From Synechococcus sp. UW140 (GTDB taxonomy: Bacteria; Cyanobacteriota; Cyanobacteriia; PCC-6307; Cyanobiaceae): DNA of 64,000 nucleotides. Numbering within the stretch: the first letter of the stretch is position 1; each line of letters starts with the position of its first letter. The stretch is taken from NCBI GenBank assembly GCA_945875915.1, contig CAMCMT010000003.1, forward strand, positions 1 through 64,000, in the 5' to 3' direction. This document shows positions 1 to 64,000 of the stretch, piece by piece. The notes under the pieces were generated by a model. That model was not told the DNA's origin and searched no databases. It was given only the letters and a program-made list of their open reading frames with translations. Made by a program: the position numbers and the translations under genes.

Positions 1-399
1 GGTGGCCCACACCTGATCCACTGCCGTGACCATGCTGAGATCCACCAGGCAGGTGAATCGCACGGATGGATGACCAGGGACCGTGGTGCGCGGTTTCTGG
101 TAGATCGCCCGTAAACCCATGCGCTGCATGAGGTTTCGTACTCGGTCACGGCTGATCGGGATCCCATCTCTGGCCAGGTAGTCCACCATCCTGCGGCTGC
201 CGCTGCAGGGATCTTCCAGGTAGAGAACATCAATTCTGGCCATGATCCGCAGCGTCGATTCCCGCACCGGTATGGGCTGGTAGTACAGCGTGGATCGAGC
301 CAGACCCAGCAGCACGCATTGGCGGCTGACGCTGAGATCGGGGTGGCCTGAATCGACCAGCTTGCGTAGTTCACGGGCATCAGAGCAGCTGAGACTTTT
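1..399 (-). CDS. IS3-family transposase OrfB, 5' part (cut by window edge)
   Basis: Reading the minus strand from the A-tract near 399 to position 1 gives an open frame with SDARELRKLVDSGHPDLSVS and then LGLARSTLYYQP, the usual start of the IS3-family OrfB integrase subunit. It continues through SGSRRMVDYLARDGIPISRD and LMQRMGLRAIYQKP (the HTH_21-like region) and reaches DQVWAT at the edge, where family members have the first catalytic Asp of the DDE triad. The catalytic core lies outside the window, so activity cannot be judged. No separate start codon is obvious; in this family OrfB is usually made as an OrfAB fusion. Confidence 0.85.
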
Positions 400-667
400 T
401 TTTGAGCCACTCCAGCTCCATCTGCAGCCGGCCGATCTGCTGGAACAGCCCTGCTTCCTTGGCCTGCCCGTCCTCCTTGTCCTTGGTCTGCTTGCCCCTG
501 ATGAACAGCTCGCTGGCTCCATCAAGCAGCTGCCGCTTCCAATGGCTCACCTGGATTGGATGGATGGCATGGTCGGCGGCGATCTCCTGGATCGTCTTGC
601 GGCCACTGATCGCCTCCATGGAGACCCTGGCCTTGAACTCGGGACTGTGGGTGCGGCGCTTACTCAT
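380..667 (-). CDS. IS3-family transposase OrfA
   Basis: A 95-aa protein starting MSKRRTHSPEFKARVSMEAI. It is the DNA-binding subunit that recognises the ends of the element. It has the HTH_Tnp_1 layout: helix-turn-helix around TIQEIAADHAIHPIQVSHWK (residues about 25-45), then a leucine-rich helix (LFQQIGRLQMELEWL) that family members use for oligomerisation with OrfB. I chose the ATG at 667 because homologues begin with this MSKRR/K-type motif; the frame stays open upstream to 739. It ends at TGA 382-380, just past the A8 tract. The outer terminal inverted repeat should lie between about 760 and 800 but I could not define it, since the other end is not in the window. Confidence 0.88.
   Translation of the reverse strand: MSKRRTHSPEFKARVSMEAISGRKTIQEIAADHAIHPIQVSHWKRQLLDGASELFIRGKQTKDKEDGQAKEAGLFQQIGRLQMELEWLKKKSQLL
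395..403 (-). promoter_or_regulatory. A8G slippery tract at the orfA/orfB junction
   Basis: On the minus strand the sequence is CTC followed by eight A and a G. OrfA reads it as Leu-Lys-Lys-Lys-Ser. The OrfB frame reads through the same tract and is in the +1 (equivalently -2) phase, not the -1 phase normal for IS3 elements. Slippage by RNA polymerase on the A8 run, or a one-base change in the run of this copy, would explain it. Confidence 0.6.
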
Positions 668-892
668 CGATGGAGATGCCCTGAAATCCAGAGATTGCAC
701 TTGAGTGACCAAACCGCTGCATCCTGATAGGTACTTCACAAGTTCCAGCAGGATCGCCTCTGGGGCACTTTGGTGTATTTTTCACTTTCTCAAGGCAGCA
801 CCATTCAATGAACCTGATTGGGTGACAAGCCCCGCTGATCCCGCTCGCCGGCTTGCCAGAATCATTGGCTGATTCCTGCCCCTCAGCCGCCG

Positions 893-3800
893 ATGCCACT
901 CACCGCCCTGGTTCGCCAGCTCCAGCAGGTGACCCTCACCGGTGAAGTGCTGGAGCGCAGCAAGCGGCCCGAGCGGCTGCGGCTCAGCGGTGCCGGCCGG
1001 GCGGCCCGGGGCCTAATCAGCAGTGCCCTGGCCTCGGCCGCCGAAGCCCCCCTGCTGGTGGTGGTGCCAACCCTGGAGGAGGCAGGCCGCTGGGCATCCC
1101 TACTGGAGCTGATGGGCTGGAGCAGCAGCCTGCTTTACCCCACCAGCGAGGGCTCCCCCTACGAACCCTTCGATCCCACCAGCGAGATCACCTGGGGCCA
1201 ATTACAGGTGCTCAGCGAGCTGCTGGATGGCGGCTCCAACCGCCTGGCGATCGTCGCCACCGAGCGGGCCCTGCAACCCCACCTGCCGCCGCCAGCGGCC
1301 CTCAAGGCCCACTGCCACAGCCTGCGCAAGGGCGACAGCGTCAACCTGGAGGCCCTCGGCCAGACCCTCAGCCGCCTCGGCTATGAACGGGTCGCCTCGA
1401 TCGAGCAGGAGGGCAGCTGGAGCCGCCGCGGCGACATTGTGGATGTCTTTCCGGTCAGTGCCGAACTGCCGGTGCGGCTGGAGTTCTTCGGCGAAGAGCT
1501 CGAAAAACTGCGGGAATTTGACCCCGCCAGCCAACGCTCGCTGGATGCGATTGAGGTGGTGCGCCTCACCCCCACCGGCCATGGCCCCTTGATCGCCGAT
1601 GCCCTGCGAGACTCGATGCCGGCAGGGCTCGAGCAGCTGCTCAGCCCCGAGGCCCTCGACCAGTTGCTGGAGGGCGGCACCCCCGAAGGCATGCGGCGCC
1701 TACTGGGACTGGCCTACAGCCAGCCGGCCTCCCTGCTCGATTACCTGCCAGCCAGCACCCTGGTCGCGATCGATGAACGCCGCCATTGCCTGGCCCATGG
1801 CCAGCAGTGGTTTGACCATGCCAGCTCCCACTACGGCGATGTCATTGCCGAGCTCGATAGCGCTGGCCAAGGCGCCGAAACCCCTGGCAGCCTGCCAGGG
1901 GTCAGCCTGCTGTCGGCCTGTCTGCACATCAGTCCCCGCGAGGCCCTGGAGCAGGTCGAAAGCTTTGCCGGCTTCGACCTGGCCGAACTGAGCGAAACCG
2001 ATCAGCACGCCAACAGCTTTGACCTGGCCAGCCGTTCGGTACCGGCCTATCCCAATGCCTTTGGCAAGTTGGCAGCCCTGGTGCGCGGCTTCCAGGCGGA
2101 CAAAGCACGGGTGTGGCTGCTCTCGGCCCAGCCCTCTAGGGCGGTGGCCCTGCTGGAGGAACACGACTGCATCAGTCGCTTTGTGCCCAATCCCGGCGAT
2201 TTCGCCTCAATCAACCGGCTGATTGAACAGAACACTCCGGTTGCCCTTAAAACCCGGGGCACGGCCGAACTCGAAGGCTTGCAACTACCGGCCTGGAAGC
2301 TGGTTTTAATCACGGATCGGGAATTCTTTGGCCAGCAGTCGTTAACAGCCACGGGCTATGTGCGCCGGCGTCGCAAGGCGGCCAGCCGCACGGTGGATCC
2401 CGGCAAGATGCAGCCCGGCGATTTTGTCGTGCACCGGAACCACGGCATCGGCCGCTTCCTCAAGCTGGAAAAACTAGTCATCAGCGGCGAATCCCGCGAT
2501 TACCTGGTGGTGCAATACGCCGATGGCCTGCTACGGGTGGCCGCCGACCAGCTCGGCAGCCTGGGACGCTATCGGGCCAGCACCGATGCGCCCCCCGAAC
2601 TCAACCGCATGGGCGGCACGGCCTGGGCCAAGGCCAAGGAACGGGCCCTAAAGACCGTGCGCAAGGTGGCCCTCGACCTGGTCAAGCTCTACGCCGAGCG
2701 GCACCAGGCGCCGGGCTTTGCCTTCCCCGCCGATGGTCCCTGGCAAAACGAACTCGAAGACTCCTTTCCCTACGAACCCACCCCCGACCAGCTCAAGGCG
2801 ATCAGCGATGTCAAGCGGGACATGGAGCGCCCCCAGCCCATGGACCGCCTGGTGTGCGGCGATGTGGGCTTCGGCAAAACGGAGGTCGCGATCCGGGCCA
2901 TCTTCAAGGCAGTAACCGCTGGCAAACAGGTGGCCCTACTGGCCCCCACCACGGTGCTGGCCCAACAACATTGGCGCACCCTCAGCGAACGTTTCGCCCC
3001 CTATCCCCTCAAGGTGGCCCTGCTCAACCGCTTCCGCACCACGCTGGAACGTAAAACGATCCTGGCGGGCCTGGGCGAAGGCAACGTCGATGTGGTTGTG
3101 GGCACCCACCAGCTGCTGAGCAAGGGCACCAACTTCAAGCAACTTGGATTACTAGTGGTGGATGAAGAACAGCGCTTTGGTGTTAATCAGAAGGAAAAGA
3201 TCAAGGCCTTGCGTAAGGACGTCGATGTGCTGACCCTTTCGGCCACACCAATCCCCCGCACCCTCTACATGAGCCTCTCAGGCGTGCGCGAAATGAGCCT
3301 GATTACCACGCCACCGCCGCTGCGGCGGCCGATCAAAACCCACCTGGCCGCCCTCGATGAGGAGGCGGTGCGCAGCGCCATCCGCCAGGAACTCGATCGC
3401 GGCGGCCAGATTTTCTATGTGGTGCCGCGGGTGGAGGGCATCGAGGAGGTGGCCGCCCAGCTGCGCCAGATGCTGCCAGGCATGCGCCTACTGGTGGCCC
3501 ATGGCCAGATGGCCGAGGGCGAACTGGAAAGCGCCATGGTGGCCTTCAATGCCGGCGAAGCCGACCTGATGCTCTGCACCACGATCGTGGAGAGCGGCCT
3601 CGATATTCCCCGGGTGAACACCATTTTGATCGAGGACGCCCACAAATTTGGCCTGGCCCAGCTCTATCAATTGCGCGGCCGGGTCGGCCGCAGCGGCATC
3701 CAGGCCCACGCCTGGCTCTTCTATCCGGGCAATGCCTCCCTCTCGGAAGCGGCCCGCCAGCGGCTTCGCGCCATCCAGGAATTTGCCCAGCTGGGGTCCG

Positions 3801-4492
3801 GCTACCAGCTGGCCATGCGCGACATGGAAATCCGCGGGGTTGGCAATTTGCTCGGGGTAGAACAGAGCGGCCAGATGGAAACGATCGGCTTCGATCTCTA
3901 CATGGAGATGCTGCAGGAATCCCTAGCCGAGATCCAGGGTCAGGACATCCCCGCCGTTGAGGACACCCAGATCGACCTACCGATCACCGCCTTCATCCCG
4001 GGCGATTGGATCACCGAAAATGACGAGAAAATCGCCGCTTACCGGGCCGCCGCCGAATGCGCCAGCATGGACAATCTGGTGGAACTGGCAGTCGGCTGGG
4101 TGGATCGCTACGGCGCCATCCCCGCCCCGGTGCAAAGCCTGCTGCAATTGATGCAGCTGAAGTTGTTGGCCAAGCGCTGTGGCTTTTCCCGGATCAAACC
4201 GGAGAAGCCGAATATTGCCCTGGAAACGCCCATGGAGGAGCCAGCCTTCCGCCTGCTACGCCAGGCCCTACCCCAACATCTGCACGGACGCCTCGTTTAC
4301 CAGGGCGGCCCAGGCAGCACCGCCAAGGTGTTGGCTCGGGGCTTGGGGGTGTTGCCCATCGAGAAGCAACTTGAACAACTGATGGAGTGGCTCAAACTGA
4401 TGGCCGACCAGCTGCCCGGCAGCGATGGCCTCAGCGAACAGCAACGGCGCCAACAACTCGAAGCCCGTAATGCCGAGGTGCTGCGTGTTTGA
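893..4492 (+). CDS. mfd: Transcription-repair coupling factor Mfd
   Basis: A 1199-aa ATP-dependent translocase, normal length for Mfd. It removes RNA polymerase stalled at DNA lesions and recruits UvrA for nucleotide excision repair. Visible parts: a UvrB-like N-terminal region with SRRGDIVDVFP near residue 177; the CarD-like polymerase-interaction domain with GDFVVHRNHGIGRF near 508; a RecG-like motor with Walker A GDVGFGKTE (about 655), DEEQRFG box (about 756), SATPIPRTL (about 782) and motif VI QLRGRVGRS (about 924); and a C-terminal TRCF domain. It starts at ATG 893, 150-200 nt from the IS element. The downstream lipoprotein gene begins at or just after its stop. Confidence 0.97.
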   Translation: MPLTALVRQLQQVTLTGEVLERSKRPERLRLSGAGRAARGLISSALASAAEAPLLVVVPTLEEAGRWASLLELMGWSSSLLYPTSEGSPYEPFDPTSEITWGQLQVLSELLDGGSNRLAIVATERALQPHLPPPAALKAHCHSLRKGDSVNLEALGQTLSRLGYERVASIEQEGSWSRRGDIVDVFPVSAELPVRLEFFGEELEKLREFDPASQRSLDAIEVVRLTPTGHGPLIADALRDSMPAGLEQLLSPEALDQLLEGGTPEGMRRLLGLAYSQPASLLDYLPASTLVAIDERRHCLAHGQQWFDHASSHYGDVIAELDSAGQGAETPGSLPGVSLLSACLHISPREALEQVESFAGFDLAELSETDQHANSFDLASRSVPAYPNAFGKLAALVRGFQADKARVWLLSAQPSRAVALLEEHDCISRFVPNPGDFASINRLIEQNTPVALKTRGTAELEGLQLPAWKLVLITDREFFGQQSLTATGYVRRRRKAASRTVDPGKMQPGDFVVHRNHGIGRFLKLEKLVISGESRDYLVVQYADGLLRVAADQLGSLGRYRASTDAPPELNRMGGTAWAKAKERALKTVRKVALDLVKLYAERHQAPGFAFPADGPWQNELEDSFPYEPTPDQLKAISDVKRDMERPQPMDRLVCGDVGFGKTEVAIRAIFKAVTAGKQVALLAPTTVLAQQHWRTLSERFAPYPLKVALLNRFRTTLERKTILAGLGEGNVDVVVGTHQLLSKGTNFKQLGLLVVDEEQRFGVNQKEKIKALRKDVDVLTLSATPIPRTLYMSLSGVREMSLITTPPPLRRPIKTHLAALDEEAVRSAIRQELDRGGQIFYVVPRVEGIEEVAAQLRQMLPGMRLLVAHGQMAEGELESAMVAFNAGEADLMLCTTIVESGLDIPRVNTILIEDAHKFGLAQLYQLRGRVGRSGIQAHAWLFYPGNASLSEAARQRLRAIQEFAQLGSGYQLAMRDMEIRGVGNLLGVEQSGQMETIGFDLYMEMLQESLAEIQGQDIPAVEDTQIDLPITAFIPGDWITENDEKIAAYRAAAECASMDNLVELAVGWVDRYGAIPAPVQSLLQLMQLKLLAKRCGFSRIKPEKPNIALETPMEEPAFRLLRQALPQHLHGRLVYQGGPGSTAKVLARGLGVLPIEKQLEQLMEWLKLMADQLPGSDGLSEQQRRQQLEARNAEVLRV

Positions 4493-4496
4493 AAAC

Positions 4497-5798
4497 GTGG
4501 CCCAACGCCCAGCCCTTAGCAAGGGGCCCACACCAGCCAAGCGGCGCCGGCAGGCAGCCTGGCCAAAACTGGTCCTAGGCCTGACCCTGGCCCTGGGCTT
4601 GCAGGCCTGCAGCGAGCCAAGGTCTTTGCAACAGCAAACCCTAATCATTTATGTCGATCCCCCCGATTCTGCCACCCTCAACAAAAACAATCTCCACGCG
4701 TTATGGGATCCCCTGCTGAAGGCCTACAAACGCTTGCATCCAGGCGTCCATCTCAATTTAAATTTCGTCGTCTTCCAAGACCAGCAACTCAAAGAGGAGT
4801 TGCGCCGCCGCAATAGCCGTGGATTGGGCCCCGACCTGATCTTGATCAACGCCTCAACGGCGATCGATCTTCACAATGAAGGGCTCATTTCCCGGATCCA
4901 GGTGTCCGCAGACGTGCAAAACAGCCTGCAACCCTGGATTCTCTCCCGGGTGCAGGTTCCAGGAGGCCTAGCGGCCCTGCCCGTTGCCCTAGAACCCCAA
5001 CTCAGTTGTTATAATCGAACACGCATCCCCAGCCCGCCAGCCACCCTCGAGGAGTTACTGCAATTGGCAGCCTCGGGGCGGCGCATTGGCCTCTCCATCT
5101 TTCCCAAAAGCATCTGGTGGAGCACCGGTCCCTTGGGAGCGAACCAGGCCCTGATGCGGCGGCTCGAGGCACCGCCCGGTAGTAAGGAACGGATCAGTAA
5201 TAGCGATCAGGTCGCCATCACAACCTGGCTGAGCTGGTTGCGAGAAGCCTCTTTACAGAGCCATGTGAATTTCTTCAATAACGATGAAGACTTGCTTAAC
5301 GGCCTGGGCAAAGGCCAACTGGATTGGACTAGTTGTTTGAGTTTTAACCTGCCAAGTCTAAAGCGCCAGATGGGGGACAACCTGGGAGTCTCCAGCCTGC
5401 CTAGAGGCCCCCACGGCTTTGCCTCGCCCAACTCCCTGCTAAGGGTGCTGGCCTTCGGTGTCAATTCTTCCGGGCAACAACGCCAACAAGCCATGGAGCT
5501 TGGATTGCTGCAATTAAACCCGTTGATGCAGCGTTCCATGACTCTCAATAGCGAGCAAGTTCTGCCTGTCAACCGCTTTGCACCGGCACCCATTGCCAGT
5601 TCCGCAAAGCTGAAGGTGCTGGTCAATGCCCAGGAGCAATTCCAGCAAAGTTCCTTGTTATCCCGATCGCCCTTGGCCCTCAATCGATTGGACAATCACA
5701 GCATGGAGCTGGAAGCTCTGTTGACCCAGGTGGTCGTCGATGTGATCGGGCCCGAACAAGCAAGCGCGCGCTTGATCAAGATTCTGAGGCAACCCTGA
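4497..5798 (+). CDS. Extracellular solute-binding lipoprotein (family 1), orphan
   Basis: About 433 aa. A basic n-region (AKRRRQ), a hydrophobic stretch and the lipobox LGLQAC predict a lipoprotein anchored on the periplasmic side of the membrane. The rest reads like a family-1 ABC solute-binding protein: GLGPDLILINASTAIDLHNE, LAALPVALEPQLSCYN, ATLEELLQLA and LKVLVNAQEQF. The substrate cannot be read from sequence. I chose GTG 4497, four bases after the mfd stop; ATG 4470 in the same frame would overlap mfd. Its stop overlaps the next start (TGATG at 5796-5800), so it is coupled to an MscS channel gene. No permease or ATPase gene is adjacent. Confidence 0.8.
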   Translation: MAQRPALSKGPTPAKRRRQAAWPKLVLGLTLALGLQACSEPRSLQQQTLIIYVDPPDSATLNKNNLHALWDPLLKAYKRLHPGVHLNLNFVVFQDQQLKEELRRRNSRGLGPDLILINASTAIDLHNEGLISRIQVSADVQNSLQPWILSRVQVPGGLAALPVALEPQLSCYNRTRIPSPPATLEELLQLAASGRRIGLSIFPKSIWWSTGPLGANQALMRRLEAPPGSKERISNSDQVAITTWLSWLREASLQSHVNFFNNDEDLLNGLGKGQLDWTSCLSFNLPSLKRQMGDNLGVSSLPRGPHGFASPNSLLRVLAFGVNSSGQQRQQAMELGLLQLNPLMQRSMTLNSEQVLPVNRFAPAPIASSAKLKVLVNAQEQFQQSSLLSRSPLALNRLDNHSMELEALLTQVVVDVIGPEQASARLIKILRQP

Positions 5799-7006
5799 TG
5801 GGCGATCTGCTGGTGGCGATGATCAGCTGGTTGGGCTTCCTGCAAAGGCCGGATGTGCTCAAGCAGCTCCTGGCGATCGGCCTAGCGCTGCTGCTGGGAC
5901 GCTCGCTGGCCCACTCGCCCTGGTGGGGCCACCTGCCCCTCTTCGCCCAGTTGCGGCGTCCCCCCATCCCCCTGGTTGAGGAAGCGGCCCTGCTGCTGAC
6001 GATCCCCTTGCTCTCGATGGCGGGCCAAGGGAGTGGTTTGGTCCTGCTGGTCGCCCAGATCAAGGCCGCCTGGCTGGGCCTGGGCCTGGTGGAGCAGCAA
6101 CTGCTCGAGCGCTGGCTGGGTCATGAGATGCGCCTGCGACTCTCAAGCCGGCTGCTGCGGCCAGCCCTACTGATTGCCACCCTGCTGATTGGCCTGGACG
6201 CGGTGGACAACCTGCAGGAATTGGCAAGCGTGCCCCTGGGCCGCCTCTTCGGCTCCGTCATCAACCTGGGCCACTTCGTCCAGGTGTTAGGGGTGCTCTA
6301 CGTCTTAGCCGTCGGCTCTGGTCCACCAGCAAGCGCCCTCGGCTGGCTCTGCCAGAGGGGTCTGGGCATGGGCGACGGCAGCCGCCGTGCCCTGGAATTG
6401 ATCCTGCGCTACTTCCTAGTCAGCATCGGCATCGTCTGGGCCCTCGGCGACTTGGGCTTCAACCAGACCGGCCTACTCGCCATCGCCGGCGGCCTCTCGG
6501 TGGGCCTGGGCTTTGGCGTTAAGGAAGTGTTCTCCAACTTCATCAGTGGCCTGTGGCTGCTGTTTGAAGGCTCGGTGCGGCCGGGGGAGGTGCTGATCAT
6601 TGATGGCGAAGCCTGCGAAGTGCGCCGGCTAGGGCTGCGGGCGGCCGTGCTTTGGCGCCGCAGCGACAACGCCGAGCTGCTGATCCCTAACCAAACCTTC
6701 TTCACCTCCACCACGGCCACCTTCACCGGCAGCGACCGGATGCGCCAAGGCATCCTGACGGCAACGGTGACGAACACCCTCCCCCCTGCCGAGGTGCTCG
6801 CGCGCCTGGAAGCGGTTGCCTCTGGCCTGAAGGGCGTGCTGCGCGAACCGGCAGCCATGGCCACGATCGAAAAATTTGGCGCCACCACCACCGACTACAA
6901 GCTCACCTACTGGATGCCCGATCCGCTCAGCATCCGGGAAGTGAGCAGCGAGCTGAAGTTGGCCCTATGGCACAGCTTCAGCCCCGACGAAATCATCCTG
7001 AGCTGA
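5798..7006 (+). CDS. MscS-family mechanosensitive channel protein
   Basis: A 402-aa inner-membrane protein. The N-terminal half has several hydrophobic segments (for example LKQLLAIGLALLLGRSLA and LLIATLLIGLDAV). The MscS pore helix and start of the beta domain are clear at residues about 222-265: AIAGGLSVGLGFGVKEVFSN, then FISGLWLLFEGSVRPGEVL. The soluble part follows (LLIPNQTFFTSTT), with a short C-terminal vestibule. Family members open under membrane tension and release solutes after hypo-osmotic shock. It shares a TGATG with the upstream solute-binding lipoprotein, an unusual partner for MscS. The extra N-terminal membrane segments make it longer than E. coli MscS (286 aa). Confidence 0.9.
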   Translation: MGDLLVAMISWLGFLQRPDVLKQLLAIGLALLLGRSLAHSPWWGHLPLFAQLRRPPIPLVEEAALLLTIPLLSMAGQGSGLVLLVAQIKAAWLGLGLVEQQLLERWLGHEMRLRLSSRLLRPALLIATLLIGLDAVDNLQELASVPLGRLFGSVINLGHFVQVLGVLYVLAVGSGPPASALGWLCQRGLGMGDGSRRALELILRYFLVSIGIVWALGDLGFNQTGLLAIAGGLSVGLGFGVKEVFSNFISGLWLLFEGSVRPGEVLIIDGEACEVRRLGLRAAVLWRRSDNAELLIPNQTFFTSTTATFTGSDRMRQGILTATVTNTLPPAEVLARLEAVASGLKGVLREPAAMATIEKFGATTTDYKLTYWMPDPLSIREVSSELKLALWHSFSPDEIILS

Positions 7007-7203
7007 GGCAACGGCGGCGCTGCCCTGAGCCTGCCCAGCGCAGGGGGCCCCAGGTGGGGGACTGGAGCAGCAGAGCGAGTCACATGTCAGACGGGCAGAG
7101 ATGCCTCTGGTGTGGTGCTGCCAACCCAGTACCACCGGTCGTAACAGGCTTTGCGGCCCACGTTTAATGTGAAAAGGCCTCATTCCTAAAGCGTTCAGCA
7201 ACC

Positions 7204-9948
7204 ATGTCGGTGTTCCAGGCTCAATACTCAGAAGCCCTCTCGCCTGAGCACCAGCGCCTAGCGGAGGCCGACCAGGGCCGGAGGCCATGGAGAGCCTGGG
7301 GACCCTACCTGAGCGAAAGACAATGGGGCACGGTGCGCGAGGACGACAGCCCCGATGGCAATGCCTGGGAATCCTTCAGTCACGATCAGGCCAGATCCCG
7401 GGCCTACGAATGGGGAGAGGATGGCCTGGCCGGCATCAGTGATGACCGCCAGTTCCTGTGCTTCGCCCTAGCACTCTGGAATGGTAAAGATCCGATCCTC
7501 AAAGAACGCCTCTTTGGCCTCACCAATAGTGAGGGAAACCATGGCGAAGACGTCAAAGAATATTACTACTACCTGGACTCAACCCCAACGCATTCCTACA
7601 TGCGTTACCTCTATAAATATCCGCTGAATGCCTATCCCTATGGCGACCTAGTTGCCACCAACAAAGCGAGATCGCGTTTTGAGCCGGAATATGAGCTGAT
7701 CGATACTGGGATCTTCGAGAAGAATGAATACTGTGACATCGAAGTCGAATATGCCAAGGCTGGACCAGAGGATCTGCTGATCCAGATCACGGTCCACAAT
7801 CGCTCCAACCAAACGGCCAAGCTCGCCGTCTTGCCAACCCTTTGGTTTCGCAATACCTGGGATCAGGGGAGCAGTCCGAAACCCTTGATTAAGACGAAGC
7901 CCTCTCAGTCAGGCCAAGCGAGACTCCATGCAACCCATCCCGACCTTGGCGATTTTGCGCTGCACTGCAACGGGGCAGATGAATTGGTGTTGACGGAGAA
8001 CGAAACGAACACAGAAGTCATTTTCCAACAACCGAACCAATCTCCTTACACCAAATGCGGCATCAACCGCTACGTGGTTCATGGCGAGGCGGCAGCTGTT
8101 AACCCATCCCAGCAGGGCACGAAGGCTTCGGCGATTTACAACCTCTCGATTGGTGCCAATGCCTCAAGCATCATCAAGTTGCGACTGACAAAGTCATCGT
8201 CTGAAACACAAGATGACTCCGCCTATCACGATTTCAATCAGATCTTGGATCGCAGAAAGCAAGACTGCGATGACTTTTACGCCAGGGTGATGCCAGCTGG
8301 ATTCAGCGCTGAGCAAAAGCTGGTGTTCAGGCAGGCGATGGCAGGGATGCTGTGGTCCAAACAGTTCTATAACTACGACATTGCGCCCTGGCTCCTGAAA
8401 CGTGGCATTGATCCACTGGGTTTCAACAACGCCCAGGGTTTCAGGAATCAGCAGTGGCATCACATGAACAACAGTGATGTCATCTCCATGCCAGACAAAT
8501 GGGAATATCCTTGGTACGCGGCCTGGGATCTCGCCTTTCACGCAAGCACTTTTGTCTTTGTCGATCCAAGTTTCGCCAAGCAACAGCTCAGCTTGATGCT
8601 GAGCAACCAGTATCTCCACCCCAACGGGCAAATTCCAGCCTATGAGTGGAACTTCGGCGATGTCAACCCACCCGTGCATGCCTGGGCGACTTTCAATGTC
8701 TACCTGGCCGATGCGACACTCCATGGCAAGGCTGATCATCAGTGGCTAAAAGAAAGCTTTCACAAGCTTCTCATCAATTTTACTTGGTGGTTGAATCGAA
8801 AAGATGCCAATGGCAATAATGTGTTTCAAGGCGGCTTCCTTGGTCTCGATAATATTGGCATTTTTGACCGCACTGAATCACCAGAGATGGGCGGCAGCCT
8901 GGAGCAAGCCGATGGCACGGCCTGGATGGCTCTATTTGCCCAAACCATGGTGCAAATCTCTGTGGAGCTGGCCCGAAAAGATGAAACGTATCGAGAATAC
9001 CCAATCAAATTCATGAAGCATTATCTCTCAATCGCCCATGCCATGGTCAATCGCAATGCCAGCGAAAGTATGTGGGATGAAGAGGATGGCTTTTTCTATG
9101 ACGTACTCCGCAAAAACGACGACAGCTCAACACGCCTGAAAGTCAGGTCCATGGTCGGACTGATTCCCCTGTGTGCCGTCCAGGTGTTTGAGCAAGATGT
9201 CATGGAGAGGCTGCCTGAGCTCAAAGATCTGCTACTTCGGCTCCAGGACAAATTTCCAGATCTGCATAGTTCTTTTCACGATGTGAGACTTAACGGGTTT
9301 GCAGACCGGCACATGATGTCGGCTCTCGATGAGACCAATTTTCGCCGCGTGCTGAAGATCATGCTCGATCCCGATGAGTTCCTCGGAGACTTTGGGATTC
9401 GCTCGATTTCAAAACGGCACGAGAGTGAACCCTATCGCTTTGTCCATAATCAACAGGAGTTCGTTGTCCAATACCTGCCGGCCGAGTCCGATTCAGGCTT
9501 GTTCGGCGGCAACAGCAACTGGCGCGGTCCGATCTGGATGCCAGTCAACGTCATGATTATTCGCTCCTTGATTGTCTACTTCTGTTATTACGGCAAAGAC
9601 TTCCAGGTTGAATTCCCAACAGGCAGCGGCCAGTTGGCAAACCTCTATGAGATTGCCGAGCATCTCGCGGACAGAATCGTCTCTATGTTTACACGCAATT
9701 CTGAAGGTCTAAGGCCAGTCTTTGGCAACCAGCAGACCTTCCAGAGCGACCCGAACTGGAAGGATTATCTCCTGTTTTATGAGTACTTCCATGGTGACAA
9801 TGGGGCCGGTATTGGCGCCAGCCACCAGACCGGCTGGAGTGGTCTGGTCGTTAATTTGACCCACTATTTCGCCGTCAATACCCAGGACAGCCTGTTGGCC
9901 CGTGGCCCTACGGGACCAGCGCCTCAAGTGCACCAGGGCGACCGCTGA
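7204..9948 (+). CDS. GH63-type glucosidase (MGH1-like glycoside hydrolase)
   Basis: A 914-aa protein without an obvious signal peptide, so probably cytosolic. It reads like the long bacterial glucosidases of glycoside hydrolase family 63 / MGH1-like clan: an N-terminal beta-rich half (LFGLTNSEGNHGEDVKEYYY) and a C-terminal (alpha/alpha)6 barrel with PWYAAWDLAFH (about 435), QIPAYEWNFGDVNPPVHAW (about 476) and SNWRGPIWMPVN (about 769). Related enzymes act on glucosylglycerate, mannosylglycerate or alpha-glucosides; the substrate here is not known. Base composition is clearly less GC-rich than the flanking genes, with many A/T third positions, suggesting transfer or a different expression class. 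About 200 nt with no gene separates it from the MscS gene. Confidence 0.85.
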   Translation: MSVFQAQYSEALSPEHQRLAEADQGRRPWRAWGPYLSERQWGTVREDDSPDGNAWESFSHDQARSRAYEWGEDGLAGISDDRQFLCFALALWNGKDPILKERLFGLTNSEGNHGEDVKEYYYYLDSTPTHSYMRYLYKYPLNAYPYGDLVATNKARSRFEPEYELIDTGIFEKNEYCDIEVEYAKAGPEDLLIQITVHNRSNQTAKLAVLPTLWFRNTWDQGSSPKPLIKTKPSQSGQARLHATHPDLGDFALHCNGADELVLTENETNTEVIFQQPNQSPYTKCGINRYVVHGEAAAVNPSQQGTKASAIYNLSIGANASSIIKLRLTKSSSETQDDSAYHDFNQILDRRKQDCDDFYARVMPAGFSAEQKLVFRQAMAGMLWSKQFYNYDIAPWLLKRGIDPLGFNNAQGFRNQQWHHMNNSDVISMPDKWEYPWYAAWDLAFHASTFVFVDPSFAKQQLSLMLSNQYLHPNGQIPAYEWNFGDVNPPVHAWATFNVYLADATLHGKADHQWLKESFHKLLINFTWWLNRKDANGNNVFQGGFLGLDNIGIFDRTESPEMGGSLEQADGTAWMALFAQTMVQISVELARKDETYREYPIKFMKHYLSIAHAMVNRNASESMWDEEDGFFYDVLRKNDDSSTRLKVRSMVGLIPLCAVQVFEQDVMERLPELKDLLLRLQDKFPDLHSSFHDVRLNGFADRHMMSALDETNFRRVLKIMLDPDEFLGDFGIRSISKRHESEPYRFVHNQQEFVVQYLPAESDSGLFGGNSNWRGPIWMPVNVMIIRSLIVYFCYYGKDFQVEFPTGSGQLANLYEIAEHLADRIVSMFTRNSEGLRPVFGNQQTFQSDPNWKDYLLFYEYFHGDNGAGIGASHQTGWSGLVVNLTHYFAVNTQDSLLARGPTGPAPQVHQGDR

Positions 9949-10088
9949 GTCAGAGCTGCTCACTTGTCCTGACGCTACCTGCGAACTTGATTCTTCAGCG
10001 CATAATCGTGCGACTCGTGCGTTATGGCTCACCTGGCCTCAGTGCCGACTAGCGGCTGCTGCTGCTGACCACCTTTCTTGATCACCCC

Positions 10089-11627
10089 ATGAGCCCTCGA
10101 CCCACCCGAGCCCTGGCGGTGCCCTTCCTCGGCGTTCTGGCCAGCCTGCAACTGATCGACCCGAGCGTGGCCAACACAGCCCTGGTGAAGGCCGGCCAAG
10201 CACTGGAGATGCAGGGCGCCACCTTGGCCCTGGCTGCCACCATCTCCACCCTGGCCCAGGCTGCCACCGTGTTGCTGATGGGCTTCCTCGGCGATCGCCT
10301 GGAGCGCCGTCAGGTGTTGATGGCCGCCTTGCTGATGCTCATTGCCGGCGATGGGATCGCCATGGCGGCGCCCGATGCGGGCCTGTTTCTTTTGGGTCGT
10401 GCCCTGGCAGGCATCGCCGTCGGTGCCGTGCTCGTGCTGTCCTTTGCAGCCGTCGGCGTCGTGAGCCGTCCCGACCAGCTGGGCAAGGCTTTGGGCGTGT
10501 GGCACCTCTTGACCATCACTGGCTTTATCGCCGCCTCGCTCATCGGTGGCCTGTTGGCCAATAGCAGCTGGCGCCTGGCCCTGGGCCTGGTGCCCCTGGT
10601 CGCGGCGCTCTGTCTGCCGTTGCTGCACGTGCTGTTACCTGAGATGGCCGCTAACCCCAAGCTCAGGGCCGATTGGCCAGGGCTGGTCAGCATCGCTGCG
10701 GCGATGGTGCTCTTTCTCACCGGTGTAAGTCACGCAGCCAAGGGTTTCAGCTCACCGCAGTTCCTGATGCCCAGCCTGTCTGGGGTGGTGCTGTTCGGCG
10801 TGCATCTGCTGATCGAGCGCAGCCGTCAGGAGCCGATCTTCCCGGTTGCGTTGTACCGCCGTGGTTGCTTCACTGCGGCGATCGTGAGCGGCATCGCGTC
10901 TAACTTCGCCTGGGCCGTGGTGCAGTTTCAGACGAGCAACTTCTGGCAGCTGGTGCAGCACTTCAGCACGAGTCAGGTTGCCCTGGCCCAGCTCCCCCTG
11001 CTCGTTTGTTTTGCCGTTGGCGCTGTGCCGGCGGGCCGGCTGATGGGGTCAAGTCGCCGCACCACCCAGCTGATGGCTGGTGGCATCGTGATTCTCGTGC
11101 TCGGGCTGCTGTGGTTTGCCGCGATCCGCGCCGACAGCTCCTATGGCTCCCTGGTGATGCCGATGGTGCTGGTGGGCAGTGGACTGGCCTTGATCGCCGT
11201 GCCCCAGTCGGCGTTGTTCGTCCAGGAGGCTCCGCCGGGCTCTCTCGGCCCCGTCACGGCCTTCCGCACCACCACCGGACAGTTTGGCTTCGCCTTGGGT
11301 TTCGCCGCCAGCGGCGCATTGGTAGACGGCTTCGGTTCCGCCAACCTGCATGAACAGGTGCTGAAGCTGGGCTCCACAACCCTTTGGAGTTCCGAACTCG
11401 AAGCCAAGGTGCGGGCAGCCCTGGGCAGCGGCATGCTGAGCCATGCCAAAGACTTGCCTGCTAAGGCCATCGAGGTGATGACCGACACCTACGCCAGTGG
11501 CCTGGCGGGCACCCTGCTTGTTGCCGCCCTGGTGGTGGGATTGCTCGGCGCGATCAGCCTGCTGTTGCTGGTGATCGGCCACCAGCAGCGGCGCGTTGAG
11601 CAGGGGGATCAGCACTGCTGCTCTTGA
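10089..11627 (+). CDS. MFS transporter, DHA2-like (14-TM) exporter
   Basis: A 512-aa membrane protein with about 14 hydrophobic segments. The N-terminal motif region ASLQLIDPSVANTAL and the loop FLGDRLERRQVLMAAL match the MFS motif A, and GVWHLLTITGFIAASLIGGL fits the drug:H+ antiporter-2 family motif C region. Such proteins export drugs or small metabolites using the proton gradient, but the substrate cannot be told. It stands alone, 140 nt after the glucosidase gene and in the same direction. Confidence 0.85.
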   Translation: MSPRPTRALAVPFLGVLASLQLIDPSVANTALVKAGQALEMQGATLALAATISTLAQAATVLLMGFLGDRLERRQVLMAALLMLIAGDGIAMAAPDAGLFLLGRALAGIAVGAVLVLSFAAVGVVSRPDQLGKALGVWHLLTITGFIAASLIGGLLANSSWRLALGLVPLVAALCLPLLHVLLPEMAANPKLRADWPGLVSIAAAMVLFLTGVSHAAKGFSSPQFLMPSLSGVVLFGVHLLIERSRQEPIFPVALYRRGCFTAAIVSGIASNFAWAVVQFQTSNFWQLVQHFSTSQVALAQLPLLVCFAVGAVPAGRLMGSSRRTTQLMAGGIVILVLGLLWFAAIRADSSYGSLVMPMVLVGSGLALIAVPQSALFVQEAPPGSLGPVTAFRTTTGQFGFALGFAASGALVDGFGSANLHEQVLKLGSTTLWSSELEAKVRAALGSGMLSHAKDLPAKAIEVMTDTYASGLAGTLLVAALVVGLLGAISLLLLVIGHQQRRVEQGDQHCCS

Positions 11628-11793
11628 GCCCTTGCAGGCTGTTAAGCGCGAACTGCCCAGAAGCTGAGCTCGACCTGCAAGGCCTCGCGGCGGGGCTCGA
11701 CACTACGCGCTTGGTTGGGGTGGCACCCACGCCAACGCCCAACCCCTCTCAGCTTGCGCAATTCTTCGTTACAGTTGTGAGATCTTTCGTTAC

Positions 11794-11970
11794 GTGAGTT
11801 CCGTGGGTGAGCTGATCGAGCAAGGGGGTGCCTCCGGAGGTTTCAGCCTTCTGACTGGCCTGGTCTGCATGGTCGCCCTAGGCCTGTATGGCTTCATGAG
11901 CCGAGACCAAGAGAACAATGACGACGATGACTCCAGCCCCGGCGGCGGCCTGATGCAGCCGGTGGCCTGA
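11794..11970 (+). CDS. Small single-span membrane protein (58 aa), hypothetical
   Basis: A GTG-initiated frame of 59 codons ending at TGA 11968-11970. The product has a soluble N-terminus (SSVGELIEQGGASGG), one hydrophobic segment (FSLLTGLVCMVALGLYGFM), an acidic stretch (NNDDDD) and a glycine/proline tail (SPGGGLMQPVA). The single span with a short charged tail resembles small subunits of photosynthetic complexes, but I do not recognise the family. The region before it has two direct repeats TTCGTTAC, at 11765-11772 and 11786-11793, the second touching the start codon. There is no obvious Shine-Dalgarno sequence. Composition is protein-like, but the call rests on the frame alone. Confidence 0.55.
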   Translation: MSSVGELIEQGGASGGFSLLTGLVCMVALGLYGFMSRDQENNDDDDSSPGGGLMQPVA

Positions 11971-12149
11971 GCTGGCCTAATCGCCTTTGTTCAAGGATTA
12001 GAAACCTGATAATTGCTAATTCAATAAAAAGCAATTGCTATCTAGGTACTCAAACCACACCATAAAACTTCTTTGCCAGACTTTTCCAGCCCTTCCATTT
12101 GCCTTGTTAACCATAGGGTAACAACTTAGGTTTGTTGCCGCACTTTTAG
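11971..12149. other. AT-rich intergenic stretch between convergent genes
   Basis: About 180 nt, much richer in A/T than its surroundings, between the 58-aa gene and the convergent protease gene. It holds an inverted repeat AATTGCT/AGCAATT (about 12013-12039) without a following T-run. I see no RNA gene or ORF here. Confidence 0.5.
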
Positions 12150-13493
12150 TTAATTGGCAGCGTTGCCTGCCCCGAGGGACGCAGGCACATTGCTACTGCC
12201 TGGCTTAAATGGCCGTTGGGCCACCCCGGCCTCGCGCAGCATTTTGAGCAGGCTAGTTTCAGCTGCCACGAACTGGCTGTCCTTTTGGGTGGCGATGTCT
12301 TCGAGCTTTAGTTTCTGGGCGTCGGCATCGGAAAGTTTGGCGACCACATCGGGCTCAATGCCGCGGTGGTGGATATCGCGGCCGCTAGGGGTGAGGTATT
12401 TGGCAATCGTCACGGTCATACCGGACCCATCGGAGAGCCCCCGCACCGATTGCACCAGGCCCTTGCCGAAGGTTTTCTGGCCCACCAACAGGGCCCGGTG
12501 GTTGTCCTGCAGGGCGCCGGAGAGGATCTCGCTAGCACTGGCAGATCCCTCATTGACCAGGATCACCAGGGGGCGCTTGGTGAGGGCATTGCCATTGGCC
12601 CGTTTGATGTCCTGGATGCCATCGCGGGTCTTGGTGGACACGATCACGCCCTCATCAAGCCACTGGCGGGCGATCGCCACGCTGGCCATCAGTAGGCCGC
12701 CGGGGTTGCTGCGCAAGTCCAGCACATAGCCCTGAACGCCCTTAGCCTCCAGGTCCTTCACCGCCGCAGCCATATCCCGGGCCGCATTGGCATTAAATTG
12801 TTTCAAGCGGATATAGCCCAGGCGCTCGCTATCGGGGCCGGTTTTCACCTGGTGCTCCACAGTGTGGAGCTCGATGCGCTCGCGCACCAAGGGCGCGGTG
12901 ATCAGGGCGCCCTTGCGGCGCAGCTCAATAGTCACCTTGGTGCCGGCTTCGCCGCGGATCAGCTTGACCGCCTCTTCGGTGGACATCCCCTTGGTGGGTT
13001 TGCCATCAATCGAGACGATGACGTCCTTGGGTAATACGCCAGCCCGGAAGGCAGGCGAACCCTCGATTGGGGCGATAACCACCAATTCCTTGCTGTCCTT
13101 ATCAATGCTGAGTTGGATGCCTACCCCGGTCAATTGGCCCGAAGTATCGATCTGCATCTCCTTGAACTCACGGGGGTCAAGGAAACGGGTGTAAGGGTCA
13201 CTAAGGGTGGACAACATGCTGCGGATGGCCGCATAACCGTCCTTCGGCGTGTCGTAATTCTTGGCAAGAAGTTGACGTCTTAATTCTCGCCAACGCTCTG
13301 GTGAATACTTACCGGTGGTATCAAGATAATCGCGAAAAACAATCTGCCAGGTTTGATCAATCACCTCCTTGGGGCTGTCGCTGATCAGGGAGGCCAGGCT
13401 AGGGGCGTTCAGCACATGAGTACCCACCAGCACGGTGGCGGCGAGAGCCCCTGTCCCCATCAACACCACGACGCCGGTGCGAGCCCTGCCCAT
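12150..13493 (-). CDS. Carboxyl-terminal processing protease (S41 family)
   Basis: A 447-aa serine protease of the Ctp/tail-specific family. An N-terminal hydrophobic segment (residues 7-25) sends it to the membrane, lumen or periplasm. A PDZ domain covers about residues 115-200 (GVGIQL, EGSPAFRAGVLPKDVIVSIDG). The S41 core follows, with LDLRSNPGGLL (about 259), the catalytic Ser in NEGSASASE (Ser319 by family alignment) and Lys344 in TFGKG, 25 residues later as in D1-processing proteases. Cyanobacteria have several paralogues (CtpA/B/C); I cannot say which this is, so D1 maturation is only one option. An AGGAG lies six bases before ATG 13493. Confidence 0.93.
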   Translation of the reverse strand: MGRARTGVVVLMGTGALAATVLVGTHVLNAPSLASLISDSPKEVIDQTWQIVFRDYLDTTGKYSPERWRELRRQLLAKNYDTPKDGYAAIRSMLSTLSDPYTRFLDPREFKEMQIDTSGQLTGVGIQLSIDKDSKELVVIAPIEGSPAFRAGVLPKDVIVSIDGKPTKGMSTEEAVKLIRGEAGTKVTIELRRKGALITAPLVRERIELHTVEHQVKTGPDSERLGYIRLKQFNANAARDMAAAVKDLEAKGVQGYVLDLRSNPGGLLMASVAIARQWLDEGVIVSTKTRDGIQDIKRANGNALTKRPLVILVNEGSASASEILSGALQDNHRALLVGQKTFGKGLVQSVRGLSDGSGMTVTIAKYLTPSGRDIHHRGIEPDVVAKLSDADAQKLKLEDIATQKDSQFVAAETSLLKMLREAGVAQRPFKPGSSNVPASLGAGNAAN

Positions 13494-13603
13494 CGATAAC
13501 TCCTGAAAACCTGGATATTGATCTCAAGCTAGCCCGCCAAGGTGATTCAATGGCAGCAGGGAAAACCGGAATGGGGACAGCCTGGCGACCGAACCCTGAG
13601 CCG

Positions 13604-14875
13604 TTAGGGATCAACCCAACGCCCGTCCTCCTTGATGAGGGCAATCAGGGCGGCCACTCCCTCGGCCTCCGGCACCCTGCGCAGTTCATCGCGGCCCCGG
13701 TAGAGGGAAATGATGCCTGGTGTCTTGCCGACATAACCGTAGTCGGCATCGGCCATTTCGCCCGGGCCGTTGACGATGCAGCCCATCACGGCGATATCCA
13801 GGCCGGTGAGGTGGGCCGTGGCGTCGCGCACCTTGTGCAGCACCTCCTCGAGGTTGAAAAGGGTGCGGCCGCAGCTTGGGCAGGCCACGTATTCGACCAT
13901 CGTCTTGCGTAGGCCAAGGGCCTGCAGGATCGCGTAACAAACAGGGATTTCCTTCTCCGGCGCCTCGGTGAGGGACACCCGGATCGTGTCGCCTAAGCCA
14001 TCGGCCAGCAGGGTGGCGATGCCGGCGGTGCTTTTAATACGGCCGTAATCGCCATCGCCAGCCTCGGTGACGCCAAGGTGCAGGGGGTAATGGAAACCCT
14101 CGAGGTCCATGCGATGGGCCATCAGCCGGTAGGCCGCCAGCATCACGGGTGCCCGTGATGCCTTCATCGACACCACAATGTTGTGGAAATCGAGCCGATC
14201 GCAGATTCGAATGAATTCGAGCGCCGACTCGACCATCCCCAGGGGGGTATCGCCATAGGTAAAGAGCATGCGCTCCGCCAAGGAGCCGTGATTGACGCCA
14301 ATGCGCAGCGCCTTGTCCTGGCCCTTGAGCAGGCTCACCAGCGGTTCAAAGGTGAGGGCGATGCGATCGCCGATTTGGGCCAGCTCGGCCTCGGAAAAAC
14401 TGGTGCGGTTGGGATCGGGTTTGTCAAACACAAACAGGCCCGGGTTGATGCGCACCTTGTCAACGTGGTGGGCCACCTCCAGGGCGATCTTCATGCCGTT
14501 GTGGTGCACATCGGCCACCAGGGGCACGGACTGGTAGGTGTCTTCCAGGCGTTTGCGGATCTCGGCCACGGCCTTAGCGTGGGCCAGGCTCGGCACGGTG
14601 AGCCGCACAATTTCACAGCCCGCCTCATGTAGGCGGCGAATGCCAGCGGTGGCCCCTTCGATATCGAGGGTGTCCTCATTGATCATCGACTGCACCACCA
14701 CCGGGTGCTCACTGCCGATTTGGATGGCCCCCACCCGCACGCTGCGGGTCTTGCGGCGGTGGATCACCGAATCAAAGCGGGGATCGCTGGCCCCATCGGC
14801 GCCACTGACGCCTGGGAAGGGGTCAAGGTTCATGCCCGGGGTGACGGCATCGGGGCGGGCCAGGGTGCCGGTCAT
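13604..14875 (-). CDS. ispG: 4-hydroxy-3-methylbut-2-enyl diphosphate synthase IspG
   Basis: A 423-aa iron-sulfur enzyme of the MEP isoprenoid pathway; it reductively converts the cyclic MEcPP to HMBPP, in cyanobacteria using ferredoxin. The TIM-barrel start is clear ([19 protein letters not shown], then [11 protein letters not shown]). The C-terminal [4Fe-4S] domain has [15 protein letters not shown] and the third cysteine in [12 protein letters not shown]. The N-terminus is about 35 residues longer than in E. coli, and M15 is an alternative start. The product feeds synthesis of carotenoids, the phytyl tail of chlorophyll and quinones. Confidence 0.96.
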
Positions 14876-14962
14876 GGGGCGGGGCCGGAAGGTGACCCAA
14901 GCCTGTCACAGACCGGCACGAACCGGGCAGCGATGGCCGACTGCGGGCCTGGCGGCGAACGC

Positions 14963-15778
14963 CTAGCTGCTGGCCAGGAGGTGCTCCCGCACAGCCACCA
15001 GGTCCGCTCGGGTCAGGTCCCTGGGCCGGCCTGGCTGGATCGAGCCGTTGCGCAGCAGGTAGGCGGGGTGGAAAATCGGCATGCAGGCACACCCCCCAAA
15101 GGACTGCCACTGGCCTCGCAGCTGGCTGATCGGGCCCTTGAGCCCTAGGACCGCCTGCAGGGCCGTGGCACCGACCAGCACGAGCACCTGGGGCTGGACC
15201 AGGGCGATCTGTTGCTGGAGCCAGGGCCGGCAGGCGGCGAGTTCCAGGGCCGTTGGTTTGCGGTTGCCGGGGGGGCGGCACTTAACCACGTTGCAAATGT
15301 AGACGTCCTGGTTGCTGTCGAGGCCGGCCGCTGCCAGCAACTGATCCAGCAGCTGGCCCGAACGCCCAACAAAAGGTTGGCCCAGCTCGTCCTCCTGGGC
15401 CCCTGGGGCCTCGCCGATCAGCATCAGCCGCGCCAGGGGGTTGCCGCGGCTGAGCACCACCTGCTGGCGGCCCTGGGCCAGGGGGCAACGCTGGCAAGTG
15501 CTGCACTGGTGTGCCCAGGCCGCCAGGGCGGCCTGGTGGGCCAAGGACAAGCCCTCAGCCGGGCTCGCCAGGCCGGAGCCGACGCCATCGCCGGGAGCAG
15601 CGTTGGCGGCTGGGCCGATGGCGGGTTGCGACGCAGGCAGACTGTCGATGGCGCTGGTCTGGCGGGCATGGCCAGATTCCCATGGCCCCAGGGCCAGGGG
15701 CCTGCCTTGGCCCCAAAAGGTGTGCTCGGAACCTTTGGATTGGCCGGCGTAGGGCAGGATGCAAGATTGTCCAGGCAT
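14963..15778 (-). CDS. Uracil-DNA glycosylase, family 4 (Fe-S)
   Basis: About 271 aa from ATG 15778, preceded by GAGGA; the frame is open further upstream but would run into the divergent aminotransferase gene. It removes uracil from DNA at the start of base excision repair. Family-4 marks: CSTCQRCPLAQGR with the first Fe-S cysteines, motif GEAPGAQEDELGQPFVGRSG, CNVVKCRPPGNRKPT, and the C-terminal motif IFHPAYLLRN. The first 80 or so residues are low-complexity and poorly conserved, common in cyanobacterial members. It is divergent from the aminotransferase with about 30 nt between starts. Confidence 0.93.
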   Translation of the reverse strand: MPGQSCILPYAGQSKGSEHTFWGQGRPLALGPWESGHARQTSAIDSLPASQPAIGPAANAAPGDGVGSGLASPAEGLSLAHQAALAAWAHQCSTCQRCPLAQGRQQVVLSRGNPLARLMLIGEAPGAQEDELGQPFVGRSGQLLDQLLAAAGLDSNQDVYICNVVKCRPPGNRKPTALELAACRPWLQQQIALVQPQVLVLVGATALQAVLGLKGPISQLRGQWQSFGGCACMPIFHPAYLLRNGSIQPGRPRDLTRADLVAVREHLLASS

Positions 15779-15809
15779 TCCTCGGGATGCCGACCCCGAC
15801 GCTGCACCG

Positions 15810-16988
15810 ATGCTGCGCCCGATTGAGCTCTCTGCCCGGGCAGAAGCGTTGCAGCCCTCCTTGACCCTGGCCATCGCCGCCCGGGCTAAAGCCCTGCGTG
15901 CCGATGGCCAAGACATCTGCAGCCTTAGTGCGGGGGAGCCGGATTTCGACACGCCGGCCTTCATCCGCCAGGCCGCCACGGCGGCCCTTGAGGCCGGCCA
16001 CACCCGCTATGGACCTGCCGCTGGCGAACCGGCCCTGCGCCAGGCGATCGCCGCGAAACTCAGCACTGAAAATCAGGTTCCCACTACCGCCGACCAGGTG
16101 CTGGTTACCAACGGCGGCAAGCAGGCCCTCTACAACCTCTTCCAGGTGCTCCTAGGGCCAGGCGATGAATTGCTACTGCCTTCGCCCTATTGGCTGAGCT
16201 ACCCGGAAATGGCCAAGCTGGCCGGCGCCAGCGTGCGACTCATCCCCAGCGCCGCGGCCGACGGATTTTGGCTCGATCCCCACCAGCTGGAGGCGGCGAT
16301 CACCCCTGCCAGCAAGTTGCTCGTGCTCAATAGCCCCTCTAACCCCACCGGCATGGTGCTCGCCCTGGAGGATCTAGAGGCGATCGCCGCGGTGTTGCGC
16401 CGCCATCCCCAGGTGGCGGTGGTGTGTGATGAAATTTACGAATTTTTGCTGGCCCCAGGGTTAACCCACCACAGCTTCGCGGCCGCGGCCCCCGATCTGG
16501 CCGGGCGAATTTTCACCGTGAACGGCTTTGCCAAGGGTTGGGCCATGACCGGCTGGCGGGTCGGCTGGCTGGCGGGGTCCCAGCCCGTGATCGCCGCCGC
16601 CAGTGCCCTCCAGAGCCAGAGCACTAGCAACGTCTGCAGCTTCGCCCAATTCGGCGCCCTGGCGGCGATCAGCGGCCCCCGGGACTGCGTGCTGGAGATG
16701 GCGGCCGAATTCAGCCGGCGCCGCTGCCTGCTCAGCGATGGCCTGATGGGGCTTGAAGGGCTGGCCCTGGTCCCACCCCAAGGGGCCTTCTATGCCTTCG
16801 CCGACATCAGCAGCAAGGGCCTCGATTCGATGACCTTCTGCAACCGACTTCTGGAGGAGCAGGGCCTGGCGGCCGTGCCCGGCGTCGCCTTTGGAGATGA
16901 CCGCTGCATTCGCCTCTCCTGCGCCGCCTCGCCTGCGACGATCAAGGATGGCCTGGCCCGGCTTGGGCAATTCCTCGCCAGTCCCTGA
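15810..16988 (+). CDS. Class I PLP-dependent aminotransferase (aspartate aminotransferase type)
   Basis: A 392-aa fold-type I aminotransferase. It shows SAGEPDFDTP (substrate carboxylate region, residues about 40-50), TNGGKQALYN, NSPSNPTGM, CDEIYEFL and the PLP-lysine motif NGFAKGWAMTGWRVGW with the Schiff-base Lys (about residue 236). The family transfers amino groups between aspartate or prephenate and oxoacids; the 1-beta subgroup of cyanobacteria fits best. I chose ATG 15810 (MLRPIELSARAEAL) over the upstream in-frame ATG at 15759, because homologues start near this motif and the upstream codons overlap the uracil-DNA glycosylase leader. Confidence 0.93.
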   Translation: MLRPIELSARAEALQPSLTLAIAARAKALRADGQDICSLSAGEPDFDTPAFIRQAATAALEAGHTRYGPAAGEPALRQAIAAKLSTENQVPTTADQVLVTNGGKQALYNLFQVLLGPGDELLLPSPYWLSYPEMAKLAGASVRLIPSAAADGFWLDPHQLEAAITPASKLLVLNSPSNPTGMVLALEDLEAIAAVLRRHPQVAVVCDEIYEFLLAPGLTHHSFAAAAPDLAGRIFTVNGFAKGWAMTGWRVGWLAGSQPVIAAASALQSQSTSNVCSFAQFGALAAISGPRDCVLEMAAEFSRRRCLLSDGLMGLEGLALVPPQGAFYAFADISSKGLDSMTFCNRLLEEQGLAAVPGVAFGDDRCIRLSCAASPATIKDGLARLGQFLASP

Positions 16989-17028
16989 CGGCCTGCAAGC
17001 CACTTTAACCCTTCCCTTCACTCCATTG

Positions 17029-17991
17029 ATGGCCATCCGAGCACGTTGGGCCGCCGTCCTGGCCGGCCTGTCCCTAGTCCTGCTGCCATCGGCCCTTCCT
17101 TGGGGAAACCCGGGTGGCCCCAGCCTGCTCCCCCCTGCCCGGGCCGAACAGCCCCAGGGGCAGGAACAGTCCAACAAGGTGTTGCGCATCGGCGCCATCC
17201 CAGACCAGAAACCGGAAAAGCTGAACCGTCTCTATCCCCTGGTAGCCGCGGAACTGGAGCGCCAATTGGGCGTGCCGGTGACCTACGTGCCCGTGGTCGA
17301 CTACACCGCGGCCGTGACCGCCTTCCGCACCGGGGACCTGGATCTGGTCTGGTTCGGGGGCCTCACCGGGGTGCAGGCGCGCCTGCAGAAACCCGGTGCC
17401 CAGGTGCTCGCCCAACGGGACATTGATGTGGCCTTCCACAGCATCTTCATCGCCAACACAGGCAGCGGCCTAAAACAGATCCGTGACGTCAAGGGCCTGA
17501 CGGAGCTCAAGGGCAAACGCTTCACCTTCGGCTCAGAAAGTTCCACCTCGGGCCGGCTGATGCCCCAGTACTTCCTGGCCAAAGGCGGCGTGAAACTGGC
17601 CGATTTTGCCGGTGGCGCCCCCGGCTTTAGCGGCAGCCACGACACCACCATCGCCCTGGTGCAAAGCGGCGCCTACGACGCCGGCGTGGTCAACGAGCAG
17701 GTCTGGCGCACCAGCCTGCGGGACGGCCGGGCCAACCGGGCCAAGGTGGCCGCCATCTGGCGCACACCGGGCTATCCCGATTACCACTGGATCGGCCAGC
17801 CCAACCTCGACCAACGCTTTGGCAAGGGCTTCAGCCGCAAGCTGCAGGGGGCGATCATTAGCTGGCGCACCACCAATCCCCAGCAGAAACAAATCCTGAC
17901 CCTGTTCGGCGCCCAGCAGTTCAGTAAAGCGACGGCGGCCAGTTACAAGCAGATCGAACAGGTGGGTCGCCAGATCGGCAAGATCCGCTGA
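17029..17991 (+). CDS. Putative selenate/phosphonate-type ABC substrate-binding protein
   Basis: About 320 aa from ATG 17029, with a cleavable signal peptide (WAAVLAGLSLVLLPSALP), so periplasmic. The mature part begins VLRIGAIPDQKPEKLNRLYP and carries VPVVDYTAAVTAFRTGDLDL, WFGGLTGVQARLQ, FGSESSTSGRLMPQYFLAKG and GFSGSHDTTIALVQSGAYDA. This is the PhnD-like family that cyanobacterial annotations call putative selenate-binding; the natural ligand is not proven. The SxSTSGR segment is where PhnD-family proteins hold the oxyanion. It is first in a three-gene transport operon and shares TGATG with the ATPase gene. Confidence 0.9.
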   Translation: MAIRARWAAVLAGLSLVLLPSALPWGNPGGPSLLPPARAEQPQGQEQSNKVLRIGAIPDQKPEKLNRLYPLVAAELERQLGVPVTYVPVVDYTAAVTAFRTGDLDLVWFGGLTGVQARLQKPGAQVLAQRDIDVAFHSIFIANTGSGLKQIRDVKGLTELKGKRFTFGSESSTSGRLMPQYFLAKGGVKLADFAGGAPGFSGSHDTTIALVQSGAYDAGVVNEQVWRTSLRDGRANRAKVAAIWRTPGYPDYHWIGQPNLDQRFGKGFSRKLQGAIISWRTTNPQQKQILTLFGAQQFSKATAASYKQIEQVGRQIGKIR

Positions 17992-18809
17992 TGCCAGCAG
18001 CGCCGGCCAGGGAGCCAGTCCTGCCGAAGCCAGGACCAGGAGTGTCGTCCCAGGAGCTGCCCTGGCTGGAGCTGGGCCAGATCACGGTGCCCGGCCGCGG
18101 CCGGCCGCGGCTGGATCGGGTGTCACTGGCCATCGGCGGCGGCGAACGGGTGGCCCTGCTGGGACCAAGTGGGGCCGGCAAAAGCAGCCTGCTGGCCGTT
18201 GCCAACGGCCAGCTCAAACCCACCTCCGGGTCCCTGCGCTGGCTAGGGGCCCCACCGGCGCGCTCGGGCCGGGCCCGGCGCCGCCAGCAGGCGCGCATCG
18301 GCACCCTCTGGCAGGACCTGCGCCTGATCGAGGAGCTGAGCGTGCAACAAAACCTCAATAGCGCCCGGCTGGCGACCTGGGGCTGGCCCCGGGCCCTGCT
18401 CAACTTGCTTTGGCCCCTGGACACGGCCGCCAACCGGGGGGCCCTCGCCCAGGTCGACCTGGGTGCCGAGCTGCTGGGCCAGCCGGTCAGCGCCCTATCC
18501 GGCGGCCAACGCCAGCGGGTGGCGCTCGCCCGCCTGCTGCGCCAGGACCCGGAGTTGCTCCTGGCCGATGAACCCCTGGCCAGCCTCGATCCGCGCCTGG
18601 CATCCGAGCTCCTGCAGCTGCTGCTCGACCAGGTGACCCCCCGTCGGGCCCTGCTGCTCAGCCTGCACCGCCCCGACCTCCTGGCCGGCTTTGATCGGGC
18701 CATCGGCCTGCGCCAGGGGCAGGTGCTCTTCGACCAACCCGCCTGCAGCATCAGCCCCGCCGACCTGGCGGCCCTCTATGGCGGCAAACTGCCGGACTCC
18801 GGGCCGTGA
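17991..18809 (+). CDS. ABC transporter ATP-binding protein (PhnC-like)
   Basis: A 272-aa ATPase that drives the neighbouring import system. Motifs: Walker A GPSGAGKSS (about residue 59), signature LSGGQRQRVALARLL (about 168), Walker B LLLADEPLASLDP (about 187) and the H-loop in LLSLHRPD. The N-terminal 20 residues are a proline-rich extension. The start overlaps the stop of the binding-protein gene by one base, and its own stop overlaps the GTG of the permease gene (GTGA, 18806-18809), so all three are translationally coupled. Confidence 0.92.
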   Translation: MPAAPAREPVLPKPGPGVSSQELPWLELGQITVPGRGRPRLDRVSLAIGGGERVALLGPSGAGKSSLLAVANGQLKPTSGSLRWLGAPPARSGRARRRQQARIGTLWQDLRLIEELSVQQNLNSARLATWGWPRALLNLLWPLDTAANRGALAQVDLGAELLGQPVSALSGGQRQRVALARLLRQDPELLLADEPLASLDPRLASELLQLLLDQVTPRRALLLSLHRPDLLAGFDRAIGLRQGQVLFDQPACSISPADLAALYGGKLPDSGP

Positions 18810-20533
18810 TTGCGTCTTGGATTCCAGCCTTTTGGACCCGGATTCGCAGGAGCTTGGCGGGGCGGGGCAAGGGCAAGGGGCCGAGCCCCGAACGGGCCAG
18901 AAGCGCCCAAAACGGTCCGTCCGGCGTCGCCGCACCTCTGGCAATGGTGGCCCCGGCGTTGGTGTTGATCCCGGTGCTGGTGCTGCTGCCGGGCCTGGTC
19001 CATGGCGGCGGTGTCGACCTGCTTAAAGAGTTCCTCCAGGCGGCCTTTAGCCCTTCCCTCGATCCGCTGGTGCTGGGCTCGACCGTCTCGGGCCTGGGCA
19101 TCACCGTGGGAATCGCCCTGCTGGGCTGGGCGGCCAGTGGCCTAATGGGGCTGGCCCTGGCCCTAGCCAGTTCGCGCCAGATCTGGAGCAGCTGTTGCGG
19201 CCAGACCTGGCCAGCCAACCTGCTGCGGCGGTTGTTGGCCGTGCCGCGCTCGATCCATGAGCTGCTCTGGGGATTGCTGCTGCTCCAGCTCATCGGCCTG
19301 CAACCGGCCGTGGCGATCGCCGCCATTGCTATCCCCTACGCCGCCCTAGTCGCCCGGGTGCTCAGCGACCAGATCGATGCCCTCCCCAGCGGTGCCCTGG
19401 CGGCCCTGCGCTGCGCTGGCGTGGCCGCCCCCCAGGCCCTGGTCACCGCCCTGGGGCCGCCCCTGCTACCTGGCCTGCTCAGCTATGGCGGCTACCGACT
19501 CGAATGCGCCCTGCGCAGCGCCACCCTGCTGGGGGTATTTGGCCTGGGGGGCCTGGGCACGGAGCTCAAGCTCTGCCTCCAATCCCTGGAATTCCATGAA
19601 CTCTGGACCGGCCTCTGGCTGCTCTTAGCGGTGATGCTGCTGCTGGAAACTGGCCTGGCGGGCCTGCGCCGCCGCTGGTTAATGCCCCGCCGCCTGGGCT
19701 TGGGGGGGCTGACCTTCACCCCCCTGGGCCCCGAATCCGGCACCGGGACCAGGGGGAAGGGCCAGACAGCCCTTCCGGACGACCTGGGCCGCCGCGGCCG
19801 CGAGCTGGTGCTGGCCCTAGTGGTGCTGGGGCCGCTGCTGGTCTGGCTGGCCCGGGCCATGGGCGTGCAGCCCTTGGCCCTGCTGCACTGGCAACCGTTG
19901 CCCAACCTGGGCGGCAGCTCCTGGGCCAGTGTCCTGGCCCTGCCCTGGCCCCAGCTCGTGGGCAGCACCCTGCTGCTGACCCTGGTGGCTGCGGGCTTGG
20001 CGGTGGGGCTTGCGCCCCTGCTGCTGCTGGTGATTGCCCCTTGGCCCTGGGCGAGGCCCCTGCTGCAACTGACCTGGGCCCTGGCCCGCCTCTGGCCGCC
20101 GCCCCTCAGCGCCCTACTGCTGCTGTTGCTTCTCAAACCGGGCCTGGTCACGGCCGCCCTGGCCCTGGGCTTCCACAACCTGGGCATCCTCGGCCGCCTA
20201 CTGCTCGAAGCCAGCGACGATTACCAGGCCCCGGCCGAGATTGCCCTGCAGGGAGCGGGTGTCGGCCCGCGGCTGGCCCTGTTCTATGGCCGTTTCAGTG
20301 GCCTGGCCCGCAGTTATTTGGCCTATGGGGCCTACCGGAGCGATGTGATGCTGCGCGAGAGCGTGGTGGTTGGTCTCGTGGGGGCGGCGGGGCTGGGCAC
20401 CCAGCTCCTGGAGAGTCTCAGCAGTTTTGCCTGGGACCAACTCCTAGGCCTACTGGTGGTTTACGCCCTACTCACCTTGGTGGGGGAAGATCTCAGCGAC
20501 CGGGCCCGGCTCCGGCTCCTATCCCCCGCCTGA
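18806..20533 (+). CDS. ABC transporter permease, two PhnE-like domains fused
   Basis: A GTG-started 575-aa membrane protein with two binding-protein-dependent permease domains in one chain. Domain 1 spans about residues 40-290 and has its EAA-type loop at ALRCAGVAAPQALV with YRLECALRSATLLGVFGLGG after it. Domain 2 spans about 335-575, with EIALQGAGVGPRLAL and YRSDVMLRESVVVGLVGAAG. Classical PhnE proteins carry one domain and dimerise; here one polypeptide can form the whole pore. It completes the substrate-binding protein / ATPase / permease set. The linker (about 290-330) is proline- and glycine-rich. Confidence 0.9.
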   Translation: MIASWIPAFWTRIRRSLAGRGKGKGPSPERARSAQNGPSGVAAPLAMVAPALVLIPVLVLLPGLVHGGGVDLLKEFLQAAFSPSLDPLVLGSTVSGLGITVGIALLGWAASGLMGLALALASSRQIWSSCCGQTWPANLLRRLLAVPRSIHELLWGLLLLQLIGLQPAVAIAAIAIPYAALVARVLSDQIDALPSGALAALRCAGVAAPQALVTALGPPLLPGLLSYGGYRLECALRSATLLGVFGLGGLGTELKLCLQSLEFHELWTGLWLLLAVMLLLETGLAGLRRRWLMPRRLGLGGLTFTPLGPESGTGTRGKGQTALPDDLGRRGRELVLALVVLGPLLVWLARAMGVQPLALLHWQPLPNLGGSSWASVLALPWPQLVGSTLLLTLVAAGLAVGLAPLLLLVIAPWPWARPLLQLTWALARLWPPPLSALLLLLLLKPGLVTAALALGFHNLGILGRLLLEASDDYQAPAEIALQGAGVGPRLALFYGRFSGLARSYLAYGAYRSDVMLRESVVVGLVGAAGLGTQLLESLSSFAWDQLLGLLVVYALLTLVGEDLSDRARLRLLSPA

Positions 20534-20556
20534 CCAGGCTGCCCTTTTTTGCCCCC

Positions 20557-21234
20557 ATGGCCCAACCCGTCCCCCGCAAATTGATCGTGCTTGGGGATAG
20601 CGGCGTCCTGGGTTGGGGTGATCCCGAGGAGGGCGGCTGGTGTGAACGCCTGCGCCGCCATTGGATGGGGCTTCCGGGCGGTCCCGTGGTCTATCCGCTG
20701 GGGGTCCGCGGCGATGGTCTGGAGCGGGTCGCTGCCCGGTTGGAACGGGAGGTGGCCTGCCGCGGTGAGCTGCGGCGCCAGCTACCCCACGGCATCCTGC
20801 TGGCGGTGGGCCTCAACGACAGCGCCAGGGTCGGCCGGCCCGATGGCCGGGCCCAGCTCGATGGCGACGGCTTCCTGTTTGGACTCCAGCAGCTGATTCG
20901 CCAGGCCCTGGCCCTGGCGCCGGTCTTCGTGCTGGGCCTGACCCCGGTCGATGAAGCGGTGATGCCCTACGCCGGGGTGCTCTGGTATTCCCTAGCGGCC
21001 GTTCAGCACTACGAAAGCCTGCTGGAGGAGGCCTGCCTGGAGGCCAATGTGCCCTTCCTGTCACTGCTGCCCTCCCTACGGGCAGATCCCCACTGGCTGC
21101 ACTGGCTCGATGGGGATGGCCTCCATCTCAACAGCGAAGGCCATCGCCAGGTCTATGGGCGCCTACGCCAGTGGCCGGCCCTGTTGCAGTGGGCCGGCCT
21201 GGAGCCGGTGTCAGTGGCTACGCCTTTGGCGTGA
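20557..21234 (+). CDS. SGNH/GDSL-family hydrolase
   Basis: About 225 aa, starting at ATG 20557 (MAQPVPRKLIVLGDS). Block I is LGDSGVLGWG with the nucleophile Ser (about residue 13), block III is VGLNDSARVG, and block V is DGDGLHLNSEGHRQVY with the catalytic Asp/His. This is the SGNH esterase fold, used for lipids, acyl or acetyl esters and carbohydrate esters; specificity cannot be told. There is no signal peptide, so it is probably cytosolic. It starts 23 nt after the permease gene and may share its transcript. Confidence 0.85.
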   Translation: MAQPVPRKLIVLGDSGVLGWGDPEEGGWCERLRRHWMGLPGGPVVYPLGVRGDGLERVAARLEREVACRGELRRQLPHGILLAVGLNDSARVGRPDGRAQLDGDGFLFGLQQLIRQALALAPVFVLGLTPVDEAVMPYAGVLWYSLAAVQHYESLLEEACLEANVPFLSLLPSLRADPHWLHWLDGDGLHLNSEGHRQVYGRLRQWPALLQWAGLEPVSVATPLA

Positions 21235-21301
21235 CCACTGGGCTGGTGAAACGATTCAGAGTTGGGACGCCTATCGAGGGGGAGTTGGGCTGCTTGGCCG
21301 G

Positions 21302-21358
21302 CCTCCCCCAGATGGGGGAGGGGCAATCCCCCGGGGTTAGGACGCGGATTGGGGGAGG
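21302..21358 (+). other. GC-rich hairpin followed by G-tracts upstream of the sigma-factor gene
   Basis: CCTCCCCC (21302-21309), loop AGAT and GGGGGAGG (21314-21321) form a perfect 8-bp stem. Further C- and G-tracts follow, up to a GGGGGAGGGGGG run. No T-run follows, so it is not a standard intrinsic terminator. It sits between the SGNH hydrolase stop and the sigma-factor start. Confidence 0.5.
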
Positions 21359-21393
21359 GGGGCAGATCCTATGGAGCCCAATCCCAGCTCCCC

Positions 21394-22221
21394 ATGGCCA
21401 TCCCCCGCAAGGTTTCAAGCCCGATTAGCCCCATCGGCAGCCAGAACCTGGCTCCCCTGGTGGCCTATGCCCTCAACCGCAGCCGCAAGCAACGCAACCA
21501 GCTCGCCTTGAGCAACCTGCCGTTGGTGAAGAAACTGGCCCGGCGCGAAAGCAAGCTCACGCCCGTGCCCATGGAGGACCTGGAGCAATCGGGCTGCCTC
21601 GGCCTGATCAAGGCCCTGGAGGCCTTTGATCCAGCCCGCAGTACGGCCCTAAGCAGCTTCGCGGTCCCCTACATCCGCGGCGCCATCCGCCAACACCTGC
21701 GCGACCGCTGCCAGCCCCTGCGCACCAGCCGCGGCCTACGGGAGCTCCATGGCCGGGGCCAGCGGCTCCAGCTTGAACGGCAGCACCAGGGTCAGCCGGT
21801 CCTGGCCGAGGACGACCTGGCTAAGGGCTTGGGCGTGACGCTGGCGCGCTGGCGGGAGGCCTGCGGCGCAGCCCGGGCCCTGAGGGTCGCCAGCCTGGAC
21901 CAACCCAGGCCGGGAATCGATGGGGAGGGCGATGGCCCCGCTCAGGCACGCAACCAGGGCCTGGTCGCACTGCTGGTCGATCCAAGCGGCCTCGATCCGC
22001 TCGAATGGGCCTGCGGCCTGGAACGGCGGCAACGGCTCGAGCAGCTTCTTGGCCGGCTCAAGCCCCAGGAGCGGACCCTGCTCCTGGGGCGGGTACTTGG
22101 CAACCGATCGTTTAACGACCTGGGGCTTGCAATCGGGATGAGCGGCAAGGTGGCGCGAAAGCGCTATGGGGCCTTGCTCAGTTGGCTCCGGCCCCAGCTT
22201 GATCCGGCCTTGCTGCCGTGA
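21394..22221 (+). CDS. Sigma-70 family RNA polymerase sigma factor, short (group 3-like)
   Basis: About 275 aa from ATG 21394. Region 2 is well kept: RNQLALSNLPLVKKLARRES (2.1-2.2), EDLEQSGCLGLIKALEAFDP (2.2-2.3) and FAVPYIRGAIRQHLRDR (2.4). Region 3-like sequence follows, then a weak region 4 (RLKPQERTLLLGRVLGNRSF, DLGLAIGMSGKVARKRYGAL) with a recognisable helix-turn-helix. No region 1.1 is present. It directs polymerase to a subset of promoters, which cannot be identified from sequence. No anti-sigma gene is adjacent. Its leader carries an unusual GC-rich hairpin. The in-frame ATG at 21262 would put that hairpin inside the gene and is less likely. Confidence 0.85.
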   Translation: MAIPRKVSSPISPIGSQNLAPLVAYALNRSRKQRNQLALSNLPLVKKLARRESKLTPVPMEDLEQSGCLGLIKALEAFDPARSTALSSFAVPYIRGAIRQHLRDRCQPLRTSRGLRELHGRGQRLQLERQHQGQPVLAEDDLAKGLGVTLARWREACGAARALRVASLDQPRPGIDGEGDGPAQARNQGLVALLVDPSGLDPLEWACGLERRQRLEQLLGRLKPQERTLLLGRVLGNRSFNDLGLAIGMSGKVARKRYGALLSWLRPQLDPALLP

Positions 22222-22243
22222 CCGCCAGGCCAGGGGCAACCGC

Positions 22244-23008
22244 CTAGGCGATTTGCAGTTGACCAGCCAGGCCGATGGCCAGGAGGGCTGCAATCAGGGT
22301 CTGGAGGGCATTGACCAGCTCATTGCTCAGCCAGCCGATGCGGCCCTGGAGGGTGGCGCCAATCAGGCTTTCGATCAGGGTCGCCACCAGGCCCACCAGG
22401 GTCACCAGCACCCAGGGGCCGGCGCCCTGCACCAGGCCCAGTTGCAGGCAAACCAGGGCCATCAGGGCACTGCCGACCAAACTGGCGAGGCTGCCCTCAA
22501 AACTGATCGCCCCCTCCGTACCGGGGGGCACGGGCCGCAGGCTGGTGACGAGCACCGTATGTTGCCCCCAGCGCTTGCCGATCTCACTGCCGCAGGTATC
22601 GGCGAGCTTGGCGCTGAAACTGGCCGCAAATCCGATCAGCAGCAGGGGCACGGGCGCCCAGGGCAAGGTGCACAGCAGGGCCAGGGCAGCGCCTGTGGCG
22701 GCTGACCCCCAAACATTCTCGGGCCCGCGGCGGCCGCCGCGGGCCTCGGCCAGGCCCAGCTCCTGCTTGCGACGCAGGCCCAGGCGGGTGACAAGCGAGC
22801 CGAGCAGCAAATAGAAAACCACAGCTAGCCAGCCGGCCCAACCGAGGCTGCCCCAGAGCAGGGTGCCAAGGATGCCGGCATGGACCCAGCCGGCCCGGGT
22901 CAGCAAAGGTGCCCGCTGGGCCAGGGCAATCAACAGGCCATTGAGCAACAGGGCATCGCGCCACTGCAGCAGCCGCTCCGGTGACTCCAAAAGCAAATAC
23001 GCCAGCAC
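22244..23008 (-). CDS. DUF92/TIGR00297 membrane protein, VTE6-like
   Basis: A 254-aa protein with six or seven hydrophobic segments. LTRAGWVHAGILGTLLWGSL, FAASFSAKLADTCGSEIGKR and PPGTEGAISFEGSLASLVGS are hallmarks of DUF92. Plant VTE6 and its Synechocystis relative belong here; they are phytyl-phosphate kinases that recycle phytol from chlorophyll breakdown into tocopherol and phylloquinone. Family membership is solid; the kinase role is inferred from homologues. It is convergent with the sigma-factor gene, 22 nt apart. Confidence 0.85.
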   Translation of the reverse strand: MLAYLLLESPERLLQWRDALLLNGLLIALAQRAPLLTRAGWVHAGILGTLLWGSLGWAGWLAVVFYLLLGSLVTRLGLRRKQELGLAEARGGRRGPENVWGSAATGAALALLCTLPWAPVPLLLIGFAASFSAKLADTCGSEIGKRWGQHTVLVTSLRPVPPGTEGAISFEGSLASLVGSALMALVCLQLGLVQGAGPWVLVTLVGLVATLIESLIGATLQGRIGWLSNELVNALQTLIAALLAIGLAGQLQIA

Positions 23009-23178
23009 GACCGCGCCCCGACTGCTCCTCTAGCTGAACACAGGCAACGCCGGGGGGCGAGCCAACCCCAAGGCCGGCGTAGGGCTCCAAGCAAGCTTCT
23101 GTTGCACTGCCCTAAGCCGGAGCCAGCCAGGGCCGCCGCCAACGGATAATCGAAGGCATTGCCTGGTCTGCCGCCGTC

Positions 23179-23571
23179 ATGGTTTTTAACCGCAAGGGGT
23201 CGTTCTTCCTGAACCTCGACGACCAGGCCCCCGCCAAGGCCGCCCAGGTGGCTCCGGTGCGGACCCCTGAGAACCAAGCCAAGGCCGACAAAGCGTCAAC
23301 CCCCGTGGCTATCGCCGCAGCAGCAGCTCCAGCCGCCGCAGCCGACCCCAGCCCCGCAACCAGTACACCGGCCCCCACCACCGGCGTGACCACGGCCGAA
23401 GCGATTGCCGCCGAGCTACGCGCCGCCCAGGAGGCCCGTCCGGCCCAAACCTTCATCACCTTTGCCCCCGAAAGGGTTAGCGCCGGGGGCGCCCTGCCGA
23501 TGGCCAGGCGCAAGGGCGGCGCCAACCTGGCGGGCTTCAAGGCCATGGCTGGCAGCCTGTTCGGCAAGTAA
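23179..23571 (+). CDS. Conserved-type hypothetical protein, Ala/Pro-rich linker
   Basis: 130 aa with a conserved-looking N-terminus (MVFNRKGSFFLNLDD), a long Ala/Pro/Thr-rich disordered middle (residues about 35-75), a short helix (TTAEAIAAELRAAQEARPA), and a compact C-terminus (TFITFAPERVSAGGALPMAR, ending AGFKAMAGSLFGK). No catalytic motif. It looks like a small picocyanobacterial protein with two short conserved ends held by a linker. I do not recognise a function. Confidence 0.7.
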   Translation: MVFNRKGSFFLNLDDQAPAKAAQVAPVRTPENQAKADKASTPVAIAAAAAPAAAADPSPATSTPAPTTGVTTAEAIAAELRAAQEARPAQTFITFAPERVSAGGALPMARRKGGANLAGFKAMAGSLFGK

Positions 23572-23640
23572 GCCTTTCCCGTAACCCCAGGCGAAACCAG
23601 GGCCCCTGGAGGCCCAAGCCGAATGGACGCGACAGGCCGT

Positions 23641-24450
23641 TCAACAACCCCAGCGGCGGTAGCGCCAATCGCTGAGCAATCCCAGGCCAGCCACCGCAGC
23701 GGTGGAACTGCGCAGGATGCGGGGCCCCAGGTCCACGCCAATCCAGCCCTGGTCCCGGGCCAGGCTCTCCTCGGCGCCACTCCAGCCCCCCTCCGGTCCG
23801 CAGGCCAGCCACAGGCTGCCTAAGGGCTCATTGGCGGCCCAACAGTCCAGGGCCTCAAGCAGGGGCAATCCCCCGCTCTGGCGGGTCGTTGCAAACAGTT
23901 TGAGGCCGGCCGGGGAGCCTGGAGCCCTCCCGCTGGAGGTGGCGCCAAGGGGCGGCAGGGGAATCGTTCCCCCCAGCCAATCGCGGGCAGGCCGGGGATC
24001 GTGCAGCTGGGGCAGCCAGGAACGCTCACACTGCTCGGCCGCCTCCCGGGCAATCGTGCGCCAGCGCTCCAGGTTGGGCTGGCCAACCACGGCGTCGTAG
24101 TCGCCCCGGCAGGGCAGCAGCCAGTCGGCCCCCAGTTCCACCGCCATGCGCAGCAGCAGCTCATAGTCCCGTTTGACCAAAGCGGCCAGCAAGACCAACT
24201 GGGGCTGCGGCGGCGGTTGCGAGGCCAGGGGTGCCTCCAGGGGCTGCCGCAGCTGGGCCCGAGTCGGCCCCATCAGCTCGGCCTCCCAGAGCCCACCGGC
24301 CCCATCGCCGATGGCGAAGACCGCCCCGGGGCCATAGCGCAACACCCTCACCAGATAGCGGCTTTCCGCCGGGCTGAGGTCCACCAGCCCCCCTGGGGCT
24401 CGCTGCAGGCGGTCCGAATCGATCAACAACCGCCGTTGTTCCCGCCCCAT
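23641..24450 (-). CDS. rsmE: 16S rRNA (uracil-1498-N3)-methyltransferase RsmE
   Basis: A 269-aa SPOUT methyltransferase that modifies U1498 in helix 44 of 16S rRNA. An N-terminal PUA-like part (LSPAESRYLVRVLRYGPG) recognises RNA. The knot contains VKRDYELLLRMAVELGADWL, the SAM loop LACGPEGGWSGAEE, and the conserved C-terminal ILRSSTAAVAGLGLLSDWRY. It starts four bases after the DUF3531 gene stop, so the two form an operon. Confidence 0.95.
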   Translation of the reverse strand: MGREQRRLLIDSDRLQRAPGGLVDLSPAESRYLVRVLRYGPGAVFAIGDGAGGLWEAELMGPTRAQLRQPLEAPLASQPPPQPQLVLLAALVKRDYELLLRMAVELGADWLLPCRGDYDAVVGQPNLERWRTIAREAAEQCERSWLPQLHDPRPARDWLGGTIPLPPLGATSSGRAPGSPAGLKLFATTRQSGGLPLLEALDCWAANEPLGSLWLACGPEGGWSGAEESLARDQGWIGVDLGPRILRSSTAAVAGLGLLSDWRYRRWGC

Positions 24451-24453
24451 GGG

Positions 24454-25116
24454 CTAGGGCACCCGGCCGTCATAGCCACTAATTTCAGGGTTACTGATTT
24501 CAAGGTCACTGATTTCAGGGCCGCTGATTTCAGGACCGCTGATTTCAGGACCATTGATGCCACTGCCCTGGAGTGGGTCAGATCCGCCCCCATCGGCTCG
24601 GAAGTCGCCATCGAATCCATACTCGTCCTCTTCGGGATCCCCCTCAAGCTCCTGGTCCCCGTCGGGGTCGTCTTCAAGGGGGAAGAGGCTGTCTGGGTGC
24701 TGCTCAACCGGCCAGTCGTCATTGACACCGCCAATCAACAGCTCCTCAATCTCGACCACATCGCGGTTGAGCTGGCCCATGGAATTAATCAGCACATCGA
24801 GGCTGAAGGCATCACTGGTCCCCAGATCCAGCCAACAGCGGGCCCAGTCGCCCCGATACTCCATCACGCCCATGTTGTGCATCAGGGCCGGCAGGGCCCG
24901 CTCGGACGCCTCCAGGTCGTAGCCCATCCAGCCCAGCTCAACGCCCTCCTCATGGCACTGCAGGTTTTCAGCATTGAAACCTCCCAATTTGCCGAGGAAA
25001 AACCAACTTTCGAACAGGGTTTCGACGTAGCTGCGCTCGGCCGCGCCCAGGGGAGCGCCAAACCGCATCCAGATCCAGCAGTTGAAGGGATTGAGCTCGC
25101 GAAAACGGATTTCCAT
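24454..25116 (-). CDS. DUF3531 family protein with repeat tail
   Basis: 220 aa. The first 145 residues match the cyanobacterial/plastid DUF3531 family (MEIRFRELNPFNCWIWMRFG, ESWFFLGKLGGFNAENLQCH, YRGDWARCWLDLGTSDAFSL). Function is unknown. An acidic stretch follows (DDPDGDQELEGDPEEDE), and then five imperfect xPEIS pentapeptides coded by 15-bp tandem repeats. The repeat tail is not part of the family and looks like recent expansion. First gene of an operon with rsmE. Confidence 0.85.
   Translation of the reverse strand: MEIRFRELNPFNCWIWMRFGAPLGAAERSYVETLFESWFFLGKLGGFNAENLQCHEEGVELGWMGYDLEASERALPALMHNMGVMEYRGDWARCWLDLGTSDAFSLDVLINSMGQLNRDVVEIEELLIGGVNDDWPVEQHPDSLFPLEDDPDGDQELEGDPEEDEYGFDGDFRADGGGSDPLQGSGINGPEISGPEISGPEISDLEISNPEISGYDGRVP
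24481..24555 (-). repeat. Five tandem 15-bp repeats in the DUF3531 3' end
   Basis: Plus-strand units are aatttcagggttact, gatttcaaggtcact, gatttcagggccgct, gatttcaggaccgct and gatttcaggaccatt, each exactly 15 bp. In the coding frame they give (G/S/N)PEIS-type pentapeptides. Unit length is a multiple of three, so copy changes keep the frame. Confidence 0.9.
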
Positions 25117-25217
25117 GGGCGAACCAGCCGGCTCAGGTCAGGGCGACATCCCTATCCAACAACCCCAGGGACTCCCTGGCGGCGATCCACCATGCTGGAG
25201 GCGCCTCCCCGTCGACC

Positions 25218-25847
25218 GTGCTCGAACTTCGCGATCTGACCTACCAGGCGGCCACGGCCCCCGAACCGGTCCTGGCCGGTCTCAACCTGCGCCTAGAACC
25301 GGGCCGGCCCAACCTGGTGGCAGGACAAAGCGGCTGCGGCAAAACCACCCTGCTGGAGCTGATCTCTGGCCTGGCCGAACCGGGCCGGGGCTCCATCCAT
25401 TGGCAAGGGCAGCGGCTGAATGGCCGCCAGAGACGCTGGCTCTGCGGCCTGGTGTTCCAGTTTCCCGAACGCCATTTCCTCGGCCTCAGCGTGGGCCAGG
25501 AGCTGAAACTGGGCCAGCGGCGCTTCAGCAGTGAGCAGGCCGAAGTCGCCCTGGCCCAGGTGGGCCTGGCGGGCCTGTCCTTGCAACAACCGCCCGAACG
25601 GCTTAGTGGCGGCCAGCAGCGGCGCCTAGCCCTGGCGGTGCAGCTGCTGCGCAATCCCCAGGTGTTGCTGCTCGATGAACCCACCGCCGGCCTGGATTGG
25701 TCCGTGCGGGCCGAGGTGCTGGACCTACTAGCCCAGCTGGCCCGCGAGCGGGTGCTGCTGGTGGTCACCCACGAACCCGAGCTGTTCACCGATCTGGTGG
25801 AGCACTCCTGGCAGTTGGAGCGGGGCCAGCTAAGGCCCCTCAGCTGA
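25218..25847 (+). CDS. ABC transporter ATP-binding protein, ECF/CbiO-like, orphan
   Basis: A GTG-started 209-aa ATPase. Walker A AGQSGCGKTT, signature RLSGGQQRRLALAVQLL, Walker B VLLLDEPTAGLDW and H-loop VTHEP are complete. The Q-loop context VFQFPERHFLG is characteristic of energy-coupling-factor ATPases (EcfA/CbiO). At about 210 residues it is short for that family. No T-component or S-component gene is adjacent, so partners must be elsewhere. It is divergent from the DUF3531-rsmE operon by 101 nt. Confidence 0.88.
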   Translation: MLELRDLTYQAATAPEPVLAGLNLRLEPGRPNLVAGQSGCGKTTLLELISGLAEPGRGSIHWQGQRLNGRQRRWLCGLVFQFPERHFLGLSVGQELKLGQRRFSSEQAEVALAQVGLAGLSLQQPPERLSGGQQRRLALAVQLLRNPQVLLLDEPTAGLDWSVRAEVLDLLAQLARERVLLVVTHEPELFTDLVEHSWQLERGQLRPLS

Positions 25848-25967
25848 GCCGAACCCGGGCCAAGGGCGGCCTCGGCCAAACCCTGATCGCCTGGTGAAAA
25901 CCGTCCAACCGGCGCCCGCAGCCTGCATACGATGGCTCCAGTTGGGCCCCGCAGCGGGGCTGTTGCG

Positions 25968-26888
25968 ATGCCCGATCAGCTGGTCCGAGCCACCGCCGCC
26001 GGAGGTGGCATCCGCCTAGTGGCTGTGAACAGCACGGTGGCCTCCCGCTACGCCCGGCGGCGCCATGGCCTGTCCTTCCTCACCACCGCCCTGCTGGGGC
26101 GGGCGATGACGGCGGGCCTGCTCCTAGCCAGTTCCATGAAAGTGCGCCACGGGCGAGTCAACCTGCGCATCCAGTCCGATGGACCGCTGAAGGGACTGAT
26201 GGTGGATGCCGGCCGCGACGGCAGGGTGCGCGGCTATGTGGGCAACCCCGGCCTGGAACTCGACCTTCTGGAAGCGGCCGAAGGCTCCCACCAGTTCGAT
26301 TTCCGCCAGGCCTGCGGCACCGGCTACCTGCACATCGTGCGGGACCTGGGCCAGGGAGAACCCTTCAGCAGCACGGTGGAATTGGTCAGCGGCGGCATCG
26401 GCGACGACGTGGCCTCCTACCTGCTCCATTCCGAGCAGACCCCCTCAGCGCTGTTCGTGGGCGAGCAGCTCGACAGCCATGGGGTGCGCTGCGCCGGCGG
26501 GGTGTTGGTGCAGGTGCTGCCCAAGGCAGCCCAGGAGCCGGCCCTGGTGGCCCTGCTCGAAGAGCGCTGCCGTGAAATAAGCGGCTTCAGTCAGCGGCTG
26601 GGCGAAGCGGCGGGCAACCTCAAGGCCCTGCTGGAAGATATCTTTCCGGATCTCGATCCCCAGCTGCTCGATGACGCCGAAGCCGACCAGGAACTCACCT
26701 TTCATTGTCCCTGCAGTCGCCGCCGCAGCGTCAATGCCCTCAAACTGCTGGGCCGCGATGAACTGGGCGCCATCCTCAATGAGGACGGCAAAGCCGAACT
26801 CAACTGCCATTTCTGCAACGAGACCTACCGGGTCGAAGCCCCAGAACTGGAAGAACTGATCGCAGAATTGTCCAGCCCTGCGGGCTAG
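25968..26888 (+). CDS. hslO: Redox-regulated chaperone Hsp33
   Basis: About 306 aa from ATG 25968 ([20 protein letters not shown]); the frame starts 12 codons earlier. It is a holdase activated by oxidation. The N-terminal domain includes [20 protein letters not shown] and RGYVGNP. The C-terminal zinc-binding redox switch is complete: HCPCS (CxC) and [13 protein letters not shown] (CxxC), so the four switch cysteines are kept. It probably protects proteins under photo-oxidative stress. Confidence 0.95.
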
Positions 26889-26994
26889 GCAGCGCCAACC
26901 TGCTGGCGAGGATTCCCAAATTCAAGGCGGACCGAGGTGCGCACTTGGCACGGGGCTTGATTGGGCTGGTTCAGCAGGGCTTGGGAACCAAGGC

Positions 26995-27690
26995 CTAACC
27001 GATCAACAGGGCACCGAGGAGCAGCAAGAGCAGGGCGGGCAGGGCCTGCAGCTGTTGCACCGAAAGCGGCAACCCCAGGGGCAGGCTGGGATCCAGCAGC
27101 CCCTGCAACAGGCCCCCGAGCAGTAAACCAACGGTAAGCAGGCCGAAACTCCAGGCCACGGCGGGCAGGAAGCGGCGGTGGCGCCACTGCAGGGTCACCA
27201 CGGTCACGCCCGTGGCCAGGGCCAGGAGTAGTTCTGCCGATGGGCTAGGCAACACCAGCAGCAACACCAGCACCAGCCCGTCGGCCGCCAGGGGGAACCA
27301 GCGCTCACGACCCTGGGCCAAAGCCAACACGGGCAGGCTGAACTGGGGCATCGACAGAGACGGCCTAGGAAAGGACGGCAGCGAGGGCAGGCTGGGCCGG
27401 GCCAGGGGCGGGGGCGGCGGACTGGCGACGGGCCGCACCGCTTCCCGCTGGGAGGCATTGAGGGCCGCACTGCTGACCTTGCCCTGCTGGCGCTCCTTAA
27501 GCCGGTCCATCAGTACGGCGTCATAGGCCGCCTCGATCTGGGCCCGGGCCTGGGGATCGTCACCCAGCTCAGCCAGGCGTGCCGACTTGGCAGCCTGCAC
27601 CTCATCAAAACTGGAGTCGGGGCTGACACCCAGACGCTCGTAGGCCGATGGCCGCTCGCCGGCTGTGGCTGAATCCGTAACCTGGGTCAT
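26995..27690 (-). CDS. CPP1-like J-domain membrane protein
   Basis: 231 aa. An N-terminal J-like domain (residues about 14-65: SAYERLGVSPDSSFDEVQAA, RAQIEAAYDAVLMDRLKERQ) lacks the HPD tripeptide of true DnaJ. A Pro-rich linker follows, then four hydrophobic segments (for example LVLVLLLVLP and LLTVGLLLGGLLQGLL). This is the layout of the cyanobacterial/plastid CPP1 family; the plant member stabilises light-dependent protochlorophyllide oxidoreductase. The role in this organism is inferred. ATG 27690. Confidence 0.85.
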   Translation of the reverse strand: MTQVTDSATAGERPSAYERLGVSPDSSFDEVQAAKSARLAELGDDPQARAQIEAAYDAVLMDRLKERQQGKVSSAALNASQREAVRPVASPPPPPLARPSLPSLPSFPRPSLSMPQFSLPVLALAQGRERWFPLAADGLVLVLLLVLPSPSAELLLALATGVTVVTLQWRHRRFLPAVAWSFGLLTVGLLLGGLLQGLLDPSLPLGLPLSVQQLQALPALLLLLLGALLIG

Positions 27691-27795
27691 TGCCTCGTGC
27701 CGACACTGCGCTGTCGTGTCATGAGCGTATCGAGCCAGGGCCCCACCCGGGGTGGAATGAATCAGGAGTTATGCCCAGCACGGGCGCTGGCCGGT

Positions 27796-28050
27796 TCAGA
27801 ACAGGGGCTCGCTGCGGCTATAGCCACCCTCTTCCTGCAATCGCAACCTCTGGGCCTCGGCTTCTGCGAGGGGCAACCACAGCCGGCGCTTGAGCAGGGG
27901 CATTTGGGGCGGCAAGTGGCAGCCTTCGCGCATCTCGACCGTTGCGTCGCAGGGGGAGGCGGTGCTGGGGGTGCCTGGACCAGGCAGGAAGCTCACGTAG
28001 TCGCAGCCTCCGTCGGCGCGGGGGCGAACCAGCCAGAAGGGTCTTGGCAT
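27796..28050 (-). CDS. Hypothetical protein (84 aa)
   Basis: Starts MPRPFWLVRPRADGGCDYVS and continues PLLKRRLWLPLAEAEAQRLR to LQEEGGYSRSEPLF. The tryptophans, the KRRLWLPL segment and the amphipathic helix near the end look like a small cytosolic protein rather than noise. I recognise no family. The roughly 570 nt between the CPP1-like gene and prfC hold no other convincing gene; 28051-28262 shows nothing I can name. Confidence 0.5.
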   Translation of the reverse strand: MPRPFWLVRPRADGGCDYVSFLPGPGTPSTASPCDATVEMREGCHLPPQMPLLKRRLWLPLAEAEAQRLRLQEEGGYSRSEPLF

Positions 28051-28262
28051 GGTGTGACGTTTCGTTGTAAAGAGTCTGGCGCCCAGGGAGCAAAGCCGTG
28101 GACGCCAATCGGCGTACCCGTCGGGGCAATCCTGGTTTGCCAGCCACCGGCCGCCCGCTGGTCGTGGCTAGTCAACCGCCAAAAAATAGTTCAGCAACCT
28201 GGCCTACCGTCCCAGTGTCTTGTTCAAGCGCCGAGGCCAGGGGAGCGCAGCACAAGCGGCGA

Positions 28263-29993
28263 TCAGAGGGCGATCGGCTCCACTCCGCTCACCACGGGCG
28301 CCACAGCACTGAGCTGCAGATCCGGGTGATCTTCGCTGAGCTGGTTAAGGTTCCACTGGTTCTTGAACAGCAGCACGGGCCTGTCCCAGGCATCGCGCAC
28401 GGTCTTGCAGTTGAAGATCCGGCCCACGGTTTCCAGGGCCGGCCAGCCGCCGATCACCCAGCGGGCCACCGTGAAGCCAAGGGGCTCAAGCCGGGTTTCC
28501 ACCCCATATTCGTGTTCGAGGCGGTACTGGACCACCTCCAATTGCAACTGGCCCACGGCCGCCAGGATCGGATCGCGCTTGCTCTGGTCGGTGTCATAAA
28601 GCACCTGGACGGCCCCCTCTTCACGCAGCTCATTCACCCCCTTGCGAAAACTCTTGAAAGCCGAAGGGTTGGGATTGCGCAGCCAGCAAAAGATTTCCGG
28701 GCTAAAGCAGGGGATGCCCTCGTATTCAATGCGCGCTCCCACATACAAGGTGTCGCCGATGGCAAACATGCCAGGATTATTAAGGCCAATCACATCGCCA
28801 GGATAGGCATCCTCCACCACTTCCCGATCCTGGCCGAAGAGCTTTTGGGGCCGCGAGAGGCGAATTGAGCGGCCGGTGCGGGCGTGTTGCACCGTCATAT
28901 CCTTTTCGAACTTGCCACTGCAGACCCGCAGAAAGGCCACCCGGTCGCGGTGGCGCGGGTCCATGTTGGCTTGAAGCTTGAAGACAAAACCACTAAAGCC
29001 GGGCCGCAGCGGATCAACCGGCCCGTCGCTGGATTGGCGCGCCACCGGCTTTTGGGCCAGCTCTAAAAAGGCATCCAAAAAAGGACGCACGCCGAAGTTG
29101 GTCATGGCCGAGCCAAAAAAGACCGGGCTGAGTTCGCCGCCATGCACCAAGGCCAAGTCCAAGTCGGCACCGGCGCCATCGAGCAACTCCAATTCCTCCA
29201 GGGCTAGGGCCAGGAGTTCCGGTTCCACTAAATCGGCCAGTTCGAGATCATCCCAGGGCAGGGAACGCTCCATGCTCTGCTTGCCGCGCTCGGCCCGGGC
29301 GAACAGGATCACCTGCTTGCTGCGCCGATCGATCACGCCACGGAAACGATCGCCACTGCCGATCGGCCAGTTCACCGGCCAGCAAGCTAATTTCAACTCC
29401 TTTTCGAGTTCATCGATCAGCTCCAGCGGTTCGCGCCCGGGCCGATCCATCTTGTTGATGAACGTAAAGATCGGGATCTGGCGCATGCGGCAGACCTCAA
29501 ACAACTTGCGCGTCTGGGGCTCCAGGCCCTTAGCCGCATCCTCCAGCATCACGGCGTTGTCGGCGGCAGCCAGGGTGCGGTAGGTGTCCTCGGAAAAATC
29601 CTGGTGACCTGGCGTATCGAGCAGGTTGATCGTGTTGCCGGCGTAGTCGAATTGCAACACGGTGGAGGTAATCGAGATGCCCCGCTGCTTCTCAAGCTCC
29701 ATCCAGTCGGAGGTCACCTTGCGCTGCTCGCCCTTGGCCTTCACAGCACCGGCCTGCTGGATCGCACCGCCGTAAAGCAACAGCTTTTCGGTGAGGGTGG
29801 TTTTGCCCGCATCCGGGTGGGAAATGATCGCGAAATTGCGGCGCCGAGACACCGCCTCAGCCAGGCCCGCCAGACCCTGGTCAAGGGCTTGATCAACGTC
29901 CAGATCCGTGGCCTGACCATCGAGCGAACGGGTGCCAGTGGCGGACACAGGGACGCCACTGGTCTGGGCGGTGCTTGGGGAACGGCTGCTCAT
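28263..29993 (-). CDS. prfC: Peptide chain release factor 3 PrfC
   Basis: About 576 aa from ATG 29993; the frame is open 16 codons further but would overlap the methyltransferase gene. A translational GTPase that recycles RF1/RF2 from the ribosome after termination. G-domain motifs: [20 protein letters not shown] (G1), GISITSTV (G2), [18 protein letters not shown] (G3) and [12 protein letters not shown] (G4). Domains 2 and 3 follow, with [20 protein letters not shown] and [20 protein letters not shown]. The first 50 residues are a low-complexity extension absent from the 529-aa E. coli protein. Confidence 0.95.
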
Positions 29994-30028
29994 GGGATCC
30001 AGCCTGCCAGGCAATGGCGGCGCAGGCC

Positions 30029-30727
30029 TCAGGCCAGCCAACCAGCCACCTCCAAGTAACGATCGCCCAGCTCTTTGACCTCGAGCTGGGGGAGGGTGGC
30101 CTGCCGCAACTGGGCCTGGACTTCCGCCAGGGTGAAGGCCGCCTGCAGGGAGAGGCTGAAATCGCGTTGCAGCAGCTCCGAGGCACAGCTGGCATGGCGC
30201 TGCACCAACTGGCGCACCGCCTCGCTGTTGGCAGGCCGGCGCAGATCCCTCATCAACACCAAGGCACCAGGCAACGCCAGCTGACGGACGGTGCGCCAGA
30301 GCACCTGGGGCTCATGGAGATGGTGCAAGAGGCTGTTGCTCACCACCACGCCAAAGCCCGCGCCAACGCCCCCGGCCAAGGACTCCACCAGGCCTGGTGC
30401 AAGGGGCAGCAAGGCCGAGCGAAACGTCAACCGCGGCCGCCATTGGGGATGGCGTTCCAGGCCCTGGGCGGCGAGATCCAGCATGGCCGCCGCACCGTCG
30501 AGGCCCAGCACCTGGGCCTGGGGGAACCGATCCACCAGCCGAAAGCTGATGTTGCCGGGTCCACAACCCAGGTCGACGATCCGCAGCGGTTGGACCTGGC
30601 CAGCAGGCCCCACCAACTCCGCCAGCCGCTCCACCAGGGCCTGGTCAGTCGCACTGAAGTCGGCCGCCCCATAGGCCTGGGCCTGGGCGAGGCCCTCCAT
30701 TAGTTCCGGCTCACAAACGCGTTCCAT
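30029..30727 (-). CDS. Class I SAM-dependent methyltransferase
   Basis: 232 aa. Motif I is [20 protein letters not shown] (residues about 48-67), the acidic motif II position is [15 protein letters not shown], and the motif IV/V region is [20 protein letters not shown] with [16 protein letters not shown]. This is a Rossmann-fold methyltransferase. The [14 protein letters not shown] end resembles small-molecule methyltransferases, but the substrate cannot be stated. It lies just upstream of prfC on the same strand and may be co-transcribed. Confidence 0.85.
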
Positions 30728-30854
30728 GGCTCAAGCCTGGCAGCGCCGAGGCGCCGGCGGGTGCCAGGGGCCAGCCACCGCCACTGGTGCCCCCAGACCC
30801 TTGCCGGCCCCACCTGTGGCGTTAGCCTGACCGATACCTGCATCCATCGCCCCA

Positions 30855-33224
30855 GTGACCCTGTCAGCTCCGTTGACGGCAACAAGCTCCACGGCCGCTG
30901 CCGAAGCTGCCAACAGTGGCCAAAGCGGGGGGTCAGCTGGAACCGGCCAGGCCACCTTTGCCGCCACTGCCCCAGCGGCCAACCCAGTCTTCTATCGCAC
31001 CTATTCGCGTAAAACCGCCGCTGGCCGTGAGAGCTGGCACGAGGTGGTCGAACGCAACCTGGGCGGCCTGCGCAAGCTCGGAAACCTCGATGGGGCCGAG
31101 GTGGCGCTCCTGCGCCGCATGCAGGAACAACAAATGGCCCTGCCCTCGGGCCGCTGGCTCTGGATCGGCGGCACCCCTTGGATCGAACAGGAGCAAAACT
31201 TTTCCGGCGCCTACAACTGCACCTCCACCAACCTGGTCGATTGGGACGCCTTCGGCCTGATGATGGACCTGGCGATGATGGGCTGCGGCACCGGCGCCAT
31301 CATTGAACCGCGCCTGATTGAACGGTTACCGGCGGTGCGTAACAAGCTGGTCATTACTGGTGTCACCGACATCGGCGCAACCCCGGCGGGCCACCGCCAA
31401 GAGATCACTACCTCGAGCATCGATGGCAACCGGGTGCGGATCAAGGTGGGCGACACCCGCCGCGGCTGGGTGGATAGCTACCAATTGCTGCTCAACCTCT
31501 GCAGCGATGACCGCTTCGATGGGCCGATTGAAATCACGGTTGACCTCTCCGATGTACGGCCCGTGGGTGAAACCCTCAAGGGCTTTGGCGGCATGGCCAA
31601 TCCGGTCAAGCTCAAGGATCTCTATGGCCGCGTCGCCCAGATTCTCAACAAGGCCCTGGGCCGCCAGCTGAATTCAGTGGAATGCTGCCTGTTGATTGAT
31701 GAGGCCGCCGTCACAATTGTGGCCGGCAACATCCGCCGCAGCGCCGGCATGCGCCAGTTTTCTGCCGAGGATCAATCCGCCGCCGGGGCCAAAGAAAACC
31801 TCTGGCAGCAGGACAGCGATGGCAATTGGCGCATTGATCCTGAGCGCGACTCCCTGCGCATGGCCAACCACACCCGGGTGTTCCACAACCGCCCCGATCG
31901 GGCCACGGTGCTGGAGGCTGTGACCAAACAATTCCACAGTGGCGAAGGAGCGATTCAGTTCGCCCCCGAGGCGATTGCCCGCTCCAACGCCGACCTGCTC
32001 CCCACCCCAGAACTGCGCAGCGAATTCATCGCCATTTATTGCGACCAGGGCCGGGACGAAGCGGGCCGCTGGCTCACCAGCCACCACCAGGACATCAGCC
32101 CGGCGGAACTGGAACACCGGCTTAACCGCTACGGCCTTAATCCTTGTGGCGAAATCCTAGGCGCTGATTTCCACTGCAACCTGGCCGAAGTCCATCTCAA
32201 TCGCATTGATCCAAACGACCTAGCGGCCCAAGATGAAGCCTTCAAAGCCGGTGGATTGGCAGTGGCCTGCCTACTCAACCACCGCTTTGAGGTAGAGCGC
32301 TATCGCCAGAGCCGGGCCTGGGATCCGATCGTGGGCGTCAGTTTTACCGGACTCTTCGATTTCTTTGTGCATGCCTTTGGCACCCCCTGGCTGAAGTGGT
32401 GGGAGGCTGGCCGGCCCGACACCATGGAGGGCCTGGACTTCAAGGCCAAGGAAACAGCCTATTTGGCCCGCTGGAAGGAGAGTGTTAACCAATCCGTGTG
32501 GGACTACTGCGATCGCCACGGCCTGCGCCGGCCCAACCGCTGCACCACCGTGCAACCGGCAGGCACCAAGAGCCTGCTCACCGGAGCCTCCCCCGGCTGG
32601 CATCCCCCCAAAGCCCAGCGCTTCATCCGCCGCATCACCTTCCGCAAGAACGATCCGGTAGCCCTGGCCTGCATGGACTACGGCTACACAATCGTGCCCA
32701 GCCAGTCCGATAAGGACGAGCAGGGACGCCTGCTCAATGATGCCTTTGATCCTCGCTGCACCGAGTGGTTGGTAGAAATTCCTACCGAAGTGAGCTGGGC
32801 CAATATCCCAGGCGCCGATGCGGTGGAGATCAACAACTTCTCGGCCTTGGCCCAATTCGATTTCTATATGCAGGTTCAAAAGCACTACACGGCCCACAAC
32901 ACTTCGGCCACAGTTGAATTCCGTGAGAGCGAAATTGAAGGCCTCACCGATGCTATTTTCAAGGCGATCAAGGGAGGCGAAGGCTACATCTCGGCGGCCC
33001 TACTAGCCCGTTTTGATGCCGCCAATGCCACCTTCCCCAGGCTGCCTTTTGAACCAATCGATCAAGCCACCTATACCCAATTGCAGGTTGAGGTGATGGC
33101 CCGCCGGGGTACGCTCGATTTCTTCGAGGCGCTCCAACGTTACGATGGAGGTGAACTGATCGAAGCGGGCCCAGCCGGCTGCGATTCGGATAAATGCCTG
33201 CTTCCCCTAGCCCAGCCAGCCTAG
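30855..33224 (+). CDS. nrdJ: Adenosylcobalamin-dependent ribonucleotide reductase (class II, monomeric)
   Basis: 789 aa from GTG 30855. It reduces ribonucleotides (triphosphates in the monomeric group) to deoxyribonucleotides using coenzyme B12. Features: PSGRWLWIGGTPWIEQEQNF and AYNCTSTNLVDWD with the first active-site Cys; the radical-site loop LNPCGEILGADFHCN (about residue 428); PAGTKSLLTGASPGWHPP; and the C-terminal redox pair CDSDKC. The monomeric Lactobacillus leichmannii-like type is standard in picocyanobacteria. The first 45 residues are low-complexity Ala/Ser/Gly, and a start nearer residue 45 is possible. The 127-nt leader has no B12-riboswitch box I can recognise. Confidence 0.95.
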   Translation: MTLSAPLTATSSTAAAEAANSGQSGGSAGTGQATFAATAPAANPVFYRTYSRKTAAGRESWHEVVERNLGGLRKLGNLDGAEVALLRRMQEQQMALPSGRWLWIGGTPWIEQEQNFSGAYNCTSTNLVDWDAFGLMMDLAMMGCGTGAIIEPRLIERLPAVRNKLVITGVTDIGATPAGHRQEITTSSIDGNRVRIKVGDTRRGWVDSYQLLLNLCSDDRFDGPIEITVDLSDVRPVGETLKGFGGMANPVKLKDLYGRVAQILNKALGRQLNSVECCLLIDEAAVTIVAGNIRRSAGMRQFSAEDQSAAGAKENLWQQDSDGNWRIDPERDSLRMANHTRVFHNRPDRATVLEAVTKQFHSGEGAIQFAPEAIARSNADLLPTPELRSEFIAIYCDQGRDEAGRWLTSHHQDISPAELEHRLNRYGLNPCGEILGADFHCNLAEVHLNRIDPNDLAAQDEAFKAGGLAVACLLNHRFEVERYRQSRAWDPIVGVSFTGLFDFFVHAFGTPWLKWWEAGRPDTMEGLDFKAKETAYLARWKESVNQSVWDYCDRHGLRRPNRCTTVQPAGTKSLLTGASPGWHPPKAQRFIRRITFRKNDPVALACMDYGYTIVPSQSDKDEQGRLLNDAFDPRCTEWLVEIPTEVSWANIPGADAVEINNFSALAQFDFYMQVQKHYTAHNTSATVEFRESEIEGLTDAIFKAIKGGEGYISAALLARFDAANATFPRLPFEPIDQATYTQLQVEVMARRGTLDFFEALQRYDGGELIEAGPAGCDSDKCLLPLAQPA

Positions 33225-33307
33225 ATCAATCCGATACCCCGGGCGAATCCCTTGACTGGTAATAGCCCAACCTCTACTTCAACAATCGCCTTACCCTATT
33301 AAAATCG

Positions 33308-33535
33308 ATGAAAAAACTTCTATTTGGAACGATTTCCCTTCTAGTCCTATTGGGCAGTGGCCAGGGTGTCAAAGCGGTGAGCCTCGAAGAAGCCTGCACT
33401 AGATTTGCTGCCAAGCTTGCAGAAGCCCAGGCGTCTGGCAACCCCGATAATGCCAAAAAGGTCTATAGCAAAGGCAGCCAGCGGATCGCCGCCAAGTTCA
33501 ACGGTTCCACCTGCCCGAACGTCAAAGCCCCCTAA
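33308..33535 (+). CDS. Small secreted protein (75 aa), hypothetical
   Basis: A clean signal peptide (MKKLLFGTISLLVLLGSGQG, cleavage near VKA) precedes a 50-residue mature domain with two cysteines, in SLEEACTRFAAKLAEA and FNGSTCPNVKAP, probably one disulfide. No family recognised. It sits between nrdJ and tRNA-Ser, at the edge of a region with lower GC. Confidence 0.75.
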   Translation: MKKLLFGTISLLVLLGSGQGVKAVSLEEACTRFAAKLAEAQASGNPDNAKKVYSKGSQRIAAKFNGSTCPNVKAP

Positions 33536-33569
33536 GGCTGTTACCCAAGGGCACTGAACGCTTTTATGG

Positions 33570-33597
33570 GATAATCCCAATGGGTCCCCACGGACCC
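33570..33597 (+). promoter_or_regulatory. Possible tRNA-Ser promoter -10 and leader hairpin
   Basis: TATGG-GATAAT, with the hexamer at 33570-33575, resembles an extended -10. It is followed by a perfect 6-bp hairpin (GGGTCC, loop CCAC, GGACCC, 33582-33597) ending four bases before the tRNA. No good -35 is visible. The hairpin may instead be part of the precursor leader. Confidence 0.35.
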
Positions 33598-33601
33598 GCC
33601 T

Positions 33602-33686
33602 GGAGGGGTGGTCGAGTGGTTGATGGCTCTGGTCTTGAAAACCAGCGTGCCGAAAGGCACCGTGGGTTCGAATCCCACCCCCTCCG
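33602..33686 (+). tRNA. tRNA-Ser(UGA)
   Basis: 85 nt. Acceptor GGAGGGG (33602-33608) pairs with CCCCTCC (33679-33685), followed by discriminator G. The anticodon arm is CTGGT-CTTGAAA-ACCAG, giving anticodon TGA. A long variable arm (GTGCC gaaa GGCAC) marks it as a class II, serine tRNA. The T arm is GTGGG-TTCGAAT-CCCAC. The 3' CCA is not encoded. Confidence 0.98.
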
Positions 33687-33723
33687 TTGAAATTAGGGTC
33701 TAAGACGTTTCTAAGAATCCAGC

Positions 33724-33748
33724 AACCCAGTCACTGACTGGGTTTTTT
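33724..33748 (+). terminator. Intrinsic terminator after tRNA-Ser
   Basis: AACCCAGT (33724-33731), loop CACTG and ACTGGGTT (33737-33744), running into six T (33743-33748). The stem is perfect, and it lies 38 nt after the tRNA. Confidence 0.9.
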
Positions 33749-33850
33749 AGTATCTAAGGTCCGAGGCAGTCTCGGATATTGCAAGAAAGCAAGGAATCAG
33801 AGCGGCGCCTCAGGAATGGCATTCCAAAGATGTAGTCCTTAAAGTCTGAG

Positions 33851-34168
33851 TCATCCACGCTTCCCCTCAGGCTGCCTGACCTCTTCCAAAGGAATGCCTC
33901 CAGTTTGGGGGAGAGTCAGTTGCTGATCGATCTGAAAGGCGGGCTCTGGGGCGACACCATTGGCCGTACCCTTGGGTTTTCTGCCCCTTTTGGGGGCTAG
34001 TGCCTGCTCTGACCAGCGATGCCAGTCAATCATCCCGTCCACCTTGGTCTTCACCCACCTCTTCGTCGTCCGCTGCTGGGGTCTTGGAAGGTCGCCGAAT
34101 TGGTCACCAACAAACTTGGACAATTCTTCTATTCTGCCTGCGAATAGCCGCCTTAGCACTATAGACAA
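33851..34168 (-). CDS. Hypothetical protein with an RGRKPKG motif
   Basis: Up to 105 aa from TTG 34168; GTG 34159 is an alternative, with a purine-rich GAGGTGG upstream. The N-terminus is helical (RRLFAGRIEELSKFVGDQFG). The middle has DGMIDWHRWSEQAL and then the basic KRGRKPKGTANG, which resembles an AT-hook-like DNA contact. No family recognised. It is the first gene of the AT-richer stretch after tRNA-Ser. It may be real or a remnant of a larger gene. Confidence 0.4.
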   Translation of the reverse strand: MSIVLRRLFAGRIEELSKFVGDQFGDLPRPQQRTTKRWVKTKVDGMIDWHRWSEQALAPKRGRKPKGTANGVAPEPAFQIDQQLTLPQTGGIPLEEVRQPEGKRG

Positions 34169-34545
34169 TTGCCTGCCACCTCTATTCTATCAAGACAAAT
34201 AGGTTCTTATTGTTATAGTGCGCTTAAAGTGCCCCCAGCCAGGTCGCTATCCAATGCCTTTCAAACGTTTTGTGTTGAATTGCCGATAAAACAATTCATT
34301 GAGTTGCTTAATACCGTATTTTTAATTTTGCTTGAATCATAGTCACTTAAAGAGCGGCATTTCATTTTGGCCCCAATTTCAACAAGAAGAGGCCCGATCT
34401 GCAGAAAAATCAAACCCCTAACTGCTGAGCATTTTCAGTTAATCCGTTTTGTTGTTAAGGGATTTTCATTTTATTGCAATGCCTGTGACACAGAATCAAA
34501 AACAAGAAAGATGCGCCCTGAAGGCGTTTGAGGTTGACTTTAACC
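34169..34545. other. AT-rich non-coding stretch
   Basis: About 375 nt at roughly 40% GC by eye, in a chromosome in the mid-60s. I see no ORF with protein-like composition, no tRNA and no strong hairpin. Its composition suggests acquired or degenerating DNA, or a regulatory region for the small genes on either side. Confidence 0.5.
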
Positions 34546-34716
34546 ATGAGGTTAAAGCGGCTCTTTCAGGTGCTTTCTGGGGGAGAGGACTCATTTGACC
34601 TACCCGACTCACCAGGGTCTTATTCGTCAAGCGGAGCACCTGCCTCAGCAGTTTTCACATTGGACACCTATGCGGGAGGCTTCGATAAGGTATTATCCAG
34701 AAGTGCTGTGATCTAG
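34546..34716 (+). CDS. Hypothetical small protein (56 aa)
   Basis: ATG 34546 gives MRLKRLFQVLSGGEDSFDLP, a Ser-rich loop (GSYSSSGAPASAV), then FTLDTYAGGFDKVLSRSAVI. The end looks structured and the start is basic; TTG 34528 would add six residues. No Shine-Dalgarno is evident and no family is recognised. Kept because the composition is protein-like in otherwise AT-rich DNA. Confidence 0.35.
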   Translation: MRLKRLFQVLSGGEDSFDLPDSPGSYSSSGAPASAVFTLDTYAGGFDKVLSRSAVI

Positions 34717-34844
34717 GATAAAATAAGCGTGTGAACGCGTTTTGTCTAGAGTTTAGAGAGCAGCTAATCGTCCCGCAAATCTCCATGTCTATCGCTTTCT
34801 TCCATTAGGCAACTGCCAAGAATCTACAACCTCAGTGCCAGCAA

Positions 34845-35033
34845 ATGGTCAACCACAAAGACGATACCGACCGCTATCAATTAAACCCAGATGATTTGCC
34901 ACGTCGCCTAGAGCTTGAGGTCCAGGAAGAAGTCCTTGCCTACCTGCAACGGATCAGCAACAGGACTGGTCAGTCCATCAATGAAATCGCTGCCGCCATC
35001 ATTGCCCAGGGTGCCGAACAATTTGATTCTTAA
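34845..35033 (+). CDS. Small ribbon-helix-helix-like protein (62 aa)
   Basis: After a polar N-terminus (MVNHKDDTDRYQLNPDDLPR) comes a beta-strand-like RLELEVQEEVLAYLQRISNR and then TGQSINEIAAAIIAQGAEQF. This is the strand-helix-turn-helix spacing of the Arc/MetJ/CopG fold that binds DNA as a dimer; such proteins serve as antitoxins or plasmid/phage repressors. No toxin-like gene is directly attached. The fold is inferred from pattern, not from a family match. Confidence 0.55.
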   Translation: MVNHKDDTDRYQLNPDDLPRRLELEVQEEVLAYLQRISNRTGQSINEIAAAIIAQGAEQFDS

Positions 35034-35120
35034 TAGTTTGATCTTTGAGCATAAATGCTCATCCTTCACTGGTTAAAAATGCCTAAAATAAAAATTCTTT
35101 TAAAGGTCGGAGAGCGGCAT

Positions 35121-35321
35121 ATGAATGCCTCGTCTGAGATTAACAAAGGTTTTGTCAAGGAGGCTGGTTCCATCTTTCTTTCTCCTAAGCGGATCACTGT
35201 GACAGTGTCTGCTATGACGGTGAAGAAACTATGGAAGCGGAGTCTTGAGGAAGGGAGGTCATTGAGCAATCTTGCCGCTTTTCTTCTAGAGCAATCACTG
35301 GAAGGTTATAATCCAGATTAA
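35121..35321 (+). CDS. Small ribbon-helix-helix-like protein (66 aa)
   Basis: ATG 35121 has GGAGAG six bases upstream (35109-35114), which decides the start over the upstream in-frame ATGs. The protein runs MNASSEINKGFVKEAGSIFL, then RITVTVSAMTVKKLWKRSLE and EGRSLSNLAAFLLEQSLEGY. A strand (RITVTVS) followed by two helices with a SxSN turn is the CopG/Arc pattern. With the similar 62-aa gene 90 nt upstream it forms a pair of small DNA-binding candidates beside tRNA-Ser. Confidence 0.6.
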   Translation: MNASSEINKGFVKEAGSIFLSPKRITVTVSAMTVKKLWKRSLEEGRSLSNLAAFLLEQSLEGYNPD

Positions 35322-35419
35322 ACGCAGTGCTCCGCAGTAGTCGTTAGTGAAGATGAGATCAGTACGTCGTCGGCTTTGCCGCCAAATCTCCCACCCTGAT
35401 TCCACCACCACCTACTGCA

Positions 35420-35746
35420 GTGCTTCGAACCACCCTGCTGTTCGTATTCACTGCAGTCGCAGAGATCGTTGGATGTTATCTGCCCTACCTGGTTCTCAAG
35501 GGCGGTAAGACACCACTGCTGTTGATTCCAGCGGCGCTCTCCCTTGCGCTGTTCGCCTGGTTGCTCACTCTCCATCCCACGGCGGCAGGACGGGTTTATG
35601 CCGCCTATGGAGCGGTCTATGTGACCGTGGCGTTGGTCTGGTTGCGGGTAGTGGATGGGGTTCCGCTGACGCCACGGGACCTGGTAGGCGCGGTGGTGAG
35701 CCTGTTGGGAATGGGGATCATGATCGATCGATCTGGTGCCCGATAA
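35420..35746 (+). CDS. UPF0060 / YnfA-family membrane protein
   Basis: 108 aa with four hydrophobic segments. [40 protein letters not shown] and [19 protein letters not shown] are signature parts of YnfA (UPF0060), a small-multidrug-resistance-like family. A transport role is proposed for some members but the substrate is unsettled. Composition is nearer the chromosome average than the AT-rich DNA before it. It stands alone at the end of the tRNA-adjacent islet. Confidence 0.9.
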
Positions 35747-35805
35747 GGTCTTGGGGCGTCCCAGGGCAAGTTCCCTTAGGTGCCCGCACTTTCGCTAAAG
35801 GGGGT

Positions 35806-35830
35806 GTAAGCACTGCGTCACCTTGCTTAC
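35806..35830. other. Inverted repeat GTAAGCA / TGCTTAC in intergenic DNA
   Basis: A perfect 7-bp inverted repeat with an 11-nt spacer, between ynfA-like and chlL, which run convergently. No T-run follows. The 291-nt gap holds no ORF I can support; the repeat is its only visible structure. Confidence 0.45.
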
Positions 35831-36037
35831 CTATGCAGATCGGCCGACGACGATCACGTTATCGCCTCTTTTAGGCTTTCATCCGTGCCGGTATTCTTTC
35901 AGATTTTAGAATGATTGCGACCGCTCTATCATCCTGCCAGAAAGCGGGCCATGCCACCTTCCGGCTACCTGATCGCATCGATTGACAACACGACAACTCT
36001 TTGTAGGATTACATAGAGCAAATCCGATCACTAGCCG

Positions 36038-37054
<1,017 letters not shown>

Positions 37055-37100
37055 TCAGGGGGTCAGCTGACTGGTTGAGGACACCAATCAGGGGAAATCC

Positions 37101-38774
37101 TCATCGGCTGAAGTGGGCCTTGGCGTCATAGAGCACTTCCTCGGTGATCGTGTTGACACCGCGGTCACGGGCATAGGCCTCCGTATTTCGGCGCACCTTG
37201 CCGCGCACGAAGAAGGGGATGCGGCTGAGTTCGGCCTCGCCGCTAGCACTCCAATTCAGGCCAAGCTCCTGGCCGCCCCCCGCCTGAACCGATCCCGCCG
37301 TAAATACCAGTTCGGTGTCTTGGCTGGTGCCAGGCCCATCGGCCAGCCTGGAATGGTTTCCGGCAGCGGTGGATGCGATGCCATTGGCGGGCGCTGCCGC
37401 TGCAGGCCCACTGGCCCCCTCCAGGTGACTGAGGTGACCGTCAACGAACTCAAAATCGTGGCGGAACATGCCGATCAGATGTTCCTCCAGGCCCATCATT
37501 AGCGGGTGAACCCAGGAATCAAAAATCACATTTGCCCCCTCCCAGCCCATCTGGGGCGAGTAGCGGGCCGGCACATCCTGCACATGCAGCGGGGAACTGA
37601 TCACCGCACAGGGCAGGCCCAGCCGTTTGGCGCTATGGCGCTCCATCTGGGTGCCGAGCACCAATTCCGGTGCCGCCTCGGCCATGGCCTTCTCCACCAC
37701 CAAGTAGTCGTCGCTGATCAGGGCCTCCAGGCCCAACGCCTGGGCAGCGGCGCGCACCTCCCGCGCCTGTTCGCGGCTGTAGGTGCCCAGGCCCACCACG
37801 GTGAAGCCCAGCTCCTGGCTGGCGATGCGGGCAGCGGCGATCGCATGGGTGGCATCGGCAAAGATGAACACCCGCTTGCCCGTGAGGTATGTGGAGTCAA
37901 CTGAACGGGAATACCAGGGCAGCCGCGAGCGCCGATCCGCTTCGCCAACCAGGGACAATTCCAGAGCTAGCTTCTCGCCCAGTTCGACCAAAAAATCACC
38001 GGTGGCCCCCACACCAATCGGCACCGTGCGCACCACAGCCATGCCGAAACTGCGCTCCAGCCAGCTGCACACCGGTCCGGCCACCTCCGGATAGAGGCAA
38101 ACATTGAGATCGGCCTGGGGCAGGCGCTGCAGGTCCGCAGGCCGGGCCCCAAGGGGCGCCACCACATTCACCTCAATGCCGTGGTCAGCCAGCAGGCCGG
38201 TGATCTCGCGCACGTCATCGCGGCAGCGGAAGCCCAGCAGGCTCGGGCCCAGCAGGTTGACCCTCGGCCGGCGCCCTTCCTGGCGCCAGCGGGTGGGGTC
38301 GGGCTTGGTGAAACCAGGCGCAGGAAGTTGATCCTTAAGCAGCACGCGCACGAGTTGATAGAAGGTTTCAGCCGCGCCCCAGTTTTCCTTCTTCGAATAG
38401 GCGGGCAGATCCAGGCTCACCATCGGCACCCCACCGAGATCCATGCCGGCGGCCAGGGCCCCGGGCTGGTCCTGGATCAATTCGGCTGTGCAGCTTTCGC
38501 CGACGAGCAGGGCCTCGGGCTTGAAGCGCGCAACAGCTTCTGTGATCGAGCGTTTCACCAGCTCGGCCGTATCGCCCCCCAGATCGCGGGCCTGGAAGGT
38601 GGTGTAGGTGACGGGCGGCCGGCGATCGCGCCGCTCAATCATCGTGAACAACAGATCGGCGTAGGTGTCCCCCTGGGGGGCATGCAGCACGTAGTGCACC
38701 CCCTCCATCGAGGCGGCGATGCGCAGGGCTCCCACATGGGGAGGGCCTTCGTAGGTCCAGAGGGTCAGTTCCAT
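37101..38774 (-). CDS. chlB: Light-independent protochlorophyllide reductase subunit B
   Basis: 557 aa, a NifK-like catalytic subunit that binds the substrate and one cluster with ChlN. The N-terminus [20 protein letters not shown] is typical, followed by [48 protein letters not shown] and [20 protein letters not shown]. The C-terminus carries the ChlB-specific domain ([20 protein letters not shown], then [17 protein letters not shown]). Residues about 455-495 are a low-complexity insertion. Directly before its ATG are two C-rich 16-bp repeats instead of a Shine-Dalgarno sequence. Confidence 0.97.
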
Positions 38775-38780
38775 CGGGCG

Positions 38781-38814
38781 GGGTCGGACGGGGGGCGGGG
38801 GTCGGACGGGGGGC
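38781..38814 (-). repeat. Two 16-bp direct repeats in the chlB leader
   Basis: GGGTCGGACGGGGGGC (plus-strand reading) occurs at 38781-38796 and again at 38799-38814. On the coding strand this is C-rich and ends six bases before the chlB ATG, so the usual Shine-Dalgarno position has no purine-rich sequence. Confidence 0.85.
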
Positions 38815-38891
38815 AGGGTCTGGCGGAGTTCGGCAGGGACGGGTCGGTCGAAGCCGCGGGCTTCAGCCGGGGGAAATAGCGACCATGGGGC

Positions 38892-40238
<1,347 letters not shown>

Positions 40239-40470
40239 TCACTACAGGCCTAGCGAAGCCAGGGGCGACGGCAAGCCCCTGCTTCATATCTTTTCGGGAT
40301 TGCGTTGACATCACGCTGGCGGCCTAGGTCTAAATACCTGGGGCAAAAACCAAAGACCATCCCAATCGCAAAGCCAATAACAAGCCGTTGGCAAGAGAGA
40401 CTACCCAAATGTGCGGGTTCCAGCACCAAAAAGGGCAGGGCTCGCGGACCGGCGGCACCCAAAGAGCCCC

Positions 40471-40950
40471 TCAAATGCCAGCCATGGAACGGGCCTGACT
40501 GGGGGGGGATTGGCGTTGCATCAAGTCGAGAATTTTTTCACTTTTCTGGGGACATAGTTGTGGTGCGTAGTAACGCACTGCAGCCATTTCAATGCTCGGA
40601 GGCGTGATGCCTTGAAAATCAATTGCCGCCTGTTCAAAGGATAATTGCAAGCGTTGATGCAATTGGTTCAAGGGTATTTGCAGGCCAATGTTGTCGCACA
40701 GCAACTGGGCATAAAGCCTGGCAGCGCAACCAACTTGGCCCAGGTTGGCGACGCAGCGGCCCAGGGCAAAGCTGCTGGCTTGGGGCGGTCCCGGTGCCAG
40801 CAGTTCGGGGAGGACTGGTGGCGGTGGCGGCACCACAAGTGGAGACGGCCAAGGGGCCAAGGGCGGCGAAGCGGGGGGCAGCTGGCCCCAGGCCGCAGAC
40901 GCGATCGAGGCACTGGCCACCAGCAAAACCAGCCGGGCGGTTCTCTTCAC
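40471..40950 (-). CDS. Secreted Pro-rich, Cys-containing protein, hypothetical
   Basis: About 159 aa from GTG 40950, whose GTGA overlaps the stop of the upstream lipoprotein gene; this decides the start over a longer frame. Signal peptide KRTARLVLLVASASIASAAW, then a Pro-rich stretch (PPASPPLAPWPSPL, VVPPPPPVLPELL). The folded part has four cysteines (LGRCVANLGQVGCAARLYAQ, LLCDNIGLQI, APQLCPQKSEKIL). No family recognised. It is probably periplasmic and works with the coupled lipoprotein. Confidence 0.7.
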   Translation of the reverse strand: MKRTARLVLLVASASIASAAWGQLPPASPPLAPWPSPLVVPPPPPVLPELLAPGPPQASSFALGRCVANLGQVGCAARLYAQLLCDNIGLQIPLNQLHQRLQLSFEQAAIDFQGITPPSIEMAAVRYYAPQLCPQKSEKILDLMQRQSPPSQARSMAGI

Positions 40951-41600
40951 CGCAATCGCTCCGGCTGGCAGGTGATCGCCAGGCCATAGGCATGGGGATT
41001 TAGAATGGGCAGGGGCGCCAGGGAGCCCGGCGCGGCGAACAACTGGGGATTGAGCTGGTTCAAGCGGCGGACCAGGGCAGCCAAGTGGGCCCTTTTCTCC
41101 ATCATGCGGCGGTTGCGCCTGGCCAACCAGCCTTGGTAGCGCTCGGATTCCGCCTGTTGCCACTGGGCCAGGGCCGTCTCGTAACGCTCCTGATCCAGTT
41201 CCTGGTCATAGGTAGCGAAACGCCGTTGCAGGTTGGGATCCAGCCGTTGGGGCCGCTCCGATATCCCATAGGGTTCAGCGCCGAGCTGGGCCAGGTGTTG
41301 GTTAGCTGCCTTCAAGGCCAGGGCCAGGCTCTTGACTTCCGCCCGGTTGGCAGAGCAAGCGGCCAACCGTTGTCTTGCCGCAGCCTGTTGGCGAATCTGG
41401 GCCTCGGCCCGTTCCCGTTCCAGCACCGAGTTGATCGACAGCAGGCAGTAGCCATAGCGCAAGGGGCGTAACAGCCCATTGGCTTCACTTGCCACCTGGG
41501 CCGAGCAGCGCTCCTGGCCTTGACGTGACTGGGGATTGGGACCCTGACAACCGCCCACCAGGCCCACCAGCAACAGCATGGCAATCGCTCGGCGCGTCAT
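40947..41600 (-). CDS. Lipoprotein, hypothetical, helical
   Basis: About 217 aa from ATG 41600: MTRRAIAMLLLVGLVGGCQG, with lipobox VGGC. The mature part is strongly helical and Ala/Gln/Arg/Glu-rich (EAQIRQQAAARQRLAACSAN; YETALAQWQQAESERYQGWL) and could form a coiled coil. The upstream frame to 41678 gives an atypical leader. It is coupled by a 4-base overlap to the secreted protein gene. No family recognised; the pair may be an envelope component. Confidence 0.7.
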   Translation of the reverse strand: MTRRAIAMLLLVGLVGGCQGPNPQSRQGQERCSAQVASEANGLLRPLRYGYCLLSINSVLERERAEAQIRQQAAARQRLAACSANRAEVKSLALALKAANQHLAQLGAEPYGISERPQRLDPNLQRRFATYDQELDQERYETALAQWQQAESERYQGWLARRNRRMMEKRAHLAALVRRLNQLNPQLFAAPGSLAPLPILNPHAYGLAITCQPERLR

Positions 41601-41799
41601 CCGCCAGGGCCATGCCTGGGGCGGCAACGGACCCAGCCACCCAAAGGAGGCATATCTCTGGAGAAGACCCAAGGGCATTGGCCGTGCGTTGGCTATCCAG
41701 CTGGCAGGGCTTGTATGGGACCTAACTTAGGTCAACAGCCCGAGGGGCCGAAGTGGGGCTGGCAAACTCAGGGGTGAGATCGCTTTGAACCGGGCAGCC

Positions 41800-42621
41800 A
41801 TGGCAGAGCCAGCGAACCCGAATCAGGGGCGCCAAATCAATGGCGTGGAGCTCGTTGCCCAAGCCCTGGTCCACCAGAGTCCGCCCCACTTCGAAACCCT
41901 TGCCGAGGAACGGCGCTATCGGCTCAGCCACCTGGCCGGAGCCCTACGGGTGTTTGGTCGCTCGGGCTTCGGCGAAGGCGTGGCCGGCCATATCACCGTG
42001 CGCGATCCGGAATATCCAGACCATTTCTGGGTCAATCCCTTTGCCCACTCCTTTCGGCTGATACGGGTCAGCGATCTGATTCTGGTCAACCATGCCGGTG
42101 AGGTGGTCTATGGCAACCGGCCCGTGAATCGGGCCGCCTTTGTCTTGCATGCCGCCGTGCATGAAGCCAGGCCAGACATCAATGCGGCCGCCCATGCCCA
42201 CTCCCCCCATGGCAAAGCCTTTGCCTCGCTTGGACGCCTACTGGATCCAATCACCCAAGATGCCTGCGCCTTTTTTAATGACCATGTTCTGATCCAGGCC
42301 GATGGCGGCAAGGTGGTGTTTGAACTGGAATCAGGGCGCACCTTTGCCAGCCAGTTCGGTAGCGGCAAGGCGGCCATTCACCAGAACCATGGCCTATTCA
42401 CGGTGGGGCAAACGGTGGATGCGGCGGCCTTCTGGTTTTTAGCGATGGAGCGCTGCTGCCAGGCCCAGTTGCTGGCCGAGGCGGCGGGCACGCCCAAGCT
42501 GATCCGGCCGGAATGGGCCACCTACACCCGGGAACACACGGCCAGCAGCCAGGCAGGCTGGTTAAATTTTCAATCGTTCTGGGAGGAGATTAGCCAGTCT
42601 GATCCCGAGCTATTCAACTAA
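41800..42621 (+). CDS. Class II aldolase/adducin-domain protein
   Basis: About 273 aa from ATG 41800 (TTG 41785 is also open). The fold signature is clear: RRYRLSHLAGALRVFGRSGF, GVAGHITVRDP, NRPVNRAAFVLHAAVHEARP, and the zinc-binding histidines in INAAAHAHSPHGKAFA (HxH) and AIHQNHGLFTVGQTVDAAAF. Members are sugar-phosphate aldolases, epimerases or decarboxylases; this longer type (about 250-270 aa) is usually left without a defined substrate. The gene stands alone. Confidence 0.85.
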   Translation: MAEPANPNQGRQINGVELVAQALVHQSPPHFETLAEERRYRLSHLAGALRVFGRSGFGEGVAGHITVRDPEYPDHFWVNPFAHSFRLIRVSDLILVNHAGEVVYGNRPVNRAAFVLHAAVHEARPDINAAAHAHSPHGKAFASLGRLLDPITQDACAFFNDHVLIQADGGKVVFELESGRTFASQFGSGKAAIHQNHGLFTVGQTVDAAAFWFLAMERCCQAQLLAEAAGTPKLIRPEWATYTREHTASSQAGWLNFQSFWEEISQSDPELFN

Positions 42622-42841
42622 CCGCGGGGCAGCCTAGAATCACTGATTAACGACACAAAAGGAGCTTAATTTATCCCCTAAGCAGTTAACTTTCCACTCG
42701 ATGATTTATCTGAAAATCCGCCCAGGCGATCTCCATTTGTTGATTGGGAGAAAACGGCAACTAAACCATGACAATATTGGTCCAGCTAGCCAATTTCCAG
42801 GAACAACCGATTAGGATCACATCTCGATAAGCCTTGCTCAA

Positions 42842-44212
42842 GTGTTGTTATTGCTCGCTGCCGCAGCCCAGTTCCCGCCGGGCCCAGGCGCCTATGGCGC
42901 CGAAACAGCTGTTGGAAAAGTCACCGAATTACTACCCCTTCCTGCCATCCTGCTAATCATCGGCCTGGTGTATTTTGGAACACTGGCCATCAGCCGCATT
43001 TCAGTCAAGCTGGGGATTCCTGCCATCCTTGGCATCTTGCTTCTGGGCCTAGCGATTAACATTAAGTACACGGTTTTTGACCTGGGCTTCATTAATTCAT
43101 TACATACGGTCAGCCTGGCGATGATCCTGTTTTATGCAGGACTCAAAACCAATGTTAAGGCCATTCGTGGCTTCCTCTCCTTTGGCATCTGGCTCGCCGT
43201 TGCCGGATCGATTCTCACCGGCCTGATCCTGGCTGCCGGCATCTGGTTCATCTCGTCGGACACCATGGGCGGGATTGAATTTGGTTTTTCACAATTGGGC
43301 TTTCCGATTGCCCTGATGGTGGGGGTCTCGATGGCATCCACCGATTCGGCCGCGATTGAAAGCGTATTGGCAGCCACAGGCCGCTCGATCCCAAAACGAC
43401 TCGGCAAGATCCTGGAATTCGAATCGGCCTTGAACTGCTCGATTGCCGTTCTGGCCCTAGGGGTTGCCACCAGCTTCATGGCCAGCACCGTCTCCAGCGG
43501 TCAGGGCACCATCCTCAGGGCCGAAATCATCTCGTTAGCAGGCCGGCTCGTGATCGGCCTGGTGGTCGGCATCGGCATGGGCTATTTCTCACGGCTCAGC
43601 ATTGAAAAATTGGTAACGGACCGTTCCCAGCTGCTGATGTTGGGCCTCTCGCTCGCCCTAATGGCCTACGGCGTTGGCGACCTGGCCGGCCAGGCCGGCT
43701 TCATCTCTGCCTTCGTGACAGGCGTTTTTCTGGGCAACAACAAATACAGCAACAACCTGGTTTCACCCGAATGTGTTAGCGAAATCATGTTGCCATTCAA
43801 CGAAATGACGGAGATCGCAATTTTCTTTATTTTTGGCCTAATCTCAACACCATCAATGGTGCTATCCGTACTGCCGATTGCTTTTTTGGCAAGCTTAATT
43901 TTAATGTTTGTGGCCCGTCCATTGAGCCTGCTGATGCTCTCGCCAATCTCGCCCTTCTCGGCCAGGGAAAACCTGCTGCTCTCCTGGTGTGGGCTGCGCG
44001 GTGCCGTGCCCCTGGCCCTCGGCTTTGATGGCGCTGAATACATTCCAAAAATCGTGGGAATTGATCCGATTATTGCCCATCAATTGGTTAGCAATTGCGA
44101 AGGCATTATTTTTTCGATTGTGGTGATCAACCTGCTGATCCAGGGCATCTCCATTCCCCATTTCGTCAAAAAGCTGCAGTTTGATGCTCCCGCAGCAGAC
44201 CAGCTCGCTTGA
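42842..44212 (+). CDS. Cation/proton antiporter (CPA family, NhaP2/CvrA-like)
   Basis: 456 aa from GTG 42842, about 12-13 hydrophobic segments. LGIPAILGILLLGLAINIKY and FYAGLKTNVKAIRGFLSFGI fit the first helices; GVSMASTDSAAIESVLAATG holds the conserved Asp region; SWCGLRGAVPLALGFDGAEY is the RGAVP motif of CPA1 K+ or Na+/H+ antiporters. It has no cytosolic TrkA-type domain of the kind seen in longer CvrA proteins. It exchanges Na+ or K+ for H+ across the membrane; the ion is not decidable. Composition is somewhat less GC-rich than the neighbours. The 220 nt upstream hold no gene. Confidence 0.88.
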   Translation: MLLLLAAAAQFPPGPGAYGAETAVGKVTELLPLPAILLIIGLVYFGTLAISRISVKLGIPAILGILLLGLAINIKYTVFDLGFINSLHTVSLAMILFYAGLKTNVKAIRGFLSFGIWLAVAGSILTGLILAAGIWFISSDTMGGIEFGFSQLGFPIALMVGVSMASTDSAAIESVLAATGRSIPKRLGKILEFESALNCSIAVLALGVATSFMASTVSSGQGTILRAEIISLAGRLVIGLVVGIGMGYFSRLSIEKLVTDRSQLLMLGLSLALMAYGVGDLAGQAGFISAFVTGVFLGNNKYSNNLVSPECVSEIMLPFNEMTEIAIFFIFGLISTPSMVLSVLPIAFLASLILMFVARPLSLLMLSPISPFSARENLLLSWCGLRGAVPLALGFDGAEYIPKIVGIDPIIAHQLVSNCEGIIFSIVVINLLIQGISIPHFVKKLQFDAPAADQLA

Positions 44213-44331
44213 GCAGGGAACCATCAGTAAGGGGCCAAACCTCTGCCTGAGCAACCCAGGGACTGGCTAGCTCACTTGCCAGAACCAACCCCCAACCTGC
44301 CTAAGTCCAAAGACCCCATGACCAGTCCTCC

Positions 44332-46188
44332 ATGAGCACGGCCCCAGCCATCACCCCGGCCCCCCTCCAGGTCCTATCCGAGGTGTTCGGCTATGGCGCC
44401 TTCCGCGGCCCCCAGGCCGAGATCGTCGGCCATGTGGTGGGCGGTGGCTCGGCCCTGGTGCTGATGCCCACCGGCGGCGGCAAATCCCTCTGTTATCAAA
44501 TTCCGGCCCTCTGCCGCCCCGGCACCGGCGTGGTGGTCTCGCCCCTGATCGCCCTAATGGACGACCAGGTGGCGGCCCTGCGCCAGGCGGGGGTGCGCGC
44601 CGCCGCCCTGCATTCGGCCCAGGGGCCAGAGCAGGCCCAGGCCGCCTGGAGAGCCCTGCGGGCGGGGGAGCTGGACCTGGTCTATCTCTCGCCGGAGCGG
44701 CTGCTGGCGGGCGACTGCCTTGAACGCCTGGCCGAACTGCCAATTGCCCTGTTCGCCATTGACGAGGCCCATTGCGTCTCCCAATGGGGCCACGATTTCC
44801 GGCCCGAATACCTGCAGCTGGCCGTGCTGGCGGATCGGTTCCCGACCATTCCCCGCCTGGCCCTCACCGCCACGGCCGATGGCCGCACCCGCGAGGACAT
44901 CCGCGAGCGCCTGCGCCTGACGGACGACCGGGTGTTTCTGGCCAGCTTCGATCGGCCCAACATCACCTACTTGGTACGCGAAAAAGAGGGACCGGGGGCC
45001 CAGTTGCAGGCGTTCCTGGCGCCCCGCAAGGGGGAGGCCGGCATCGTCTACGCCCGCTCGCGCCAGCGGGTCGACCGCCTGGCCCAGGAGCTGGCCGCCG
45101 CCGGCTTTGACGCCCTGGCCTATCACGCCGGCCTTGATCACCAGCGGCGCTCGGCCGTGTTGGAGCGCTTCCGCCGCGACAGCGGCGTGATCGTGGTGGC
45201 CACGATCGCCTTTGGCATGGGCATCGACAAACCGGATGTGCGCTTTGTGGCCCACGTGGACCTGCCCAAGAGCCTGGAGGCCTACTACCAGGAAACGGGC
45301 CGGGGCGGCCGCGATGGCCTGGCCGCCGTCGCCTGGATGGTGCATGGGCCGGGTGATGTGCCGCAGCTGCGCCGCTTCATCGAGGACTCCGGCGCCGAAC
45401 CCAGCCAAAAGGCGATCGAACACGGCAAGCTCGATGCCCTAATCGGCTTCACCGAAGCCTCGACCTGTCGCCGCCAGGTGCTGCTCGGCCACTTCGGCGA
45501 AAGCCTGGAGCAGCCCTGTGGCAACTGCGATGTCTGCCTCGAGCCCGACCGCTGCCAGGACGTGACCGAAGCGGCCCGCAAGGCCCTCTCGGCGGTGTAC
45601 CGCACCGGCAGCCGCTTCGGCGCCGCCCATTTGGTGGACGTGCTGGTGGGGGCCAACAGCGAAAAAATCCGGGTCCTGGGCCACCAGGAACTGAGCGTCT
45701 ATGGCATCGGTAAGGAGTTGGACCGGGGCCAGTGGCGCAGCCTGTTTCGCCAGCTGGTGGCGACCGGCCTGCTCATCAGCGATCCCGCCCACCAGGGGGG
45801 CTTGCGCTTTGGCGATCGCGAGCAGGTCAGCCCGCTGCTGCGGGGCGACGCAACCCTGGAACTGCGCCTGCCCCTGCCCAAACGCGAGCGGCGCCAGGGA
45901 TCCGAGGCGGGGGCGAGCCGGCGGTTTGGCTCAGCCAGCGCCGATGGCAATGGGGCCGGCGATGCCGATCCCCAGCTGCTGCAGGCCCTGAAGGACTGGC
46001 GCCGCGAGCAGGCCCGCAGCCAGGGGGTTCCCCCCTATGTGGTCTTCCACGACCGCACCTTGATGGAATTGGCTAGCCGCCGCCCCCCCGATCTGGCCAG
46101 CCTGGCGGGTGTGACCGGGGTGGGCAAGGCCAAGCTGGCCAGCTATGGCGAGGCGGTGTTGGCGCTGCTGGCAACCGGCGCCGCCTAG
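44332..46188 (+). CDS. recQ: ATP-dependent DNA helicase RecQ
   Basis: 618 aa. 3'-5' helicase for recombination repair and replication restart. Motifs: LMPTGGGKSLCYQIPAL (I), VVSPLIALMDDQV (Ia), FAIDEAHCVSQWGHDFRPEY (DEAH), ALTATADGRTR (III) and QETGRGGRDG (VI). Zinc cysteines are in STCRRQVLLGHF and EQPCGNCDVCLEPDRC, followed by the winged-helix RQC region (GSRFGAAHLVDVL, IGKELDRGQWRSLFRQLVA). The HRDC domain is at the end (YVVFHDRTLMELASRRPPDL). A Gly/Ser/Ala linker separates RQC and HRDC. Confidence 0.96.
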   Translation: MSTAPAITPAPLQVLSEVFGYGAFRGPQAEIVGHVVGGGSALVLMPTGGGKSLCYQIPALCRPGTGVVVSPLIALMDDQVAALRQAGVRAAALHSAQGPEQAQAAWRALRAGELDLVYLSPERLLAGDCLERLAELPIALFAIDEAHCVSQWGHDFRPEYLQLAVLADRFPTIPRLALTATADGRTREDIRERLRLTDDRVFLASFDRPNITYLVREKEGPGAQLQAFLAPRKGEAGIVYARSRQRVDRLAQELAAAGFDALAYHAGLDHQRRSAVLERFRRDSGVIVVATIAFGMGIDKPDVRFVAHVDLPKSLEAYYQETGRGGRDGLAAVAWMVHGPGDVPQLRRFIEDSGAEPSQKAIEHGKLDALIGFTEASTCRRQVLLGHFGESLEQPCGNCDVCLEPDRCQDVTEAARKALSAVYRTGSRFGAAHLVDVLVGANSEKIRVLGHQELSVYGIGKELDRGQWRSLFRQLVATGLLISDPAHQGGLRFGDREQVSPLLRGDATLELRLPLPKRERRQGSEAGASRRFGSASADGNGAGDADPQLLQALKDWRREQARSQGVPPYVVFHDRTLMELASRRPPDLASLAGVTGVGKAKLASYGEAVLALLATGAA

Positions 46189-46192
46189 CCGA

Positions 46193-46408
46193 TCAGTTGT
46201 ATTCGCCGGGCAGGTCGTTTTTGCGCACCGTGACCCGGCCGACCCGCTTGCCGGAGAGGCGCAGCAGTTCATCGCCGGAAAAGCTGTAGCCCAGGCCGGC
46301 GCCGATCTGGGCGACGTCGTCGGCGGTGGCCGCCGCAGTGATGGCCTGGCGCAGGGCCGGATCGTCCTGGACAACCGCCAGGAAGGCCTTGAGCTGGTCG
46401 AGGGCCAT
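46193..46408 (-). CDS. Nif11-domain protein without a core peptide
   Basis: 71 aa: MALDQLKAFLAVVQDDPALR, then QAITAAATADDVAQIGAGLG and YSFSGDELLRLSGKRVGRVT. This is the Nif11 leader domain used in cyanobacteria for lanthipeptide (prochlorosin) precursors and other peptides. Here no double-Gly cleavage site and no Cys/Ser/Thr-rich core follow; the protein ends RKNDLPGEYN. No LanM, transporter or peptidase gene is near, so it is probably a stand-alone Nif11 protein of unknown role. It converges on recQ with four bases between stops. Confidence 0.75.
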   Translation of the reverse strand: MALDQLKAFLAVVQDDPALRQAITAAATADDVAQIGAGLGYSFSGDELLRLSGKRVGRVTVRKNDLPGEYN

Positions 46409-46484
46409 GGCAGGCGCACTGGGGGCGCCCCAGCATCGGACAGGGCAATCCAGGTACGGTCAGGCCATGGTTGCCTGAGCGCCC

Positions 46485-46931
46485 GTGTTGCCCCTGCGTC
46501 GTTTCCTGGGCCTGGTCCTGCTGCCCTTGCTGCTGCTGCTCGCCCCCGCCGGCGCCCGGGCCTCCCTCTTCCATCTGGAGGGTCCGGCGCCCATGGACCT
46601 CGGCGTGCAGGCCGGCTCCCTGGCCCCCTGCCCCTCCCCGGCCCATTGCGCCCAGGCCAGTTGGAGTGAGCCCGATCCCAGCGCCGCCCTCGCCTCGATC
46701 AGCCATCTGCTCGGGGAGCAGGAAGGCCTCGCCATCGAGAAGCAAACCGCCAGCTACATCCACGCCACGGCCACCAGCCGCCTATTCGGCTTTGTGGATG
46801 ATCTCGAGCTCTACGCCGACCAGGCCGGCGGCCGCCTCCAGGCCCGCTCGATCTCGCGCCTCGGCGACTCCGACCTGGGGGTGAATGGCCGCCGCCTCGA
46901 CCAGATCGGGGCAGCCCTGGGCCATGGCTGA
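46485..46931 (+). CDS. DUF1499 secreted protein
   Basis: 148 aa from GTG 46485. Signal peptide RRFLGLVLLPLLLLLAPAGA with cleavage near ARA. The DUF1499 motif is clear: LGVQAGSLAPCPSPAHCAQA, then ASYIHATATSRLFGFVDDLE, and QARSISRLGDSDLGVNGRRL. Two cysteines sit in the PCPSxxxC motif. Function of the family is unknown; members are envelope proteins. The gene ends inside the start of the SbcD-like gene (8-base overlap). Confidence 0.88.
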   Translation: MLPLRRFLGLVLLPLLLLLAPAGARASLFHLEGPAPMDLGVQAGSLAPCPSPAHCAQASWSEPDPSAALASISHLLGEQEGLAIEKQTASYIHATATSRLFGFVDDLELYADQAGGRLQARSISRLGDSDLGVNGRRLDQIGAALGHG

Positions 46932-48237
46932 GTACACCAGCCCCGTAGCAGCCAGCCCCCGGGCCGCCAGCCCAGGCGGGCTGGCCCCAGGCCTGGTGCG
47001 GATCCTTCACAGCGCCGACTGGCAGATCGGCAAGCCCTACAAGTTTGTGGGCGATCCCCAGAAACGCTTCCGCCTGCAGGACGAACGGCTGCGGGCCCTC
47101 GGCCGCATCGACGCGGCCGCCCGCTCCCAGGGCGCCAGAGCGGTGGTGATAGCAGGCGACCTGTTCGATTCCACCACCGTGGCGATCAGCACCGCCCTGG
47201 AGGTGCTCGAAGCGATCGGCGCCATGGCCCTGCCGGTGCTGGTGATCCCCGGCAACCACGACCACGGCGCCCCCGGCGGCATCTGGGACAGCCCCGAGTG
47301 GCAACGGCACCGCAGCGAACGGGCCCCCAATCTGCAGCTGCTGCTCGAACGCCAGCCCCTGGAGCTGGAGGAGCTGGTGGTGTTGCCCTGTCCGCTGCTG
47401 CGAAAGCACGACGCCAGCGATCCCACCGGCTGGATCCGGGGCCTCGATTGGGCGAGCCTGCCCGCCGGCAAGCCCCGGCTGGTGATCGCCCACGGCGGCA
47501 TCCAGGGCTTTTCCGGGCGGGACTACGGCGCCGAAGCGAGCTGGGGTTACGCCCCAGATCCCGCCGGCCCAGGCGCCGTCAGCGGCCCGAGCCGGGCCCA
47601 GGAACCGGATGGGGCCATCAACCGCATCGACCTGGCCCAGCTGCCCCTGGGGGAACTTGATTACATCGCCCTGGGCGACTGGCACAACCTCAAGCAGGTT
47701 GGCCCTAAGGCCTGGTATAGCGGCACCCCCGAACCCGATCGCCACGACCAGGGCGAGGCCAACCAGCGGGGCCAGGTGCTGCGCGTGGACCTGGGCCGGG
47801 GCCAGGAGCCCCAGGTGCAGGTGCTGGCCACGGGCCGCCTCGGCTGGCACAACCTGGCCATGCACCTAGCCACCGACGCCGACCTGGAGCAGCTGGAGGC
47901 CCGGATCCAGGCCTGCACCGGGGGCCGGGTTAACCAAGACCTGCTGCGCCTCGAGCTCAGCGGCAGCCTCAGCCTGGCGGCTCACCGCCGCTACAGCGCC
48001 CTAGTGGCCGACCTAGAGCACCAACTGCTCGACCTGCGGCTCAAGGGCGGCTGCGACCAGGCCCCCCAGGCTGAAGAACTAGCCGCCCTCACCGAGCGCC
48101 CCGCCGATCCCCTGATCGCCCGGGTGGCCCAGGAGCTCCAGGCCCGCCTGGCCCGCCAGGAGGGGATCGACGAGGGCGGCGCCGCCATCAGCCGCGCCGC
48201 CCTCTGCGAACTGTTCCGGCTCGCCTCCAGCCCCTGA
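46924..48237 (+). CDS. SbcD/Mre11-like DNA repair nuclease
   Basis: About 437 aa from ATG 46924. Metallophosphatase motifs are complete: RILHSADWQIGK (D-x-H region with Trp-Gln), VIAGDLFDS, VIPGNHDHGAPGG, LVIAHGGIQGF and IALGDWHNLKQ. This is the YhaO/SbcD-type subunit that processes DNA ends with an SbcC/Rad50-type ATPase, which is encoded 216 nt downstream. The N-terminal 20 residues are a variable extension. The start overlaps the DUF1499 stop; that coupling seems incidental, since the products act in different compartments. Confidence 0.92.
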   Translation: MAEYTSPVAASPRAASPGGLAPGLVRILHSADWQIGKPYKFVGDPQKRFRLQDERLRALGRIDAAARSQGARAVVIAGDLFDSTTVAISTALEVLEAIGAMALPVLVIPGNHDHGAPGGIWDSPEWQRHRSERAPNLQLLLERQPLELEELVVLPCPLLRKHDASDPTGWIRGLDWASLPAGKPRLVIAHGGIQGFSGRDYGAEASWGYAPDPAGPGAVSGPSRAQEPDGAINRIDLAQLPLGELDYIALGDWHNLKQVGPKAWYSGTPEPDRHDQGEANQRGQVLRVDLGRGQEPQVQVLATGRLGWHNLAMHLATDADLEQLEARIQACTGGRVNQDLLRLELSGSLSLAAHRRYSALVADLEHQLLDLRLKGGCDQAPQAEELAALTERPADPLIARVAQELQARLARQEGIDEGGAAISRAALCELFRLASSP

Positions 48238-48326
48238 GCGGGGCAACCGGTCCCGAGGCCGGTCCCCAGGACAAGCCCGCCCCTATCCGGACAAATCCGC
48301 GACCCCCGGAGCCAGGCCCCCCCTAG

Positions 48327-48368
48327 CGATCAACCCGTGCCGATCAACCCCTACCGATCAACCCGTCC
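48327..48368. repeat. Three 14-bp tandem repeats between the sbcD-like and sbcC-like genes
   Basis: CGATCAACCCGTGC, CGATCAACCCCTAC and CGATCAACCCGTCC follow head to tail, with two related CGATCCAGC units after them to about 48398. The 216-nt gap contains no ORF I support. Confidence 0.85.
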
Positions 48369-48453
48369 AGCCCCCGATCCAGCTCCCGATCCAGCCCCGT
48401 AACAGCCACCCCGCCCCATCCCGGCACCAGCGTCCCGGGCAATCCTTTCCCCC

Positions 48454-51186
48454 ATGCGCCTGCTCTCCTGCCGCCTGCAGAACATCCGCGTCCATGGCGA
48501 CCTGTCCCTGGACTTCGGCCCGGGCCTGACCCTGATCGGCGGACCCAACGAGACCGGCAAAAGCACTCTGGTGGAGGCCCTGCACCGCTGCCTGTTCCTG
48601 CGGGCCACGGCCACGGGCACGCCGGTGGAGGCCCTGCAGTCGCGCCTGCACCTGGGCCAACCCCAGGTGGAGTTGGCCTTTGCCGCCCGCGGCGAGAGCT
48701 GGACCCTGGTCAAGCGCTTCAGTGGCAGCTCCGGCAAGGTGCTGTTGCGCTCCGGCGGCGGCAGCCACTGGCAGGGGCCCGAAGCCGAGGAGCAGCTAGC
48801 GGAGCTGTTGGGGGTGAAGGAAACCCTGGGTAGCCGCCAGGCGGGCAGCCTGCTGCGGGGCCGCTGGGCCCATCTATGGGTGATGCAGGGCCGCTCCGGC
48901 GACGACCTGCTCGCCCAGGGCGGCGCCCACTACGACCTGGAGGCCCTGGTGGGCCAGCTCGAGCAGGGCGGCGGCAGCGCCATGCAATCGCCCCAGGACC
49001 AACAGCTCGCCAGTCGCCTCGACACCCTGCTGGCGGAAACCTTCACCCCCGGCCGCGGCAACCTGCGCCGGCAGGCGCCCCTCTGGAGCGCCTGGCAAGC
49101 CCTGGAGGCGGCCGAGGCGGCCGTTCTGCAAGCCCAGGGCCAGCTGGCCGACTACGGCGCTGCCAGCGAGGAGTTGGGCCGCAGCGCCGCCAGCCTGCAG
49201 GAGCTGCAGCAGCTCCACCTACCCGGGCTACGGCAGCGCCAGCAGCGCCTCCAGGCGGCGGCCACCGAGCGGACCCGGCTGGAGGCCGCCCTGGCCCTGG
49301 CCAAGCAGCAACTCGAACCGCTGCAGTTGCGCCAGCAGGCCCTCGCCCGGGACCTGGCCGAATGGCGCCAGCTGGGGGCCCACCTCACCGGCCTGGGCCA
49401 GCAGGCCCTGAACCTAGAAACCAGCCGCGAACGGGCCCAGGCCGAGCTGGCCCAGCTGGAGCAGCAGCGGATCGACCAGGAGCAGCAGCGCGCCAGCCTG
49501 GAGGTCCAGCGCCAGTCGATCACCGAACGGGGCCAATGGCTGCAGCGACTGGTGGAGCAGGCCCGGCTGCAGGCGGACCTGGCCCGGCTCAACGCCCAGC
49601 GCGCCCAGCTGGAGCGCCAGGAGCAGGCCCGCTCCGAGCTGCAGGCCCAACTCGACGCCCTGCCGCCCATCGATGGGGCCGCCCTGGCGGTCCTCCAGGG
49701 CCTGGAGCAGGCCCGGCGCGATGCCGACACCCGCCTCGGCGCCATGGCCGCCGGGGTGGAGCTGCTGCGGGCCGACTTGCCCGTGACGCTGGCAGGCCAG
49801 CCCCTGGAACCGGGCACGGACCTGCGCCTCAGCGAAGCCAGCGAGCTGCAGGTGGGCAGCGGCGTGGTGCTGCGCATCAGCCCCGGCGGCGGCCAGGCCC
49901 TGGCCCTGGCCCACCAGCAACGCCAGCAGAGCGAAACGGCCCTGGGGGCCGCCCTTGGGAGTCTCGGAGTCGCCAACCTGGGGGCCGCTGAAACCCTGGC
50001 CCGCCAGCGCCAAGCCCTGGAGCAGCAACTCGGCGCCCTGGGAAGCGCCCAGGCAGTGGACCCCACGGGGTCCCAGGCGGCGAGCCAGCGACAAGCCATC
50101 GAGACCCGGCTGGAGGAGCTGCATCGCGAGCTGGCCCCCCTGGAGCCCCAGCGCCAGGCCCAGCTCCAGAGCGGCGAGTTGCCCGCCGATCATGGGGCCC
50201 TCGAACAGCTGCATCGCCAGCTGCAGCTGAGCTATGCCGCCACCAGCGGCCCCCTGCGCCAGGCCCAGGCCAGCCTCGCGGCGCTGGCCCAAGGGTTGGA
50301 GGCTGCCCGCCAGCGCCAGGCCGCCAGCAACGAAGCCCTGGCGAGCCTGAAGGGCGAGCGCAGCCACCAACAGGCCCAGGCCGGGGCGTTGGGCCAGCGC
50401 CACGGCAGCGAGCTCGCCCTGGCCGCAGCCCTGCAGCAGGTGGAGGCCCAGGTGGCCAGTGCCACCCGCCAGGTGGGCGCCCTCGGTCAGGAGCTCGCGG
50501 CCGTCAGCGGCGGTGATGGCGCCAGCCAGCTGCCCCAGCTAGGGGCCCAGATCCAGCAGGCCGAAGCCGAGGTGTTGCACCTGATTGCCAGCCAGGCCGC
50601 CGCCCGCCAACGCTGCCAAACCCTGGGATCCAGCGATCCCCATGGGGCCCTGGAGCAGGCCCAGGCCGCCCTGGAGCAGGCCCAGCGCCATCACAGCGCC
50701 CTCAAGCGCCTCAGCGATGGCCAATTGTTGCTGCGCGACCTGTTCAAGGCGGCCCAGGCCGATCTGTCTAGCCGCTACAGCGAACCGTTGGCCGGGGCGA
50801 TCAACCGCTATCTCGAGCCCCTGCTGCCGGCGGGGGCCCGTTGCCAGTTGCGCTACGAGAGCGAGTCGGGCTTCTCCGGCCTGCAACTGCAGCGGGGCCA
50901 GGAACGCTTCAGCTTCAGCGAACTCAGTGGCGGCATGCGCGAACAGCTCGGCACCGCCCTGCGCCTCTCCATGGCCGATGTGCTCAAGGCCGGCCATGAC
51001 GGCTGCCTGCCCCTGGTCTTTGATGACGCCTTCACCAATGCCGATCCGCTGCGGCTGGCCCGGCTCCAGCAGATGCTGGCCCTGGCCGGGGCCCGGGGGC
51101 TGCAGGTGATCGTGCTCACCTGCAGCCCCCGGGCCTACACGGGCCTCGATGGCACCACGTTGAACCTGGCGCCGATGGCCCTTTGA
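48454..51186 (+). CDS. SbcC/Rad50-like AAA ATPase (YhaN type)
   Basis: 910 aa. The N-terminal ATPase half has LISGGP-type Walker A (LIGGPNETGKSTLVEALHRC, about residues 27-47). Long Gln/Leu/Ala-rich coiled coils fill residues about 190-720. The C-terminal half has the signature FSELSGGMREQLGTALRLSM and Walker B LPLVFDDAFTNADP. No CxxC zinc hook is seen in the coiled coil, so it resembles YhaN more than E. coli SbcC (1048 aa). It partners with the upstream Mre11-like nuclease to sense and trim DNA ends. The coiled coil is Gln-rich to an unusual degree. Confidence 0.9.
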   Translation: MRLLSCRLQNIRVHGDLSLDFGPGLTLIGGPNETGKSTLVEALHRCLFLRATATGTPVEALQSRLHLGQPQVELAFAARGESWTLVKRFSGSSGKVLLRSGGGSHWQGPEAEEQLAELLGVKETLGSRQAGSLLRGRWAHLWVMQGRSGDDLLAQGGAHYDLEALVGQLEQGGGSAMQSPQDQQLASRLDTLLAETFTPGRGNLRRQAPLWSAWQALEAAEAAVLQAQGQLADYGAASEELGRSAASLQELQQLHLPGLRQRQQRLQAAATERTRLEAALALAKQQLEPLQLRQQALARDLAEWRQLGAHLTGLGQQALNLETSRERAQAELAQLEQQRIDQEQQRASLEVQRQSITERGQWLQRLVEQARLQADLARLNAQRAQLERQEQARSELQAQLDALPPIDGAALAVLQGLEQARRDADTRLGAMAAGVELLRADLPVTLAGQPLEPGTDLRLSEASELQVGSGVVLRISPGGGQALALAHQQRQQSETALGAALGSLGVANLGAAETLARQRQALEQQLGALGSAQAVDPTGSQAASQRQAIETRLEELHRELAPLEPQRQAQLQSGELPADHGALEQLHRQLQLSYAATSGPLRQAQASLAALAQGLEAARQRQAASNEALASLKGERSHQQAQAGALGQRHGSELALAAALQQVEAQVASATRQVGALGQELAAVSGGDGASQLPQLGAQIQQAEAEVLHLIASQAAARQRCQTLGSSDPHGALEQAQAALEQAQRHHSALKRLSDGQLLLRDLFKAAQADLSSRYSEPLAGAINRYLEPLLPAGARCQLRYESESGFSGLQLQRGQERFSFSELSGGMREQLGTALRLSMADVLKAGHDGCLPLVFDDAFTNADPLRLARLQQMLALAGARGLQVIVLTCSPRAYTGLDGTTLNLAPMAL

Positions 51187-51207
51187 TCTCGCCATCCGGT
51201 TGAAAGG

Positions 51208-53826
<2,619 letters not shown>

Positions 53827-53981
53827 GGCGGATCCTCCTTGGAGGGGCTTTGGACAGGACCGTATGGCGGGCGGCCTAGGCGGCAGGAGAGGAGCACCGA
53901 ACCGGCCGGGACGGCCCACCCACCCCAGGTTGGGCTGACCGTCCCAGGTTGGCGCAGGAACCGTCCCTTAAGAACCAGGCT

Positions 53982-54010
53982 GGCGTTTGGCACCCCATCT
54001 GCCAAACGCC
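53982..54010. promoter_or_regulatory. Perfect 11-bp inverted repeat in the clpB divergent region
   Basis: GGCGTTTGGCA (53982-53992), loop CCCCATC, TGCCAAACGCC (54000-54010). It lies about 155 nt upstream of clpB and 66 nt upstream of the divergent secreted-protein gene. No T-run follows on either strand, so a protein-binding site or RNA leader hairpin is more likely than a terminator. It does not match the CIRCE heat-shock operator. Confidence 0.6.
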
Positions 54011-54076
54011 GCCAAGGCCCGCGGGCGTGGCTAAACCTGAACTATCGACCGGCCTTCCCGACCAGGCCCCCCTGCC

Positions 54077-54988
54077 ATGACCCCTGACCTCACCTGCGTT
54101 TCGTTGTCCTCGCGGCCCCAGATCCCTGGGGGAGGACGCCGCTCCCTGCCAGCGAGCGTGCCCCCCAACCGCACCAAAGCTGGGGCGACGGCGCTGCGCC
54201 CCCTGCTGGCCGCCAGCCTGGTGGCCCTGGGCGCCCTAGCCCCCCTGGCCGGCCAGGCCTGGGAGGTGCGCGGCGGGGGCTTCGATGGCGATCGGGCCGG
54301 TGGGGGCGGCGCCTATCACTTCAGTGGCTCCAACTGGCAGGGCGGCTACAACGGCGGCCACCCCCTCTATGGCGATGGGGCCAGGCCGGCCTTTGGCGAT
54401 GGGGCCCGGCCGGCCTATGGCCAGGGCTTCAATCCCGGCCCCTACAACCGACCTGCCGCAGAGAATCCCTACAACTCAAATTACAATCGCATTAACACTT
54501 ATCCCTACAATCGAGCCGTCGTTAATCCATACAACCGCCCCTACAACGGACCCAATAATTTCTACAATCGACCCTACAATGGCTACCATCCAGCCTGGAA
54601 CAATGGTGGCTACTGGAACAGCCGGCCCTGGAATGCGGGCTGGTATCGCTGGCAGCCAACCTCCTGGGGCTGGTGGGGTGGCAATGCCATGGCCTGGGGC
54701 CTGGCGGGCCTGGCCACCGGCGCCGCCATCACGTCCTTGGTGAATAACGCCGCCGCAGTGCAATCGCCCCTGATTGTGGTGCCCCAGACCAACTACCAGC
54801 TCAACTACGGCTCGGTGGAGGCGGTGGGCAACTACGGCGTCAGTTTCAGCTACCTGGTCAATGGCCTGCCGCTCTATGGCGGCGCCAATTGCCAGCAGGG
54901 GCTGCTTAATGGCCAGATCCCGGCCAATGGCAACCAGGCCCAGTTACTGAATGCGGTCTGCCAGGTGGCCTACGGCAACGGCGGCTGA
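54077..54988 (+). CDS. Tyr/Asn/Pro-repeat secreted protein, hypothetical
   Basis: 303 aa. Its N-terminal extension is followed by a hydrophobic segment (LRPLLAASLVALGALAPLAG) that looks like a signal peptide. The middle has DGARPAFGDGARPAYGQG repeats, then many PYNRP/YN units (PYNRAVVNPYNRPYNGPNNF), and a Trp-rich part (GWYRWQPTSWGWWGGNAMAW). The C-terminal 100 residues look folded (SPLIVVPQTNYQLNYGSVEA, with two Cys in ANCQQGLLNGQ and LNAVCQVAYG). Sticky repeats like these occur in envelope or matrix proteins. No family recognised beyond that. Confidence 0.75.
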   Translation: MTPDLTCVSLSSRPQIPGGGRRSLPASVPPNRTKAGATALRPLLAASLVALGALAPLAGQAWEVRGGGFDGDRAGGGGAYHFSGSNWQGGYNGGHPLYGDGARPAFGDGARPAYGQGFNPGPYNRPAAENPYNSNYNRINTYPYNRAVVNPYNRPYNGPNNFYNRPYNGYHPAWNNGGYWNSRPWNAGWYRWQPTSWGWWGGNAMAWGLAGLATGAAITSLVNNAAAVQSPLIVVPQTNYQLNYGSVEAVGNYGVSFSYLVNGLPLYGGANCQQGLLNGQIPANGNQAQLLNAVCQVAYGNGG

Positions 54989-55101
54989 GCTTCGCTTGCC
55001 TGCTGCTTGGCTTGCCAGGAGCTTGGTTTGCCAGGAGGCTCGCCCCAGCCCCGTCTTGCCCAACCGGGCGGGGCCTCAGACGCCAGGGGCTCGGCTGGGA
55101 C

Positions 55102-55479
55102 TCAGAGCCCCTGCCACTGCGGGTTGGGGCAGAGCTTGAGCGGACAGCCATCGGCGCCGTAGATCGCATCGGCAGGGGACAGGCAGCCAGAGGCATTTTT
55201 TGCCTTCACCTCGCCCGGCTTCAGGCGCTTGGGCTGCAAAAAGGGCATGTCGCTGGGGACCAGTAGCGGGCAACGGCTGCCCTGGCGCGGCAGGTCGTCG
55301 CCATACAAGCCTTGGAGCTGGCCTGCTCCAGGCTGGCCTTGGGCCGGGATCTGGCCCAAGGCGGGGGCAGCTGCCGCTGGGGCCTCAGGGGCCCCGAGGA
55401 GGCCAGCCAGGAGCAAGGCCGAGCCCAGGGCTAACAGGTTCGGAGCTACCTGCAGCCTGTCTTGCCGGGCCCTTGCCAT
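55102..55479 (-). CDS. Secreted Cys-containing protein (125 aa), hypothetical
   Basis: Signal-peptide-like start (LLALGSALLLAGLLGAPEAP), an Ala/Gly/Gln-rich linker, and a small C-terminal domain with four cysteines (GSRCPLLVPSDMPFL, NASGCLSPADAIYGADGCPL, KLCPNPQ), probably two disulfides. The C-terminal domain looks conserved. No family recognised. Confidence 0.7.
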   Translation of the reverse strand: MARARQDRLQVAPNLLALGSALLLAGLLGAPEAPAAAAPALGQIPAQGQPGAGQLQGLYGDDLPRQGSRCPLLVPSDMPFLQPKRLKPGEVKAKNASGCLSPADAIYGADGCPLKLCPNPQWQGL

Positions 55480-55591
55480 GATGCTGAATCGAGCGTTCAG
55501 GCAGTCTGCCTGAGCCAGATCCCGCCGGAGTCAGAGCCCCCCTTTGGGCGGCCTCCCCTGCCCCGGCCCGTCCCCTTGCCAGAGACCCTCG

Positions 55592-55882
55592 GTGACAACC
55601 GCCCCCAACAGCCCAGCCCCCCAACCTGAAGATGGATCAGGGGACGTTCCGGCAAGCTCCTTGGGTCAAGGACAGGGCCTAGAGCCCGCAGGGTTGATCG
55701 AGCAGCTCGCCCAAGAGTCGCGGGAGTTTGATGGCACCGGCGCCGATCCGGAGCGCAATTGCTGGCTAGTGGTCCATCGCCACCACCATGGGATGCTGCC
55801 GAGCGAATACGACATTCGCGAGATCCCAGAAGACTTCTACCTGGCAGTTTTAGCGGCCCGGCGAGCCAGCGATCCGGCCTGA
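55592..55882 (+). CDS. Hypothetical protein (96 aa)
   Basis: From GTG 55592 it has a disordered 40-residue start (TTAPNSPAPQPEDGSGDVPA), then a compact part: GLIEQLAQESREFDGTG, ERNCWLVVHRHHHGMLPSEY and DIREIPEDFYLAVLAARRA. The His-rich HRHHHG may bind metal. The second half looks conserved; no family recognised. Start uncertain, since the frame is open upstream to 55544. Confidence 0.6.
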   Translation: MTTAPNSPAPQPEDGSGDVPASSLGQGQGLEPAGLIEQLAQESREFDGTGADPERNCWLVVHRHHHGMLPSEYDIREIPEDFYLAVLAARRASDPA

Positions 55883-55983
55883 ATCATCCCCATGGAGTCC
55901 CATTCCATAGGGCTCCTTGCCATGGAATCGGCCTAGGGGGATGGCTTCGGGCAAGAGCATTTGCTGAACCCATGCCAAGCCAA

Positions 55984-56009
55984 CAAAAAAAGACCCCTTA
56001 AGGGGTCCT
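55984..56009 (-). terminator. Intrinsic terminator of petJ
   Basis: On the minus strand: GGACCCC, TTAA, GGGGTC and then a T-run (the A-run 55984-55991 on the plus strand). It is about 35 nt past the petJ stop. Confidence 0.9.
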
Positions 56010-56043
56010 TCGTGCACAGGCGAGCAAGCTTGCCTAGGGAAGA

Positions 56044-56385
56044 TCAGGCCCAGCCTTTGATGGTCTGGGATTCGATGTAGGCCGCCACATCTTCGATGTC
56101 AGGGCCGCTGAGCTTGCCACCGAAGGCGGGCATGGCGTTTTTGCCATTAGTGACTTGATACACAATCGCCGCCTCATGGCCAGCGCTGTAGTTGGCCAAG
56201 TAGGCCTCAAGGGCATCCTGCTTGAGGGTGCGTTCCGCATTCACCACGTTGCCGCCACCCATGTGGCAAGCGGCGCAGTTGGCGGAGAAGATCTGGGCGC
56301 CGTGGGTCGCATCGGCGGCAAAGCTGGGAGCTGCACCCAGCACCAGCGCCAGGCAAAAAGCGATCAGAGATAGAAAACGGCGCAT
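56044..56385 (-). CDS. petJ: Cytochrome c6 precursor PetJ
   Basis: 113 aa. A signal peptide (MRRFLSLIAFCLALVLGAAP, cleavage after SFA) sends it to the thylakoid lumen. The mature protein has the haem motif FSANCAACHMGGG (CxxCH) and the axial Met in KNAMPAFGGKLSG, then DIEDVAAYIESQT. It carries electrons from cytochrome b6f to photosystem I, or to an oxidase. Length is typical. A strong terminator follows. Confidence 0.97.
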   Translation of the reverse strand: MRRFLSLIAFCLALVLGAAPSFAADATHGAQIFSANCAACHMGGGNVVNAERTLKQDALEAYLANYSAGHEAAIVYQVTNGKNAMPAFGGKLSGPDIEDVAAYIESQTIKGWA

Positions 56386-56509
56386 CGGAGCTCGTTCAAC
56401 CCCCTGAAGTTAGGGCTGAAGGGGGCCGCTCTGTTGGGCCTGCCACTTGGATCGAAACACTTTGTCGGGGAAGGGGCCCCGGGGTGGATGGCTCTCGTAA
56501 GCCCGGCCC

Positions 56510-57505
56510 TTACAGCCGGCCCCGCTGGGCCAGGCCCGCCGCCTCAAAAACGGCCTCCAGACTGGGGGCGCCACTGACCAGGCCGAACCGTTCCGGTGGA
56601 CTGACCGGCTCATGCTGGAAATAGCGCTGGCGAATCGAGAAGCGATCCCAGGCGTTCACCTCAATGCGCAGCAGCTTGATCAGGCCCTCGATCAACCAGC
56701 CGGTTAGGTCAACGCCAAAGGGGGCCTGCCAGACGCCACGCCAGCGGCAGAGGCGGCTGACCGTGCCATTGACCGTGACCACGGGCTGGCCCAGCACTAG
56801 GCGCCGAACCGCACCCTGGCCGGGCTCCGGGTTGGCCTGGTGGGGCCGGGTGGCCAGGTGGACGCAAACCCGGGCGATGTCGCCGGCATGGATGAAGTGG
56901 AAGCTGGCGTCGGTACGCAGCCAGCTGGCCAGCCACAGCCAGCGGGTTGCTTCGGCCAGGCCGGTGGTGAGATAGCTGGTGGGGAAGGGGCCGCCGCCAT
57001 CAACCCGACCACCAAACACCAGGGTGGGGAACACGGCCACGATCCGCTCCGCCAGGGGATGCTGCTCGAGCTGCTCCAGGCAGATGGCCTTGGTTTGGAT
57101 GTATTCGGTGCCGAACTCCATCGCCTCGGGGAGGGTTTGCAGCTGGCGGTTGAGGATGCTGGCGGTCGAGAAATAGATCACCTGCTGCAGCCGCCCGGGA
57201 TCGGCGGCAGCCAGCAGGGCCTTCACCGCCACCACGTTCACCTGCATCGCCCGCTCAGGGTCGCCCCAGGCGGTGGCGGTGTGGATGATGCGATCGGCGC
57301 TGGCAATCAGATCGCGGTGGGGCTTGCCCTCACGCAGGTCGCCCACCAGCAGGGTGATGCGGGGATGGTCCACCGGTACGGCGGTGAGCTTGGCCGGATC
57401 CCGCAGCCAGAGCAACAACTCGGCGTCGGTCTCGCGGAAGAGCTGCTCAGCGATGTGCTGGCCGACGCAGCCACTGGCGCCGGTGATCAGGATCCGCTGG
57501 CTCAA
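56510..57505 (-). CDS. NAD(P)-dependent extended SDR (epimerase/dehydratase-like)
   Basis: 331 aa. Rossmann start [20 protein letters not shown] (TGxxGxxG). [20 protein letters not shown] follows, and STASILNRQ replaces the usual Ser; the YxxxK motif appears as [14 protein letters not shown]. It belongs to the atypical/extended SDR group; the substrate is unknown. It begins at TTG 57505, overlapping the hemE stop (TTGA), so it is coupled to hemE. The pairing suggests, but does not prove, a role near tetrapyrrole metabolism. Confidence 0.88.
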
Positions 57506-58560
57506 ACGCCAGCTCCGATCAACTCATTCACCGCTTTACCCGTCTCAAAGAAGACGCGGGCGTTGTCTTCTGGGGTGCCGGGCAGGATGCCGTGGCCCAG
57601 GTTGAGGATGTGCTTGCGGCCCTTGGCCTTGCGCACACAATCGATGATCCGCGCACGGATCGCTTCTGGGGTGCCAAACAGCAGGCCGGGATCGACGTTG
57701 CCCTGCACGCCGATGTGCTCGGGCAGGCGGGCCAGGCCCTCGGCCATGTCCACGGTCCAATCCAAGGAGATGATGTCCACACCAGTGCGGGCCATGCGCT
57801 CCAGCACCCCGGCGCTGCCGGAGATATAGAGAATCAAAGGGGTGTCTGGGTGGGTGGCCTTGACCTGGTCGATCACCCGTTTTTGGTAGGGGGCCGCAAA
57901 GGTGTCGTAGTCGGCAGGCGAGAGCTGGCCTGCCCAAGAATCAAACATCTGCACCACCTGGGCGCCGGAATCGATCTGATAGCGCACGTAGGTGGCGATC
58001 GAATCGGCCAGATGGGCCAGCAGCTTGTGCAGGAGCACGGGCTCCTGGAAGGCCATCGCCTTGATCACGGCGTAGTTCTTGGAGCTTTTGCCCTCCACCG
58101 CATAGGCGGCCAGGGTCCAGGGGGCGCCCACGAAACCGAGCACGGCGGCCTCGTTGCCAACATCGCGGCGCAGGCGGCCCAGCACCTCACCCACAAACGG
58201 CAGGGCCTCGGCCGGATCCAGGGGCCGCAGGGCATCCACCTGGGCCTGGGAGCGGATGGCGGGCTCGATGATGGGACCACGGCTTTCGATGATGTCGAAG
58301 TCGATGCCCATGCCCGGCAGGGGCGTGAGGATGTCGGAAAAGAGGATCACGCCATCGGGCTTGAAGGCGTGGAAAGGCTGCATCGAGATCTCATAGGAGA
58401 GATCCGGGTTCTCGGAGCGTTCGCGGAAGCCCGGGTGCCGGTCGCGCAGGTCCCGATAGACCTTCATGTAACGACCGGCCTGGCGCATCATCCAGACCGG
58501 AGGACGCTCCACCTGCTCACCTCGGGCGGCGCGCAGCAGCAGGGGGGCGGTTCCAGACAT
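57502..58560 (-). CDS. hemE: Uroporphyrinogen decarboxylase HemE
   Basis: 352 aa. It decarboxylates the four acetates of uroporphyrinogen III to coproporphyrinogen III, the entry to haem and chlorophyll. Signature [20 protein letters not shown] near the N-terminus, then [20 protein letters not shown] with the active-site Asp, [32 protein letters not shown] and [15 protein letters not shown]. Length is typical. It is followed by a coupled SDR gene. Confidence 0.97.
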
Positions 58561-58586
58561 GGCGAAAAGCGAGGCCAGGGGCGAAC

Positions 58587-60896
58587 TTACCCGATGGCAG
58601 CGCCACTTTCGGCATCGGCGTCACACAGCTCCCGACTCCGTTTCTCATCACGCTGCAGCACCAGCACGCTCAGGGGCGGCAGGCAGAGGTTGAGGGACTG
58701 GTCGTAGCCATGGATGCCGACGGCATCGCTGAACTTGCCGCCCAAGTTGCCCTGGTTGCTGCCGCCATAGCGCTCGGCATCGGTGTTGAACACCTCGGTG
58801 TAATAGCCCTCCATCGGCACCCCAACCCGGTAAAGGGCATGGCTCTGGGGCGTGAAGTTGCAAACCACCAGCACCCAGCGGCCCGTGGTGCTCTCGCGCC
58901 TCATGAAGCTGATCACCGAGTGGCGGTTGTCGTTGCAATCGATCCACTGGAAGCCGAACTGGTCAAAATCGTCGCCCCAGAGGGCCCGCTCCGATTTGTA
59001 GAAGACGTTGAGGTCGTCCACGAGGCGCTGCAGGCCGCGATGGGGTTCGTGCTCGAGTAATTCCCATTGCAGGTCGCCCCACACATTCCATTCGGAGCGC
59101 TGGCCAAACTCCATCCCCATGAAGATGGTTTTCTTGCCCGGGTGGGTCCACATGTAGGCGAGCAGGGCGCGCACATTGGCGAACTTCTGAAAGTCGTCTC
59201 CCGGCATCTTGTGCAGCAAGTGGCTCTTGCCATGCACCACCTCATCGTGGCTAAGCGCCAGCATGAAGTTCTCGGTGTAGTTGTACCAGATCGAAAAGGT
59301 GAGGTTGTTCTGGTGGAATTGGCGGAACCAGTGATCCAGCTCGAAGTAATCGAGCATGTCGTGCATCCACCCCATGTTCCATTTGAGGTTGAAGCCCAGA
59401 CCCCCCATGCTGGTGGGTTGGGTCACCATCGGCCAGGTGGTGGATTCCTCGGCAATCGAGAGGGCCCCCGGGAAATGCTCGAACAGCACATGGTTGGCCT
59501 GCTGCAGGAACAGCACCGCCTCGGTGTTCTCGCGGCCGCCCTGGTCGTTGACAAGCCACTCGCCGTCGGGGCGCAGGTAATCGCGATAGAGCATCGAGGC
59601 CACCGCATCAACGCGGATGCCGTCAATGTGGAATTGCTCGAACCAATAGATTACATTTGCCACTAGGAAGTTACGAACTTCGTTGCGGCTGTAGTTGAAA
59701 ATCAAGGTGCCCCATTCCTTGTGCTCGCCAATGCGAGGATCGGCATGCTCATACAAATGGGCGCCATCGAAGAAGGCCAGGCCATGGCTGTCCTTGGGAA
59801 AATGGCCCGGTACCCAATCGAGAATCACCCCGATGCCCTCGGCGTGGCAGCGATCCACAAAGGCCCGGAATTCGTCGGGAGTGCCGAAGCGACTGGTGGG
59901 CGCGTACCAGCCCGTCACCTGATAGCCCCAGGAGCCATCGAAGGGATGCTCCGAAATCGGCATCAGCTCGATATGGGTAAAGCCGCGGGCCAACACATAG
60001 GGAATCAGCCGATCGGTTAGTTCCGGATAGGTGAGCAGGCGGGCACCGGGCTTAAGGTCGGCGGCCGCCACGGGGGGCCGGGCGCTGCCATCGGCTTCTA
60101 GATAGGGGTGGTCGGCGCTGGCGTGCATCCAGCTGCCCAGGTGCATCTCGTACACCGAGATCGGCTGGTCGAGGGGATTGGCGTTGTCCCGCTCGGCCAT
60201 CCAGCTGGCGTCGCCCCAGCTGTAGGTATCAAGTTCCGCCACCACCGAACCGGTCTGGGGCCGGATCTCATGGCGGAAGCCGTAGGGATCGGCCTTCTGG
60301 TAGCAATCCCCATCGGGGCTACGCACCTCATATTTGTAGATCTGGCCGGGCTTCAGGCCTGGGATAAACAGCTCCCAGCTGCCCCCCACCCGCGACTGCA
60401 TCGGATGATGGCGCCCATCCCAGCCATTGAAATCGCCAAGGACAGAGACACTGCGGGCATTGGGCGCCCAGAGACAAAACTGCACCCCGGCGATGCCGTT
60501 GTGCTCGGTGGCATGGGCGCCCATGCGCCGCCAGATGTGGTGGTGGTTGCCTTCGGCAAACAGCAACCGGTCCAGCTCGCCCATCCACTCGTGGCGGAAG
60601 GACCAGGGGTCGTGCTGGTCATGCTCCATGCCGCCGCGCCGGACGCGCAGCTGATAGGCGCTGCCTGGATCGCTCTCCAGGGCTGCCTCGAACACCCAGG
60701 GGTGGTTGGGCGTGGCCATGGCCAGGGTCTGGCCGGCGACCAGCAACTCCACCTGCTCCGCGTCCGGCATCCAGCAGCGCACCACCCAGCCGCCACCCTC
60801 TTGGGGCTGGGGTCCCAGGATGGCCAGGGGGTGGTCATGGCGGCATTCCGCCAGCCTGTGGGCATCGTCCACCATCCAATCGAGCCGGACCAGCAC
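58587..60896 (-). CDS. glgB: 1,4-alpha-glucan branching enzyme GlgB
   Basis: 769 aa, typical for cyanobacterial GlgB. It adds alpha-1,6 branches to glycogen. The N-terminal CBM48 domains include [20 protein letters not shown] and [20 protein letters not shown]. The GH13 barrel has [20 protein letters not shown], the nucleophile Asp in [15 protein letters not shown], the acid Glu in [13 protein letters not shown] and [15 protein letters not shown]. The frame starts at GTG 60896; ATG 60875 is an alternative start. It is 26 nt upstream of hemE on the same strand. Confidence 0.97.
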
Positions 60897-60958
60897 AGGC
60901 TTCAGGGCAGCAACGTGGCTGGGAGCTTAGGCGCCGCAGTCAGGCCCCCAGGACGAAT

Positions 60959-61756
60959 TCAGCGGGCCGCTGCAGGTTTGACCGGTTCATTCGGGAAATC
61001 CACACCGGTGATCTCGTTTTTGTCGTTGAGGATCACAAACAGGCTGTCGGTCAGGCGCTGGAAATCCATGCTGACGATCACGAGCTTTTGATCGGGAGCG
61101 CTGTCTGCCAGCAGCAGGTGGCGCACCTTGATCGCGTCACCGGTAACCCGCTGCAGCCGCTGCCATTTGGCCTGCAGAACCGCAGGGGTGAGCTCGTCCT
61201 GCAACGCCAGGCTGAGGAAGCTGCGGGCCGTAACGAACTGGCCCTTGATCAGCGCTTCGACAAAGCGCTTGACTACATCGGTCGAGAGCTGGTCCGCGTT
61301 GTCGGTCTGGAAACCGGCCAGCTGGCCAGCGTTGTTGAGCACTAACACCACGTCCCGGGAGCCGGCCATGGTGATGAGTGTGGCCTCCACCATCGAATTG
61401 CTCAGGCCAGGAAGCACCCGCAAGATCCGGTAGCTGAGCACTTTGGGCTGGGTCTTCATGGTGTTGGCCACCATGGAGGGGCTGCTGGTGCGCTTCAGGG
61501 CATCGGCAAACAGGGCGTAGCGGGCATTGGCATCGCCGCTGCGCAGGGCTTCCAGCACCCGATTGGCTGCCTTGGTGATGGCCGCCTCGGAGGGGGGACT
61601 GGCCTGGGCCGGGCCTTGGGCAAGGGCACCGCCCAGGTCGGCGGCCTGGAGCGCAGGGGGGATGGGGCCACCGAGGGCAGTGGCCATGGCCAGGCCCAGC
61701 AGGGCGGAGCGCAGCTTCACGGGCACGGGCAAACCGATGACGGGGGAATGGTGCAC
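60959..61756 (-). CDS. Secreted protein with two DUF3887-like (NTF2-like) halves
   Basis: 265 aa, signal-like segment LRSALLGLAMATALGGPIPP. Two similar halves follow: AANRVLEALRSGDANARYAL to VLVLNNAGQLAGFQ, and VVKRFVEALIKGQFVTARSF to VILNDKNEITGVDFP. Each has the helix, helix, twisted-sheet order of DUF3887/NTF2-like domains. Function unknown; some family members are fused to periplasmic hydrolases. It lies 63 nt upstream of glgB on the same strand. Confidence 0.75.
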   Translation of the reverse strand: MHHSPVIGLPVPVKLRSALLGLAMATALGGPIPPALQAADLGGALAQGPAQASPPSEAAITKAANRVLEALRSGDANARYALFADALKRTSSPSMVANTMKTQPKVLSYRILRVLPGLSNSMVEATLITMAGSRDVVLVLNNAGQLAGFQTDNADQLSTDVVKRFVEALIKGQFVTARSFLSLALQDELTPAVLQAKWQRLQRVTGDAIKVRHLLLADSAPDQKLVIVSMDFQRLTDSLFVILNDKNEITGVDFPNEPVKPAAAR

Positions 61757-61893
61757 CTAGTTTGGCCCACCCCCCAGGCGTCGCCCTTTCCGGCGATCGG
61801 TTTCGCCAAGACCAAGACCAGGGGCAGGGCCCAGACGCGTCTCCAATTGGACGACCCCGAGCACCGAGTCTGCCTACAGCTGAGCTGCGCCAG

Positions 61894-63693
61894 TTAATCG
61901 GCGCCAACCATGGGGTCCAACCGCAACCGGGCCTGATCGAGGTGCAGCGCCAGGGTGATCACCCGATGGTCCAGTCCGGCCGGACCCCAGGGGGTGGCAC
62001 CCGTGCCCGGGTTAACGGCGATCTGGGGCCAGGCGGCAGCCCCGATCGACAGGCGCAGGCGCTCCCCCGGCTGCAGGGTGACCAACAGGGGCTGGAGGCT
62101 GAGACTGCGGCGGCCCAGGTCGAGGCAGGAGTCCCCCAACCAGCGGCCCACGCCAGTACTGAGCTGCAGCACGCGGCCATCGCCCTTGAGCAGGGACAGG
62201 GCGGCACAGAGGTCAAAACCCGGCTGGTCTGCCTGAACATCGAGCGCCAGCACAGGCCTCCCCACCAACTCCAAGGGGGCTCCTATCGGTGCGCTACTGA
62301 AGCAGGCCACATCGCAGCGGCGATCGAGATCCCCCCGCTCCACCGGCCCGGCATCGAGGCCCAGGTGGCCGCCCCGGCCGGGCAGGGGGCGCCAGGGGTC
62401 GTGGACCAGCAGCACCGGGGAGGGCGCTCTAGCAAATTCTGACTCTGATCCGGAGGCGGACCCTGTCTCAGCCAGGGGCAACAGACGGCCCTCCTGGACA
62501 TCCCTGGCGGCCAGGCCCTGGCTATGCAGCCGCCAGACCTGGCCGCTCCCAGTTCGGGGCGAGCGGGCGAGCCAGAGCCCCGTCGCCAGGTCGGCCATCA
62601 GCACGGTGGGGTGGCGGACGGGACGGGACAGCGACTGATCCGCTGGGCCCAAGGGCCCAGGGCCGGTGGCCCTGGGCCCTTGGGCCTGGATCAACCTTGA
62701 AGCCCCACGCCAGCGGCCCTTGAGCTGGGCCCAGGGGCTGGGGGCTGGGGCTGGCGCTGCAGCGCTAGCCGCGGGCTTGAGGTGACGATCAAAGAAGGTC
62801 TGATGCAGTCGATCGAGGCCGTCTCCCCAATCGAGATGGGTCCAGGGACCAATCCGCAGCAGGGGCTGACCGCCGGCCGCTTCGGCCTGGCGCCAGAGGT
62901 CGAGCACGCCATTGAGGTAGGGGTCGTGCCAACCACCAATCAGCAGCAGGGGTTGGCGCCACAGCGATGGCGGCGGCTGGTGGCAGGTCCAGCCCTCGCC
63001 GCTGGCGGGATCGCGCCGCAGCCAGGCCAGGCCCATGGAGCCGGGGTCGTGGCGCTCGAGCAGGGCTGGCCCCTCGCTTAGGAAGCGTCCGCTCTCCAGG
63101 CTGGCGCGGATGTCCTGCCAGGCTGGGTGATCCTGGCGGCGGCGGCAGGCCAGGGCCGCCAGTTGCAGGGCCCAGGCCAGCTGCAGGGCCCACCAATGGG
63201 CGCCGCCCTCCGTGGCCCAGTGCAGCCGTTCATCCAGGCCGGCCATGGCTGGCGCCAGGGCATCGAAGTGGGGCCCGGGATCCTCCAACAGCAGCTGGGT
63301 GAGGCCCTGGTAAGAAAACCCGTAGCCACCCACCTGGCCGTTGCACCAGCTCTGGCCCCGAAGCCAGGCCAGGGTCGCCGTGGCATCAGCGGCCTCCGGA
63401 CCAAAGCCGGCCGCCTCGCCAGCGGAGTCGCCCCAACCGCGGCAGTCCTGCACCACCACGGCATAGCCATGGCTCGCATACCAGTGGGGATGGGCATAGG
63501 TGACGGTTGAGGCAATCGCCAGCCCGTAGGGCTGGCGCATCAGCAGGGCCGGCCAGGGACCGGGCCCGGGGGGCAACCAGATACGGCAGGCCAGGCGCAC
63601 GCCGCCAGCGACTGTCACCCAGTCGTCGAACAGGGATACGCCGATGGGGGCCAAGGGGGCAGGGCCCTGTTTCTCTGCTGGGCTCGGGACCAT
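61894..63693 (-). CDS. CocE/NonD-family hydrolase (X-Pro dipeptidyl-peptidase S15-like)
   Basis: About 599 aa from ATG 63693 (MVPSPAEKQGPAPLAPIGVS); the frame stays open upstream to 63903 but that leader looks non-coding. The alpha/beta-hydrolase core shows MRQPYGLAIASTVTYAHPHW, VVQDCRGWGDSAGE, the nucleophile Ser in GGYGFSYQGLTQ, the Asp in LLIGGWHDPYLNG and the His in IGPWTHLDWGDGL. The jelly-roll domain at the C-terminus is typical of the family. It hydrolyses esters or acyl bonds; the substrate is unknown. Confidence 0.9.
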   Translation of the reverse strand: MVPSPAEKQGPAPLAPIGVSLFDDWVTVAGGVRLACRIWLPPGPGPWPALLMRQPYGLAIASTVTYAHPHWYASHGYAVVVQDCRGWGDSAGEAAGFGPEAADATATLAWLRGQSWCNGQVGGYGFSYQGLTQLLLEDPGPHFDALAPAMAGLDERLHWATEGGAHWWALQLAWALQLAALACRRRQDHPAWQDIRASLESGRFLSEGPALLERHDPGSMGLAWLRRDPASGEGWTCHQPPPSLWRQPLLLIGGWHDPYLNGVLDLWRQAEAAGGQPLLRIGPWTHLDWGDGLDRLHQTFFDRHLKPAASAAAPAPAPSPWAQLKGRWRGASRLIQAQGPRATGPGPLGPADQSLSRPVRHPTVLMADLATGLWLARSPRTGSGQVWRLHSQGLAARDVQEGRLLPLAETGSASGSESEFARAPSPVLLVHDPWRPLPGRGGHLGLDAGPVERGDLDRRCDVACFSSAPIGAPLELVGRPVLALDVQADQPGFDLCAALSLLKGDGRVLQLSTGVGRWLGDSCLDLGRRSLSLQPLLVTLQPGERLRLSIGAAAWPQIAVNPGTGATPWGPAGLDHRVITLALHLDQARLRLDPMVGAD

Positions 63694-63871
63694 CAATCCA
63701 CTATCAATCAACTGGCCGCTATCCAACAACAAGCAAGAATCATGGGGGCACCAGCACGGCAATGCCCCCCTAATAAGCTTGTAACAACAACCCAAGTCGA
63801 GTCGCCAGGCTCCAGCCTCCTTGCTCGCTCCAGCGGTGGCAGTAAAGAGAACAGTCCAGCAACCAAAAGAT

Positions 63872-64000
63872 CTAGCGGAATTGTGGAAGCTTGAGCTGAT
63901 CAAAGCTGCGGCGCAGGGCTTCGCCGATGCTCAATCCAACTGGAAGATCGCCGCCGAAGGAGCTCCCCGTCACATGCCTGTAGAGCTTTGATTCCACTAG
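63872..64000 (-). CDS. Possible C-terminal fragment of a gene at the window edge
   Basis: Read from 64000 down to TAG 63874-63872, the minus strand gives LVESKLYRHVTGSSFGGDLP, then VGLSIGEALRRSFDQLKLPQ and FR. Third-position GC is about 64%, in keeping with coding DNA here. The plus strand over the same bases has a rival short frame (KDLAELWKLELIKAAAQGFA, then DAQSNWKIAAEGAPRHMPVE) ending near 63993. Only one is likely real; I slightly favour the minus strand. Neither matches a family I recognise. Confidence 0.25.
   Translation of the reverse strand, partial: LVESKLYRHVTGSSFGGDLPVGLSIGEALRRSFDQLKLPQFR

Follow-up and report, generated by a model that had tools for sequence, protein, structure and literature searches.

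A Solute-Binding-Protein-Like Lipoprotein Encoded with an MscK-Type Channel in Cyanobacteria: a Candidate Periplasmic Gating Subunit

A lipoprotein resembling solute-binding proteins and a channel of the MscS superfamily are encoded next to each other in the Cyanobacteria. We suggest, with a probability of about 0.52, that the lipoprotein acts in trans on an MscK-type channel, as its periplasmic sensor or gating subunit; the contact between the two proteins, the ligand and the effect on gating are what we infer from comparisons of sequences and models. We consider it nearly certain that the two genes work as one functional unit.

Results

The Gene Pair in Its Locus

The pair was noticed in a stretch of 64,000 nucleotides from Synechococcus sp. 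UW140, referred to here as the window. This DNA is of the Synechococcus/Cyanobium type, and the nearest named relatives of its channel, among the best 80 of 103 confirmed loci, are in Synechococcus MAGs. An earlier note on the window had described a binding lipoprotein gene that shares a TGATG with an MscS-type gene, and both genes are present with that overlap (Table 1). The order of genes is mfd (893-4492), lipoprotein, channel, a GH63/MGH1 hydrolase (7204-9948) and an MFS transporter, as identified by Pfam; none of the neighbouring genes that adjoin the pair (mfd, GH63/MGH1, MFS) belongs to an ABC system by the same Pfam assignment. Besides the start of the lipoprotein gene used here, a GTG at 4485 offers an alternative.

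Table 1. Features of the lipoprotein-channel gene pair, in positions of the window.
Feature	Position	Strand	Description	Basis
Solute-binding-protein-like lipoprotein	4497..5798	+	433 aa from GTG 4497; stop TGA 5796-5798	
Lipobox LQAC	4599..4610	+	Cys codon 4608-4610 (residue 38)	sequence
Cys171 codon	5007..5009	+	invariant; possible disulfide partner of Cys280	
Trp208 codon	5118..5120	+	invariant; candidate ligand-stacking residue in C-lobe helix	
Cys280 codon	5334..5336	+	invariant	
TGATG shared by both genes (stop/start)	5796..5800	+	TGA 5796-5798, ATG 5798-5800	sequence
MscS-superfamily channel	5798..7006	+	402 aa; 7 predicted TM helices, N-terminus outside	Pfam
N-terminal part typical of paired channels	5798..6142	+	approximately residues 1-115	profile match starts, conservation
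Pore helix region	6467..6571	+	residues 224-258, core GGLSVGLGFG..KEVFSNFISG	per-segment conservation; alignment to MscK

Conservation of the Pair

Searched alone in 151 genomes of the family, the lipoprotein gave 72 matches in 60 genomes, 70 of them directly upstream of a channel match on the same strand. The gap between the two matches is 2-209 nt in 68 of these and 416 and 731 nt in the other two, and of the two unpaired lipoprotein matches one is a fragment and the other lies close to the end of a contig. Among the channel matches listed at 86 bits or more in the family genomes, 70 of 73 are paired and the other three are fragments. A pattern scan with the channel alone covered 84,980 species genomes; this kind of scan, which also constitutes our cover outside the Cyanobacteria, finds close relatives. 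The lipoprotein lies directly upstream in all 80 loci retrieved by the channel in this way (the best 80 of the 103 confirmed). Of 82 pairs inspected, 71 have overlapping genes, with an overlap of 4 nt in 65 pairs and of 1 nt in the other 6, a count that takes the channel start nearest to the lipoprotein stop and hence leans towards overlaps. Natural fusions of lipoprotein and channel were absent from the 82 pairs, and a plasmid collection held no match to the pair at 1e-20.

Across 386 genomes of the phylum, profiles built from the pairs (thresholds of at least 160 bits for the lipoprotein and E <= 1e-60 for the channel) detected the lipoprotein family in 47 genomes, and the same 47 carry the paired channel type. 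All 55 copies counted in this sample are adjacent and in one gene order. The count excludes lipoprotein-profile matches of 125 bits and below as well as a decayed remnant in one genome (G090), treats three frameshifted pieces in another (G413) as one copy, and is a lower bound on copy number, with at most four candidates per genome scored. Six cyanobacterial families carry the pair (our labels f1, f6, f11, f13, f19 and f22), and tandem copies keep a pair-pair arrangement (locus L232). Chance association of the two genes is excluded, and the outcome that the earlier note had named as a refutation, a chance pairing in a single lineage, is not what is seen. In G413 the lipoprotein frame is broken and the channel frame is open, so that the channel may work alone in this genome.

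No description of a lipoprotein-MscS pair was found in the literature by titles and the beginnings of abstracts, with subscription journals mostly outside the scope, and the relevant passages of five papers (PMC8670252, PMC10897207, PMC7522525, PMC9361551, PMC9653487) make no mention of it.

The Channel

The channel matches the Pfam families MS_channel_1st and MS_channel_2nd, both above the curated cut-off (PF21088, 29 against 23.1 bits; PF00924, 35.9 against 20.2 bits), which places it in the MscS superfamily. Its best match in the PDB is MscK (7uw5), with residues 185-374 aligned to 871-1059 at E 3e-21; against the NCBIfam MscK equivalog it scores 107.1 bits, under the cut-off of 991 bits. 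The predicted topology agrees with the AF2 model (pLDDT 85.7) and with the loop charges. Cytoplasmic loops one and two have on average 3.9 and 3.6 lysines plus arginines, versus 0.2 and 0.5 for two periplasmic loops; the N-terminus and the third cytoplasmic loop (1.3 each) are non-discriminating.

The N-terminal part sets the paired channels apart. In 49 genomes their profile matches begin at positions 1-32, and no match of another MscS gene begins before position 99; when a single channel sequence served as query, a few other MscS genes were matched weakly from positions 76-81 onwards. W11, R17 and Q23 are conserved in the N-terminal helix, predicted to be periplasmic, and in the turn that follows it, and the first TM helix is predicted to start at about residue 18.

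The Lipoprotein

The Pfam match of the lipoprotein to SBP_bac_1 reaches 23.8 bits, below the curated gathering cut-off of 26, and 25.2 bits in the genome-wide search against the same cut-off; it also matches MalE-type chains. Its AF2 model (pLDDT 89.8) has a complete two-lobe, MBP-like fold and superimposes on GacH (3jzj) with a VIA Z of 35.5 and an rmsd of 2.7 over 352 residues. The cysteine of the lipobox is kept in 65 of 72 aligned relatives, and five of the other seven have, as judged by eye, a hydrophobic N-terminal stretch that lacks a lipobox, so the membrane anchor seems to be kept across relatives; in the remaining two, the start chosen by rule leaves too little N-terminus to judge.

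Cys171, Cys280, Trp208 and Trp247 are identical in all 72 alignment rows and in 17 of 17 further lipoprotein sequences, nine of which come from other families and some of the other eight of which may duplicate alignment rows. Position 277 is Trp in 71 of the 72 rows and Tyr in all nine sequences from other families. The two cysteines could form a disulfide, and Trp208 is a candidate cleft residue for ligand stacking, a role read from its position relative to MBP. For solute binding by the lipoprotein, the one suggestive feature is this invariant aromatic residue.

Covariation and Co-inheritance

The earlier note further proposed that the lipoprotein touches the periplasmic face of the channel, and for this claim covariation gave no support: APC-corrected mutual information showed no preference for the periplasmic positions of the channel over its cytoplasmic ones (p = 0.89), in a test that is weak with its 79 pairs, an effective number of 56 and 41 variable periplasmic channel positions. 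The N-terminal helix of the channel accounts for 18 of the top 200 covarying pairs versus 11 expected. Its excess is not counted as support for contact, since the large cytoplasmic part is enriched too (92 versus 62 expected).

The trees of lipoprotein and channel largely agree for 62 pairs (r = 0.86 versus at most 0.24 in 1000 permutations), with 23 splits shared of the 32 and 29 that are well supported and 3 of the 32 in conflict. This agreement shows co-inheritance, which any operon gives anyway; shared trees and overlapping genes alike are to be expected of an operon, a point that counts against the explanation we favour.

Importer Permeases Near the Pair and Elsewhere

The earlier note had stated that the pair comes without an ABC permease. 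This is borne out at nearly all loci, with an importer permease adjoining the pair in one of 80, but it fails for Synechococcus WH7803 (L134), where a double-domain permease and an ATPase lie directly upstream, and it does not extend to the whole genome of the window's strain, which encodes a MalG/UgpE-type permease on another contig. The neighbour test compared 16 ORFs from the permease loci of the window's genome with the ORFs of the 80 loci, and permeases unlike those queries can be missed by it. Nine of the 80 loci matched the queries, L134 alone with an importer-type permease: L139, L084, L133, L105, L108 and L082 matched as ABC ATPases, L114 has the exporter-like ABC_membrane_2 type, and L095 was matched as PurK because one query ORF was PurK. 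A permease of the WH7803 type occurs in 9 of 67 pair-bearing genomes, always on another contig, several of the assemblies being fragmented. In the window, the permease-domain match closest to the pair in the genome scan (19208-19645, 30.7 bits) lies 12 kb downstream of it, and a direct Pfam scan of the 575-aa ORF that holds it (18806-20533) returned nothing; 14 further permease-domain matches are on other contigs of this genome.

The MalG-type permease was followed separately. At a threshold of 270 bits or more it is present in 57 of the 60 pair-bearing genomes of the family, that of the window included, so an importer role is possible in the window's strain; the three pair-bearing genomes that lack it are 76-82% complete. 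Outside the family it was detected (E <= 1e-8) in 14 of 21 pair-bearing genomes and went undetected at that threshold in the other seven, which all belong to one genus and are 99-100% complete. In three of the seven (G247, G366, G432) the channel match crosses one stop codon, and the open frames, at 438-447 aa, are as long as others. Two of the seven genomes have 20 and 26 permease-domain matches, from which 30 genes were retrieved and 20 classified. The types were Opp, nitrate, taurine/nitrate, sulfate, molybdate, phosphate, glycine-betaine and amino-acid, with none of the Mal/Ugp type among these 20; most of the other ten look like counterparts, in the second genome, of classified ones. With filters off, the best score of the MalG-type query against the 30 permeases was 10.4 bits (L253, taurine type); as a positive control, the query recovered its own sequence and a second permease from the genome it came from (21 bits). 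The seven near-complete genomes, all of one genus, rule out an importer of the MalG type as the general partner of the lipoprotein. On the same evidence the second refutation named by the earlier note, a lipoprotein always linked to a distant permease, does not hold for permeases of the MalG type.

Neighbouring Genes

The flanks of the pair vary. They hold mfd in the window's genus, genes for valyl-tRNA synthetase, an AbrB-like protein or a 2OG-Fe(II) oxygenase elsewhere, and in other families an alpha/beta hydrolase, a Proton_antipo_M (NDH/Mrp-type) protein, deoxyhypusine synthase or lipoate ligase. We clustered the three nearest ORFs on each side, using simple ORF calls of which some are surely not genes; both flanks measure at least 3 kb in 53 of the 80 loci. 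As candidates for a conserved third gene, single-linkage clusters reached 34 of the 80 loci but were chained, and they resolved into communities that span no more than 19, 18, 16, 16 and 15 loci. Cluster representatives are AbrB-like, 2OG-Fe(II) oxygenase or valyl-tRNA synthetase, or are without a Pfam match, and a Pfam tally of 145 nearest neighbours gave 11, 11 and 8 for these three, respectively, among the best 25 of 75 families. The GH63/MGH1 hydrolase was considered as a clue to the ligand and set aside; it adjoins the pair only in the window and in one close relative (L063). With no neighbour common to more than 19 of the 80 loci, the pair looks like a portable two-gene module.

Discussion

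Proposed Mechanism and Alternative Explanations

We suggest that lipoprotein and channel work as one unit in which the tethered binding protein acts on the channel, an anchored lipoprotein supplying in trans the periplasmic regulatory layer that MscK carries covalently. The lipoprotein would sit over the periplasmic mouth of the channel and touch the N-terminal helix and the hairpin of residues 137-156; a periplasmic solute would set its open or closed state, and this state would shift the tension at which the channel opens. Sugar-type compatible solutes are the first ligand candidates, given the sugar-binding kind of fold and the presumed release of such solutes by MscS channels. The effect could be either (i) a brake on osmolyte loss once enough has leaked, or (ii) a threshold matched to the external solute. 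The steps of this scheme deserve different degrees of confidence: we consider it probable that the channel, and not an importer, is what the lipoprotein acts on, and for the tuning of gating by a ligand we see the odds as even. A more elaborate version, in which up to seven tethered lipoproteins would assemble on an MscK-like pore into a periplasmic gating ring that can detach, and a periplasmic osmolyte would reset the venting pressure, is put forward more tentatively.

The main competitor keeps the two proteins apart. The lipoprotein would serve a distant ABC importer that takes up again the compatible solutes released by the channel, the genes being linked for co-expression only. Cyanobacteria are known to recapture compatible solutes by Ggt-type systems, the model shows a sugar-type binding fold that is intact, and most pair-bearing genomes within the family, and two thirds of those outside it, encode a MalG-type permease elsewhere. 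Against this, the same core permease is found in 27 of 91 family genomes that lack the pair, and it is 73-98% identical to that of the window's strain, whereas the lipoproteins are 27-47% identical outside the genus; the seven near-complete genomes without a detectable MalG-type permease, and the near absence of importer permeases beside the pair, with the WH7803 type on a different contig each time, point the same way, and we regard this explanation as rather unlikely. A purely structural part for the lipoprotein, as a cap, tether or chaperone for assembly that has lost ligand binding, seems to us less likely again. The tight coupling of the genes and the membrane anchor of most relatives would suit it, and the two invariant cysteines could lock the fold; yet both lobes are retained in the model, and Trp208 is invariant at a cleft-like position, where a dead binding protein should drift. 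It is also conceivable that the lipoprotein delivers captured solute into the open MscS-type pore, considering that binding proteins normally pass their solute to a membrane pore and that the channel is the only constant neighbour, but import by this route would have no energy source, and a non-selective pore, as MscS channels are generally understood to be, would dissipate gradients, which makes it highly improbable. Our preferred reading remains that of a periplasmic gating subunit.

If this reading is true, a solute-binding protein used as a gating subunit would couple the leaked solute to the opening of the valve, and a binding protein outside ABC systems would gate an MscS channel in trans. 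It would also explain a binding protein unlinked to an importer in many freshwater and marine picocyanobacteria. The pair bears on the question why such genomes retain several MscS paralogues. PMC9361551 reports the distribution of Ggt and freshwater/marine patterns of MscS genes in cyanobacteria, and these patterns could be read again with the lipoprotein partner in view. Salt raises the levels of three MscS proteins in Synechocystis 6803, that of Slr0639 14-fold (PMC8670252); these may or may not be of the paired type.

Comparison with Known Systems

The lipoprotein shares with MalE/CUT1-type binding proteins such as MBP and GacH the complete two-lobe fold (Z 33-35 for the model), and differs from them in its two invariant cysteines, in its linkage to a channel and in having an importer permease beside it in only 1 of 80 loci. 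We know of no such pair of cysteines in MBP. For a binding-protein fold that gates a channel, as proposed here, GluR0 and the ionotropic glutamate receptors offer a likeness; they do so in one fused chain and belong to the potassium-channel superfamily, whereas the pore here is of the MscS type and the lipoprotein is a separate protein.

Ligand control of MscS-type channels is known, to our knowledge, only for external ions, in the case of MscK, or for cytoplasmic nucleotides. The bacterial cyclic-nucleotide-gated MscS channels resemble our proposal in placing an MscS pore under the control of a ligand. Their ligand domain is cytoplasmic and fused, whereas the channel described here has no cyclic-nucleotide-binding domain by Pfam, which finds only MS_channel families at E <= 0.01. 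A cAMP-regulated MscS is mentioned in the passages of PMC7522525 that touch on these channels.

Among solved structures, MscK (KefA) of E. coli comes closest to the channel in its pore and beta domain. MscK responds to force and external K+, a precedent for control by tension together with an outside ligand; it has a periplasmic gating ring, eleven TM helices and, in the same chain, a periplasmic domain of some 500 residues (PMC9653487). In contrast, the channel of the pair has 402 residues, seven predicted TM helices and no large periplasmic N-terminal domain of this size (~500 aa), and it is accompanied by a separate lipoprotein with the MBP fold.

Gene neighborhood of the pair

The lipoprotein and MscS-superfamily channel genes have differing neighbors across the loci carrying them (table below). 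The hydrolase gene following the pair in the window, whose product is possibly a glucosyl/mannosylglycerate hydrolase, adjoins it elsewhere only in L063, a locus from a close relative. In the Synechococcus WH7803 row, the second MscS gene differs from the paired channel, and a second MscS gene likewise comes after the pair in L230. A direct Pfam scan of the 575-aa ORF in the window returned no match. The transposase-like ORF lies upstream of mfd and is probably an insertion-element remnant.

Features in the window and in other loci carrying the pair
Locus	Coordinates	Strand	Feature	Detail
Window	383-739	-	Transposase-like short ORF	HTH_Tnp_1, 33.7 bits
Window	7204-9948		GH63/MGH1-like hydrolase, 914 aa	Immediately 3' of pair
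Window	18806-20533		575-aa ORF	Weak permease-domain match, 30.7 bits (genome scan)
L101	1914-4417		Typical cyanobacterial pair	Contig labelled Bifidobacterium breve MAG
L134 (Synechococcus WH7803)	1600-8457		Gene row	ABC permease, ATPase carrying AAA_assoc_C, lipoprotein, paired channel, second MscS gene
L230	7595-8713		Second MscS gene	
L235 (genome G413)	3600-6161		Pair	Channel frame open; lipoprotein frame broken into several ORFs

Variation in the pair itself

The split lipoprotein frame in G413 reflects either a sensor that is decaying first or an assembly error. For L101, the bin, or the label on it, is probably wrong. Judged by eye, the lipoproteins of five loci (L069, L076, L104, L107 and L111) carry a hydrophobic N-terminal stretch in place of the lipobox, and a similar N-terminus is seen outside the window's cyanobacterial family, in those of L220 and L236.
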